DNA of 50,096 bases from NCBI GenBank assembly GCA_022703375.1, contig JAKLDS010000012.1, positions 1-50,096 of the forward strand, written 5' to 3'. Positions 1-50,096 of this stretch are shown in pieces; position 1 is the stretch's first letter; every line of letters begins with the position of its first letter. This DNA comes from Deltaproteobacteria bacterium. GTDB taxonomy: Bacteria > Desulfobacterota > Syntrophia > Syntrophales > Smithellaceae. The notes under the pieces were generated by a model. The model saw only the letters and a list, made by a program, of their open reading frames with translations, had not been told where the DNA came from and did no database searches. The position numbers and the translations under genes are program-made.

Positions 1-23
1 TAGGGGACGTACTTAAATATATC
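1..23. repeat. Left terminal inverted repeat of RAYT element 1
   Basis: The sequence GGGGACGTACTTAAATAT is the inverse of the repeats found after the transposase gene (from 1081). The pair GGGGACGTACTT / AAGTACGTCCCC is exact. It marks the left boundary of the element as far as the window edge allows. Confidence 0.7.
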
Positions 24-60
24 AATTGACATAATCATAAATGGATGATAGAAGCGATTC

Positions 61-1062
61 ATGCCGAGACAATCACGCATCGATACGACAGGAGCCCTGC
101 ATCATGTCATATGCAGGGGGATAGACCGCCGGAAAATCTTTAAGGATAAAGAAGATTATTCATTATTTCTGAAGCGGCTGGGGGAATTATTAAAAGAAAC
201 CAAAACAGCCTGTTTTGCCTGGGCGTTAATCCCCAATCATTTTCATCTTTTGCTGCAAACCGGGAATATTCCAATATCCTCCGTGATGAAAAGACTGCTG
301 ACCGGCTATGCAGTCAATTTCAACCGGCGACACCGGCGCTGCGGCCACCTTTTCCAGAATCGATATAAATCAATACTATGCCAGAAAGACTCATACCTTT
401 TGGAACTTGTTCGCTACATTCATCTCAATCCCTTGCGGGCGAAACTTGTTGCGGAATACCGGGGCCTGGCTGGATATCCCTATTGCGGCCATGGCGTTAT
501 TATGGGAAGAAGGCAAATCGAATGGCAAGATGCTGAATATATCCTCAGCTTTTTTGGCAATAAACCGGCAGAAGCCCGCAGCGAATACAGCCGTTTTGTC
601 AGCAGCGGCATCGGACAGGGCAAGCGTCCTGAACTGACCGGTGGCGGTCTGTTGCGAAGCAATGGCGGATGGAGCGGCATTCGGGCTTTAAGAGAAGCCG
701 GCAACTATCAGAAAGGCGATGAGCGGATATTAGGTGATGGAAATTTCGTTCAGGACGTGCTGGAGCAGGCCGAAGAAAGATTTAAGGAAAAATACCGGCT
801 TAAAGCCCGGGGATATAATCTGGAGAAATTGATAAAAAGAGTTGCTGAAATCACACAAGTAACTCCGGATGCGCTATTGGATTCATTGAGGGATGCCGAA
901 AGGACAAAGGCAAGGAGCATTTTATCTTATTGGGCGACGGAAAAACTCGGGATGCCGCAAGCTGAACTGGCGCAGATTCTGCAGCGGACACAATCGGCCA
1001 TTACCTATGCTGTAAGACGGGGGAAGACGATTGTTGAGGACAATTCGTATCTGCTGGAATGA
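61..1062 (+). CDS. REP-associated tyrosine transposase (RAYT, Y1_Tnp) with DnaA-like C-terminal HTH
   Basis: Single-strand DNA transposase of the IS200/RAYT superfamily, which nicks and joins DNA through a tyrosine and mobilises REP-type palindromes. Seen: start typical of the family (MPRQSRID), the HUH metal motif His60-Phe-His62 in the context IPNHFHLLL, a candidate catalytic Tyr102 in LFQNRYKS, and the family signature YIHLNP at 119-124. The C-terminal third (about residues 255-325) has a helix-turn-helix resembling DnaA domain IV, ending AITYAVRRG, which probably reads the terminal repeats. The 333 aa are longer than a minimal RAYT because of this extra domain. Matching inverted repeats lie on both sides (1-23 and 1081-1160), so the copy looks complete. 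The ribosome-binding site is weak. Alternative: a domesticated, non-mobile RAYT. Confidence 0.9.
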   Translation: MPRQSRIDTTGALHHVICRGIDRRKIFKDKEDYSLFLKRLGELLKETKTACFAWALIPNHFHLLLQTGNIPISSVMKRLLTGYAVNFNRRHRRCGHLFQNRYKSILCQKDSYLLELVRYIHLNPLRAKLVAEYRGLAGYPYCGHGVIMGRRQIEWQDAEYILSFFGNKPAEARSEYSRFVSSGIGQGKRPELTGGGLLRSNGGWSGIRALREAGNYQKGDERILGDGNFVQDVLEQAEERFKEKYRLKARGYNLEKLIKRVAEITQVTPDALLDSLRDAERTKARSILSYWATEKLGMPQAELAQILQRTQSAITYAVRRGKTIVEDNSYLLE

Positions 1063-1080
1063 AACTTAATTTGCTGAATT

Positions 1081-1160
1081 GATATTTTTAAGTACGTCCC
1101 CCTATACTCTTTGATATTTTTAAGTACGTCCCCCTATATTCTAAGTACGTCCCCCTATAC
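1081..1160. repeat. Three direct copies of the RAYT element 1 terminal repeat
   Basis: AAGTACGTCCCCCTATA occurs three times (around 1090-1106, 1121-1137 and 1143-1158). The first two copies are preceded by GATATTTTT. Each is inverted relative to positions 1-23. The third copy is shortened at its left end, and short CCCCTATA-like remnants follow up to 1182. The array runs almost to the larA start at 1202, so it probably contains or displaces the larA promoter. Confidence 0.7.
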
Positions 1161-1201
1161 TCTCCCTATAATCTCCCCTATACGTTTTCAGGTGTGCATT
1201 T

Positions 1202-2503
1202 ATGAAAGTTACATTAAAATACGGCCACGAAGGAATCACGCTGGAAATTAATGAAACACCGGGTTTCGCTGGAATTATCATGCCGTCGGAACCTGAAACA
1301 ATCAAAAATCCCTCGGTTAAAATTGAAGAAAGTCTCTATAAACCCATTGCGGCAAAGCCGTTCGCCGATATAGCCAGGGGCAGGAAGAATGCCTGCATCG
1401 TAATCAGCGATATCACCCGCCCTGTTCCCAACAAGTTGATTCTTCCGCCGCTGCTCAAAATCATTGAAGCAGCCGGTGTGCCCCGTTCGGAAATCACCAT
1501 CCTGGTAGCCACAGGCATCCACCGGCCATCAACTGAAGATGAACGTAACCGGCTGGTCGGGCCGGAGATAATCAAGCATTACAAAGTTGTTGATCACTTC
1601 TCCAAAAATCGGGAAGAAATGATTGAGGTAGGACTGATTGGCGAAAAGGTTCCCGCTCTGGTAAACAGCCTCTATGTCCGGGCCGATTTGAAAATTCTCA
1701 CCGGTTTTATTGAGCCCCATATGTGGGCGGGTTATTCCGGCGGGAGGAAATCCATTCTGCCGGGCATCTCTTCCGTGGAAACCCTCGAATTCATGCATGG
1801 GCCGGAGATGATTGCTCATCATAATACTGAATATGGTATCCTCGAAGGAAACCTTTTTCACGAGGCTGGTCTCGCCATCATGGAAAAAGCCGGCGCTGAT
1901 TTCATTGTGAATGTCACGCTGAACACCAAAAAAGAGATTACGGGAATTTTTTCCGGCCACCCCGTTATCGCCCACCTCACGGGATGTGAATTTCTTGCGA
2001 AGCATTGTGTGCGGGAGGTAGATACGCCGCTGGATTTCATCGTCACGACTAATTCCGGGGCTCCCCTCGATATAAATTTCTATCAGACAGCCAAGGGAAT
2101 AACCGGCGCAGCGGCAGCGGTAAAATCAGGAGGAGACATTGTTATTGCCAGCCGCTGCACGGAAGGTCCGGGAAGCCCTGAATACAGAAAAATTCTCGAT
2201 ATGGTGGATTCCCCCGGTTCTTTTGTCTGTCGGGTTATGCAAAAGGAATTCTTTATCCCGGATCAGTGGTGCGCCCAGGAGACCTATCAGGTTTTATCGG
2301 ACAAAGAGGTGTGGATTTATACGGATGGTTTATCTTCCGAAGAAATAAAACGATATCATATGCATCCGGTGCAATCCATCCCGGAGACAATCCAGACCCT
2401 CCTTGCCAAGCACGGCCCCAAAGCCCGCTGGGCTATAGTTCCGGATGGCCCACAGGTCATCCTTAAAGTCGCCGGACATAATTCAACCAACATAAAAAAG
2501 TAA
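1202..2503 (+). CDS. larA: Nickel-dependent lactate racemase family protein (LarA-like)
   Basis: LarA-family enzymes use a nickel-pincer nucleotide bound covalently to a lysine to racemise or epimerise 2-hydroxyacids by hydride transfer. Seen: 433 aa, close to the usual LarA length, with the key residues in register: His107 (ATGIHRP), His173 (EPHMWAGYSG), Lys183 (GGRKSILPG) and His199 (FMHG). These correspond by motif to His108, His174, Lys184 and His200 of the Lactobacillus plantarum enzyme. It stands alone here: no cofactor genes (larB, larC, larE) are in the window, so they must be elsewhere if the enzyme is active. Many anaerobes carry several LarA paralogues with other 2-hydroxyacid substrates, so lactate is only the default guess. 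Start is the ATG at 1202. Confidence 0.85.
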   Translation: MKVTLKYGHEGITLEINETPGFAGIIMPSEPETIKNPSVKIEESLYKPIAAKPFADIARGRKNACIVISDITRPVPNKLILPPLLKIIEAAGVPRSEITILVATGIHRPSTEDERNRLVGPEIIKHYKVVDHFSKNREEMIEVGLIGEKVPALVNSLYVRADLKILTGFIEPHMWAGYSGGRKSILPGISSVETLEFMHGPEMIAHHNTEYGILEGNLFHEAGLAIMEKAGADFIVNVTLNTKKEITGIFSGHPVIAHLTGCEFLAKHCVREVDTPLDFIVTTNSGAPLDINFYQTAKGITGAAAAVKSGGDIVIASRCTEGPGSPEYRKILDMVDSPGSFVCRVMQKEFFIPDQWCAQETYQVLSDKEVWIYTDGLSSEEIKRYHMHPVQSIPETIQTLLAKHGPKARWAIVPDGPQVILKVAGHNSTNIKK

Positions 2504-2532
2504 CCGGGGCGGCAGAAGGGGGCGCTGCGCTT

Positions 2533-3675
2533 CTATTGCAAAATTGATTTGGCAATTATTATTTTCATGATTTCATTTGTTCCGGCCAGAATACGCGTGA
2601 TGCGGATGTCGCGCCAGGCGCGGGCAATCGGGTATTCCTCACAGTAGCCGTAGCCTCCGAAAAGTTGCAGGCAGCGGTCGGCGACGCGCCAGGCCATTTC
2701 CGTAATCCAGAATTTGGCCATCGAAACGTCGGTGACGATATCGCATTTTTGCCAGTGTTCAACGATTAATTTATCCACGAAAGTGCGGCCGATTTTTACT
2801 TCCGCCGCCATTTCGGCAATGGCAAACTGGGTGTTCTGGAATTGAGATAGCTTTTTGCCGAAAGCCTCGCGCTCTTTGCAGTAACGGATTGTTTCGGCCA
2901 GCATGAATTCAGCGGCGGTAACAGCGCCAATCGCGCAGATGAGCCTTTCCTGCTGGAGATTGGTCATCAGCTTTTTAAAACCGGTCCCTTTTTCTCCCAG
3001 ACGATTTTCTCTCGGAATCCGGCAGTTCTCGAAAAACAACTCCGCCGTATCCTGCGAGCGCCAGCCGATTTTTTTGAGCTTTTTGCCTTTAATAAAACCG
3101 GGGATATCCGCTTCCACCAAAAACAAATCAACGGCGGCATGGGAATTATCCTCCCTCGGGTCGCGGGCGGCGACAATGACCAAATCACAATTAATACCAT
3201 TGCTGATAAAAGTTTTCTGGCCGTTGAGGATAAAATAATCGCCGTCTGCCAGGGCTGTCGTTTTGATTCCCGCAACGTCACTGCCCGCCGCCGGTTCCGA
3301 CATGGCAATCGCGCAAAGCATGTCGCCCGCGGCGCAGCGCGGCAGGTACTTTTTCTTTTGTTCTTCATTAGCAAATTGCTGAATATAAGGGACAACAACA
3401 TCACTGTGCAGACGCGCGGAAAGACCATAAAAATTGGCCTTCGCCATTTCTTCAATCAGGATTGCCGAATAAAGAAAATCGGCGCTCTGCCCGCCGTATT
3501 CCGTAGGCAGCGCCGTGCAGAGAAAGCTGTTATCGCCCAGTTTCTTCCATGCCCAGCGCGGCACAATGCCGTCTTCCTCCCACTCATCCACATGGGGAAT
3601 TATTTCTTTTTCGAGAAATTTCCGGAAGGATGCCCGGAAAATCCGATGTTCTTCCTGATAAGGTATTATCTCCAT
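2533..3675 (-). CDS. Acyl-CoA dehydrogenase
   Basis: FAD enzyme introducing an alpha-beta double bond into acyl-CoA, passing electrons to electron-transfer flavoprotein. Seen: 380 aa with the usual three-domain order, the flavin/substrate signature AMSEPAAGSDV (124-134), the arginine-rich motif REAFGKKLSQFQ and the C-terminal GGYGYCEEYPIARAWRD block. The C-terminal position that carries the catalytic Glu in short- and medium-chain enzymes reads ILAGTNEIM, without Glu. Glu243 in LQQERL lies where isovaleryl-CoA and long-chain dehydrogenases carry their base, which suggests branched or longer substrates. Start ATG at 3675 has AAGGAT upstream. It is the last gene of the minus-strand run, separated from the acyl ligase by the DUF4143 ATPase. 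Confidence 0.9.
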   Translation of the reverse strand: MEIIPYQEEHRIFRASFRKFLEKEIIPHVDEWEEDGIVPRWAWKKLGDNSFLCTALPTEYGGQSADFLYSAILIEEMAKANFYGLSARLHSDVVVPYIQQFANEEQKKKYLPRCAAGDMLCAIAMSEPAAGSDVAGIKTTALADGDYFILNGQKTFISNGINCDLVIVAARDPREDNSHAAVDLFLVEADIPGFIKGKKLKKIGWRSQDTAELFFENCRIPRENRLGEKGTGFKKLMTNLQQERLICAIGAVTAAEFMLAETIRYCKEREAFGKKLSQFQNTQFAIAEMAAEVKIGRTFVDKLIVEHWQKCDIVTDVSMAKFWITEMAWRVADRCLQLFGGYGYCEEYPIARAWRDIRITRILAGTNEIMKIIIAKSILQ

Positions 3676-3727
3676 TTTGCTATCCTTTTTCCGTAAGCCG
3701 GCTTTTCAAATATCTCTCCGTTCAATT

Positions 3728-4948
3728 TTACGGCAGTGCTTCAAGCCACCGATTCGCTGATATTACCCACTGGTTGAAACCTTCATTTGCCAGCTTCCTG
3801 CAAATCCCCTCCTGATGAACGAGCTGCACGGCATGGGGAATGTCGAGCTTTTTCTGAAAATAAACCAGATTGGGACTGATATTTGTATCGGAATATTTAC
3901 ACTCAATGAGGCAAAGCGGTTTGCCTTTTTCGGAAAGAATAAAATCAACCTCTCTTTTTTCTTTGTCCCGCAGATAGTTTAAATCCAGATTTGCCTCACC
4001 AGTTGCCTGCCAGTTTTTCACAGCCTTTAAAAGGTGAAGAGCAACAAGATTTTCAAAGCGGCAGCTTTCATTGTCGATTTCGACCCAGTTATAAAGATAA
4101 ATTTTCGCCTCCTTGCGCAGAGTGCGCTTCAATTTCCCGGAAAAAGGAAGTATCCGGAAAAGATAAAAGAACTTTTCAAGGGTGAGCAACCAATCGCGAA
4201 CTGTTTCAAAGGCAACCCCCACATCCTCCTTGAGAGCATTTAAAGAAAGAGGATTCCCGATTCGGACGGGAAGAAGATGGGTTAAAAGCTCCAGCAGGGA
4301 AATATCGCGTATCGCCGTAGCATCACGAATATCTTCCCGGACAAGCAATGTTTTCTGTTCGGAAAACCAGCGGTTGTAAAAAGAAGTATTGGCGCGGCTG
4401 AAAGGTTCGGGGAATCCGCTGAAACGAAACAGTTGATTATAATGTTCAATATTGTTTTTTGCGACCGGCGAAGGAGCCTCCAGATTTTTACGAAATTCTT
4501 CAAAGGTAGTCAGCCTGCCTTTCAGCTCTCCCATGCTCAAAGGGAAAAGCGGAACACTGAAATACCTTCCCAGGAGACTGTCTCCTCCTTTTTTGAAAAG
4601 TTCAAGACGGCCGCTGCCGGTAACGAGTAATTTTATATTCTCTTTATAGTCGTCGTAAATTCCCTTTAAATAGTTTTTCCAGCGGCTGTATTTATGAATT
4701 TCATCAAAAATCAAAAGGAAAGGTTTGCCCCGATCCCAATCAGCCTTTTCAAAAAAAAGTGGATCAGTTAATATTTTCTTTTGCTGCACCACATTATCCC
4801 AGTTAAGATAAAGTCCCTGGCCGAAAAGATTCAGGTAAAGTTTGGCGAGCGTTGTTTTTCCTACCTGGCGCGGTCCGCTGACAAAAGCCATTTTGTTATC
4901 CTGCTCGATTACTTCTTTGAGCAGGGCAAGGGAGTTTCTTTCTATCAT
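3728..4948 (-). CDS. AAA-family ATPase with C-terminal DUF4143 nuclease-like domain
   Basis: Belongs to the large family of stand-alone archaeal/bacterial ATPases with a DUF4143 tail; the cellular role is unknown. Seen: 406 aa, Walker A GPRQVGKTT (25-33), Walker B LLIFDEIHKY, and a C-terminal segment REVDFILSEKGKPLCLIECK that matches the catalytic pattern (D...E-x-K) of PD-(D/E)XK nucleases. No Shine-Dalgarno site precedes the ATG. Instead a good sigma-70 promoter ends 6 nt before it, so the mRNA is probably leaderless (see 4946-5002). It sits between the acyl ligase and the acyl-CoA dehydrogenase without an obvious functional link and may be an independent insertion. A second family member is at 38893. 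Confidence 0.85.
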   Translation of the reverse strand: MIERNSLALLKEVIEQDNKMAFVSGPRQVGKTTLAKLYLNLFGQGLYLNWDNVVQQKKILTDPLFFEKADWDRGKPFLLIFDEIHKYSRWKNYLKGIYDDYKENIKLLVTGSGRLELFKKGGDSLLGRYFSVPLFPLSMGELKGRLTTFEEFRKNLEAPSPVAKNNIEHYNQLFRFSGFPEPFSRANTSFYNRWFSEQKTLLVREDIRDATAIRDISLLELLTHLLPVRIGNPLSLNALKEDVGVAFETVRDWLLTLEKFFYLFRILPFSGKLKRTLRKEAKIYLYNWVEIDNESCRFENLVALHLLKAVKNWQATGEANLDLNYLRDKEKREVDFILSEKGKPLCLIECKYSDTNISPNLVYFQKKLDIPHAVQLVHQEGICRKLANEGFNQWVISANRWLEALP

Positions 4949-5002
4949 GCCAACATATTAGACCATACTCTAAAATAGTCAAGACTTTTTTAGACTATGG
5001 TC
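4946..5002 (-). promoter_or_regulatory. Promoter with dyad operator for the DUF4143 ATPase
   Basis: On the minus strand: -35 TTGACT (4977-4982), 16-bp spacer, -10 TAATAT (4955-4960), then 6 nt and the ATG at 4948. The predicted transcription start falls on the A of the ATG. A dyad of two 15-nt arms (4961-4975 and 4988-5002, one mismatch) overlaps the promoter and could bind a repressor, perhaps the gene product. No T-run follows the dyad, so a terminator for the upstream ligase is less likely. Confidence 0.65.
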
Positions 5003-5026
5003 GAATTAATTACACGCCAATCATTG

Positions 5027-6550
5027 TCATTTTTCCGCCAGGCGGTTTTTCAAAATTCTCTTTAATACCTTGCCGGCCTGGTTGCGCGGAAATTCATCCA
5101 CTAAGATGATTTTTTTCGGAATCTTGTAATGGGCGATTTTCCCGGCCAGACCGGCCAGCAGCTCTTCTTCCGTAAGGACAGCATCTTTGCGCAAAATAAC
5201 AAATGCCGCCACAACCTCGCCTCTTTTGGCGTCGGCCATCCCGACCGCGGCTGCTTCTTTTACCTGCGGCAGAGATTGAATGGCGCGTTCTACCTCCATC
5301 GGATAAATATTTTCTCCCGATGAGATAATCATTTCCACCTTGCGGCCGGCAATATAGATAAATCCTTCCTCATCGCGCTTGCCCATATCGCCGGTGTGAA
5401 ACCAGCCGCCCTTCATCGCCGCCGCCGTGGCCGCTTCCTTATTCCAGTAGCCGGCAAAGACATTGGGGCCTTTGACAATTATTTCACCGGGCTCGTTTAT
5501 CGCCACATCAGTTCCTTTGTCATCAACAATGCGCAGCGTTACATGAAATACTTCCTTGCCGACCGAGCCCGCTTTCCGGATGGAATCGTCAAGATCCAGC
5601 GATGTCAGCCGGCCCGTCTCGGTGAGAGCGTAACCCTGCACAAACCCGACGCCCTTTTCTTCCTGATATTTTTTTATCACCGGCAGCGGAATCGGCGCTC
5701 CGCCGGAAATGAAAAAATTAACATGCGAGAGATCGGCGGTTTGCCATTCTTCAGCTTCCGTCATCAGCTGAAACATGACCGGCACGGCAAACATATAGTT
5801 GATCTTTTCCCTGCCGATAATATTGAGAATTTCTGCGGCATTGTAAAAACTGTTCAGCATCACGCTGCCGCCCGCATAAATAATCGGCGTGACAGAAGCG
5901 GCCAGCGCGCCGATGTGAAAGAGCGGCGCCACGACCAGCGATTTATAGGAGCGGTCAACTCCGTAACCCAGCAGGGAATGAATGGCGCCGAATAAAATAT
6001 TCTGATGAGTCAGCACCGCGCCTTTGGGATCCCCCGTTGTGCCGGAGGTGTACATGATGAAGAGCGGGTCTTTCAATTCCACCTCGGTCAGCAGCGGCGG
6101 TTCCTGAGGGGAATTCTGCTCCAGAAAATCAACCAGCGATTCATCTTCGGGCATATCTCCCGCGCCGTGACGCAGATATTTTTTGAGCCCTGTGGCCGCC
6201 TTTTTGATTTCTCCGACTTTTCGCGCATATTCGGATGAGTAAATAAGAATATCGGGAGCGGAATCCTGCAAAATGTATAAAAGCTCAGGAACTGCCAGAC
6301 GGAAATTTAAAGGAACCATGATGGCGCCTGTTTTCGCGCAGGCAAAAAATATTTCCAGAAACTCGCTGCAATTGGACATTAAAAGCGCCACGCGATCGCC
6401 TTTCATTATGCCCAGATTGCCCAGAGCATTGGCCGCCCTGTTGACGCGTCCATTAAACTCGCGATTGTTGTAAGCCTTATCTTTTTCCGCAAGAAATGGC
6501 TTATCCGGTTGGATTATCGCCCTTTTTGTTATCCACTCACCTATGTTCAC
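5027..6550 (-). CDS. AMP-forming acyl-CoA synthetase / acyl ligase (ANL superfamily)
   Basis: Activates a carboxylic acid as acyl-adenylate and transfers it to CoA or to a carrier protein. Seen: P-loop YTSGTTGDPKG, adenine motif QGYALTETG, hinge region GWFHTGDMGKRDEEG and IAGRKVEMIISSGENIYP, and the C-terminal catalytic lysine in NQAGK (about residue 494 of 507). The start chosen is GTG at 6550, because AGGAGG stands 7 nt upstream; the longer ATG reading (6574) overlaps the upstream gene and has no such site. It follows the dead ketosynthase gene by 11 nt, so the three genes are one operon. It may load a starter acid for the ketosynthase pair. The substrate cannot be read from the sequence. 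Confidence 0.88.
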   Translation of the reverse strand: MNIGEWITKRAIIQPDKPFLAEKDKAYNNREFNGRVNRAANALGNLGIMKGDRVALLMSNCSEFLEIFFACAKTGAIMVPLNFRLAVPELLYILQDSAPDILIYSSEYARKVGEIKKAATGLKKYLRHGAGDMPEDESLVDFLEQNSPQEPPLLTEVELKDPLFIMYTSGTTGDPKGAVLTHQNILFGAIHSLLGYGVDRSYKSLVVAPLFHIGALAASVTPIIYAGGSVMLNSFYNAAEILNIIGREKINYMFAVPVMFQLMTEAEEWQTADLSHVNFFISGGAPIPLPVIKKYQEEKGVGFVQGYALTETGRLTSLDLDDSIRKAGSVGKEVFHVTLRIVDDKGTDVAINEPGEIIVKGPNVFAGYWNKEAATAAAMKGGWFHTGDMGKRDEEGFIYIAGRKVEMIISSGENIYPMEVERAIQSLPQVKEAAAVGMADAKRGEVVAAFVILRKDAVLTEEELLAGLAGKIAHYKIPKKIILVDEFPRNQAGKVLKRILKNRLAEK

Positions 6551-6561
6551 CCTGATTCCTC

Positions 6562-7806
6562 CTAAATTCTGCAATTGCTCACAACAAGATAAGCGTAAGT
6601 GCCGCCGGAAGATATGCCGGCCAGCAAAGCATTGGCAATAGTTATTTCTCTTTTTTTATTAACAACAAAATTCTGCAGCGACAGGGGATTTTGCAGCCCC
6701 ACGGTCGGCGGCAGCATATTTTTTTCCATGCCCAGCGCCAACGCACAGGCGCGCAGACCACCGCCGGAGAAGCTCTCTCCCAGGGCGCCTTTAACGGATG
6801 TCAGCAAAGGCGGTTCTTTTACCGCTCCGAATACCGAGGCGTAAGCGGCGGCTTCCAGCGCGTCCAATTCCCTGCCGCCATTGGCTGCCGCGCTGATCGC
6901 CTGAATATCATCAGCTCGCAGGCCGGCATTTTGCAAAGCCCTGTTGATTGTCCTTGTAATACCCGTCTCATTCCGGGGCCAGCCGGTAGGGGTGGCAGGC
7001 GACGAACCAAGCCCCGCGCCCCTGATTTCACAGTAAGGCTGCCGCCCTCTGCTCCGGGCCGAAGCCAGGCTTTCCAGCAAAATAATGCCGCAGCCTTCAG
7101 CGGCTACCGTGCCATTGCGCTGCCGGTCAAAAGGCAGGCATGCTTCTTCCCCGCCGTTTTGCGGCGAAACAGCATGAAATTTCGTCAGCGTTTCATAATA
7201 AAATTTGGACAAAATATCAACGCCGCCCGCCAGCATGAAATCGGCTGCGCCTCTTCTTATTTCCGCTGCGGCGTAGGCCATTGCCATTTCCGCCGAAACA
7301 GCAAAATGAGTTACCGTCGTATTGACGCCGCGGAAACCAAGTTCAATGGACGTATGCCCCGCCGGAGCATTCATGACCGTGTTGGGCACCAGAATCGGAT
7401 TAACCAGAGCCGGGCCTTCCTTAAGCAGCGTAGTGGCAAACTGCACGGTGACATCGGTGGCGCCGAAAGCCGTGCCGAGCAAAATGCCGATGCGGTCACG
7501 GTTTTCATTGCTGACTGGCAAACCGGCGTCGGCAAGCGCCAGCCTGGCCGCTGCTGCCGTGAACAGTGAAATCTTATCCATGCGCCGGATATTTTTTAAG
7601 GAAACATGATCGCGGGGCTGAAAGTTTTTTATTTCCGCTCCGAAATGCGAAGAGAAAGAAGCGGTATCAAACGATTGCACTTCCGCAATGGCGCAATCAC
7701 CGGCAAAAAGACGCCGGGAGAATTCTTCCTTGCCGATACCCAGCGGCGTCACCAGACCGATGCCGGTGATGACTATTCTTTGTGAAGCATCAAGAGAATC
7801 AGCCAT
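6562..7806 (-). CDS. Beta-ketoacyl synthase homologue lacking all catalytic residues (chain-length-factor-like)
   Basis: Thiolase-fold protein of the FabF/KAS II family. Aligned by eye with the neighbouring active paralogue, the catalytic Cys (TACSAG) is Ala in HFAVSAE, the first His (NAHGTAT) is lost in SAAANGG, and the second His (TAHTLG) is replaced in ALGESFS. The fold landmarks remain: RIVITGIGLVTPLG at the N-terminus, GGVDILS, and the C-terminal glycine-rich SSGGTYAYL. Length is normal (414 aa) with no frameshift, so it looks selected rather than decayed. Loss of activity next to an active KAS is the pattern of type II polyketide KS-alpha/KS-beta (chain length factor) pairs. Start ATG at 7806, overlapping the stop of the upstream KAS by 8 nt; longer upstream readings are not supported. 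Confidence 0.85.
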   Translation of the reverse strand: MADSLDASQRIVITGIGLVTPLGIGKEEFSRRLFAGDCAIAEVQSFDTASFSSHFGAEIKNFQPRDHVSLKNIRRMDKISLFTAAAARLALADAGLPVSNENRDRIGILLGTAFGATDVTVQFATTLLKEGPALVNPILVPNTVMNAPAGHTSIELGFRGVNTTVTHFAVSAEMAMAYAAAEIRRGAADFMLAGGVDILSKFYYETLTKFHAVSPQNGGEEACLPFDRQRNGTVAAEGCGIILLESLASARSRGRQPYCEIRGAGLGSSPATPTGWPRNETGITRTINRALQNAGLRADDIQAISAAANGGRELDALEAAAYASVFGAVKEPPLLTSVKGALGESFSGGGLRACALALGMEKNMLPPTVGLQNPLSLQNFVVNKKREITIANALLAGISSGGTYAYLVVSNCRI

Positions 7807-9046
7807 TGATGCCCCCTTCTTTATATTTGCCGAATATAACGGTCGTATTGTTACCGCCGAAGGCAAAGGAGTTGGAAAGGACAACGCGTAAATCGGCTCT
7901 CCGCGCTCCTTCCGTGACATAATCGAGATCGCATTCGCAATCAGGCTCATGGAGATTAATAGTCGGCGGAATAAAACCATCCCGCAGCGCCAGCATGGAG
8001 ATAACCGCCTCCAGTGCGCCCGCGGCTCCCAGAGTGTGCGCCGTCATGGATTTCGTGGAGCTAACAGGAATGTCATAAGCGCGTTTGCCGAACACTTCCT
8101 TAATCGCCTTGGTTTCCGTCAAATCATTAACGGGAGTTGCCGTGCCATGGGCATTGATATAATCGATATCCTCGATAGAGAGATTGCTGTCCCGGAGAGC
8201 CGCCTGCATGGAGCGCACGGCGCCCGAAGCCTTTTCATCCGGAGCGGTCATGTGGAAGGAATCGCAGGTAACACCGTAACCGAGAATTTCCCCGTAAATT
8301 TTCGCGCCCCGCGCCAGAGCGGCAGCGAGCGGCTCTAAAACCATAATCGCCGCCGCTTCTCCCAGGGAAAGCCCCTGGCGGTTTTTATCAAAAGGATGAC
8401 AGATATCGGGATCAAGCGATTTTAAGGCATTGAAAGCGGCATAGGTAATCCGGCACATGGGTTCCACACCGCCGGCCAGCATTATTTTGGCATGTTCGTT
8501 CAAAAGCAAATCCCGCGCGTAACCAATGGCTGTGGCGCCCGCCGAACAGGCAGTCATAAAAGTTGTTTTGGGGCCACCCAGAGCCAGATCGGAGGCAATC
8601 CTATCAGCGGATGAAGCGCAATAGACGGAAGCAAGGACGGAGAAACGGGGATTCCTGCCGCCGCGCAGCAGCAGACTGCGATAAAAGTTTTCCGCCTCCA
8701 GAAGACCTCCCGAACCGCCGCCGATGGCTACGCCCGTATCTTCCTGTAACTCCTCCGGGAAAGGATAAAGACCGGCATCCCGCAAAGCTTCCAGTGCCGC
8801 GGCAAAAGCCAGCATATCCGCCCGGGACATTCTTTTGAGGGAAAAATCCGCCGGAATATATTTGCGCGGCTGAAAATCTTTAATTTGTCCGCCGTTATGA
8901 CAGCGAAAATCTGCCGTATCGAATAAATCAACAGGCCCGATGCCGCATACGCCTTTTTGCAGTGCCGCGGCAAAATCAGGTATATTATTGCTTATTGCAT
9001 TGATTGTTCCAATGCCTGTAATAACTATCCGATTGTTTTTATTCAT
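7799..9046 (-). CDS. Beta-ketoacyl-ACP synthase (FabF-like), active-site intact
   Basis: Condenses malonyl-ACP with an acyl primer. Seen: 415 aa, N-terminal RIVITGIGTINAI, catalytic Cys167 in TACSAG, His300 in NAHGTAT and His337 in TAHTLGAAG, and the C-terminal NSFAFGGNN. It heads an operon with the dead homologue (8-nt overlap) and the acyl ligase. No acyl carrier protein, ketoreductase or dehydratase gene is nearby, so it either borrows those of fatty acid synthesis or belongs to a split cluster. The pair argues for a specialised lipid or polyketide rather than housekeeping fatty acid synthesis. No strong ribosome-binding site precedes the ATG at 9046. Upstream (9047-9376) there is no gene, only the palindrome at 9106-9159. 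Confidence 0.88.
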   Translation of the reverse strand: MNKNNRIVITGIGTINAISNNIPDFAAALQKGVCGIGPVDLFDTADFRCHNGGQIKDFQPRKYIPADFSLKRMSRADMLAFAAALEALRDAGLYPFPEELQEDTGVAIGGGSGGLLEAENFYRSLLLRGGRNPRFSVLASVYCASSADRIASDLALGGPKTTFMTACSAGATAIGYARDLLLNEHAKIMLAGGVEPMCRITYAAFNALKSLDPDICHPFDKNRQGLSLGEAAAIMVLEPLAAALARGAKIYGEILGYGVTCDSFHMTAPDEKASGAVRSMQAALRDSNLSIEDIDYINAHGTATPVNDLTETKAIKEVFGKRAYDIPVSSTKSMTAHTLGAAGALEAVISMLALRDGFIPPTINLHEPDCECDLDYVTEGARRADLRVVLSNSFAFGGNNTTVIFGKYKEGGING

Positions 9047-9105
9047 TGTTAGCCATTATTGCATTTTTTCTTTAGCTGGCTTCACCGACGTCAAAATCGC
9101 TATTA

Positions 9106-9159
9106 TTTTGACTTTTTACGAGTCATGGAACTTAGTTCCCGTAAGCAAAAAAGTCAAAT
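9106..9159. repeat. Small palindromic element upstream of the ketosynthase operon
   Basis: Outer arms TTTTGACTTTTTACG and CGTAAGCAAAAAAGTCAAA (2-nt bulge) enclose a perfect inner palindrome GGAAC-TTA-GTTCC (9127-9139). The outer arm resembles the right end of the repeat at 9759-9956 (ACTTATTACGAGTTCGTC), so it may be a shrunken member of the same family. It lies 60-115 bp before the ketosynthase start and could affect its expression. Confidence 0.5.
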
Positions 9160-9376
9160 AAATATTACAAAAATCGGAAGGCGGCAGCAATCCAATAAGA
9201 CAGATAAATGCTAATTGCTAATCGTTAAATTTAAGTTTTATTAAGGTAATGCCGATATTAAATTGCTAGTGTAATGAGAAGTATTGTTAGTAAAAGTTAA
9301 TTTGATTAATGGTGAATAATTCAAGACTGTTAGCTTAAAATAATTCAACCAGTCCAAAGAAAAGAGGTGGTTCAAA

Positions 9377-9568
9377 ATGGCAATCTCATCAATTTCCGCA
9401 AATCAGACCAACGCAGTACCGCAGGCACAGGCTGCCCAGGAGGCGGCTCAGGCCAGAGCTAATGAAGAAGCGCAAAAAATGCGCGCCCAGAGAGAAGCTG
9501 ATGCAGTAACTATTTCCCGACAGGCTCAGGAAGCTGCCGCCCAGGCCGCGGCTGCCGCGAAAGAGTAG
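9377..9568 (+). CDS. Small Ala/Gln-rich protein of unknown function
   Basis: 63 aa, not recognised as a known family. The N-terminus MAISSISANQTNAVPQAQ is followed by a charged, helical, Ala-rich segment with coiled-coil-like spacing and the stretch ADAVTISRQAQEAAA. Short proteins with a D-x-V-x-I-S core occur in flagellar and secretion contexts, but no such gene is nearby, so no role is proposed. Evidence that it is real: an AAGAGGTGG ribosome-binding site 7 nt before the ATG and a strong intrinsic terminator 75 nt after the stop, giving a compact single-gene unit. There is no signal peptide or membrane segment. Confidence 0.6.
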   Translation: MAISSISANQTNAVPQAQAAQEAAQARANEEAQKMRAQREADAVTISRQAQEAAAQAAAAAKE

Positions 9569-9643
9569 AAAACTGCCCGGGAAATATCTCGCAGCACAAA
9601 GCGTAAAGTTAAAGAACATAAGTTGCAACAAAGAGAACACCGG

Positions 9644-9681
9644 AAAAAGGTTTGGCCATAAACGGCCGAACCTTTTTTGTT
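9644..9681 (+). terminator. Intrinsic terminator of the 63-aa gene
   Basis: Arms AAAAAGGTTTGGCC and GGCCGAACCTTTTTT pair over about 14 bp with one G-U, loop ATAAAC, followed by a T-rich tail. This is a classic Rho-independent terminator. Confidence 0.85.
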
Positions 9682-9758
9682 TAATTCTTTGTTGTCCCCC
9701 GAGAGTACCCTTCTCCCGCAAAATAACATGAATTTGCCTTTTTCCGGCCACCAAAGAA

Positions 9759-9956
9759 GACAAACTTGTAAAAAGCCAGAGACAAGGCGCGCATGGTTCG
9801 CAGTGCGACTAGCTCACTGTGACATAGCTCACCATGACAAGTAATTAGCATCCCAGCCTGTCCTGAGCCCGCCGAAGGGCCGCAATAAGCCTGCCCCGGC
9901 GAAGGTCGGGGAGGGATGAAGCGCAACGCAGTATATGGACTTATTACGAGTTCGTC
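9759..9956. repeat. Dispersed palindromic repeat A (MITE-like)
   Basis: Imperfect terminal inverted repeats: GACAAACTTGTAAAAAGCC at 9759-9777 and GACTTATTACGAGTTCGTC at 9938-9956 (15 of 19 pair). The interior has GGCGCGCAT near the left end and GAAGCGCAACGCAGTATATG near the right end, plus a hairpin GCCCCGGCGAAGGTCGGGG. It has no ORF of its own. Repeat B (14423) shares the internal ATGCAAGGC / GAAGCGTAACGCCGATG layout. The rest of the 9569-10214 gap has the terminator above and otherwise nothing recognisable. Confidence 0.6.
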
Positions 9957-10214
9957 AAAGATAATCCTTGCTATTTATTGATAATACCTGTACAAGCCGC
10001 CTCGTGATCGCGATAGTTAGTTAACTTCCCACCTCTTTTCTTTGGAAAACTTCGGCAGGAAAATCCAGCTAATCGTAACAGAATCCAACTATGGCAACGT
10101 GTCGCAACCGGCCTTTGCAGTTGCCGTCCGGTGCATAAAAGCAGTGTTTATAAAGCGCTGTAACGATTAGAAGGGATTCATCACTAATACATTAATAAAG
10201 GAAGAAAAGAAGAA

Positions 10215-11486
10215 ATGAGTTTTGAGAAGTTTGAGTTACATGCGAAAATATTTGCCGGCGTCCAGGCGCTGGGCTACAAAGTGCCGACACCAATTCAATT
10301 ACAATCAATCCCGCCGATTCTGGAAGGCCGCGATGTTATGGGGCTGGCCCAGACCGGAACGGGAAAAACAGCAGCGTTTGTGCTGCCGATTCTGCAGCGG
10401 CTGATGCAGGGTTCGCGCGGCCATGTCCGGGCGCTGATTATTGCGCCCACCCGCGAGCTTAGCGAGCAGACCCATAAAGCCATCGGCGAGCTGGGACGCT
10501 CGACAAACCTGAAGAGTCTCTCCATCTATGGCGGAGTAAGCATCAGCGGCCAGATTAACAAGCTGCGGAATCGTGTGGAAATTATTTCCGCCTGCCCCGG
10601 CCGCCTCCTTGATCACATCAACCGCGGAACCGTGGATTTATCGAAGATAGAAGTGCTGGTGCTCGATGAAGCCGACCACATGTTTGACATGGGTTTTCTG
10701 CCGGATATCCGCAGAATCGTTAAACACCTGCCGGCGCAGCGCCAGACACTGCTTTTTTCCGCAACCATGCCGAACGATATTCGCTCCCTGGCCAATGATC
10801 TGCTGCAAAATCCGGTGAATATTAAAATCGGCCACACGGCGCCGGTGGAATCAGTTACCCATCATTTTTATCCGGTGCAAATGGAAACAAAAACAGCGTT
10901 GCTGAAAGATATTCTGGATAAAACAGACACTCAGTCGGTTCTTGTTTTTACCAGAACAAAATCCCGCGCCAAAAGCGTGGCACTGCAGCTGGACAGGTCG
11001 GGCTATAAGGTTACTTCGCTGCACGGCAATTTAACTCAGCAAAAACGCCAGCAGGCTCTCGACGGTTTCCGTGACGGCCGCTATGAAATCATGGTGGCCA
11101 CCGATATCGCCGCCCGCGGCATTGACGTGACCCGGATATCCCACGTTATTAATTATGATATGCCATCAACTGCCGATGCCTATACCCACCGCATCGGCCG
11201 GACGGGACGCGCCGCCAAAACAGGCGATGCCTTTACTTTTGTCACCGGACAAGATGTCTCTCTGGTGCATTCGCTGAAAAGAGTACTCGGCGAAAAGCTT
11301 CAATATCAGAGCGTTGAAGGATTAACCATCAGAATGCCTGTTGATGAATCCCCCGCAGGCCGTCGCGGTAACTACGGTATGAGGCCGAATCAAAGCCGCC
11401 GTCCTTTTAAGCCTGCGGCGCCGCGAAGAAGAGGATCAAAGCAGCGGTCCTTCGATTCCGCCAACCGTCAGCAATGGGCTCATTAA
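10215..11486 (+). CDS. rhlE: ATP-dependent RNA helicase, DEAD-box (RhlE type)
   Basis: Unwinds or remodels RNA in ribosome assembly or decay. All superfamily-2 motifs are present in order: Q motif PTPIQ, motif I AQTGTGKT, Ia PTRELSEQ, Ib PGRLLD, II VLDEADHMFDMGF, III FSATM, IV VLVFTRTKSRAK, V ATDIAARGIDV and VI HRIGRTGRA. The 423 aa end with a basic tail rich in Arg, Gly and Gln (RRGNYGMRPNQSRRPFKP), typical of RhlE-like helicases and used for RNA contact. The first residues match the MSF-x-x-x-L-x...GY-x-x-PTPIQ start of RhlE. Start ATG at 10215 with AAGGAAGAAAAG upstream. It is monocistronic; the next gene is 375 bp away. Confidence 0.92.
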   Translation: MSFEKFELHAKIFAGVQALGYKVPTPIQLQSIPPILEGRDVMGLAQTGTGKTAAFVLPILQRLMQGSRGHVRALIIAPTRELSEQTHKAIGELGRSTNLKSLSIYGGVSISGQINKLRNRVEIISACPGRLLDHINRGTVDLSKIEVLVLDEADHMFDMGFLPDIRRIVKHLPAQRQTLLFSATMPNDIRSLANDLLQNPVNIKIGHTAPVESVTHHFYPVQMETKTALLKDILDKTDTQSVLVFTRTKSRAKSVALQLDRSGYKVTSLHGNLTQQKRQQALDGFRDGRYEIMVATDIAARGIDVTRISHVINYDMPSTADAYTHRIGRTGRAAKTGDAFTFVTGQDVSLVHSLKRVLGEKLQYQSVEGLTIRMPVDESPAGRRGNYGMRPNQSRRPFKPAAPRRRGSKQRSFDSANRQQWAH

Positions 11487-11606
11487 GCGATAACCGGCTG
11501 CCCCTGGTTAAGCCCGGTTTCATAACTTTTCCCCGCTTATCATGGCGTTGCTGTTGCTGGAATTGCCTTTATTATCTTGACAAAATATTTGATGAAAGAT
11601 AAATTT

Positions 11607-11648
11607 ATCCTTACAGGAGAAGCAAGTCCTGTAAGGATTCTTTATTTT
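11607..11648. terminator. Perfect 12-bp hairpin between the helicase and GGDEF genes
   Basis: ATCCTTACAGGA, loop GAAGCAAG, TCCTGTAAGGAT, then TCTTTATTTT. The T-rich tail suits a terminator on the plus strand, 120 bp after the helicase stop. The perfect stem could also be a small RNA or operator. A weaker AACCGG/CCGGTT hairpin lies nearer the stop (11493-11520). Nothing else is recognisable in 11487-11861. Confidence 0.5.
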
Positions 11649-11861
11649 GCGGCAGGCAGATAATCTAATTGTATAAAACAGCGTTTCTTGTCGAAAATGA
11701 ATTTTGCCTGATGATGTTGGGCGGCCGTTATTTCCCGTTGAACCTGCAGGAATTATTTCGCATATTGTTTGCGGAGTATCTCCATTGCGCATCCTGCTCT
11801 CAACATTTTTCAGCACCACCGAATTAATCATTACAAAGGGGCTGACGGGGAAAAAGGTAAT

Positions 11862-13466
11862 ATGACACAATCCTTTTATACAATTTACGTTGTTTCCCTG
11901 TTCATCGCCTCGACAATTAATACGGTCCTCGCGGTCTTTTCCTGTTACCGGTATCATACCAGGGAGGCCAAAGCATTAGCCTATTTGCTGTTTGCTACAG
12001 CGATAATAACAGCCAGCGCCGCGTTTTCCGCGCTCAGCAACACCAGCGCGGCGGCTGATTTCTGGCTGACCAGGATTCGCTTTATCGGTGTCGCGAGCCT
12101 GCCGGTGTTTTTTCTTGCCTTCATATTTGAATATGAAGGCCGGATCAGGCTTTTAACGAAGCGCTATCTTCCTTTATTGTTCCTCATCCCTCTTACCACC
12201 ATAATACTAATCTGGACCAATCATCATCACGGTCTTTTTTTGCAGAATATCAGTTACCGGCAATTCGGCTTCTTCATTTTAAGGGATTCATGGAAACCGG
12301 GCATCTGGTTCTGGGTTCACAGCCTTTACAGTTATATATTCATCATCTACGGCATAATAATTCTATTGAGAAAGATTTTTAACACCCAGCAGCCCTGGCG
12401 GGGCCAGGTTATCATGCTGTTTATCGGCGCGCTTTTCCCTCTGCTGGCAAACATCATTGTCCTGATGCGGATTATTCCCGGGCCGGCGCTTGATTTAACG
12501 GCATTCGGGATGACAATAACCGGAATAATGTTCTTTCTGGCCTTATACCGCTACCGTCTCCTTAATATTATGCCGATAGCCGGTGAAAGAATAATCGAAA
12601 ACATGAGGGATGCGGTAATCGTGCTGGATAATAAAAACAGGATTATCCATCTTAATCCCTCAATGCTTGCCATCATCGGTGAGGCCTATTCCGGGGTCAT
12701 TGGCAAATATATCAAAGAAGTTCTGCCGCACTGGCTTCATAAAATAGACGCCGTCATCAACATCAGCGAACCTCAGACGGAAACATTTGTTATCAATGAC
12801 GAACAGGAAAATTACTTTGAGGTTAATTCCTCGCCGCTTTATCAGCGGCAGGAAAGCACCGTTATCGGTCAATTAATAGTTTTGCACGACATCACGGCGC
12901 AAACTGTGATGATGAAAGAAAAAGAGCTGCTGATTAACAAACTCGAGTTTACCCAGTCCGAATTGAAGATGCTGGCCGTTACCGATCCGTTAACCGGATT
13001 GTATAACCGTCGCCACTTTTTCCATCTTGCCGAACATGAATTCAAAAGAGCGGTGCGTTATGGCAGCTCTTTATCAATCCTGATGAGCGATATTGACTTA
13101 TTTAAAAAAGTCAACGACAACTACGGCCATGTAGCGGGAGATTATGTTCTGTCCATGATTTCCGGAATAATCAAAAAGAATCTGCGCACGGTTGATATTC
13201 TCGCCAGATTCGGAGGCGAGGAATTCATAATTATTCTTCCGGAAACAAATATCACCGCGGCCCGGGGTATTGCCGAAAGAATCCGGCTGGAAATAGCCGA
13301 AAGTTCCATCAGCTTTAATGACAATGTTATCAAAACAACCATCAGTATCGGTTTGGCAAGTCTTGATGAAAACGTGGTCGGCCTGGAAGACCTGATTAAA
13401 AAAGCCGATGACGCCCTTTACCGCGCCAAGGACAGCGGCAGAAACCAGGTTTATATATCAGAGTAG
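11862..13466 (+). CDS. 7TM sensor diguanylate cyclase (HisKA_7TM-PAS-GGDEF)
   Basis: Makes the second messenger cyclic di-GMP from two GTP. Domains (534 aa): seven hydrophobic segments over about residues 5-230, matching the HisKA_7TM sensor family; a PAS domain at about 240-355 (MRDAVIVLDNKNRIIHLNPS); a short coiled coil; and a GGDEF domain from about 370 (DPLTGLYNRRHF). The signature is GGEEF (451-455), an active variant. RTVD stands five residues before it, so the product-inhibition I-site (RxxD) is present. The start chosen is ATG at 11862 after AAAAAGGT; a TTG-initiated reading from 11769 lacks support. No phosphodiesterase partner is adjacent. The PilZ protein at 35106 could be a downstream receptor. 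Confidence 0.9.
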   Translation: MTQSFYTIYVVSLFIASTINTVLAVFSCYRYHTREAKALAYLLFATAIITASAAFSALSNTSAAADFWLTRIRFIGVASLPVFFLAFIFEYEGRIRLLTKRYLPLLFLIPLTTIILIWTNHHHGLFLQNISYRQFGFFILRDSWKPGIWFWVHSLYSYIFIIYGIIILLRKIFNTQQPWRGQVIMLFIGALFPLLANIIVLMRIIPGPALDLTAFGMTITGIMFFLALYRYRLLNIMPIAGERIIENMRDAVIVLDNKNRIIHLNPSMLAIIGEAYSGVIGKYIKEVLPHWLHKIDAVINISEPQTETFVINDEQENYFEVNSSPLYQRQESTVIGQLIVLHDITAQTVMMKEKELLINKLEFTQSELKMLAVTDPLTGLYNRRHFFHLAEHEFKRAVRYGSSLSILMSDIDLFKKVNDNYGHVAGDYVLSMISGIIKKNLRTVDILARFGGEEFIIILPETNITAARGIAERIRLEIAESSISFNDNVIKTTISIGLASLDENVVGLEDLIKKADDALYRAKDSGRNQVYISE

Positions 13467-13492
13467 CATTTTTCCTTCCGGATTTCTTCTCG

Positions 13493-14356
13493 TCACAAGG
13501 CCTGTGCCGCATGATAAGAGCTGCGTATCAACGGCCCGGCCTCCAAATGCCGGAAACCTTTCTGGCCGGCAATTTCTTTGAACTCGGCAAACTCGTCGGG
13601 GTGATAATATTTAGCCACCGGCCAATGTCCTAAAGTCGGCTGCTGATACTGGCCAATGGTTAAGCGCTGGCAACCTGTCCCGGCCAGATCATCAATTAAC
13701 CGCACAACATCGTCCTTCTTTTCGCCAAATCCGATCATAAAACCGCTTTTGGCGGCAACCGGAGATGCCGCTGCCCGCGAAAGAAGCTCCAGCGAAGTTC
13801 TGTAATTCCCCTGCGGACGCAATTGCGCGAAAAGCGGCTCGACAACTTCCATGTTGTGGTTGATGATATCGGGTTGGGCTGCAATAACCTTTTCCAGCGA
13901 TTGACTGCTTCCCTGAAAATCAGGAATCAATACTTCGATTTTACAGCCGGATACCGACTCGCGCAGCCGGCTGATGCACGTTGCAAAAACGGCCGAGCCG
14001 CCGTCGGGCAAATCGTCACGGGTGACTGAAGTTATTACGACATATTGCAACCCCATTTTTTTTACGGCGGCAAGCAAGTTATCAATTTCATTTTCATCAA
14101 CAGGCAGAGGCACGCCATGCCTGACATTGCAGTACCGGCAATTGCGGGTGCAGATATTACCGAGAATCAGAAAAGTTGCGGTGCCGCTGGCGAAGCACTC
14201 AGCGATATTGGGACAGGCCGCTTCCTGGCAGACACTGTGCAGTTGTAAACCGGCCAAAGTTGTTTTTATCCTGCGGCATTCTTCCGCATAAGCCGGGCGG
14301 ACTTTTAACCATTCAGGCTTGCGCAGGAGTTTTTGGGGATTTTGTACATTAGTCAT
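13493..14356 (-). CDS. lipA: Lipoyl synthase
   Basis: Radical SAM enzyme that inserts two sulfurs into an octanoyl group on a lipoyl-domain protein. Both iron-sulfur sites are visible: the auxiliary cluster Cys43-x4-Cys48-x5-Cys54 (VCQEAACPNIAEC) and the radical SAM cluster Cys69-x3-Cys73-x2-Cys76 (CTRNCRYC). The C-terminal RSSYHA contains the conserved serine that ligates the auxiliary cluster. 287 aa, normal length. It lies downstream of gcvPB on the same strand, so its likely substrate is the GcvH protein encoded in the same cluster. The 298-bp gap from gcvPB holds repeat B, so lipA may have its own promoter. No lipB or lplA is in the window. Confidence 0.95.
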   Translation of the reverse strand: MTNVQNPQKLLRKPEWLKVRPAYAEECRRIKTTLAGLQLHSVCQEAACPNIAECFASGTATFLILGNICTRNCRYCNVRHGVPLPVDENEIDNLLAAVKKMGLQYVVITSVTRDDLPDGGSAVFATCISRLRESVSGCKIEVLIPDFQGSSQSLEKVIAAQPDIINHNMEVVEPLFAQLRPQGNYRTSLELLSRAAASPVAAKSGFMIGFGEKKDDVVRLIDDLAGTGCQRLTIGQYQQPTLGHWPVAKYYHPDEFAEFKEIAGQKGFRHLEAGPLIRSSYHAAQAL

Positions 14357-14422
14357 ATTTTAAGCCAAGAAATAATTACAACATTTTTAGCAACAGATAT
14401 TTTGACTCAAATACTGTTTGCG

Positions 14423-14600
14423 GGCTGTTCAAAAAGGTTTAGATGCAAGGCATCGCGAGGGGCGAGCAGCGGAGCGTACTTTAGAGGTACGTGAGCAGCA
14501 AGACCCGAAGCGTAACGCCGATGCAATCGGGATAGACTCCGTCCCCGCGAAAGCGGGGATGAGCCATTTGTAAAAGCCTGCGGCTTTTGCCGGCAAGGAA
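14423..14600. repeat. Dispersed palindromic repeat B (MITE-like) between gcvPB and lipA
   Basis: Starts GGCTGTTCAAAAAGG, then ATGCAAGGC; in the middle is an inner hairpin GCGTACTTTAGAGGTACGT; then GAAGCGTAACGCCGATGCAA. The right end appears replaced by a second hairpin, GTCCCCGCGAAAGCGGGGA (14541-14559). It has the same architecture as repeat A and no ORF. It fills almost all of the gcvPB-lipA gap. Confidence 0.55.
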
Positions 14601-14654
14601 ATATCCATTTTTTTATTGTACTCCCTCCGGGATGCACACCCGGTCAACAGCCTG

Positions 14655-16094
14655 CTATTTTTTCCAGCAGACATCAGGTTTGCGGGCGGCCAGCACCTCG
14701 TCGAGCCTGCTCACTTCCGTGCTTAAAGGCGCGTCATGCAGGCGCTGCGGATTTTCTCTGGCCTCACCGGCGATGGCAATCATGGCGTCGCAGAAAGTGT
14801 CCAAAGTTTCCTTGCTTTCCGTTTCTGTGGGCTCAATCATCATGGCTTCTTGCACAATCATCGGGAAATAAATCGTCGGCGGATGGTAGCCGAAATCAAT
14901 CAGCCTTTTGGCAATATCCGAAGTGTGCACGCCGCTTTCCGCCACCTGCCTGGAACCGGAAATAACACATTCATGCATGCACACGCGGTCAAACGGCAAA
15001 TCGAAATATGGTTTCAATCTTTCCTTGATATAATTGGCGTTAAGCACGGCCATTTCGGTGGCGTGTTTTAATCCTGCCGCGCCCAGTGAACGGATATAGG
15101 CATAGGCCTTGACAACAACGTTAAAGTTGCCGTAAAAAGCCTTCACCCGGCCAATAGAATCAGGGAATTTATCCGCCAATTGATAACCATCGGCTGTTTT
15201 CACAATGCGCGGGACAGGAAGAAAATCAACCATAGCTTTACCCACACCCACCGGGCCGCTGCCGGGGCCGCCGCCGCCGTGCGGTGTGGAAAATGTTTTA
15301 TGCAGATTGAGCTGAATGACATCAAAACCGATATCGCCGGGACGGGCTATTCCCAAAAAAGCATTGGCGTTGGCGCCGTCGCCGTAAAGCAGGCCGCCTT
15401 TGCCGTGAACAATGCGGGAGACTTCCTCAATATTGCGTTCAAACAGACCCAGCGTATTGGGATTGGTCAGCATCAGCGCCGCAACATCTTCGGTCATCAA
15501 AGATTTCAGGTGTTCAATATCCACACCGCCCTCGTTATTGGAATGCAGGGTAACTGCTTCAAATCCGCAAAGCGCGCTGGAAGCCGGGTTGGTGCCGTGT
15601 GCGGCATCGGGAATCAAAATACGGTGGCGTTTTTCACCTTTCCTCTCGAAGTATTTCTTAATCATCATGACGCCGGTGAGCTCGCCGTGTGCGCCAGCCG
15701 CCGGCTGCAAGGTAAATTGCGCCATGCCGAAAATTTCACTCAACATTTGCTGCATCTCGTAAAGCAATTGCAGACTGCCCTGCGCCATCGCTTCCGCAGC
15801 GTAAGGATGAAGACCGGTGAAGCCGGGGAGCGCGGCGGCGTTTTCGTTTACTTTGGGATTGTATTTCATGGTGCAGGAGCCCAGCGGATAAAAACCCAGG
15901 TCAACGCCGAAATTGCGCCGTGATAAATTGGTGTAGTGGCGCACCAAATCCACCTCCGCCACTTCCGGCAAATCCAGGTTATCCCGCAGATATTTTTTGC
16001 CGATTACTTTTTCGATATTTACTTCCGGCACATCGCTTTGCGGCACTTCCACCGCACTTCTTCCCGCCTTGCTTACCTCAAATATTAATTCCAT
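14655..16094 (-). CDS. gcvPB: Glycine dehydrogenase (decarboxylating) subunit 2, P-protein beta
   Basis: PLP subunit of the split P-protein; it decarboxylates glycine and passes the aminomethyl group to the lipoyl arm of GcvH. Seen: 479 aa, PLP-binding Lys266 in [16 protein letters not shown], and the upstream AAHGTNPAS and YGDGANANA motifs. The partner subunit gcvPA lies 3.7 kb upstream on the same strand instead of adjacent, with the moxR-DUF58-DUF4129 genes between. Start ATG at 16094 after AAGGAGC. The 88-bp gap to the DUF4129 gene allows co-transcription. Confidence 0.95.
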
Positions 16095-16182
16095 ATAAGC
16101 TCCTTACAGATTACAAAATTTTTCTTCACTCCAATGAATAAACGTACCTTGTTAACTGCACCTGCGGAAAAGCCCGGCGGAA

Positions 16183-17568
16183 TTAATTGCCCGGGGAAAA
16201 TACCCACACTTTAATTCTGCTCTTCCAGTACCGGGGACTATTCATTCTTCTTTTTGCCTTTCTGGCGGCAGCCATCTGCGCGGAATCAAGTTTAACTTCT
16301 CCATAAATCTCCTGCTGGACAAGCTGGACAAGCAAATTTATTTCCGCCGCCAGAGCAGGAAATATCCCGGCCAGACGATTGCCGTATTCCAGCAGCGTGT
16401 CGGATTTCTTTACCGGAATTCCGCTTTTACCACCCCAGGCCGCCAGGCACGCATATATATCAGACGCAGTTTTGATTTTTCTCACCATCATATACAACCG
16501 GTGCATAATACGGTAAATCACATTCCTGATGCGGATTAACAATCGCCGGAAATTAAACGAATGTGATTTCTGCGGTTTGACAGCTTTGTTTCTGGCTAAC
16601 AGAAATTCCAGCAGATTACGGATTATAACCAACAGGACAACCACAATAACAAAAATAAACAGAGCAGAGCCGCCCCAGATAACAATGTCTGTCAGGATTG
16701 CCGGCCCTTCGCCTGCCGCCACGTTTAGAGAATTCAGGGAATCGGACGATGTTCCGGCAAACTCGGCGCTGCGCCGCGATGACGATAAGAGGTCAACGCT
16801 CCATCCGATGATGCGAAGCACCGACGGCCCGGCTTTCTTCACGCTGCCGGAAATCGCTTCCGCCGAGTCCATCATTTGGGAGTGCATCAAAAAGAAAATG
16901 CCGATGCCGGCAATCAACATTGCGACGGCAAAGCCGATGACCACGCTGATTTTCTGCAAGCCCGCGGCATAGCTTCTTTCCCTCCTGCCGGAATTTAAAA
17001 TCAGGCCTGTTGTCAATAAGCCGAAAAGAAATAACGGAATGTGGAAAAAAATCAGATTTTGTCCGGGCGCGGCAACGCCGAATTTCGCTTTCACCACCAG
17101 CAGCATGAAAACAGCGGCCAGCCCCAAATCGAAACGCAGATATACATTCTCCAGCGACAGCGGCCTTAAGATGAGAGCCCTGCTCCTCAACCAGCTGATT
17201 GCAGCAATGACCAGCAACACCAGCAGCATTAGCCAGCCCATTAACGCGCCTGAGTCATCGCCCAAACGGGGAATGCCTGAAATCAATGTCATGCCGTTAT
17301 AACGGAAGATAAATAATTCCGCTGCAATAAAAAAGACAGCTGCAAACACTATTAATTGCGTCAGGAGCATCAGAATTCTGACCCATTGCAGATTTATGAA
17401 GGCACGATGGATTAAAGCGCCGCTGAAATAAATAACGATAAGAAAACCAAGAGACGCCCGACAGCCAAAGATTGATTGCATCAAAAAACCGTTCCAGGCC
17501 TGCAACCAGCAGAGTTCCATTGCCGCGCCGGCGATAAAGATTAATTGCTTACCGTACCTGTTGACCAT
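16183..17568 (-). CDS. Multi-pass membrane protein with C-terminal DUF4129 domain
   Basis: About 461 aa. The first 230 residues have six or seven hydrophobic segments. A linker follows, then another membrane segment (GGSALFIFVIVVVLLVI). A cytosolic C-terminal domain (about 375-430, reading TLLEYGNRLAGIFPALAAEI...QEIYGEVKL) matches DUF4129. In the usual MoxR-DUF58-TgpA module the third protein carries a transglutaminase domain between the membrane part and DUF4129. No transglutaminase Cys-His-Asp region is seen here, so this is a reduced version. The ATG at 17568 begins 1 nt after the DUF58 stop, so translation is coupled; a TTG start at 17583 is possible but less likely. Role inferred: envelope component of the MoxR system. 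Confidence 0.75.
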   Translation of the reverse strand: MVNRYGKQLIFIAGAAMELCWLQAWNGFLMQSIFGCRASLGFLIVIYFSGALIHRAFINLQWVRILMLLTQLIVFAAVFFIAAELFIFRYNGMTLISGIPRLGDDSGALMGWLMLLVLLVIAAISWLRSRALILRPLSLENVYLRFDLGLAAVFMLLVVKAKFGVAAPGQNLIFFHIPLFLFGLLTTGLILNSGRRERSYAAGLQKISVVIGFAVAMLIAGIGIFFLMHSQMMDSAEAISGSVKKAGPSVLRIIGWSVDLLSSSRRSAEFAGTSSDSLNSLNVAAGEGPAILTDIVIWGGSALFIFVIVVVLLVIIRNLLEFLLARNKAVKPQKSHSFNFRRLLIRIRNVIYRIMHRLYMMVRKIKTASDIYACLAAWGGKSGIPVKKSDTLLEYGNRLAGIFPALAAEINLLVQLVQQEIYGEVKLDSAQMAAARKAKRRMNSPRYWKSRIKVWVFSPGN

Positions 17569-17569
17569 A

Positions 17570-18775
17570 TCAGCTTGCCTCAAATAAATCCGTCAGCAAC
17601 AAACTTCTCATCGGGACGCTTGCCTTTTTACCCGCCATCGTTTCCTGCTCCGCCTCCCGGAAAGCGAGATTCATGAGCGGCATTTTGGGCGGCAGAACAG
17701 ATAAAACCCCTTCAACCGGCCTGTAGGAAAAATAGACACAGCTGATTCCCGGCGGAAAATATTTTTTTTGCTGCAACAGATTTTCTATCGGGCCGGTTGA
17801 TTTTAAATCTATTTTTGCCAGTATCTCCAGCAGAGTCGGTATATGGTTTACGGAGCGGTTGGCCGAAAGAAACGCCGGCCCGGCTACTTTCATCGCACTA
17901 TTTGTCAAGAAACCAACAGCATAATGTCGGGTATCAAATTCGACGGCCAGCGAAGCCAGAATCTCAATGGTTCGCTCCCAGGCCTGTTCAGCTTCGTGTT
18001 CGATAAATCCTTCCGCCTCCAGAATGAACAGCAGTTTCTCCTGTTCCGTGGCTTCAAATATTTTCTCCTGAAGTTTATTATGTCTGGCGCTGGCTTTCCA
18101 GTGAATGTGCCGCGCCGAAGTGGAATGCAGGTAATCCCTGGTGCCGAGGATATAAACCGGATCGCATACCGGACTGCAAAAAGCCGGTTTCCCGAACATG
18201 ATACGGCTGATGACGGAAAACGGTTTGAGGGCAATCAGGCGCGGATATACCAGAATATCAACTTCCTGTTTTTCCCGGGTGAGCCTGGGGAAAAAGCCAA
18301 AAAAATCGCCGGTAATGAGGCGCGGCGAGCCGGTTTTGTAAAGACCTCTTTTTACCGGCCTTAATTCCTGATGAAAAAATATTTTCTGATGCCAGAGAAT
18401 ACCGCTGTCTTCCCTGATAGTCAATTCATGGTTTTCGGGCGATAAAAATTGATCAATCGCCAATCTGACTTTTACCAATACCGGCAGCAGTTTCCTGTTC
18501 TCAATGGCAACCTGAAAATCAATCTTTTCTCCGGGAAACACTTTTCGTTTGTCGATTGACACATTATAGTGCAACGATCGGGTGCTGAACGCACTCCATA
18601 CTCTCAAGCCAACCGCCAACAAAATAATCGTCAGCGAAAAAACACTCAGCTCACTTAATCCGTAAAGCAGCGAGAGAAAAAAAGCAATTGCCACGAAGAA
18701 CAGGGCAAACAGGGCAAAAAATACCCCATGGGAAAATATATCCTGATCCTGATGCGTGTTGGTTTTAATGCTCAT
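17570..18775 (-). CDS. DUF58 domain protein (MoxR-associated, vWA-like)
   Basis: 401 aa with two N-terminal membrane segments (about 18-58), then a beta-rich region and the DUF58 signature GTRDYLHSTSARHIHWKASA (211-230), where the conserved R-x-I-x-W-x-x-SAR pattern is clear. DUF58 proteins are partners of MoxR AAA+ chaperones in assembly or stress systems. The MIDAS residues of a complete von Willebrand A domain are not obvious. It overlaps the moxR stop by 11 nt and is followed 1 nt later by the DUF4129 gene, so the three form a tight translational unit. Confidence 0.85.
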   Translation of the reverse strand: MSIKTNTHQDQDIFSHGVFFALFALFFVAIAFFLSLLYGLSELSVFSLTIILLAVGLRVWSAFSTRSLHYNVSIDKRKVFPGEKIDFQVAIENRKLLPVLVKVRLAIDQFLSPENHELTIREDSGILWHQKIFFHQELRPVKRGLYKTGSPRLITGDFFGFFPRLTREKQEVDILVYPRLIALKPFSVISRIMFGKPAFCSPVCDPVYILGTRDYLHSTSARHIHWKASARHNKLQEKIFEATEQEKLLFILEAEGFIEHEAEQAWERTIEILASLAVEFDTRHYAVGFLTNSAMKVAGPAFLSANRSVNHIPTLLEILAKIDLKSTGPIENLLQQKKYFPPGISCVYFSYRPVEGVLSVLPPKMPLMNLAFREAEQETMAGKKASVPMRSLLLTDLFEAS

Positions 18776-19718
18776 GGTCCGGTAACGGAGTCGGAATGTT
18801 ATCCAGGATTTCTTTTAGGTGCCCGGTCGTTGTAGCGCCCTTCAGTTTTTCCCGGTCATTTAAAATCAAACGATGCGCCAGCACGGGTTCAGCAAGCAGC
18901 TTAATATCGTCGGGAATCACATATTCCCTGCCGCGAATAGCGCAAAGAGCCTGTGCCGCCCGCATCAGGCCAAGGGAACCGCGCGGGCTGGCGCCGAATT
19001 TAAAGTGTTCGCTGCTGCGGGTTGCCCAGACAATATCCGCAATATATTTTTTAATCGGCTGCGCTATCCTGATTTTTTTGCGATGCTCCTGCAGGGCGAC
19101 TATTGTCGCCGGTTGAATAACGGCTTCCAGAGAAAGGTAAGGATCGTCTTCCTGAAAACGCTGCATAATACTTATTTCTTCTTCCCGGTTCGGGTATCCC
19201 AGCTTTATTTTCAGCAGAAAACGATCGAGTTGCGCTTCCGGTAGGGGAAAAGTTCCTTCCATGTCAATCTGATTTTGAGTCGCAATGACGAAAAAAGGCT
19301 CGGGCAGTTTCTGAGTAATACCATCCACCGTAACCTGGTGTTCTTCCATGCTTTCCAGCAAGCTCGCCTGCGTTCTCGGTACGGTACGGTTTATTTCGTC
19401 TGCCAGCAGGATATTGGCCATTACCGGACCGGACTGAAAAGAGAATGTCCCCGTCTGCTGATTATAGACATTAAATCCCGTGATATCCGCCGGCAGCAGA
19501 TCCGGAGTAAATTGCACTCTTTTAAATATGCCGCCGATACTTTTTGCCAGAGATTTGGCAAGCAGCGTTTTCCCCACACCAGGAACATCTTCAATCAGAA
19601 CATGTCCTCCTCCGATCAAAGCTACCAGCATTTGTTCGACAACTTCCGTCTTTCCGATAATAACTTTGGCAATATTTTCAATCAAAGCATTGCAGTAATT
19701 TAAATCCGTTTTTTCCAT
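18765..19718 (-). CDS. MoxR-family AAA+ ATPase
   Basis: AAA+ chaperone-like ATPase of the MoxR class. Seen: 317 aa, Walker A GVGKT (47-51), Walker B ILLADEIN (103-110), sensor 1 ATQNQ, the arginine-finger region LDRFLLKIKLGYP, and sensor 2 SPRGSLGLMRAAQA. The proteins it acts on usually sit beside it, here DUF58 and the DUF4129 membrane protein. AGGAG stands 10 nt before the ATG. The gene lies 99 bp after gcvPA on the same strand, so the module has landed between the two halves of the glycine P-protein. Confidence 0.92.
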   Translation of the reverse strand: MEKTDLNYCNALIENIAKVIIGKTEVVEQMLVALIGGGHVLIEDVPGVGKTLLAKSLAKSIGGIFKRVQFTPDLLPADITGFNVYNQQTGTFSFQSGPVMANILLADEINRTVPRTQASLLESMEEHQVTVDGITQKLPEPFFVIATQNQIDMEGTFPLPEAQLDRFLLKIKLGYPNREEEISIMQRFQEDDPYLSLEAVIQPATIVALQEHRKKIRIAQPIKKYIADIVWATRSSEHFKFGASPRGSLGLMRAAQALCAIRGREYVIPDDIKLLAEPVLAHRLILNDREKLKGATTTGHLKEILDNIPTPLPDHEH

Positions 19719-19817
19719 TTCTTGTTTTTCTCCTGACTGTATTTGCTCCGGTGCAATCCGCCGACGGGCAGTGCTGCTTTAAACAGCCGGGTCGTCCGCT
19801 TTCGTCGCAGGCTTCTC

Positions 19818-21143
19818 TCAAGCAATAACGGAAATCACCCTGTCCATGTCTGCTTCGGTCAGCATTTCCGTGGCACAGAAAAGCAGTGTGTTTTTCAACT
19901 CCGGGTAATCTTTTTGCAATTCATAGGCGCCACCGATATTTTCTTTCTTCAGTTTTTCATTAACAAGGCGGGCGTCGGGACAGCTTACAACAAACTCATT
20001 ATAAATTGGTGCGGCAAATACTTCTTTCCAGCCGGATAATTGTAATAACTGCTTTTTCAAATATTGCGCCTTTTGCACATTTAACTCTGCGAGCTTGGAT
20101 AGATTTTTGCCGAGCGCCGCCAGATACACTCCGGCAGCCAGTGCGCAAAGCGCTTCGTTGGAACAGATGTTGGAAGTGGCTTTCTCGCGGCGGATATGCT
20201 GCTCGCGGGTTTGCAGAGTCAAAACAAAACCGCGTTTGCCCTTCTTATCCACAGTAGCGCCAACCAGCCGACCCGGTATACGGCGCAGAAATTTCTCCTG
20301 CGCGGCAAAAATCCCCAAATAGGGGCCGCCGTAGTTAAGCGGATTGCCAAAGCTCTGTCCTTCACCAACAATGAAATCCGCACCCAGCTCTCCCGCCGGT
20401 TTTAAAATGCCCAGCGCTGTGCCGTCGCTAAATCCGGCAACCAGAAACGCACCACTGGCGTGAACGGCATCGGCAATCGGAGCGATATCTTCAATCACAC
20501 CGAAAAAATTAGGGCTCTGCACTAAAACAGCCGCCACGTCATCGGCAAGCTCCTTCTGCAACGCAGTCAAATCAAGCTGGCCGGATTTGGCAAAAGGTAT
20601 TTCGACAACCTCGTAGCCGTTCGCCCAGGCATAAGTCCGGACGACTTGCCGGTATTCGGGATGGACGCTGCGGGCAAAAATAATTTTATTGCGGCTCAAT
20701 GTTTTGGCGGAAAGCACCGCCGCCTCCGCCATCGCCGATGCCCCGTCGTACATGGAAGCGTTGGCGATTGGCGCGCCGGTCAGCCGGGCAATCATTGTCT
20801 GGTATTCATAAATCGCCTGCAAAATGCCCTGGCTGATTTCCGCCTGATAGGGGGTGTAAGCGGTGTAAAATTCGGCACGCCCGGTGATGTGGCCGACAAC
20901 TGCGGGAATATAATGGTTGTAAGCACCCGCTCCCAGCAACGTTAAATCCGGCACTTTGTTCTTCTGCGCCAGCCTGCTCATCAGGGAGATTGTTTCCTGC
21001 TCGGATAAAGCAGCGGGCAGCTCCGGCAGTTTTTTTAAACGGTATTTCCCGGGGATATCGGCAAACAGTTCGGCAACCTCGGCAATGCCGACGGCTTTTT
21101 TCATTTGCGCAATGTCAGCTTCGGTGTGGGGTGTGTAATCCAT
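19818..21143 (-). CDS. gcvPA: Glycine dehydrogenase (decarboxylating) subunit 1, P-protein alpha
   Basis: Non-PLP half of the two-subunit P-protein, pairing with GcvPB to form the active site. Seen: 441 aa, family start DYTPHTEADIAQMKKAVG, and the conserved block GAGAYNHYIPAVVGHITGRAEFYTAYTPYQAEISQG in two parts (about 71-107). No PLP lysine motif is present, as expected for this subunit. The ATG shares one base with the gcvH stop codon (TGATG), so translation is coupled to gcvH. The two-subunit arrangement is common in anaerobes and Gram-positives. Confidence 0.95.
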   Translation of the reverse strand: MDYTPHTEADIAQMKKAVGIAEVAELFADIPGKYRLKKLPELPAALSEQETISLMSRLAQKNKVPDLTLLGAGAYNHYIPAVVGHITGRAEFYTAYTPYQAEISQGILQAIYEYQTMIARLTGAPIANASMYDGASAMAEAAVLSAKTLSRNKIIFARSVHPEYRQVVRTYAWANGYEVVEIPFAKSGQLDLTALQKELADDVAAVLVQSPNFFGVIEDIAPIADAVHASGAFLVAGFSDGTALGILKPAGELGADFIVGEGQSFGNPLNYGGPYLGIFAAQEKFLRRIPGRLVGATVDKKGKRGFVLTLQTREQHIRREKATSNICSNEALCALAAGVYLAALGKNLSKLAELNVQKAQYLKKQLLQLSGWKEVFAAPIYNEFVVSCPDARLVNEKLKKENIGGAYELQKDYPELKNTLLFCATEMLTEADMDRVISVIA

Positions 21144-21541
21144 CAGTGCTTTTCCTCTTTAATCAGCGATGTATAGGCTGCGGCATCCATCAGAGAACCA
21201 AGCTCCGCCGCATCAGACATTTTCATTTTCGCAATCCAGCCCTCGCCAAACGCATCGCGGTTGACCAGCGCCGGATCATCCTCGAGCGCGCCGTTGACGG
21301 CGATAACTTCTCCGCTCACCGGAGCAAAAACATCCGATACGGATTTAACGGATTCCACGACGGCCAGAGGCGCACCTTTGGCTACTTTTTTGCCAATGGC
21401 GGGAAGCTCGACAAAGACGATGTCTGTCAACATTTCCTGGGCGTAGTCTGTAATGCCGACAGTTGCAGTGCCGTCACTGTTGTCTTTCGCCCATTCATGA
21501 TCCTTGGAATATTTTTTATCAGCGGGATTAGGTTTCGCCAT
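21143..21541 (-). CDS. gcvH: Glycine cleavage system H protein
   Basis: Lipoyl carrier that shuttles the aminomethyl group between P, T and L proteins. Seen: 132 aa, lipoyl-accepting Lys66 in the motif VVESVKSVSDVFAP, and the N-terminal YSKDHEWAKD. Ribosome-binding site GGAGG lies 9 nt before the ATG. It is positioned between gcvT and gcvPA. LipA, needed to make its cofactor, is at the other end of the cluster. No L protein (dihydrolipoamide dehydrogenase) is in the window. Confidence 0.95.
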   Translation of the reverse strand: MAKPNPADKKYSKDHEWAKDNSDGTATVGITDYAQEMLTDIVFVELPAIGKKVAKGAPLAVVESVKSVSDVFAPVSGEVIAVNGALEDDPALVNRDAFGEGWIAKMKMSDAAELGSLMDAAAYTSLIKEEKH

Positions 21542-21561
21542 AATTTCTGCCTCCGAATTTT

Positions 21562-22653
21562 TTATTTCTGTCTTTTATAAAAGGGGATTTTAACGATTTT
21601 TGCCGGGCACATCGTATCGCGAACGGCAATGGAAATTTCCGCATCCGTTATTGCCGCCGCAGTTTCAATAAAAGCCAGACCGATTGCCTTGTTTAAAGTG
21701 GGGGAAAAAGTGCCGGAAGTGACAACGCCGATTTCCCTGGCGCCCTGATAAACTTTATATTCATGGCGGGCAATACCGCGGCCGGTCATTATGAAACCAA
21801 CCAGCTTTTTTCCCGGGCCGGATTTTTGCAACTCCTGCAGCGCCGGCCGGCCGACAAACTCCTTATCCATATCCACCAGCCACCCGTAGGGAATCTCGAG
21901 CGGGGTAACAGTCTCATTCATATCCTGATGATTCAGCATCATGCCGGCTTCCAGCCGCAACGTATCGCGCGCGCCGAGCCCCACCGGCTTGATGCCCAAA
22001 TCCTTCCCGGCAGCAAGCAGTTTATCCCAGATATCGCCGATGATATCGGCAGAGGCATAGATTTCAAAACCATCTTCCCCGGTGTAACCACTGCGGGAAA
22101 TAATTCCCGGCTCGCCCATCACTTTCAACTCGGCAAAATGATAATAGCGCAATTGCGATAAATCAAAATAAGTGAGCGTTCGCAGTATTTCTTCAGCAAG
22201 CGGCCCCTGCAAGTCAAGTTTCCCCGTCTGCTCGCTGATATCGGTCAGAGTGCAATCAAGGGCTTGTTCCTCACGAAGCTCCTTGAGCCAGAAAAAGTCG
22301 CGCTCTCTGGTGCCCGCGTTGGTCACCAGCATGTAGTGTTCCTGCGCAATTTTATAAACAGTCAGATCGTCAATTATGCCGCCCTCACGGGTCAGCAGAG
22401 CTGCAAGCTTGATTTGTCCGATGGACTGATTTTGCAGATTGCGGGTCAAAGAATACTGCAAAAGGTCCAGGGCCTGTTTGCCTCTAACTTCAATTTCACC
22501 CATGTGACAGATATCAAAAAGGCCGGCGGCGTTTCTTGTCGTTTTATGCTCATCAATGACATTGGTGTACTGCACCGGCATCGCCCAACCGCCGAAATCA
22601 ATGATTTTAGCGTGCAGAGCTTCATGTTTTTCATATAAAGGGGTTTTTTTCAT
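21562..22653 (-). CDS. gcvT: Glycine cleavage system T protein (aminomethyltransferase)
   Basis: Transfers the one-carbon unit from aminomethyl-lipoyl-GcvH to tetrahydrofolate, releasing ammonia. Seen: 363 aa, N-terminal TPLYEKHEALHAKIIDFGGW, the catalytic aspartate region GGIIDDLTVY (Asp96 by motif) and SRSGYTGEDGFEIY in the middle. It starts 2 nt after the zinc-ribbon gene stop (TGATAATG), so the two are coupled. No glycine riboswitch was seen upstream of the unit. Confidence 0.95.
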   Translation of the reverse strand: MKKTPLYEKHEALHAKIIDFGGWAMPVQYTNVIDEHKTTRNAAGLFDICHMGEIEVRGKQALDLLQYSLTRNLQNQSIGQIKLAALLTREGGIIDDLTVYKIAQEHYMLVTNAGTRERDFFWLKELREEQALDCTLTDISEQTGKLDLQGPLAEEILRTLTYFDLSQLRYYHFAELKVMGEPGIISRSGYTGEDGFEIYASADIIGDIWDKLLAAGKDLGIKPVGLGARDTLRLEAGMMLNHQDMNETVTPLEIPYGWLVDMDKEFVGRPALQELQKSGPGKKLVGFIMTGRGIARHEYKVYQGAREIGVVTSGTFSPTLNKAIGLAFIETAAAITDAEISIAVRDTMCPAKIVKIPFYKRQK

Positions 22654-22655
22654 TA

Positions 22656-22988
22656 TCAGCCGACTCCATACTTAAAAACCAGTGACAATACAATCAGCAA
22701 CAAACAAGCTGCCACGAAGATGTAACTCTTTTTAACCGCTTTTGCTCCCAGAATTACACGGCCGCAATGGCGGCATACCGTAAAACGGGCGGCGATTTCT
22801 TCCTGACAAAAAGGACACTGCATTTTTTTTGCCGTCACAGCTTCTTGCAGTTTCGTGACATTCTTTTTCAGCTCATTATGGATGTCATATTGCCACTCGC
22901 AGTCGGGATTGGAACATTTGCCTTCTGCCGGCATGTCATCGGTCCAGAAAAAACATTTGCCGCAAACGGGACAATTAATTTTCAGCAT
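22656..22988 (-). CDS. Zinc-ribbon membrane-anchored protein of unknown function
   Basis: 110 aa with two Cys4-type zinc ribbons: CPVCGKCFFW...CSNPDCEW near the N-terminus and CPFCQEEI...CRHCGRVI in the middle. A single C-terminal membrane helix follows (about 88-106, YIFVAACLLLIVLSLVF), so the ribbons probably face the cytosol. It is the first gene of the gcvT-gcvH-gcvPA unit, 2 nt before gcvT, with AGGAG before its ATG. A function in glycine metabolism is not implied by the fold. It may be a metal or redox sensor or simply an operon passenger. Confidence 0.75.
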   Translation of the reverse strand: MLKINCPVCGKCFFWTDDMPAEGKCSNPDCEWQYDIHNELKKNVTKLQEAVTAKKMQCPFCQEEIAARFTVCRHCGRVILGAKAVKKSYIFVAACLLLIVLSLVFKYGVG

Positions 22989-23186
22989 GATATTTCTCCT
23001 GCGGCGGCATGCAAAAAGCGGCGATTACCGTCGTGCCGAGAGAAGTACTACAATTGAAATGAGATTTCAAGAATTAATCAAAATACCGGGCATATTGAAA
23101 TCATGCTTATTTGATATCGGCAATATAAATATGCTGAACTACCGGATAATTAATCAGATAAAACACCGGCCTCTCCGGCGGGATTA

Positions 23187-23747
23187 TCAGTCTTGAAAAA
23201 TTTTGCTGAAGAAAAGCTCTTTGTTTTTCGGATAATATATGTTTCCCTCATAATCAACGATTAATTTGCCGTCGAGATGATCTATTTCGTGCTGAATAAC
23301 GCGGGCAACATAATCCAGATATCTTTTGGATATTTTTTCCCCTTTGCTATTGAGAGCGCGTATCTTGATTTCAGGAAAACGGCTGACTTCAACCTGAATA
23401 TCCGGGCAGGAAAGGCATCCTTCGGCCATGGCTATTTTTTCACCGCGCGCCTGCGTAATGCGCGGATTAATCAGAATTTCATAATCATCGGTATTTTTTA
23501 TTTTTTCTTTTTCACCGAAACCCCTGGTCCGGAAAGCGATGATTCTTTTATTGATGCCGATTTGCGGCGCGGCCAGTCCGGAGGCGTCGTCTCTTGCCAG
23601 AAAGCTGTCCTTCAGGGCTTCAACGGCCAGCAACGCTTCCTTGTCCAGGGGAACAGGCAATTCCTTGGATTTCTTCCGTAAAACGGCCACTTCCCCCTCA
23701 TTAATTCCCGTTTCGGACCATAGAGTTAAAACTTTTTTTTGAGACAT
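23187..23747 (-). CDS. def: Peptide deformylase
   Basis: Metal-dependent hydrolase removing formyl groups from nascent proteins. All three motifs are present in the 186-aa reading: GLAAPQIG (57-64), EGCLS with metal ligand Cys111, and QHEIDHLDG with metal ligands His153 and His157. The ATG at 23747 (MSQKKVLTLW) gives the usual length; an upstream reading to 23939 adds a sequence unlike any deformylase. The ribosome-binding site is weak. No methionyl-tRNA formyltransferase (fmt) neighbour is seen. It lies 198 bp before the zinc-ribbon gene on the same strand. Confidence 0.92.
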   Translation of the reverse strand: MSQKKVLTLWSETGINEGEVAVLRKKSKELPVPLDKEALLAVEALKDSFLARDDASGLAAPQIGINKRIIAFRTRGFGEKEKIKNTDDYEILINPRITQARGEKIAMAEGCLSCPDIQVEVSRFPEIKIRALNSKGEKISKRYLDYVARVIQHEIDHLDGKLIVDYEGNIYYPKNKELFFSKIFQD

Positions 23748-23917
23748 AATCAAGATACCGCCATTCAGTTCATTGTGTAAAACATAACATCGTTCATTGA
23801 CAATTTCAAGCATAATGCCTTTTTTCGTCCGAAGGATGGAACGGCCAATCGGCCAACTGAGACGGCTGGAATTGCCGCTTGCAATTACCGGACATAGTTT
23901 GCTAAGAAAATACAAAC

Positions 23918-24186
23918 TATTACTCCGGCAATTGAACATTCAGATTAATGAATGCAATGAGTAAATTAATTTGCCCCAAAATTGCTTTGAGCAGCCAATC
24001 AGGGAATATTTTGGCAAACAAAACAAGGCGAAGCGGAAGATAAGCGATTCCAACTGTCTGAGCCGAAGGCGAGTTTTGGAATCGCCTGGAGCAAGCCTTA
24101 GATTTGTTCCTAAATATTTCCGGCGGCAAAAGGAAATTGGGGGGCAAAACATTGACAATTTTAGCCGTTTAATTGCCGGAGTAATA
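23918..24186. repeat. Dispersed palindromic element C (MITE-like, 269 bp)
   Basis: Perfect 16-bp terminal inverted repeats TATTACTCCGGCAATT (23918-23933) and AATTGCCGGAGTAATA (24171-24186). The arms stay related inwards (for example TTTGCCCC / GGGGCAAA and GGGAATATTT / AAATATTTCC) to a central hairpin GCGATTCCA / TGGAATCGC, so the whole element can fold. There is no coding capacity. Its right end stops 7 bp before the TTG start of the HemW-like gene and could supply its promoter. Confidence 0.75.
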
Positions 24187-24193
24187 TTAAGGA

Positions 24194-25459
24194 TTGATTT
24201 TGCTTAATAAAATAGTAACAAACTTCGCGAAAAAAGAATTTGCCCGGGCCCTGCAGTTTACGGAAGGCGAGCATCCCGAACTACCGCCTTGCAGTGACGG
24301 GAAACAGCGCCTCCTCTATATTCATATACCTTTTTGCGAGGAGCTCTGTCCTTACTGTTCCTTCCACCGCGTGGCCTTTACCGAAGCTGCCGGCCGCAGC
24401 TATTTCCCGGCTCTGGCCAGAGAGATTAAATTATACAAACAAAAAGGTTACAGCTTTAACGGCCTTTATGTCGGCGGCGGCACGCCGACTGTTTTAATTG
24501 ACGAACTGGCGGAAATTATAAAAAAGGCGCGGGAGAGTTTCTCCCTTAAAGAAGTATCGGTGGAGACAAATCCCAATCATTTGACTTCCCAAAATATCAA
24601 AATTTTACAACAGGCAGGTGTCAACAGGCTTTCTGTCGGCGTGCAGACATTTAACGACGAATTGTTGCAGAAAATCGGCCGTTACGAAAAATATGGTTCC
24701 GGCGCGGCGATTGCGGAAAAGCTCCGGGAAACGATGGGTTCCTTTGCTACGCTCAATGCCGATATGATTTTTAATTTTCCGGGGCAGACGGAGCAGTTAC
24801 TGAATGATGATTTGAATATTCTGCTTAATCTGAACATGGAACAAATCACCTTTTATCCGCTGATGGTTTCCGATTTTGCCCGGAAGCTGATGCGGGAAAC
24901 CATGGGAGAGGTGAATCTCCGTCAGGAAAAGAAATTATACCGGCTGATTGTCCGGCGGCTGGAAAATGGCTACAAATCTGCATCCGCCTGGTGCTTCTCA
25001 CGGAAAACGGACGAGAAACCAATGATTGATGAATATGTCGTTGACTATGATGAGTACGCAGGGCTGGGCAGCGGCGCCATCGGTTATATTAATGGTGTCT
25101 GCTATGCTAATACTTTCGACATTGCCGGATATGTCAGCACTTTGCAGCAGGATAAGCTGCCGCTGCAGGCTTCCCGCCGTTTCAATTTGCAAGACCAAAA
25201 GCGATATGATTTCCTGATGAAATTATTCAGCACCAGGATGAATGTGGAAACACTGGAAGCAAAATACGGCGGAAAATTTTTAAAATCGCTGGGAAAAGAG
25301 ATGCTGGCTTTTGAACTGGCGGGAGCCTTGCGTTATTTTCCGCCCAATTTATATTTAACTCTCCGCGGACGTTATCTATGGGTAATAATTATGCGGGAAT
25401 TCTTCATTGCCGTGAATAATTTCCGTGATTACTGCCGGAGCCGCGCCGGCATTTTCTAA
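24194..25459 (+). CDS. HemW/HemN-like radical SAM protein (coproporphyrinogen III oxidase family)
   Basis: Seen: radical SAM cluster Cys48-x3-Cys52-x2-Cys55 in IHIPFCEELCPYCSF, the SAM motif GGGTP, VETNPNHLT and LSVGVQTFNDELL. This set is shared by HemN, HemW (heme chaperone) and HutW/ChuW-type heme-utilisation enzymes. Position and length (421 aa) do not separate them, so no symbol is given. The first in-frame start is TTG at 24194 (AAGG just upstream); a second TTG is at 24200. No ATG lies near the expected N-terminus. It is followed 19 nt later by selA, so the pair is probably co-transcribed. Confidence 0.8.
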   Translation: MILLNKIVTNFAKKEFARALQFTEGEHPELPPCSDGKQRLLYIHIPFCEELCPYCSFHRVAFTEAAGRSYFPALAREIKLYKQKGYSFNGLYVGGGTPTVLIDELAEIIKKARESFSLKEVSVETNPNHLTSQNIKILQQAGVNRLSVGVQTFNDELLQKIGRYEKYGSGAAIAEKLRETMGSFATLNADMIFNFPGQTEQLLNDDLNILLNLNMEQITFYPLMVSDFARKLMRETMGEVNLRQEKKLYRLIVRRLENGYKSASAWCFSRKTDEKPMIDEYVVDYDEYAGLGSGAIGYINGVCYANTFDIAGYVSTLQQDKLPLQASRRFNLQDQKRYDFLMKLFSTRMNVETLEAKYGGKFLKSLGKEMLAFELAGALRYFPPNLYLTLRGRYLWVIIMREFFIAVNNFRDYCRSRAGIF

Positions 25460-25478
25460 ATATACGGAAAGGTCTTTT

Positions 25479-26894
25479 ATGGATGAAAAAAGCAAATCGG
25501 GATTAAAGAGTCTGCCCAAAATAGATGAAATCATGCTTCTTTTGGAAAAGAGAAATATTTATTCGCTGGCGCCCCGCGAACTGGTCAGGGATACCTGCCG
25601 CAATGTCGTGCAGAATTTGCGGGAAAAAATAGTTAAATCCGCAAAAAAATCAACTGCACCGGAAGTATATAATGCGTCGCAGACAGCGGATCAGGTGGAA
25701 GGAATTATCAAAAATCTGCACAGTTATCGCTTAAAACGCGTCATCAATGCGACCGGCGTTATCCTGCACACCAATCTCGGACGGGCGCCGCTTTGCTCCG
25801 AGGCACTGCAGAGGATTACGGAAATCAGCGCCGGCTATTCCAATCTCGAGTTTAATCTGGAAAAAGGCGAACGCGGCATTCGTTACGATCATGTCCGCGA
25901 ACTGCTCCTCGCGATAACCGGAGCCGAGGATGCTCTGGTGGTCAACAACAATGCCGCGGCCGTCCTTCTGTGCATCAATACTCTGGCCGAGGGCCGCGAA
26001 GCCATTGTTTCACGGGGTGAACTAATCGAGATAGGAGGCGAATTCCGGATTCCTGATGTCATGACCAAAAGCTCAGCCCGGCTGCGGGAAGTGGGTACCA
26101 CCAACCGCACCCGCATCAGTGATTACGAAAAGGCCATTTCCCGGGACACCGGTTTAATCATGAAGGTGCACACCAGCAACTTCCGCATTGTTGGTTTTAC
26201 CGAAGAAGCGAGCATCGAGGCTCTTGTTGCCCTCGGGAAAAAGCATAAAATACCTGTGATGAACGATCTGGGCAGCGGTTGCCTTATTGCGCTTGATAAA
26301 TACGGTCTGCCGCACGAACCGACGGTCCGCGAAGAGCTGGCCCGCGGCGTGGATGTGCTGACCTGCAGCGGCGATAAACTGCTGGGCGGTCCGCAGGCGG
26401 GAATCATTCTGGGGAAAAAGGACATACTGGAAAGAATAAAAAAGAATCCCCTCAACCGCGCTTTGCGAATTGACAAGCTGACCCTGGCCGCTCTGGAAGC
26501 TACTCTTATTCATTATCTGAATCCGGATGAGGCATTGCATAACTTAAGAAACTTAAAAGCGCTGACCGAACCTGCGGCAACCGTGCAAAAAAGGGCGCAA
26601 AAACTTTTCCAGCTGTTGCAGAAAGAAAATACCGCTGCCGCAAAATTTTCCGTAAAAGAATCCCGAGCGGCGGTGGGCGGAGGCGCATTACCCACAGCCG
26701 AAATATCATCTTTTGTCGTTGCTGTCAGACCGGTAAAAATGTCAGCCGGCCGCCTCGAAGAGCGCCTGCGCAAGCTGGAATTGCCGGTTATTGCCCGGGT
26801 GGACAAAGATGAAATAATGATTGATCTGCGGACAGTTGCCGAAGATGAGTTTGGAGCTGTTGTCAAGGGATTGCGCGAATGCCTGCTGGATTAA
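25479..26894 (+). CDS. selA: L-seryl-tRNA(Sec) selenium transferase
   Basis: PLP enzyme converting seryl-tRNA(Sec) to selenocysteyl-tRNA(Sec) with selenophosphate. Seen: 471 aa, PLP Lys300 in CSGDKLLGGPQAG, the family blocks INATGVILHTNLGRAPL and VVNNNAAAVLL, and an N-terminal region of normal length. Start ATG at 25479 after GGAAAGG; the upstream reading from 25425 overlaps the preceding gene. The presence of selA implies the organism makes selenoproteins, fitting an anaerobe with formate dehydrogenases. selB, selC and selD are not in the window. Confidence 0.95.
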   Translation: MDEKSKSGLKSLPKIDEIMLLLEKRNIYSLAPRELVRDTCRNVVQNLREKIVKSAKKSTAPEVYNASQTADQVEGIIKNLHSYRLKRVINATGVILHTNLGRAPLCSEALQRITEISAGYSNLEFNLEKGERGIRYDHVRELLLAITGAEDALVVNNNAAAVLLCINTLAEGREAIVSRGELIEIGGEFRIPDVMTKSSARLREVGTTNRTRISDYEKAISRDTGLIMKVHTSNFRIVGFTEEASIEALVALGKKHKIPVMNDLGSGCLIALDKYGLPHEPTVREELARGVDVLTCSGDKLLGGPQAGIILGKKDILERIKKNPLNRALRIDKLTLAALEATLIHYLNPDEALHNLRNLKALTEPAATVQKRAQKLFQLLQKENTAAAKFSVKESRAAVGGGALPTAEISSFVVAVRPVKMSAGRLEERLRKLELPVIARVDKDEIMIDLRTVAEDEFGAVVKGLRECLLD

Positions 26895-26980
26895 AACTGA
26901 TTCTATTTTAAAGAGGATACTCTCCCTGCGTAAGCAAGCGAATTGGGAGTGACGGGACGGGGGAGTTAGCGGAAAAACAG

Positions 26981-27008
26981 GTGTTATGTCCCCGGAAAAA
27001 GCCGAAAG
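26981..27008 (-). repeat. REP-like sequence, RAYT 2 family (solo copy)
   Basis: GTGTTATGTCCCCGGAAAAA followed by GCCGAAAG is the inverse of the sequence just left of RAYT 2 (29612-29646) and the same as its right end (30361). No transposase is attached. It lies in the 238-bp gap between selA and the first acyltransferase gene. Confidence 0.7.
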
Positions 27009-27132
27009 AAGGACGTGTGGTGCAACATATTTCAAATAGATAAATAACTTTTATTGCTTATTCTCATTGTTTTCTATAAATTACATCATCACTTAAAATC
27101 AACGCTGGGACAGCAGTATAGAGCGAAACCAA

Positions 27133-28329
27133 ATGAATGATAAAAAATCAGAACGGATTCTTTCCATTGATATTCTTCGCGGCTTTTGTCTGATCTGTAT
27201 GGTGCTGGTTCACTTAGTGGTTTATTGGGGCGACTCAGGCGCCGTGAATACCTGGCCCTATTTCTTTCTCAACCATGTGATGGCCGATTGGGGAGCGGCC
27301 TGCTTTCTGATGATGATGGGAATGAGCCAGGTTTTTTCGGCTCAGCATCGCGACGGCGAAAATAATATTCTGGCCTTCAAGCGCGCCCTGATCCGCGGGG
27401 GATTCATTTTCATAATGGGGATAATCATGTTGGCCCTTGCCTGGGGACCGGGTCATATCTGGCAATGGGATATCCTGACGCTCATGGGATTTGCGACGGT
27501 GATGCTGTTTTTCTGCCGCCTGCTGCCCTCCTGGCTGATCCTGCTTTTTGTCGCAGGCCTGGCTGTTTGCACGCCCCTGCTGAGGAATGGGATCGATTTC
27601 AATGCCGTCTGGGGAGGCGGTTTTATCGATGTGCCTGTCATTTCAAGCTATCTTCCCGGTATGATGCTTGATCCCGCCAGGGAATATGAGGTGATTTGGC
27701 GGATAAAAGAAATTGTTCTGGGCTTTTTGTTCACCGGTGAATTCCCGCTTATGCCCTGGTTTATCTTTCCACTGCTGGGTTTTGTTCTCGGGCGCAGGCT
27801 TGTCGGCGGCGGGATGCTAAACGACCTGCCTTTTCTGGCGATAATCGGCGGCTTGCTGGCCGTTCTGGGGCTGGGTTGGGCCTATGCATCAATTGGCCGG
27901 CCTCCGTCAGCCATCATTACCGGGTATATTGCCCCGCTCAGTTTTTATCCCGACTCCTTTACGATGATCTGCTATCAAACGGGGATTGTGCTGCTTATTT
28001 TCTCCGGTATGTTTTACATCTATGATGTCCGCAAACAAGATAAAAACAAAGCGGGGTTCTTTGCCGGCATCTTTAATCTTGCCAGCCGCTCCTCCCTCAC
28101 GTTTTATTTCCTTCATTATCTTCTGATCGGGTGGCCACTGGCGCTGATTCACGTTCTGACCGGCCGCTATTACAAGTATGACATGTTAAGCGCGTATATC
28201 GCGCTCTTGGCCGGCGTTGGCGCTGTCATCCTGCTCGTGTCGCTCTTAAAGCTATGGGGAAAAAGCAAAAACAAATACAGCCTGGAATGGTTTCTCGACC
28301 GGTTGATAAGACGCTTTGCCTCTTTGTGA
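27133..28329 (+). CDS. DUF1624/HGSNAT-type multi-pass membrane protein (acyltransferase-like)
   Basis: 398 aa with about ten hydrophobic segments. The N-terminal RILSIDILRGFCLICMVLVH matches the start of the DUF1624 / heparan-alpha-glucosaminide N-acetyltransferase catalytic family, in which a membrane histidine accepts an acetyl group from cytosolic acetyl-CoA for transfer across the membrane. His22 in MVLVH and His48 in FLNHVM are candidates. The natural acceptor in bacteria is mostly unknown; cell-envelope sugars are the usual guess. It is followed 176 bp later by a related gene, and REP-like repeats lie outside the pair. Confidence 0.7.
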   Translation: MNDKKSERILSIDILRGFCLICMVLVHLVVYWGDSGAVNTWPYFFLNHVMADWGAACFLMMMGMSQVFSAQHRDGENNILAFKRALIRGGFIFIMGIIMLALAWGPGHIWQWDILTLMGFATVMLFFCRLLPSWLILLFVAGLAVCTPLLRNGIDFNAVWGGGFIDVPVISSYLPGMMLDPAREYEVIWRIKEIVLGFLFTGEFPLMPWFIFPLLGFVLGRRLVGGGMLNDLPFLAIIGGLLAVLGLGWAYASIGRPPSAIITGYIAPLSFYPDSFTMICYQTGIVLLIFSGMFYIYDVRKQDKNKAGFFAGIFNLASRSSLTFYFLHYLLIGWPLALIHVLTGRYYKYDMLSAYIALLAGVGAVILLVSLLKLWGKSKNKYSLEWFLDRLIRRFASL

Positions 28330-28409
28330 GAAAAGCTGTTTTTGACGTGCAACTTTCTTTTTCAAATTAGGAGTTAAACGGGTGATGCCGCATCATTGCG
28401 CTGGTCAAC

Positions 28410-28437
28410 TTTTGCATCAATTGCAAAACGTTTTTTG
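28410..28437 (+). terminator. Possible weak terminator between the two acyltransferase-like genes
   Basis: TTTTGCA-TCAAT-TGCAAAA followed by CGTTTTTT. The stem is only 7 bp and AT-rich, so partial readthrough into the second gene is likely. Confidence 0.35.
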
Positions 28438-28505
28438 ATTTGCAGGAAATCAATGCCATAAAATTTTTCCGCAAGCGCAGAAAAAACCAACAGAATTGAG
28501 GAAAT

Positions 28506-29606
28506 ATGCAAGAACGAATGCCGTATTTTGATCATGTCCGCGGTATACTGGTGGCATTAATGATTATGAACCACACGGTTGTTGTTTACGGGACAGACCT
28601 GGTGCTGGAAAATCCTCTTGGGGGTTTTTTAACAAAAATCATTATCTGGGTCGGTGCGCCGCTTTTTATGATTTTAATGGGCATATTTTTCGTTTATCCG
28701 AATGCCAGACCGGCGTCGGTGAGAATTGTCAGGGGCTTCAAGCTGTTTTTGCTGGGGCTTGTTCTGAATTGTCTGCGTTTAGTTCTTCCGTACCTGATTG
28801 CCAAATTTGTCAATCCTCATGCCCTTTCAAATTTTCACTATCTTACTCCGAATAGCGATTTTCCGGTTCTGTGGCAGCTTTTCTATTTGATGGATATTCT
28901 GACTTTTGCGGGATTGGCCTTTATCATTCTGGCGCTGTTTGACCTGTTTTTTAAAAAGGACTGGCATTTGGTTGTTTTGGGATTGCTTGTTGCCTGGGCG
29001 GCCCCCGCCTTATGGGGAACGGGAAGGGACTGGGGAGTCTTTTATCCGCTGGTGCAGCCTTTTTGGGGCAATGCCCTCATACAAGGCCTTGAGAGCGACA
29101 CGTCGTTTCCCGTGTTCCCCTGGCTTGTATATCCCATTGTCGGCGTCCTGATCGGAAGGGCATTTATCAGGGGCAAAGCACTAGGCGCGGTAGTTAAGAA
29201 AATGCTGTTCGCCGCCCTGCTTCTGGGTGCGTCAGGCGGGCTAATTGTCTTTCTAAGCAAGACAAACCAGTTTGGCGATTTCTACCGCATGTATCCGGGT
29301 GCTACCTTTCTGTGTATTGCGATTGATTTGCTGTGGATTGGCATGTTTATGCTCTTTGCAAAGTTCGGGGTTTTTCAGAAAACCCTGAATTATCTCACTT
29401 TCTGGAGCAAAAATATCACGCTGATATATCTGGTGCAATGGGTGCTGATCGGTTTTGGCATTGTTATTCTGGGTTACCGCCAACTGGACAATTCTTGGAT
29501 AGTTCTGGCGCTTATTCCGGTGTTTTGTACGCTCAGTTATTTCGCGACGAAAAAGCTTCTGCGATCGCCCCGATTCATGCGTGTCCTTACCTGGTTTACA
29601 CGCTAG
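28506..29606 (+). CDS. Second multi-pass membrane acyltransferase-like protein
   Basis: 366 aa with about ten hydrophobic segments and the same N-terminal layout as its neighbour (MPYFDHVRGILVALMIMNHT), with a conserved-position His in the first membrane helix. Shared features with the upstream protein include an acidic/proline loop before a PWLVYPIVGVLIGR segment (upstream: PWFIFPLLGFVLGR). This suggests an old duplication, though overall identity looks low. Family assignment to DUF1624/HGSNAT is weaker than for the first gene. The ATG at 28506 has GAGGAAAT upstream. Confidence 0.65.
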   Translation: MQERMPYFDHVRGILVALMIMNHTVVVYGTDLVLENPLGGFLTKIIIWVGAPLFMILMGIFFVYPNARPASVRIVRGFKLFLLGLVLNCLRLVLPYLIAKFVNPHALSNFHYLTPNSDFPVLWQLFYLMDILTFAGLAFIILALFDLFFKKDWHLVVLGLLVAWAAPALWGTGRDWGVFYPLVQPFWGNALIQGLESDTSFPVFPWLVYPIVGVLIGRAFIRGKALGAVVKKMLFAALLLGASGGLIVFLSKTNQFGDFYRMYPGATFLCIAIDLLWIGMFMLFAKFGVFQKTLNYLTFWSKNITLIYLVQWVLIGFGIVILGYRQLDNSWIVLALIPVFCTLSYFATKKLLRSPRFMRVLTWFTR

Positions 29607-29611
29607 GTGTT

Positions 29612-29646
29612 GGCTTTATTCCGGCTTTATTCCGGGGACATAACAC
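29612..29646 (+). repeat. REP-like left end of RAYT element 2
   Basis: GGCTTTATTCC occurs twice in tandem and is followed by GGGGACATAACAC. This is inverted relative to 30361-30383 and 26981-27008. The first copy begins 5 bp after the acyltransferase stop codon. Confidence 0.75.
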
Positions 29647-29690
29647 ATATTTCTCTTGAAAAAAACACTATAATATTCTAATCCTTTCTC

Positions 29691-30356
29691 ATGGCACGCA
29701 TATCTCGAATAGTCGTTCTAGGATATCCACATCATATAACGCAGCGTGGTGTTCGTTCTATCGATATTTTTAAAAATGATAGTGACAGAAACACCTATTT
29801 GCAGTTTATCAAAGAGGAAACGCTACGCTGTGAGATTGATGTTCTCTCCTGGTGCCTGATGACTAATCATGTTCACTTTGTAGCTGTGCCACACGATGAA
29901 TCATCGTTCGCCAGGGGATTTGGGGAAGCCCATAAGAGATACACTCGCATGAAGAATTTCAGCGACGGTGTACGCGGATATTTATTTCAGGGACGATTTG
30001 GTTCCTGTGTGCTGGACGAACGTCATTTGCTTGCGGCTGTCCGCTATGTTGAGAATAATCCTGTTGCTGCCGGCATCGTGACGCATGCCTGGGAGTATCA
30101 GTGGTCGAGTGCTGCTTATCATGTTGGTAAGATTGAAGATGATGTTCTTGTTAAAGACAGAAACTTATTCGGGCTTGTAGATGATTGGCGGATTTATCTC
30201 GGCGAGGCAGAAAACGATGATTTTAATACAATAAGAAAAGCGACAAGAACAGGCCGTCCCGCAGGTGATAACGATTTTACAATTAAAATGGAAAGTCGGA
30301 CTGGGCGGGTACTCAGACAAGCAAAGCCCGGAAGAAAGAAACGGCAGAAAAGCTGA
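29691..30356 (+). CDS. REP-associated tyrosine transposase (RAYT, Y1_Tnp), shorter subtype
   Basis: 221 aa. Seen: HUH motif His60-Val-His62 in MTNHVHFVAVP, the family block GYLFQGRFGSCVLDERHLLAAVRYVENNPV, and the C-terminal GRPAGDNDF...GRVLRQAKPGRKK typical of this subtype. It lacks the DnaA-like C-terminal domain of the first RAYT. At the position of the candidate catalytic Tyr102 of RAYT 1 this protein has Phe103, so either another tyrosine acts (for example Tyr84 or Tyr118) or it is inactive. Inverted REP-like ends flank it (29612-29646 and 30361-30383). Its stop lies 10 nt before the rluD start codon. Confidence 0.88.
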   Translation: MARISRIVVLGYPHHITQRGVRSIDIFKNDSDRNTYLQFIKEETLRCEIDVLSWCLMTNHVHFVAVPHDESSFARGFGEAHKRYTRMKNFSDGVRGYLFQGRFGSCVLDERHLLAAVRYVENNPVAAGIVTHAWEYQWSSAAYHVGKIEDDVLVKDRNLFGLVDDWRIYLGEAENDDFNTIRKATRTGRPAGDNDFTIKMESRTGRVLRQAKPGRKKRQKS

Positions 30357-30360
30357 AATA

Positions 30361-30383
30361 GGTGTTATGTCCCCCGAAAAAAA
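30361..30383 (-). repeat. REP-like right end of RAYT element 2, containing the rluD start codon
   Basis: GGTGTTATGTCCCCCGAAAA inverted relative to the left end. The ATG at 30367-30369 inside it is the rluD start, so the first five codons of rluD are repeat sequence. Confidence 0.75.
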
Positions 30384-31335
30384 GGAAATCAAATTTACCG
30401 TCACCGCTGCTGCCAACGGGCAGCGGTTGGATATTTATCTTGCGGCAAAGGATGAGGAACTTTCCCGCTCTCAGGTAAAAATTGCCATTGAAGACGGCCT
30501 GGTGCTGGTTAATAATCTGGCGCCGAAAGTCTCGCAAAAACTGAAGACGGGCGATGAAATCATCCTGAAAAAAATCCCGGCAGCGGTTGCCGTCGCCCGC
30601 CCGCAGAATATTCCTCTGGAAATCGTCCATGAAGATGCGGCAATCATAGTCATCAACAAACCGGCGGGTATGGTCGTCCATCCGGCGCCCGGCAATCCCG
30701 ACAATACTCTGGTCAATGCCCTGCTTTTCCACTGCCATGATCTTTCCGGTATCGGCGGCGTACTCCGGCCCGGCATCGTCCATCGCCTGGACAAGGACAC
30801 TTCAGGGCTGCTGGTTGCCGCCAAATCCGATGACGCGCACCGGAAACTGGCGGCGCAATTTGAAAAACACCTGGTCCACAAGATTTATTACGCGCTGGTC
30901 TGGGGCGATATCCGGGGCTCTCACGGCGAGATAATAATGCCCGTGGGCAGACATCCTTCCGACCGGAAAAAAATGTCCACAAAAAGCCGCCGCGGCCGCG
31001 ACGCGATAACCCTCTGGAAAGCGAAAGAACGATTTGGCATGGCAACGCTGCTGGAAGTTGATATCCGAACCGGCAGAACCCACCAGATTCGTGTGCATCT
31101 GGCTGACCGGGGTTATCCGGTAATCGGCGACAAGGTGTACAGCCATTTTCCCCACAATCTGAAAATCGCCGCGGCCGCCCTGAAAGAGCAGCTCCGCCTG
31201 CAGCAAAGACAGGCGCTGCACGCCGCTTCTCTCTCTTTCCTGCACCCCGTAAATGGCGAGAGAGTGGTCTTTACAGCCGCCCTGCCCGATGATATGAGTA
31301 AACTTTGCAGCGCGCTGCGAGCCAACGAAAGTTGA
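30367..31335 (+). CDS. rluD: 23S rRNA pseudouridine synthase, RluD/RluA family
   Basis: Isomerises uridines in 23S rRNA helix 69 (RluD role by similarity). Domains (322 aa): S4 RNA-binding domain at about 18-75 (GQRLDIYLAA...SRSQVKIAIEDGLVLVN) and a catalytic domain with HRLDKDTSGLLV, where Asp142 is the nucleophile, plus RTGRTHQIRVHL. The ATG at 30367 lies inside the right repeat of RAYT element 2; the next in-frame ATG would remove the S4 domain, and an upstream ATG at 30265 overlaps the transposase gene. It is first of a run of closely spaced plus-strand genes, with pgeF 4 nt after the stop. Confidence 0.92.
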   Translation: MSPEKKEIKFTVTAAANGQRLDIYLAAKDEELSRSQVKIAIEDGLVLVNNLAPKVSQKLKTGDEIILKKIPAAVAVARPQNIPLEIVHEDAAIIVINKPAGMVVHPAPGNPDNTLVNALLFHCHDLSGIGGVLRPGIVHRLDKDTSGLLVAAKSDDAHRKLAAQFEKHLVHKIYYALVWGDIRGSHGEIIMPVGRHPSDRKKMSTKSRRGRDAITLWKAKERFGMATLLEVDIRTGRTHQIRVHLADRGYPVIGDKVYSHFPHNLKIAAAALKEQLRLQQRQALHAASLSFLHPVNGERVVFTAALPDDMSKLCSALRANES

Positions 31336-31339
31336 TATT

Positions 31340-32194
31340 ATGTTCACTATTGAGCGGAAGAAAAAAATAGTCTATTTGCAGTCCTCTCTTTTAAAAGACT
31401 GTGATTTCCTGACCCACGCGTTCTGCACCAGACAGGGCGGTTTCTCGGAAGATGATTATGCGAGCCTTAATTTAAGCTTCCGGGAGGGCGATAACGAATA
31501 TAAGGTTTTGCAGAACTGGGAAAGGCTGTCCGATGCCTTCGGCGTGCCGCTGGGGAATTTTCTGGTCCTCAATCAGGTACACGGAGATAAAATATTCGTA
31601 ATTAAAAAATACGGCAAATATTTCACTTCGCGCGATGAGCTGGATTACGATGCCATCGTCTGCAATCGCACCAATCTGGCAATTTGCATCAAAACCGCGG
31701 ATTGCGTGCCGGTTTTCCTTGTCGACAGGATAAAAAAAATAATTGCCGTCGCTCATGCCGGATGGAGAGGCACAGCGCAGGGCATCAGTTCCGGGGTCGT
31801 CCGTTTTCTGCTTGATAAGCATAATTGCCGGCCGCAGGATATTCTGACGGCGATAGGCCCCGCCATCGGCCGCTGCTGTTATCAGGTGGATGCGCCGGTC
31901 GCCGCCGCGATGAAAAATCAATCCGGCTGTGCTTCTTTTCTGTTTCCCTGCGCGAATGCTCACGACAGGTGGATGCTGGATTTGCCGGAGGCCAACCGTC
32001 AGCAAATAATGGCAGCCGGCATTCCCGAAGAAAACATTGAAACGGCGGATTTCTGCACCAGTTGCCGCCAGGATCTGTTTTTTTCCCATCGCGCCACCGG
32101 CATGTATACCGGCCGGCAGATTAATTTTATGATGATTAAAGAAGAAGAACCATGTATAGTTGTCACACTTAATAACAACCGGTGGAAGGAATAG
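31340..32194 (+). CDS. pgeF: Peptidoglycan editing factor PgeF / YfiH-type polyphenol oxidase (laccase-domain)
   Basis: Family formerly called multicopper polyphenol oxidoreductase; members act as purine nucleoside phosphorylases/adenosine deaminases and in E. coli prevent misuse of L-Ser in peptidoglycan. Seen: 284 aa, LNQVHGDKIFV, KTADCVPVFLVD, AVAHAGWRGTAQGI with the zinc-ligand His, AIGPAIGRCCYQVD with the zinc-ligand Cys, and the C-terminal CTSCRQDLFFSHRATG. Adjacent to rluD, as in many Gram-negative genomes, which supports the call. Confidence 0.92.
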   Translation: MFTIERKKKIVYLQSSLLKDCDFLTHAFCTRQGGFSEDDYASLNLSFREGDNEYKVLQNWERLSDAFGVPLGNFLVLNQVHGDKIFVIKKYGKYFTSRDELDYDAIVCNRTNLAICIKTADCVPVFLVDRIKKIIAVAHAGWRGTAQGISSGVVRFLLDKHNCRPQDILTAIGPAIGRCCYQVDAPVAAAMKNQSGCASFLFPCANAHDRWMLDLPEANRQQIMAAGIPEENIETADFCTSCRQDLFFSHRATGMYTGRQINFMMIKEEEPCIVVTLNNNRWKE

Positions 32195-32236
32195 AAAAAG
32201 TCCTCCGCTGCGGACGCAAAATTTTTAAAGGAGCAG

Positions 32237-33217
32237 ATGATGATTATTGTAACAGGCGGCGCCGGTTTCATCGGAAGCGCCTTTGTCTGGAAACTGAACC
32301 AGGAAGGCATTGAGGATATTATTATCGTGGATTGTCTGGGAAAGACAGACAAGTGGAAAAACCTTGTCAATCTGCGTTTTACCGATTACATCCATAAAGA
32401 TGATTTCTTAGAAATGTTATGCGAAGATTGTGTTCCTTTTGCTCCGCAGGCGGTGGTACACATGGGAGCCTGCTCTTCCACAACCGAACGTGACGCCGAC
32501 TATCTGTGGCACAACAACAATGTTTATACTACCAGGCTGGCGCAATGGGCGATAAACCGCTCCATCCGTTTTATCTACGCCAGTTCCGCGGCGACATACG
32601 GCGACGGAACCAAAGGCTTTTCCGACGATCACAGCAATATTGCGAAGCTCAAACCAATCAACATGTACGGCTACTCCAAGCAGGTATTTGATTTGCGGAT
32701 GCTGAAAAATTCGTGGGAAGATAAAATTGCGGGCATTAAATTTTTTAATGTTTTCGGGCCCAACGAATATCACAAGGAAGACATGACCAGCGTCATCTAC
32801 AAAGCCTTTCAGCAAATCAGAAAAACAGGCAAAGTAAAACTTTTCAAGTCATATAAGCCCGACTATGCCGACGGCGGGCAGATGCGCGATTTTGTTTACG
32901 TAAAGGATTGCGTCAATGTCCTGTGGTGGCTTCTGCAAAACCCGGATGTGAACGGAATTTTCAATCTGGGAACGGGCAAGGCGAGAACCTGGAATGATTT
33001 AATCGGCGCTGTTTTTGCGGCGCTGGGTAAAAAACCGGATATCGAATATATCGAAATGCCGGAAGGCCTGCGCAATCAGTATCAGTATTTTACCGAAGCG
33101 CAAATGGCAAAGCTCAAAGCCGCCGGTTGCCCGGTTGCGTTTTCGGCGCTGGAAGAATCCGTGCGGGATTATGTCTGCAATTATTTGCAGCAGGCAGACC
33201 AGTATTTAGGCGGATAA
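32237..33217 (+). CDS. hldD: ADP-L-glycero-D-manno-heptose 6-epimerase
   Basis: Last enzyme in making the ADP-heptose used for the lipopolysaccharide inner core. Seen: 326 aa, NAD(P)-binding GGAGFIGS (7-14), the family-specific HMGACSSTTERDADYLW in the middle, catalytic Tyr144-x3-Lys148 in MYGYSK, and FNVFGPNEYHKEDM. Start ATG-ATG at 32237 after AAAGGAG. It sits with kdsB three genes on, both serving lipopolysaccharide core synthesis, which indicates a Gram-negative envelope. Confidence 0.95.
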   Translation: MMIIVTGGAGFIGSAFVWKLNQEGIEDIIIVDCLGKTDKWKNLVNLRFTDYIHKDDFLEMLCEDCVPFAPQAVVHMGACSSTTERDADYLWHNNNVYTTRLAQWAINRSIRFIYASSAATYGDGTKGFSDDHSNIAKLKPINMYGYSKQVFDLRMLKNSWEDKIAGIKFFNVFGPNEYHKEDMTSVIYKAFQQIRKTGKVKLFKSYKPDYADGGQMRDFVYVKDCVNVLWWLLQNPDVNGIFNLGTGKARTWNDLIGAVFAALGKKPDIEYIEMPEGLRNQYQYFTEAQMAKLKAAGCPVAFSALEESVRDYVCNYLQQADQYLGG

Positions 33218-33292
33218 TATTAACGGCCGAAATCGGAAAAATTAAGTTAGAAATACAGCGCATTAAATAATAAGTTAGAAAGGTAGGCGAAA

Positions 33293-34285
33293 ATGAAACT
33301 TCATTTCATTGCTAAATTTGTCTGCGCAATTGCATTAATCACTTTTTTAACCGGATGCAGTCTTTCCTATACTATTAAGGAGCCCGTTCCTTCCCGCGTT
33401 AAATATGAAAATGCGAATATTGCTTCCGTTACCCTCACAATTGTTGACCAACGCAAGGATACGGATGCGGTATTTATTTTGGAAAGACTCGGCGCCGGAT
33501 CGGAAATGAAAGAGGGGAAAGTTGTTAAATTTGATAATTTGGAAGACCCTATCTTGTATTTCGCCCGGAATCTGGAAAGGGAGATGAATAGTCGCAATAT
33601 CCCGGTTAAATGCGTTCTTGGCAAGTCGGCTTCTGAAGGATTTTCATTATTGATCCACAAATATCAAATTGCCAATACCCGGGCAACGGGTTTTTCGCCC
33701 TGGGAGTCTTTTCATATCTTTTCCGCAACGATTGTAAAGAATGGGCAGACGAAAAACATTAAAGCTTATTTTTACAATGGCAAAGTTCCGGTATGGAGCA
33801 TGGATGAGATACAGGAGCCATGTTTTAATATTCCCATGTCGATAATTATCAAAGATGTTGCTTCCAAAATAAGTAATTATTTTTTTAATCTTCGTGTCGC
33901 GGACGATAAGGTGAGCCGATTGTCTGATGAAATAAATGCGGAAATCGAAAAAAATGATTTTGGAGCTTTTTGGAAAGTGCTCGAGCTGGGCTATACAAAT
34001 AATCATCAGGCGACGTCCTACTTAAGAAAATATGCTAGAATGGGAGATGAGTTTTTTAAATCATGCGCCGTTTCGGCCATTGGTATGCTTGGGGGAGAAG
34101 AAGATATAGAATTTCTGAAACAGAGCTATAAAGAAGGTTGGTATAACGATCGCTATATGGCGATCAAGGCAATAGGCGATATTGGTACGCCTAATGCCCT
34201 GCAATTCATCCAAACGCTAAGGAAAGAACCTGTTTACGAAAAAGAAGATGGCTTAAAATACTGCGTGGAATTATATGCACCATAA
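33293..34285 (+). CDS. Putative lipoprotein with C-terminal HEAT-like repeats
   Basis: 330 aa. The N-terminus is a lipoprotein signal: basic start, hydrophobic core and lipobox LTGC with the acylated Cys at about residue 22. Residues 30-200 resemble unnamed outer-membrane-associated lipoproteins and are not recognised. The last 90 residues contain two helical pairs (SCAVSAIGMLGGEEDIEFLK and YMAIKAIGDIGTPNALQFIQ) of HEAT/PBS type, used for protein binding. Its place between hldD and kdsB suggests an envelope role but no specific function. RBS: AAGGTAGG before the ATG. Confidence 0.7.
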   Translation: MKLHFIAKFVCAIALITFLTGCSLSYTIKEPVPSRVKYENANIASVTLTIVDQRKDTDAVFILERLGAGSEMKEGKVVKFDNLEDPILYFARNLEREMNSRNIPVKCVLGKSASEGFSLLIHKYQIANTRATGFSPWESFHIFSATIVKNGQTKNIKAYFYNGKVPVWSMDEIQEPCFNIPMSIIIKDVASKISNYFFNLRVADDKVSRLSDEINAEIEKNDFGAFWKVLELGYTNNHQATSYLRKYARMGDEFFKSCAVSAIGMLGGEEDIEFLKQSYKEGWYNDRYMAIKAIGDIGTPNALQFIQTLRKEPVYEKEDGLKYCVELYAP

Positions 34286-34343
34286 TATCACATGCAAGCG
34301 ATGATAATATGTATTTTCTGAAAGCTTTTATAATGGATAGTGT

Positions 34344-35102
34344 ATGAGAAGAGATGTTGTTTGCATTATACCTTCCCGTTACGAATCGAGCCGCTTTCCG
34401 GGCAAACCTCTGGCCGACCTTTGCGGCAAGCCGATGATTCAGCATGTTTATGAAAGAGTTTCCCACGCTAAAGCAATTCCTTACGTGGCCGTTGCTACCG
34501 ATGACGAGCGCATTTTTGATGCTGTCAAAAAATTTGGCGGGAATGCCATAATGACCGCAGCCACGCATCGCTCCGGCACGGACCGCATTGCGGAAGCCGT
34601 GCGGACGTTAAATCTGCCGCCGGAAGCGATTGTTGTCAACATTCAGGGGGATCAACCGATCTTCGAGCCTGCCCAGGTAGATGAAGTTATTGCGCCCCTG
34701 CTGGCTAATCCGTCAATCAATATGTCCACACTCATTTATAAAATAATTCTGGCGGAGGAAATCACGCATCCCCATGCCGTAAAAACTGTTTTTGATCATG
34801 AAGAATTTGCCATTTATTTTTCCCGCGCGACTATTCCGTATGTCCGCAGCAAAAACATGACGGCCGATTATTACAAACATCACGGCATTTACGCTTACCG
34901 CCGCGATTTTCTGGATATTTTTACAAAGCTTCCCGAAGGAAAATTAGAGAAGCTCGAAGCGCTCGAACAACTGCGGGCGCTGGAATACGGCTACAAAATA
35001 AAAATTGTCATAACAAAGCACGATTCCGTGGAAGTGGATAATGAACAGGAGTTGGAAAGAGTCCGGCAGATTTTACTAAAGAAGGCAAAAGGAGATAATT
35101 AA
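34344..35102 (+). CDS. kdsB: 3-deoxy-manno-octulosonate cytidylyltransferase
   Basis: Activates KDO as CMP-KDO for lipid A-core assembly. Seen: 252 aa, the nucleotide-binding signature IIPSRYESSRFPGKPL at the N-terminus, VATDDERI, RSGTDRIAEA and NIQGDQPIFEP, all diagnostic of KdsB. The PilZ gene starts 3 nt after its stop. The region before its ATG has only a weak ribosome-binding site. Confidence 0.95.
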   Translation: MRRDVVCIIPSRYESSRFPGKPLADLCGKPMIQHVYERVSHAKAIPYVAVATDDERIFDAVKKFGGNAIMTAATHRSGTDRIAEAVRTLNLPPEAIVVNIQGDQPIFEPAQVDEVIAPLLANPSINMSTLIYKIILAEEITHPHAVKTVFDHEEFAIYFSRATIPYVRSKNMTADYYKHHGIYAYRRDFLDIFTKLPEGKLEKLEALEQLRALEYGYKIKIVITKHDSVEVDNEQELERVRQILLKKAKGDN

Positions 35103-35105
35103 TCA

Positions 35106-35393
35106 ATGGCCGAAGAAGAAAAGAAGATAAAGCCGCGTGTTCCGCGCAGGGAAATCAGCACAACTGTCGAATTTATTGTGGACTCGACTGATGAAACCGC
35201 CAGCGCTGTTGACATTTCGGAGGCGGGCATGAGTTTTGTCACCAAGAAGCCCGTCCGGTTTCGCATGCGTCTTAAGCAGGACGGTGAATTAAAGGAATAT
35301 CTGGCGCTTCTGGTCTGGGCAAAAAAGGATGCATCGGACGCCACCACTTACGGATTTCAATTTATTCCCGACGACAACGAATGCATATTATAA
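35106..35393 (+). CDS. PilZ-domain protein (putative c-di-GMP receptor)
   Basis: 95 aa, little more than one PilZ domain. The c-di-GMP binding pattern is visible: an N-terminal R-x3-R (PRVPRREIS) and, about 20 residues on, D-I-S-E-A-G-M (D/N-x-S-x-x-G), then a closing YGFQFIP strand. AAAGGAG lies 13 nt before the ATG, and the gene is coupled to kdsB. Inference: it binds the c-di-GMP made by enzymes such as the GGDEF protein at 11862 and relays it to a partner, possibly in envelope synthesis. Confidence 0.8.
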   Translation: MAEEEKKIKPRVPRREISTTVEFIVDSTDETASAVDISEAGMSFVTKKPVRFRMRLKQDGELKEYLALLVWAKKDASDATTYGFQFIPDDNECIL

Positions 35394-35475
35394 AAACTGG
35401 AGCTTTCGTTACCGTGGTTTCCTGCGGCACGCCGCTTATTCCCTGAACGGAAAAACAAGAGGTGATTATCCTGTT

Positions 35476-36510
35476 ATGACCGTCAAACATCCTTTGCGGC
35501 TTCTGATTTTTTCCCTGATGTGCCTCAGCGGGGGAGTGTCTCCCTGCCCGGCTCAGGAAAATCGCGATGCTTTAACGGCCTGCGCAAAAATCGCCGCCGC
35601 CGCGGAACGTCTGCAATGTTATGATAAACTGGCCGGACGTTCGACACCAGCCGTTTCCGCAGACACCCTGACGGACACGACGGTAAAAGATACTCCTCCG
35701 GAACAAAAGCAGACCGTGATGTCCCGGCACTGGGATCTGGACCCGGCGAGCAGAAAACATACCTTTGTGCTCAGGCCGTATCGTTCCAATTATCTGCTGC
35801 CCGTCGCTTATAACTCCTCACCCAATCAGGATGAGCATCTGGATGTTGACCCCGGCGGCAGAGCCCAGTTCAACGAAGCAAAATTTCAAATCAGCTTCAA
35901 GGTAAAACTCTGGGAGGATTTGCTGGACAAAAAGATTGACATCTGGATGGCCTATACACAGCTTGCTTTCTGGCAGCTATACAACACTCCTTTTTCTTCG
36001 CCCTTCCGTGACACCAATTATGAGCCGGAATTGCTGGTGAACTTTCGCACCGATTATGACTTCCTTGGTTTTAAAGGCCGCCTCCTGACGCTGGGGCTGA
36101 ATCATCAGTCCAACGGCCGTTCCCTGCCCCTATCGCGCAGTTGGAACCGGGTAACGGCCAGTGTCGGACTGGAAAGAGACAAATTAAATATTTTTTTAAA
36201 AACCTGGTACCGCATACCGGAGCGCGAAAGCAATGACGATAATCCCGATATTACCCGTTACCTGGGCTATGGCGAATTAAATGCCGTTTATTATTGGGAA
36301 AAACACCGGCTGGCGGCAACATGGCGCAATAACCTGCGCCCGGCAAATCTGGGAGCCGTTCAACTGGAATGGTGTTTTCCCCTTCCCTTTATTCCGGGTG
36401 ACCGCTTCAGCGGCTATATCCAGTATTTCAACGGGTATGGCGAAGGGCTGCTCGACTATTACACCAGCGTCAACCGTATCAGCGCGGGATTTATGCTGAA
36501 GGACTGGTAG
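35476..36510 (+). CDS. pldA: Outer-membrane phospholipase A (OMPLA)
   Basis: Calcium-dependent outer-membrane phospholipase that removes phospholipids from the outer leaflet. Seen: 344 aa; signal peptide at about 1-26 (LLIFSLMCLSGG...CPAQ); a Cys-containing segment CAKIAAAAERLQCYDKLAG often found before OMPLA barrels; catalytic His210 and Ser212 in LNHQSNGRSLPLSRSW, with Asn224 at the same 12-residue spacing as His142/Ser144/Asn156 of E. coli OMPLA. The rest alternates aromatic and polar residues, as in a 12-strand barrel. Start ATG at 35476 after AAGAGGTGAT; the longer reading from 35329 overlaps the PilZ gene. Confidence 0.9.
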   Translation: MTVKHPLRLLIFSLMCLSGGVSPCPAQENRDALTACAKIAAAAERLQCYDKLAGRSTPAVSADTLTDTTVKDTPPEQKQTVMSRHWDLDPASRKHTFVLRPYRSNYLLPVAYNSSPNQDEHLDVDPGGRAQFNEAKFQISFKVKLWEDLLDKKIDIWMAYTQLAFWQLYNTPFSSPFRDTNYEPELLVNFRTDYDFLGFKGRLLTLGLNHQSNGRSLPLSRSWNRVTASVGLERDKLNIFLKTWYRIPERESNDDNPDITRYLGYGELNAVYYWEKHRLAATWRNNLRPANLGAVQLEWCFPLPFIPGDRFSGYIQYFNGYGEGLLDYYTSVNRISAGFMLKDW

Positions 36511-36576
36511 AAAGGTTTGTCTGAAAGCTCAATAATTATCCGGGATGTCGTAATTGCGACAGAACCGGAGTCGCAA

Positions 36577-36618
36577 AAAAACGCGGCAGGATAATCAAAC
36601 CTGCCGCGTTTCGTTTTT
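36577..36618. terminator. Bidirectional intrinsic terminator between pldA and the RRM gene
   Basis: AAAACGCGGCAGG, loop ATAATCAAA, CCTGCCGCGTTT, with an A-run on the left and a T-run on the right. It can stop both pldA (plus strand) and the convergent RRM gene (minus strand). Confidence 0.85.
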
Positions 36619-36637
36619 TTACAAGAACAGCGCGCCG

Positions 36638-37006
36638 TTAATATCTGCCGCCGCGATTGCCGCCACCGCCGCCGGGACCACGGTTGCCGCCTCTGTAACC
36701 ACCGCCGCCGGGACCACGATTGCCGCCGCCGCGATTGCCGCCGCCCGCGCCGAATTCCTTCTTCGGACGAGCTTCGTTAACGGTGATTGCTTTACCGTCC
36801 AGAGTTCCGCCGTTGAACTTCTTGATAGCTTCCGCAGCGCCCTCTTCTGTTTTCATTTCCACAAATCCGAAACCTTTGGATTCACCAGTAAACTTGTCTT
36901 TGATGATTGCTGCCGAGGCAACTTCTCCGGCTTCGGAAAAATTGGTGCGCAGGTCTTCATCGGTAATTTTGTAAGACAGGTTGCCGACATACAAGTTCTT
37001 GTTCAT
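36638..37006 (-). CDS. RNA-binding protein with one RRM domain and a Gly-rich tail
   Basis: 122 aa. RRM fold at 4-80 with RNP2 LYVGNL and RNP1 KGFGFVEM, followed by a tail of repeated GGNRG / GPGGGG units ending NRGGRY. Such small RRM proteins are common in cyanobacteria and Desulfobacterota and are cold- or stress-linked RNA chaperones. The tail is encoded by a low-complexity GC-rich tandem repeat (36645-36745) that can change length. GAAAGGGAAT stands before the ATG. The long divergent region to 37263 probably holds promoters for both this gene and the acyl-CoA dehydrogenase. Confidence 0.9.
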   Translation of the reverse strand: MNKNLYVGNLSYKITDEDLRTNFSEAGEVASAAIIKDKFTGESKGFGFVEMKTEEGAAEAIKKFNGGTLDGKAITVNEARPKKEFGAGGGNRGGGNRGPGGGGYRGGNRGPGGGGGNRGGRY

Positions 37007-37263
37007 TTTAATTCCCTTTCTCTAACTTCCTTTTTGTTAAAAATCCTTCCCGTTTCCGGCTTCACAAAGCATCAAAATCAATCCCGTCAGGCTCTCCTGG
37101 TTGAGAAGGAAGGAAAAGACGAGGGACTTGCATGCCTTAATGTGGCGAATAGCTCATATAAATCAATAATAGTCAAGGATTATTGCGTTGCTGATTTTCA
37201 TATCTTTTTTGTTAAAATAATTATAAATATCGTGACGCAAATCACGCCAGAGAGGAGAAAATC

Positions 37264-38532
37264 ATGTTTGATTATATGCTCAGCAAAGAACAACTCATAA
37301 TTCGGGATGAAGTGCGCGATCTGGTGAAATGGGTGCCGCGTCAGATGATACTGGATATGGATACGGATAAAATAAAGTTCCCCAAAGAATTTTTACAGGA
37401 AGCGGGAAGGCGCAATCTTCTCGGTTGCCGTTATCCGAAAAAATGGGGCGGCAGGGAAATGGATTGGGTGACTACCTGCATGCTCATGGAAGAGGTGGGC
37501 ACTCTGGGATATGAATTTGCCTGTGTTTTCGGCGTGGGTGCCGAACTGGTTTGCGATGCCATTATCAGACACGGCACCGATGAACAAAAAGAAAAATATG
37601 TCAAGCCGCTGCTCAAAGGCGAGATATTTGCAGCCGAATGCCTGACCGAACCACGCGGCGGGTCTGATTTTTTCGGCGCCACTACCAAGGCCGAAGATAA
37701 AGGCGACTATTTTCTGCTCAACGGCCAGAAGCGTTTTATCGTCGGCGCGGAGGGGGCGGATTTTTTCCTTGTTTATGCCAAAACCAACCCGCAAGCCAAG
37801 CCGCAGGATTCCATAACCTGTTTCATCGTCGACCGCACCGAAGGCGTCGAAGTGAAATATCTCTATGGCCTGATGGGCTGCCGCGGCGGCGGCACCGGCC
37901 GGATAATTTTCCGTAATGTGAAAGTGCCCAAAAAAAACGTGGTGGGCAAAGTGCAGGGAGCCTACGCCGTTTTTAACACAATGATGATTCCGGAGCGTCT
38001 GGGAACGGCAGCCATGACCATCGGGGCGGCGCGTCCCGCACTCGATATCGCCACTAATTACACCTCCCGGCGTAAAGCTTTCGGCCAGGTAATCAATCAG
38101 TTTGAAGGCGTCAGCTTTCAGATTGCCGAGGCCGTCATGATGCTCGATGCCGCCCGCGCCATGGCTTATGCCACAGCCCGCGCCGTTGATGCCGGAGCGG
38201 ATATGAACCGCGTGCGCCGGATGGTATCGCAAAGCAAAAAATTCATCACCGAATCCTGCCAGAAGGTTGTGCATAATTCCATGCAGGTAATGGGCGGCAT
38301 TGCCTACACCAATGTTTTCCCCATCGAGCGTATTTACCGCGATGTGCGACTCGCCTCCATCTGGACGGGCACGAGTGAAGTAATGGCGATGATTACCGCC
38401 CACGAATGGTATCGGGAATATTTTCAGGAAAAGGCAAAACGCCGGACCCGCGACCATGAACAGGACGCGCAGGAAGCATCGGATGATGAAAAAATTTATA
38501 CTGATGATGATATGTGGAACAAGGGATGGTAG
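37264..38532 (+). CDS. Acyl-CoA dehydrogenase (second copy, 422 aa)
   Basis: Seen: ECLTEPRGGSDFFGAT (125-140), RRKAFGQVINQFEGVSFQIAE in two parts, GGIAYTNVFPIERIYRDVR and the C-terminal SIWTGTSEVM, where the usual catalytic Glu of the YEGT motif is Thr. Glu244 in MIPERLGT lies at the alternative base position, as in isovaleryl/long-chain types and in the 2533-3675 enzyme. A charged C-terminal tail of about 35 residues (KRRTRDHEQDAQEASDDEK) is unusual. Strong AGAGGAG before the ATG. It stands alone here. Likely used in anaerobic acyl-CoA oxidation; substrate unknown. Confidence 0.9.
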   Translation: MFDYMLSKEQLIIRDEVRDLVKWVPRQMILDMDTDKIKFPKEFLQEAGRRNLLGCRYPKKWGGREMDWVTTCMLMEEVGTLGYEFACVFGVGAELVCDAIIRHGTDEQKEKYVKPLLKGEIFAAECLTEPRGGSDFFGATTKAEDKGDYFLLNGQKRFIVGAEGADFFLVYAKTNPQAKPQDSITCFIVDRTEGVEVKYLYGLMGCRGGGTGRIIFRNVKVPKKNVVGKVQGAYAVFNTMMIPERLGTAAMTIGAARPALDIATNYTSRRKAFGQVINQFEGVSFQIAEAVMMLDAARAMAYATARAVDAGADMNRVRRMVSQSKKFITESCQKVVHNSMQVMGGIAYTNVFPIERIYRDVRLASIWTGTSEVMAMITAHEWYREYFQEKAKRRTRDHEQDAQEASDDEKIYTDDDMWNKGW

Positions 38533-38580
38533 TGAGACTCGGAATTCAGGAGCATAGCGAACTGAATTTCGTTAGTCGAA

Positions 38581-38623
38581 CTATCCCCGCAGCGCAGCGC
38601 AGGGGGTAAGTGACACCTTCAGG
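38581..38623 (+). repeat. 43-bp direct repeat, copy 1
   Basis: Begins CTATCCCCGCAGCGCAGCGC and ends GTGACACCTTCAGG; identical to 40326-40368. The surrounding 38533-38892 gap has degenerate copies of parts (GAGCATAGCGAACTGAATTT, GAGCGTAGCGAGCTGGAATT; CTATCCACGCAGCGCAACG at 38756-38775) and no gene. Confidence 0.8.
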
Positions 38624-38856
38624 AGCGTAGCGAGCTGGAATTTGTTAGTCGTAATGAGATCCAAACTTAAGAAATGGAATCCGGCGAATGCCGGACGAAG
38701 TGCGCTGAAGTTTGTTGATCGAATTATCCAATCCCTTCTTTATCGGGATTGGGAACTATCCACGCAGCGCAACGAAGGGGGTAGTTCTAATTGCCGTCTG
38801 ATTTATCAGCCTTACTATTAGACGAAGACAAACTTACAATCAGCCGAATATAAAAC

Positions 38857-38892
38857 TTGCAATTGGACGGGATTATTGGTTAAAATAGCCGC
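38857..38892 (+). promoter_or_regulatory. Promoter of the second DUF4143 ATPase
   Basis: -35 TTGCAA (38857-38862), 18-bp spacer, -10 TAAAAT (38881-38886), then 6 nt to the ATG at 38893. No Shine-Dalgarno site. The distance from -10 to ATG is the same as for the ATPase at 3728-4948. Confidence 0.5.
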
Positions 38893-40143
38893 ATGAAAAA
38901 TAACAATTTATACCCCCGATATCTTCAGCCCCGGATTATGGAGGCGCTGGCCGATTCGCCTGTGGTGCTGATTCACGGCCCGCGACAGTGCGGCAAGACG
39001 ACACTTGCCCGCCAGGTCGGAGATCTGAAAGGATTCACGTATCTGAGTTTTGATGATGATGTGCAGCGGGCGGCGGCAAAGTCCGATCCGGTGGGTTATG
39101 TCGCCGACTTGCCCGAGCGGGTGATTCTGGACGAGGTTCAACGGATGCCGGAACTTTTCACCTCTCTGAAAGCGGAGATTGATGCCCGACGGAAACCGGG
39201 GCGATTTATCCTGACAGGTTCGGCGAATGTGCTTTTGGTGCCGAAGTTGGCTGACTCGCTTGCCGGGCGCATAGCGGTTTTGCGTCTGCATCCGCTCGCT
39301 CAAGTGGAGCTTTCAGGGGGACTGCCCAATTTTCTGTCGGCCTTGTTCGGCTCGGCTTTCAAGACTGGAGCATCAGGTCGCCGCCTGGGTCGAATACTGG
39401 CGGAGCGTGTGGCGGGGGGTGGATACCCGGCTGCTCTTGCGCGGGCCACGGCAAGAAGGAGAACAGCATGGTATCGGGATTATGCCGATACTCTCATTCA
39501 GCGCGATGTCCGGGACCTGGCGCGCATCAGCGAACTGGATGCTTTACCCCGCCTGATGGCGCTGGCTGCGGTTCAAACCGCCTGCCTGGTGAATGTCTCT
39601 GAACTTGCCGCGCCCTTTCAAGTGAGCAGGCAGACCATTCGCGATTATGTCACCCTGCTCGCGAAGATTTTTTTGCTGGAGGAACTGCCGGCCTGGCATA
39701 ACAACCGGCTGAGTCGCCTGATTAAAACACCAAAACTGCATGTGGGAGATACCGGCCTTGGTTGTACCCTGCTTGGTCTGGATGCGGAAATGTTGTGGAA
39801 AGACCGCGCGCTTTTTGGACGAATTCTCGAGACCTTTATTTTTCAAGAGTTGCGCAGGCAGGCAAGCTGGCATGAAGAAACGGTATCCTTCAGCCATTTT
39901 CGCGACAAGGATAAGGTTGAGGTGGATATTGTTCTGGAATGCGCCGGAAGGCTGGCTGGGGTTGAGGTGAAGGCAGCAGCGACGGTTACAGGTGACGATT
40001 TTAAAGGACTGCGCAAACTTCAGGACACCGCTCAAAAGAATTTTGCCGCCGGTGTTGTGCTGTATGACGGCGAGGCAGTTGTGCCCTTCGGGAAAAATCT
40101 ATATGCCATTCCCATATCCAACCTCTGGGCGATGGAAGTTTGA
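38893..40143 (+). CDS. AAA-family ATPase with C-terminal DUF4143 nuclease-like domain (second)
   Basis: 416 aa. Walker A HGPRQCGKTT (about 28-37), Walker B VILDEVQRMPE, sensor-like FILTGSANVLL, and a C-terminal segment EVDIVLECAGRLAGVEVKAA with the D...E-x-K pattern. It has the same domain order as the 3728-4948 protein but clearly different sequence, so this is a separate lineage, not a recent copy. Identical 43-bp direct repeats lie on both sides (38581 and 40326), suggesting that it arrived or moved as a unit. It precedes the cas operon by 465 bp on the same strand. A defence role is possible but not shown. Confidence 0.85.
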   Translation: MKNNNLYPRYLQPRIMEALADSPVVLIHGPRQCGKTTLARQVGDLKGFTYLSFDDDVQRAAAKSDPVGYVADLPERVILDEVQRMPELFTSLKAEIDARRKPGRFILTGSANVLLVPKLADSLAGRIAVLRLHPLAQVELSGGLPNFLSALFGSAFKTGASGRRLGRILAERVAGGGYPAALARATARRRTAWYRDYADTLIQRDVRDLARISELDALPRLMALAAVQTACLVNVSELAAPFQVSRQTIRDYVTLLAKIFLLEELPAWHNNRLSRLIKTPKLHVGDTGLGCTLLGLDAEMLWKDRALFGRILETFIFQELRRQASWHEETVSFSHFRDKDKVEVDIVLECAGRLAGVEVKAAATVTGDDFKGLRKLQDTAQKNFAAGVVLYDGEAVVPFGKNLYAIPISNLWAMEV

Positions 40144-40154
40144 AGTATGAAGTG

Positions 40155-40190
40155 CGGCTTATTCGGGGGCTTATTCGGGGGACACGACAC
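40155..40190 (+). repeat. REP-like sequence, divergent member of the RAYT 2 family
   Basis: Tandem GGCTTATTCGGG units followed by GGGGGACACGACAC. This is the same layout as 29612-29646 (tandem GGCTTTATTCC then GGGGACATAACAC) with substitutions. It is a solo copy 12 bp after the ATPase stop. Confidence 0.6.
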
Positions 40191-40325
40191 TTAATTTATT
40201 GCAACAATTTTCTAAAAATTGGTAAGTAGAAATTTTTCTTCAACCACTTTTTGTTTTTCGGCAGACATTTAAATTTTTAATTACAAATCATAATGAAGTT
40301 TGAGAGCACGGCAAAAGCCAGTGGG

Positions 40326-40368
40326 CTATCCCCGCAGCGCAGCGCAGGGGGTAAGTGACACCTTCAGG
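40326..40368 (+). repeat. 43-bp direct repeat, copy 2
   Basis: Identical to 38581-38623 over 43 bp; flanks diverge at once on the left and after a few bases on the right. It lies in the 465-bp gap between the ATPase and cas3. The remainder of that gap is AT-rich and holds the REP-like copy and the hairpin at 40528. Confidence 0.8.
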
Positions 40369-40527
40369 GTGAGCGTAGAACAGCGGAATTAGCAGACGAG
40401 GGAAAGCGTGAGAGAAACAGAATCAGCAAAAACAATAACAAGAATGTTAAGCCAAATGATTCACAATGGCAAAGCCTTTGATTTTTAGAGTAAATAAGCA
40501 TATAAAAGCATTGAACCTTCCGCTGTC

Positions 40528-40550
40528 ATTGTCGAACTCGATTCGACAAT
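40528..40550 (+). promoter_or_regulatory. Perfect hairpin in the cas3 upstream region
   Basis: ATTGTCGAA-CTCGA-TTCGACAAT, 9-bp stem and 5-nt loop, 58 bp before the cas3 ATG. No T-run follows directly. It is a candidate operator or 5'-UTR structure for the cas operon. Confidence 0.45.
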
Positions 40551-40608
40551 CCAGATTTCATTTTAAGATATTTTGGTCATTAGATTACGGAGAACAGGAT
40601 AAACGTTC

Positions 40609-42822
40609 ATGTCTGACCAATATTTCGCCCACACCTTACCCGGACAACCACCTGCCGACTGGCAGCCGCTGGAACAGCATCTGAAAGAAACTGCAGAAAA
40701 AGCAAAAGAGTTTGCCAGTTTGTTTGGTGCTGGTGATTGGGGATATCAGGCGGGGCTATGGCATGACATTGGAAAATACTCAATTGCATTTCAATCAATG
40801 ATTAAAATTGCTGCGGGAATTGACGCGTCAATAAACAATTACACCCCTAAAGTCAACCATTCCACAGCAGGCGCGCAATGGGCTATCGAAAAATTCGACA
40901 AAGCCGGTCGCATTTTTTCTTATCTTATTGCCGGTCATCATGCGGGTCTTCCTGATTGGTTGCCCGATGAAACGGGGAACGCCGCTCTGTTGGTGCGTCT
41001 AAAAGAGATCAGCCACCTCGAAGAAGCCAGGAAAGCAAAGATACCAGCAAATATACTCGAAAATGATTTGCCCAAAGAGAGGCCACCCAAAAGGGCTGAT
41101 CCAGCGATGTGGATCAGGATGCTTTTTTCATGTCTTGTGGATGCCGATTTTCTTGACACGGAATCATTCATGGACAAAAAAACATTTATACTCCGTGGCA
41201 ACTATCAACCGATTGCCGAACTTCTTGAATCTTTCACTCAGTTCATGGCTGATAGATACCCGACTAAACCAGATGACACACCAGTTAATCACATCCGTAC
41301 AAATATTTTAAGACGATGTGTCGAAAAAGCAGCTGACGCACCGGGTGCTTTTACTCTTAGTGTTCCTACCGGCGGAGGCAAAACGCTGTCCTCCATGGCT
41401 TTTGCGCTGCATCATGCCATCCATCATAAAAAGCGAAGAATCATTTATGTTATTCCCTACATCAGTATCATTGAACAGACAGCCGACCAATTCCAAAAAA
41501 TATTCGGCGATGCGGTCATAGAACATCACGCTAATCTTGACCCGGCGGAAGAAAACGAAGAATACACAAAACGGCGATTAGCCTGTGAAAACTGGGACGC
41601 ACCGATTATCGTAACCACAGCGGTGCAGTTCTTTGAATCCCTTTTTGCCAGTAGAACAAGCAGATGCCGTAAGCTTCATAATATCGTCAACAGCGTGGTG
41701 GTTCTCGATGAGGCTCAGTTGCTGCCGCCTGAGTTTCTCAATCCTATCCTCCGCACTCTTGATGAATTGAGAAAACACTATGGTGTCACTCTTTTATTAT
41801 CCACGGCAACCCAACCGGCGCTTTTGCCGCAGAAGTCACCGTCTTTTACATTCGAGGGACTGTCCAACACAAGGGAAATCATCGAAAATCCCGATGACCT
41901 CAACAAACAACTCAAACGCGTTCAGGTACAAATATTAAAACCCCTTGATGAACCGGTGGAATGGGAAGAGTTGCGTGATAAGCTAGTGGAGCACGCCTCC
42001 GTTCTTTGCGTCGTCAACCGGCGGGACGATTGCCGGAAACTCTGGCAATTGATGCCGGAAGGGACTTTTCATTTGTCAGCGCTCATGTGCGGTGCACATC
42101 GCTCGAACGTCATCGCCGCCATCAAGAAGAATCTGAAAGAAGGTGTTCCCACGCGTGTCATCAGCACGCAACTGGTGGAGGCGGGTGTGGATTTAGACTT
42201 TCCGGTCGTTTACCGCGCACTGTGCGGACTGGATTCTGTTGCGCAGGCCGCAGGCCGTTGCAATCGCGAAGGCTTACTCAAACAGGGCGATGTTTTTGTC
42301 TTTAGGCCGCGAACTGAACCACCTGTTGGTCACTTGCGGCAAGCGGCGGGTATCGGCAAAAGGCTGCTCCAAAAAGAAAGTGATGACCTGATCGCGCCGC
42401 AGAGCTTTACGGAATTTTTTAGGGAACTCTACTGGCTGCAAGGGGAAAATCTCGACAGGCATGGCATACTGAAAGACCTGGCGCCGGATGGTGAATTCCG
42501 TTTTAGTTTCCGCACCGCCGCCCGTAAATTTAAAATCATTGATGACTCAAGACAAGCATCCGTTATTGTTGCCTATGGCGCGGGGGCGGATCTGATTGCC
42601 GAGTTGGAACGGAGAGAACCTGACCGTTACCTGATGCGTCGCCTTCAAAGATATATTGTGAACCTTCCGCGTTACCTCCACGACAAACTTGTTTCGGAAG
42701 GATCGATCCGCCTGATTCACGAAGGCATTTATATCCAGGGGCACAGCGCCATGTACGACGAACAAATCGGTTTCAGTCCGGATCGTTCGGCGGTTTATCA
42801 ACCGGATGATCTCATTGTTTAA
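40609..42822 (+). CDS. cas3: CRISPR-associated helicase/nuclease Cas3 (type I-C)
   Basis: Recruited by Cascade to unwind and degrade target DNA. Domains (737 aa): N-terminal HD nuclease at about 1-190 with LWHDIGK (His52, Asp53), NHSTAG (His84), IAGHHAG (His110, His111) and VDAD (178-180); SF2 helicase with Walker A VPTGGGKT (252-259), DEAQ (367-370), STATQPA, TQLVEAGVDLDFP and QAAGRCNREG; C-terminal domain after about 620. All key residues are present. It is first of the cas operon; cas5 follows 20 nt after its stop. ACAGGA stands before the ATG. Confidence 0.95.
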   Translation: MSDQYFAHTLPGQPPADWQPLEQHLKETAEKAKEFASLFGAGDWGYQAGLWHDIGKYSIAFQSMIKIAAGIDASINNYTPKVNHSTAGAQWAIEKFDKAGRIFSYLIAGHHAGLPDWLPDETGNAALLVRLKEISHLEEARKAKIPANILENDLPKERPPKRADPAMWIRMLFSCLVDADFLDTESFMDKKTFILRGNYQPIAELLESFTQFMADRYPTKPDDTPVNHIRTNILRRCVEKAADAPGAFTLSVPTGGGKTLSSMAFALHHAIHHKKRRIIYVIPYISIIEQTADQFQKIFGDAVIEHHANLDPAEENEEYTKRRLACENWDAPIIVTTAVQFFESLFASRTSRCRKLHNIVNSVVVLDEAQLLPPEFLNPILRTLDELRKHYGVTLLLSTATQPALLPQKSPSFTFEGLSNTREIIENPDDLNKQLKRVQVQILKPLDEPVEWEELRDKLVEHASVLCVVNRRDDCRKLWQLMPEGTFHLSALMCGAHRSNVIAAIKKNLKEGVPTRVISTQLVEAGVDLDFPVVYRALCGLDSVAQAAGRCNREGLLKQGDVFVFRPRTEPPVGHLRQAAGIGKRLLQKESDDLIAPQSFTEFFRELYWLQGENLDRHGILKDLAPDGEFRFSFRTAARKFKIIDDSRQASVIVAYGAGADLIAELERREPDRYLMRRLQRYIVNLPRYLHDKLVSEGSIRLIHEGIYIQGHSAMYDEQIGFSPDRSAVYQPDDLIV

Positions 42823-42842
42823 AAAACAAGAAAGGAGGTCAC

Positions 42843-43520
42843 ATGGATGAGAAAAAAACAATCAGCCGGACTTTTTTCCTGAAAGTCTGGGGAGACAACG
42901 CCTGCTTTACGCGGCCGGAGATGAAAGTCGAACGCGTCTCTTACGATGTCATGACACCATCGGCTGCCCGGGGTATTCTGGAAGCGATTCTCTGGAAACC
43001 CGCCATTTGCTGGTATGTGGAGCGAATAGACGTTCTTAATCCGGTGAGATGGGAATCTGTCAGGCGAAACGAAGTGGGGGTGCGCATGTCGCCTCGAACA
43101 GACGGGATTTTCATTGAAGACCAGCGTCAGCAGCGGGCGGGGCTGTTTCTGCGGGATGTTGCCTATACTCTTCACGCGCACTTCAGCATGACGCCAAAAG
43201 CAGGTGCAGAGGACAACATCAACAAATTTCAGGAAATGTTTGTGAGGCGCGCGCAGAAAGGTCAGTGCTTTAACCGGCCGTATCTGGGTTGCAGGGAATT
43301 TTCCGCCCATTTCGAACTTATACCAGACGTAGCATCAATTCCCGAACCGGTCAGGGAGACGCGTGAGTTGGGCTGGATGCTCTATGACATGTGCCATGAC
43401 GCATCAGCCGACATTGGCGGACACGTCCATACCTGTACTGACGCCTGTCACCCGTCTTTCTTCCGCGCGCAGCTTTATAATGGTACGATGGACATAAAAA
43501 AGGCGGAGGTGCGATCATGA
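42843..43520 (+). CDS. cas5c: Cas5 (Cas5c/Cas5d), pre-crRNA processing subunit of type I-C Cascade
   Basis: In type I-C there is no Cas6; Cas5 cuts the pre-crRNA and caps its 5' handle. Seen: 225 aa, N-terminal FFLKVWGDNACFTRPEMKVER, VMTPSAARGILEAILWKPA and VRRNEVGVRMSP, which are the RAMP-type family blocks; FNRPYLGCREFSAHF in the middle. AAAGGAGGT lies 6 nt before the ATG. The 3' end overlaps cas8c by 4 nt (ATGA). Confidence 0.93.
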   Translation: MDEKKTISRTFFLKVWGDNACFTRPEMKVERVSYDVMTPSAARGILEAILWKPAICWYVERIDVLNPVRWESVRRNEVGVRMSPRTDGIFIEDQRQQRAGLFLRDVAYTLHAHFSMTPKAGAEDNINKFQEMFVRRAQKGQCFNRPYLGCREFSAHFELIPDVASIPEPVRETRELGWMLYDMCHDASADIGGHVHTCTDACHPSFFRAQLYNGTMDIKKAEVRS

Positions 43521-45280
43521 TTTTACAGGCGCTAAGCCAATATTATCAGCGCATCGCGGCCAATGACGATGGTGTCGCTGTCGAGGGGTTCCAAAAACAG
43601 CCCATTCCCTTTCTCATTGTTCTTGATGAAACAGGACGATTCATTGACATACAAGATACAAGAACAGGCGAGGGTAAAAAGAAAATAGCCAGAGAGTTTA
43701 TCGTTCCAAAGGCGGTAAAAAAAACCAGCGGCATAGCCTCAAATCTTCTTTGGGATGTACCGGCATACGTCTTTGGCATTCCAAAACCTGACACCAAAAA
43801 AGATGAAGCTGCTCTGAAAAAGCGGGCCATTGAACAGCGCCAAGATTTTATAAAAAGAATAAAGGAAGCGTTTCCCAATACGGAATTTGAATCTGGTATC
43901 AGGGCAGTGCTCTCTTTTTTAGAAAAAAGCGATTTTGAACCTGTTTTTAGCCATCTTTCATGGAAAGAAATTTCAGAATCAGGTTCATTGCTGAGTTTTC
44001 AATTGGAGGGGGACACGTGTCTTGTATGTGAAAGACCTGCTGTCGCTGGTGCAATTCAGGACAAGGCAATGGATGAATCAGACAGTAAAAGTATTTGTCT
44101 TGTGACGGGACAAAAAGACGTTCCGTCAATTCTTCATACTGCGATAAAAGGCGTATGGGGCGCTCAAACATCCGGCGCGAATATTGTCTCCTTCAACCTG
44201 GGAGCATTTAGTTCCTACGGTAAGACGCAGGGCAATAACGCACCTGTTGGCGTTAAGACCGAATTTCAATATACGACAGCTCTGAACATACTTTTGAAAA
44301 AGAGGTCTTTGCAACGTCTGCAAGTTGGTGATGCCAGTACCGTCTTCTGGGCCGAAAAGAAGCATAAACTCGAAGATGTGTTTGCCGACATATTTGGCGA
44401 ACCGGCCAAAGTCGACCAGTCTCAGGACATCAAGTCGTTAATTGCCGCGTTGCATGCCCCGCAGATTGGTACAAAACCTGAACTCGATCCGCAAACCAAA
44501 TTTTATGTTCTTGGCTTGGCGCCGAACGCCGCACGAATTGCCGTGCGTTTCTGGTATCAGGACACAGTTCAGCAGGTTCTTGACCACATTGAGCGGCACT
44601 TTGAAGACTGTGCAATTGTTCACGGACCTAACCAACCGGATACGCTATCCATATTTCGTTTACTGGTATCGACGGCGGTGCAGGGAAAATCGGAAAACAT
44701 TCAACCGAATCTTGCAGGCGATATGATGCGATCCATTCTTAACGGAACGCCTTACCCAAAATCTCTTTTGGCGGCTGCTATCAATAGAATCAAAGCAGAA
44801 CAAGCAAGGAAAGATCAAAATGGAAAATCAATTCAAAATGTATCTTATGCACGCGCTTCTTTGATCAAAGCAATGTTGGTGCGTGAAAACAGATACTATC
44901 ATTCAGATCAAAAGGAGGTCAGCATGTCATTGGATATCACAAACAACAATACAGGTTACAGGCTGGGCAGGTTGTTTGCCGTCCTGGAAAAAACACAGGA
45001 AGAGGCAAATCCCGGTCTAAACGCCACCATTCGCGACCGTTTTTATGGAGCAGCATCAAGCACACCTGTGGCGGTCTTCGCGCTTCTCATGAAACTTAAA
45101 AACCATCATATTGATAAATTAGAGAACCGCGGCCGGGCAATTAACTTTGAGAAGTTAATTGGAGAAATCATGTCGGGTATTGAAGAATTCCCGGCTCATC
45201 TATCTTTACAGGATCAGGGACGTTTCGCGGTTGGTTACTACCATCAGCGCCAGGACTTTTTCACAACAAAAGAAAAATAA
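43517..45280 (+). CDS. cas8c: Cas8c (Csd1), large subunit of type I-C Cascade
   Basis: Recognises the PAM and holds the target DNA in the I-C effector. Seen: 587 aa, N-terminal MILQALSQYYQRIA typical of Csd1, a CLVCERPA...KSICLVTGQ segment, and FYVLGLAPNAARIAVRFWYQD in two parts, a well-conserved Csd1 block. The ATG overlaps the cas5 stop (ATGA). The last 118 codons form a second product, Cas11c, started inside the gene (see 44924). Confidence 0.93.
   Translation: MILQALSQYYQRIAANDDGVAVEGFQKQPIPFLIVLDETGRFIDIQDTRTGEGKKKIAREFIVPKAVKKTSGIASNLLWDVPAYVFGIPKPDTKKDEAALKKRAIEQRQDFIKRIKEAFPNTEFESGIRAVLSFLEKSDFEPVFSHLSWKEISESGSLLSFQLEGDTCLVCERPAVAGAIQDKAMDESDSKSICLVTGQKDVPSILHTAIKGVWGAQTSGANIVSFNLGAFSSYGKTQGNNAPVGVKTEFQYTTALNILLKKRSLQRLQVGDASTVFWAEKKHKLEDVFADIFGEPAKVDQSQDIKSLIAALHAPQIGTKPELDPQTKFYVLGLAPNAARIAVRFWYQDTVQQVLDHIERHFEDCAIVHGPNQPDTLSIFRLLVSTAVQGKSENIQPNLAGDMMRSILNGTPYPKSLLAAAINRIKAEQARKDQNGKSIQNVSYARASLIKAMLVRENRYYHSDQKEVSMSLDITNNNTGYRLGRLFAVLEKTQEEANPGLNATIRDRFYGAASSTPVAVFALLMKLKNHHIDKLENRGRAINFEKLIGEIMSGIEEFPAHLSLQDQGRFAVGYYHQRQDFFTTKEK
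44924..45280 (+). CDS. cas11c: Cas11c small subunit translated from an internal start in cas8c
   Basis: An in-frame ATG at codon 470 of cas8c is preceded by an ideal ribosome-binding site, AAAGGAGGT (44911-44919), 4 nt upstream. It yields a 118-aa protein starting MSLDITNNNTGYRLGRLFAV, helical and rich in charged residues. In type I-C systems the small subunit Cas11 is known to be made this way and to line the Cascade belly. The site matches or exceeds those of the annotated cas genes, and its placement inside a coding frame is otherwise unexplained. Confidence 0.8.
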   Translation: MSLDITNNNTGYRLGRLFAVLEKTQEEANPGLNATIRDRFYGAASSTPVAVFALLMKLKNHHIDKLENRGRAINFEKLIGEIMSGIEEFPAHLSLQDQGRFAVGYYHQRQDFFTTKEK

Positions 45281-45316
45281 GAACAATAACTAATCATACC
45301 ACAAGGAGGAAACATC

Positions 45317-46234
45317 ATGACGAATGCAATTCAAAACCGCTATGACTTCGTATTGTTATTTGACGTAAAAGACGGAAATCCCAATGGAGACCCCGACGCA
45401 GGCAATCTTCCCCGTATTGACCCCGAAACGGGAAATGGGTTGGTTACAGATGTGTGCATCAAGAGAAAAGTGAGAAATTATGTGCAGTTGGTTAAAAACG
45501 AGGCTGACAATTATAAAATCTTCATTAAAGAGAAAGCCATTCTTAACAATTTAATAGGTGGTGAATATGAAAAGATCGGCATTGATCTGAATGAAGCACC
45601 AGCAGATAAGCAGAATGGAGACAAAAGAAAGACAAAAGGTGTTGCACAAGGTGGCGAGGTTGCAAAAGGACGCGATTCTATGTGTAATTCATACTATGAT
45701 ATTCGTGCTTTTGGAGCAGTGCTAAGTACAGGTGCAAATGCTGGTCAAGTGCGCGGTCCGGTTCAACTAACTTTTTCAAGAAGTCATGAGCAGGTCGTCC
45801 CTTTAGAACACAGCATAACGCGGATGGCTGTTGCAACCGAGGCCGAAGCAGAAAAACAGTCCGGTGATAACAGGACGATGGGCAGAAAATTTACCGTACC
45901 TTACGCGCTTTATCGCTGCCATGGATTTATATCCGCGCCGCTGGCAGGTCAGACAGGTTTTAGCGAAGATGATTTGAGCGTTTTCTGGGAAGCGCTGTGT
46001 AATATGTTTGAACATGATCATTCCGCCGCACGCGGCCTGATGGCCACAAGAAAATTGATTGTATTCAAACATGATTCTCCAATGGGCAATGTGCCGGCCC
46101 ATAAACTCTTTGATCTTGTTGATATTGAGCGGACTAAAAATAATGACAAGCCTGCCAGAGATTTCAGTGACTATGAAATTAAATTCGATCCTGCAAAAGT
46201 CCCGGCAGGTGTGACGGCGGTAATAAAAGTATGA
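45317..46234 (+). CDS. cas7c: Cas7 (Csd2), backbone subunit of type I-C Cascade
   Basis: Forms the helical filament on crRNA. Seen: 305 aa, N-terminal NRYDFVLLFDVKDGNPNGDPDAGN in two parts with the family signature NPNGDPD, then VTDVCIKRKVRNYV, FGAVLS and GQVRGPVQLTFSRS. AAGGAGG lies 6 nt before the ATG, the strongest site in the operon, in keeping with the high copy number of this subunit. The stop overlaps the start of the four-helix-bundle gene by 4 nt (ATGA). Confidence 0.95.
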   Translation: MTNAIQNRYDFVLLFDVKDGNPNGDPDAGNLPRIDPETGNGLVTDVCIKRKVRNYVQLVKNEADNYKIFIKEKAILNNLIGGEYEKIGIDLNEAPADKQNGDKRKTKGVAQGGEVAKGRDSMCNSYYDIRAFGAVLSTGANAGQVRGPVQLTFSRSHEQVVPLEHSITRMAVATEAEAEKQSGDNRTMGRKFTVPYALYRCHGFISAPLAGQTGFSEDDLSVFWEALCNMFEHDHSAARGLMATRKLIVFKHDSPMGNVPAHKLFDLVDIERTKNNDKPARDFSDYEIKFDPAKVPAGVTAVIKV

Positions 46235-46803
46235 CCACGCCTAAAGAAACTCCCAACCTCATCCCCCCGCATGGCGGGTATCGGGAGCTGAAGTCTTATC
46301 AGATGGCGGAAATTATTTATGATGCCACGGCGGTGTTTTGTGACCGCTTTATTGACAAGCGGTCGCGCACGCATGATCAGATGGTGCAGGCGGCCAGAAG
46401 CGGCAAGCAGAACATTGCCGAAGGGAGCCAGGCATCCGGCACATCCAAGAAAACCGAGCTTAAGCTCGTGGGTGTGGCGCGCGCCTCTCTGGAAGAGCTT
46501 TTGATTGATTTTCAGGATTTTCTCCGGCAGCACAATCTGCCCCTGTGGGGCAAAGAACATCCCAGGGCACGGGAAATCCGCGCCCTGGCCTATAAGTCCG
46601 ATAGGTCCTATTCGACCTATAAGACCTATTTCGAGCAAAGCTCGCAAGAAGTTGCCGCGAATGCGGCGATTTGCCTGATTCATCAGGCAAATTATCTGCT
46701 TGACCAGCAGCTTCAGGCGCTGGAAAAAGAATTTGTGGAAGAAGGTGGTTTTACCGAAAGACTTTACCGGGTTCGCGCACAAGCGCGGAAAACAAAACAA
46801 TAA
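46231..46803 (+). CDS. Four-helix-bundle (S23/IVP-like) protein with C-terminal suffix domain, inside the cas operon
   Basis: 190 aa. Residues 18-102 match the 23S rRNA intervening-sequence protein / Avd-like four-helix-bundle family, including the hallmark SGKQNIAEG (57-65) and LKLVGVARASLEELL. A variable linker (121-133, YKSDRSYSTYKTY) encoded by 9-bp repeats follows, then a helical suffix (about 136-190, AANAAICLIHQANYLLDQQL) as in the four-helix-bundle-suffix proteins. Family members bind nucleic acid; Avd helps the reverse transcriptase of diversity-generating retroelements. The gene is fused into the operon: its ATG overlaps the cas7 stop by 4 nt and cas4 starts 16 nt after its stop. 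It is not a standard I-C gene. Whether it serves crRNA handling or adaptation, or is a passenger, is open. Confidence 0.88.
   Translation: MTTPKETPNLIPPHGGYRELKSYQMAEIIYDATAVFCDRFIDKRSRTHDQMVQAARSGKQNIAEGSQASGTSKKTELKLVGVARASLEELLIDFQDFLRQHNLPLWGKEHPRAREIRALAYKSDRSYSTYKTYFEQSSQEVAANAAICLIHQANYLLDQQLQALEKEFVEEGGFTERLYRVRAQARKTKQ
46591..46630 (+). repeat. 9-bp tandem repeat inside the four-helix-bundle gene
   Basis: Units TATAAGTCC, GATAGGTCC, TATTCGACC and TATAAGACC, then a partial TATT. They encode the Tyr/Ser/Thr-rich linker. Length in multiples of 9 keeps the frame, so copy number can vary without breaking the gene. Confidence 0.7.
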
Positions 46804-46828
46804 GTCCTATAGGACATATATGACCTAT
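46799..46828 (+). repeat. 9-bp tandem repeat spanning the four-helix-bundle stop and cas4 start
   Basis: Units AATAAGTCC, TATAGGACA, TATATGACC and a partial TAT are of the same family as 46591-46630. The TAA stop (46801) lies in the first unit and the cas4 ATG (46820) in the third. Confidence 0.65.
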
Positions 46829-47455
46829 TCTGAAGACGACTTAATTCAGCTTTCTTCACTACAGCATTTTGCTTTTTGCCCGCGGCAGTGCGCGCTGATT
46901 CACATTGAGCAGGTTTGGTCTGAAAATCGCCTGACTGCCGAAGGCCGAATCATGCACGAGCATGTGCATGAAGAAGGCAGCGAATCGCGCGGGGATGTGC
47001 GCATCGAGCGCGGCGTGCCTCTGCGGTCACTGCGCTTGGGCTTGTCAGGCAAAGCTGATGTTGTTGAGTATCACCGGCAGCCCGATGGGACATGGCTGCC
47101 CTTTCCTGTAGAATATAAACATGGCAAGCCGAAGGCTGACGATAGTGACAAGGTGCAGCTTTGCGCGCAGGCGATTTGCTTGGAAGAAATGCTGAATGTG
47201 GGGATTCCCTGTGGCGCGTTGTTTTATGGCAAAACGCGCCGCAGACTGGATGTTGTCTTTGATGAAACGCTAAGGCGGGAAACAGAGGCGGCGGCGAAAG
47301 AAGCGCACACCTTGATTGATGCGGGTGTTACGCCAACGCCGGTTTATTCCAAACGGTGCGAGAGCTGTTCGCTTTTTGCGGAATGCATGCCGAAGACGAT
47401 GCAGAAAAAGCGCACTGTAAATAGTTACCTTAAACGGATGTTGGATGAGGCATGA
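46820..47455 (+). CDS. cas4: Cas4 nuclease (type I-C adaptation)
   Basis: Iron-sulfur RecB-family nuclease that trims prespacers and checks the PAM with Cas1-Cas2. Seen: 211 aa; one N-terminal Cys of the 4Fe-4S site (Cys20 or Cys24 in FCPRQC) and three at the C-terminus (Cys180, Cys183, Cys189 in CESCSLFAEC); nuclease residues Asp80 in GKAD and Glu98-Tyr-Lys100; and the QxxxY-like QLCAQA. Start ATG at 46820 (MTYSEDDLIQLSSLQHFAFC) gives the family N-terminus but lies in the 9-bp repeat and has only a GGACAT-like upstream site. The stop overlaps cas1 by 4 nt. Confidence 0.92.
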   Translation: MTYSEDDLIQLSSLQHFAFCPRQCALIHIEQVWSENRLTAEGRIMHEHVHEEGSESRGDVRIERGVPLRSLRLGLSGKADVVEYHRQPDGTWLPFPVEYKHGKPKADDSDKVQLCAQAICLEEMLNVGIPCGALFYGKTRRRLDVVFDETLRRETEAAAKEAHTLIDAGVTPTPVYSKRCESCSLFAECMPKTMQKKRTVNSYLKRMLDEA

Positions 47456-48483
47456 AAAAACTTCTTAATACATTATATGTGACGACACAGGGCGCTTATC
47501 TTTCCAAAGATGGTGAAACTATAACCGTCAGCGTGGAAAGAGAAGTGCGCCTGCGTCTGCCGATTCATACGCTGGGTGGAATTATCTGTTTCGGGAATGT
47601 TTCGTGCAGCCCTTATCTGATGGGCTTTTGCGCGGAAAACGGCGTTGGTGTCAGTTTTCTGAATGAATATGGACGTTTTCTGGCGCGGGTGCAGGGGCCG
47701 GTCTCAGGCAATGTCTTGCTGCGGCGTGAGCAATATCGTAAAGCCGATGATTTGGAATATTGCGCACAATTAGCGAAATATTTTGTGACCGGCAAGATTG
47801 CCAATTGCCGCACAGTGCTGCAGCGAACTTTGCGTGATCACGCGGATAAAATTGCAGAAGATAAATTACGGCAAACCGTGGATTATCTTGGGCGCTCTCT
47901 CGAATCTCTCAACAGAGAAAGGGTGCTTGATGCTGTCCGCGGAATGGAAGGCGATGCCGCTCATGCTTATTTTGATGTATTCGATCATTTGATAGTTTCA
48001 CAAAAGGAGGATTTTACTTTTCGGGAGAGAAACCGCCGGCCACCGTTGGATAATGTTAATTGTTTGTTGTCCTTCATTTATACATTGGTAATGCATGATA
48101 TACGCGGCGCTTTAGAAAGTGTCGGGCTTGATCCGGCGGTAGGCTTCCTGCATCGCGACCGCCCCGGCAGGCCGAGTCTGGCGTTGGATATGATGGAAGA
48201 GATACGCCCGTTTCTAGCAGACAGGCTGACGCTTTCATTGATTAATATGCGGCGTGTTCAAGGCAAAGGCTTTACTAAGTCTGATACCGGCGCTGTAACA
48301 ATGAATGACGAAACAAGAAAAACAGTTCTTGTTGCCTATCAAGAAAGGAAACAGGAAGAAATAGTCCATCCCTTTATTGATGAAAAAATAAGTATAGACT
48401 TGCTGTTTCATGTGCAGGCTTTATTGCTGGCGAGATATTTAAGGGGTGATCTGGATGGCTATCCGCCTTTTATCTGGAGGTAA
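47452..48483 (+). CDS. cas1: Cas1 integrase (type I-C)
   Basis: Integrates new spacers at the leader end of the array. Seen: 343 aa, start LLNTLYVTTQGAYLSKDGET as in I-C Cas1, an RRPPLDNVNCLLSFIYTLV helix, His in GFLHRDRPGRPSLALD and the metal-binding Asp/Glu in LDMMEEIRP. The ATG overlaps the cas4 stop (ATGA), so the adaptation genes are co-translated. Confidence 0.95.
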   Translation: MKKLLNTLYVTTQGAYLSKDGETITVSVEREVRLRLPIHTLGGIICFGNVSCSPYLMGFCAENGVGVSFLNEYGRFLARVQGPVSGNVLLRREQYRKADDLEYCAQLAKYFVTGKIANCRTVLQRTLRDHADKIAEDKLRQTVDYLGRSLESLNRERVLDAVRGMEGDAAHAYFDVFDHLIVSQKEDFTFRERNRRPPLDNVNCLLSFIYTLVMHDIRGALESVGLDPAVGFLHRDRPGRPSLALDMMEEIRPFLADRLTLSLINMRRVQGKGFTKSDTGAVTMNDETRKTVLVAYQERKQEEIVHPFIDEKISIDLLFHVQALLLARYLRGDLDGYPPFIWR

Positions 48484-48541
48484 ATAGTCCTTCTCCCCTT
48501 TCGGGAGAGGGCAGGTATGCGGGGGTGGAGGTAGAAATATT

Positions 48542-48832
48542 ATGATGGTTCTTGTTAGTTATGATGTTGCAATGCTGGATGAAAGAGGACCAAGGCGTTT
48601 GCGTCGAGTGGCCAAGGCTTGTCAAGATTATGGTCAGCGGGTGCAATATTCTGTGTTTGAATGTATTGTTGATCCTGCACAGTGGACGGTTTTGCGAGAA
48701 CGTCTAATTAAAGAAATAAAGCCTGATGAAGACAGTTTGCGTTTTTATTTTTTAGGTTCTAATTGGCGCAGGCGTGTGGAACATATTGGTGCAAAGGAAA
48801 CGATCGATCAGGAGGGGCCTATTATTGTTTAA
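48542..48832 (+). CDS. cas2: Cas2 (type I-C)
   Basis: Dimeric partner that bridges two Cas1 dimers. Seen: 96 aa, ferredoxin-like fold start MVLVSYDVAM with the conserved Asp, RRLRRVAKACQDYGQRVQYSVFEC and FYFLGSNWRRRVEHIG. GGAGG lies 10 nt before the ATG-ATG start. The 58-bp gap after cas1 contains a small hairpin (CTCCCC-TTTC-GGGAG). The array leader follows directly. Confidence 0.95.
   Translation: MMVLVSYDVAMLDERGPRRLRRVAKACQDYGQRVQYSVFECIVDPAQWTVLRERLIKEIKPDEDSLRFYFLGSNWRRRVEHIGAKETIDQEGPIIV

Positions 48833-50096
<1,264 letters not shown>

Follow-up and report, generated by a model that had tools for sequence, protein, structure and literature searches.

Terminal inverted repeat of a Y1 transposase element as the probable start codon of an rluD-like gene

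The right end (AGGTGTTATGTCCCCSGAA) of a Y1 transposase element flanked by terminal inverted repeats (TIRs) probably now serves as the ribosome-binding site and start codon of rluD, and the same end appears to have been reused in other genes.

Junction of the element with rluD

The window, by which we mean the whole stretch of 50,096 nucleotides analysed here (contig C24 of genome G000), carries on its forward strand a transposase gene of the Y1/HUH type (positions 29691–30356, 221 aa), identified with Pfam Y1_Tnp and an alignment of six copies. The left TIR of the element is located at 29630–29647 on the reverse strand, with the match to TGTGTTATGTCCCC at 29634–29647, and the right TIR, GGTGTTATGTCCCC, occupies 30361–30374 on the forward strand. 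As inverted arms, the two ends are 89% complementary over 28 nt. The gene rluD (30367–31335, forward strand) begins with an ATG at 30367–30369 inside the right repeat, as the earlier note had claimed, and the same note correctly placed the transposase stop codon (TGA, 30354–30356, forward strand) 10 nt upstream of this ATG. The rluD product contains the pseudouridine synthase (PF00849) and S4 (PF01479) domains and scores 291 bits with the RluA-family model TIGR00005 (cut-off 192.7). Since its score with the RluD equivalog model NF008385 (269 bits) is below the cut-off of 351, the gene name rluD is likely but not certain.

Three matches to the repeat with at most one mismatch were observed in the window, versus 0.01 expected from shuffles. 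In genomes of the order, the forward repeat pattern was found in 33 of 155 and the reversed control pattern in 0 of 155; together with the shuffles, this comparison rules out chance similarity. The right end also occurs as a solo copy (GGTGTTATGTCCCC) at 26980–26993 on the forward strand, 86 nt past the selA stop. It reads MSPEKAERRTCGATYFK and then meets a stop codon, so that the earlier statement that it also encodes MSPEK is right for those five residues. The solo copy might be a duplicate of the rluD start, since the two regions are 85% alike over 33 nt, but its match to the element is confined to the repeat. The stretch from the solo right end to the left end of the element (26980–29647) contains two acyltransferase genes, which thus have inverted repeat copies on either side, in the manner of a passenger segment. 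Another Y1 transposase at the contig start (61–453) is distant from the rluD-linked one (29% identity).

A scan for in-frame alternatives bore out the proposal that the ATG in the repeat is the sole plausible start of rluD. The open frame extends 135 nt upstream of the ATG to a stop, and its only start-like codon in this extension is a GTG at −102, inside the transposase gene. Over the 120 nt scanned downstream, the first start-like codon is a TTG at +60, in the conserved QRLD motif. These codons, the open frame, and a GTG at +24 in the rluD of G013 leave room for a true start elsewhere, either at the upstream GTG or at a downstream codon. Such a start is nevertheless very improbable: most of the upstream extension would overlap the transposase gene, the rluD of G017 has no upstream in-frame start, and the downstream TTG of the window sits in a motif common to its relatives.

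The Shine–Dalgarno (SD)-like sequence AGGTG at 30360–30364 (forward strand) has an anti-SD pairing energy of −6.3 kcal/mol, and this value is the same in all three genomes that carry the element at rluD. In 11 native rluD contexts, chosen by hand, the energy ranges from −5.9 to −10.0 kcal/mol, and pairing is weaker at the other element ends that precede genes (mutY, −1.9; tlyA, −4.7; a lipoprotein-like gene, −3.2 kcal/mol). When aligned to the 16S end, AGGTG would have a spacing equivalent to about 5 nt in the case of a GGAG-type SD; this should be acceptable. Initiation of rluD would probably combine AGGTG with reinitiation by ribosomes that have terminated at the transposase TGA, 10 nt upstream, and from the gene arrangement translational coupling of rluD to the transposase is plausible. 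In G065 and G066, too, 10 nt separate the transposase stop from the repeat ATG, versus 19 nt in G045. Since the gap thus belongs to the element, the 10-nt geometry is a property of the element and is no evidence of adaptation at rluD.

Starts of rluD in the family and history of the insertion

The transposase was searched for in 51 genomes of the family, and rluD in 40 genomes. The exact repeat stands at the rluD start in three of 41 family loci, namely the window and those of G013 and G017, two species of another genus with the transposase directly 5′ of rluD. Their transposases are 86% (G013) and 89% (G017) identical to that of the window. In all three carriers, rluD starts with MSPE from the repeat, and the gap between the transposase stop and the ATG is 10 nt.

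Among the 38 non-carrier loci, G053 was left out (its match begins at residue 29 and the start is unreadable), and the candidate start nearest to that of the window was chosen in the remaining 37. The start codons are TTG in 26, GTG in six, and ATG in five of these loci (TTG or GTG in 32/37). The earlier note had proposed a comparison of the N-termini of relatives; an MSPE start outside the carriers was found in 0 of the 37 readable loci. Residue 2 is Ser in 21 of the 37, and 13 show an xSxE pattern, like MSPE. Since both features are this common, a change to MSPE may have affected the RluD protein little. The idea that the start and leader of rluD had been replaced is supported for the start, whose ATG lies in the element end, while the leader itself may be little altered.

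Some family members have a native rluD start that resembles the element end (e.g., TTGTCCATCGAA, MSIE, beside ATGTCCCCCGAA, MSPE). Starts of the form TTGTCCAT[TC]GAA or alike (MSIE) occur in some members of the family, most of them in a single genus, and G057 and G058 read GTGTTTTGTCCATCGAA at rluD with no such element found. Twelve of the 37 non-carrier starts share 11–14 positions with the 18-nt element end; among ATG-first ORF starts of the collected loci, seven of 616 share at least 11 (621 scored, five element cases set aside). The resemblance and the G057 and G058 starts favor an alternative explanation in which rluD has kept its native start: a family start like TTGTCCATCGAA would double as the right end, with the element inserted beside it. 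We give this explanation little credence. The nearest relatives of the carriers lack the resemblance, matching the 18-nt end at 7 (G003), 6 (G008), 9 (G005), and 6 (G010) positions, and GGTGTTATGTCCCC is exact in the three carriers while ATGTCCCC was found at 0 of the 37 other readable rluD starts. Moreover, the native starts read for mutY and tlyA are unlike the element end, yet the repeat ATG heads both genes elsewhere (see below). We therefore retain the view that the start codon probably came with the element; some native rluD starts may mimic the element end and so act as targets.

The seven compared genomes agree in the gene order hemW-selA-rluD-pgeF-hldD, with hldD not found in the G005 stretch, and in G003 the end of selA lies just before rluD. 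The cargo between selA and the element is different in each carrier, and a blastn comparison of their left flanks (600 nt each) gave no match. Metagenome assemblies account for many of the named matching records.

The synonymous divergence (dS) of the transposase between G000 and either G013 or G017 is 0.75–0.76, while that of five flanking genes is 1.43–2.86, which is near saturation. Between G013 and G017, the values are 0.27 for the transposase and 0.69–1.07 for the flanking genes, and the transposase dS overall is about 0.25–0.53 of that of its neighbors. In an unrooted tree of five proteins from seven genomes, G003 and G005, which have no element at rluD, are placed between G000 and G013/G017/G008 with supports of 98–100. 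Since the transposase is less diverged than its neighbors and the carriers do not form one clade, at least two separate arrivals of the element at the rluD start, or its transfer, are probable. The tree joins G013 and G017 as sister genomes (support 91), and therefore their insertion may be a single one.

The alternative history is one old insertion before rluD that was inherited vertically, was lost in G003, G005, and G010, and decayed in G008, with a transposase that is slow or homogenized by exchange. This alternative concerns the history of the element and not the use of its start codon. It accords with the grouping of the three rluD-linked transposases, with the identical junction geometry, and with a decayed 3′ remnant of the transposase between selA and rluD in G008, about 3 kb from rluD. 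It requires several losses on the tree, however, and the low transposase dS described above speaks against it. An intrinsically slow transposase clock is opposed by a single control pair, G065–G066, in which the dS of the transposase is 0.159 and those of the neighbors are 0.157 and 0.259; the published rayt genes are described as evolving faster than their neighbors (PMC2817692). We consider a single old insertion unlikely, though by no means negligible, and prefer repeated arrival or transfer. The G008 remnant (L048, about 2890–3070) has a mutated repeat, and sensor-kinase-like and response-regulator-like genes separate it from rluD.

Other genes opened by the repeat ATG

We surveyed 98 distinct exact repeats in the collected loci, mostly from the family and the order. 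The repeat ATG heads a recognizable gene in six of the 98: rluD in three, and mutY (G015), tlyA (G059), and a lipoprotein-like gene (G005) in one each. At the last three genes, the transposase has shrunk or disappeared. ORFs of at least 200 codons number 6, 1, and 2 in frames 0, +1, and +2 of the repeat ATG, and those of at least 80 codons number 13, 6, and 8. Outward on the opposite strand, the three frames hold 4, 0, and 1 ORFs of at least 80 codons. The frame-0 excess is weak and only suggestive, since three of the six long frame-0 ORFs are rluD. Among the cases in frames +1 and +2, we read L133 and L165 as genes with their own later start, and L190 is probably not a gene. Seven further frame-0 ORFs of at least 80 codons were left uncounted (L216, L210 twice, L190, L218, L223, and L158). 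At L158 (G045:C29), a like element stands before an RHS-like frame of 101 codons opened by the repeat ATG, probably as an insertion inside an RHS gene. In the phylum sample, five of 395 genomes have the repeat; four further repeats from this sample open no long ORF, one of the four meeting the contig edge after 30 codons.

The mutY of G015 (TIGR01084, 8.8e-100) reads MSPELYHDKIK, whereas mutY in nine relatives reads MMKDADKIK or variants. No alternative in-frame start was found from the upstream stop to +120 nt of this gene. At the same locus (L170, G015:C9:84764-86367), another repeat of like orientation lies beyond the repeat-started mutY, and after it begins a short C-terminal fragment of a second mutY copy, an arrangement that suggests tandem duplication or replacement between repeats.

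In G059, the transposase before tlyA (TIGR00478, 4.8e-75) is internally deleted, leaving about 27 N-terminal codons and the last few codons. Its left repeat has two substitutions, its right repeat is exact, and in-frame starts for tlyA are present upstream, within the transposase remnant. The native tlyA start was readable in five of 15 relatives tried. In G005, a 58-nt stretch before the lipoprotein-like gene matches the last stretch of the element at 78% and includes an exact right repeat; the gene has no NCBIfam match and contains in-frame TTG/GTG codons downstream. In G018, the acyl-CoA ligase gene behind an element uses a start of its own, and the right end of this element is lost. A series from an intact element through a remnant to an end alone would be expected if the end had been exapted, with one case here for each step.

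Both ends of the element face outward with the same ATG, and either could act. Events that remove the own start of a gene would survive where the outward ATG of the element is in frame, and the element end would then be kept by selection while the transposase decays. It is possible, though we hold the idea with somewhat less than even confidence, that the ends are portable translation-initiation cassettes (an SD-like sequence, an ATG, and the MSPE frame) fixed in host genes by selection as the transposase decays, and that the native rluD mimics are perhaps their targets. Mobile elements bring promoters to neighboring genes. If our reading is true, a terminal repeat that has repeatedly turned into the start codon of conserved genes would be another route by which transposons rewire genes. 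It could also help explain the persistence of the element beside a housekeeping gene, since a host that lost the end would lose the start codon with it.

Class of the element and comparison with known systems

The transposase has an HUH motif at residues 60–62 (H60-V61-H62) and Y119, all invariant in the six aligned copies, and we take Y119 to be the catalytic tyrosine. It passes Pfam Y1_Tnp (29.1 bits, cut-off 23), which is the only Pfam match at E 0.001, with no C-terminal HTH domain reported. A sequence search of the PDB gave no match.

The earlier note had called the element a RAYT. Two comparisons with REP–RAYT systems failed. The score with the NCBIfam RAYT model NF047646 (50.4 bits) is under the cut-off of 80, and the REP features are missing: the repeat GGTGTTATGTCCCC has no GTAG/GTGG head, and the right end has no hairpin that outscores shuffled sequence (z −0.44). 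A weak hairpin in the left flank (z −2.17) lies mostly ahead of the repeat. The TIR core GGGGACAT fits GGGGWSAS at seven of eight positions, the eighth base being T and not C or G, and eight TIR doublets of 49–80 nt were found in related genomes. Elements with GGGGWSAS repeats are described as TIRYTs (Di Nocera et al. 2013, PMC3733652; Quentin et al. 2018, subclass 2.1, PMC6006769). From these sequence features, the TIR-flanked class (TIRYT/TIRtron) fits the element better than REP–RAYT does, and this class is probably the TnpA_REP subclass 2.1 of Quentin et al.

Like the TIRYTs/TIRtrons, the present element has a Y1/HUH gene between inverted TIRs, lacks a REP hairpin at the right end, has a core near GGGGWSAS, and occurs with solo and dimeric TIR copies in genomes. 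It differs in the eighth base of the motif, in the absence of a reported C-terminal HTH, and in the use of the TIR as a start codon, which is absent from the consulted parts of those descriptions. With RAYTs/REPtrons, it shares a related transposase, inverted flanking repeats, and short REPIN-like doublets, and it differs from them in the right end without a hairpin above shuffles and in the RAYT model score below the cut-off.

The term “start codon” does not occur in the main texts of PMC3733652, PMC6006769, PMC2817692, and PMC8266576, so far as these were available. The literature searched, which excludes most subscription papers and is not proof of absence, contained nothing on point about start codons supplied by mobile-element ends. 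According to Di Nocera et al. (PMC3733652), misannotation may explain most REPs in N-terminal coding regions, which would then be extragenic. Intragenic REPs and Rickettsia palindromic elements (RPE) resemble the present case in that mobile repeat DNA is read as protein. They differ in adding residues inside proteins or at protein ends, whereas here rluD (in the window and in G017) and mutY have no other sensible start.

Mobile ends are also known as expression signals for their neighbors: insertion sequences have outward promoters, and the short ORF of integron attI1 helps the translation of cassettes. The element at rluD is similar in that a mobile end gives the neighboring gene an expression signal, and it differs in that the terminal repeat gives the start codon and joins the host gene.
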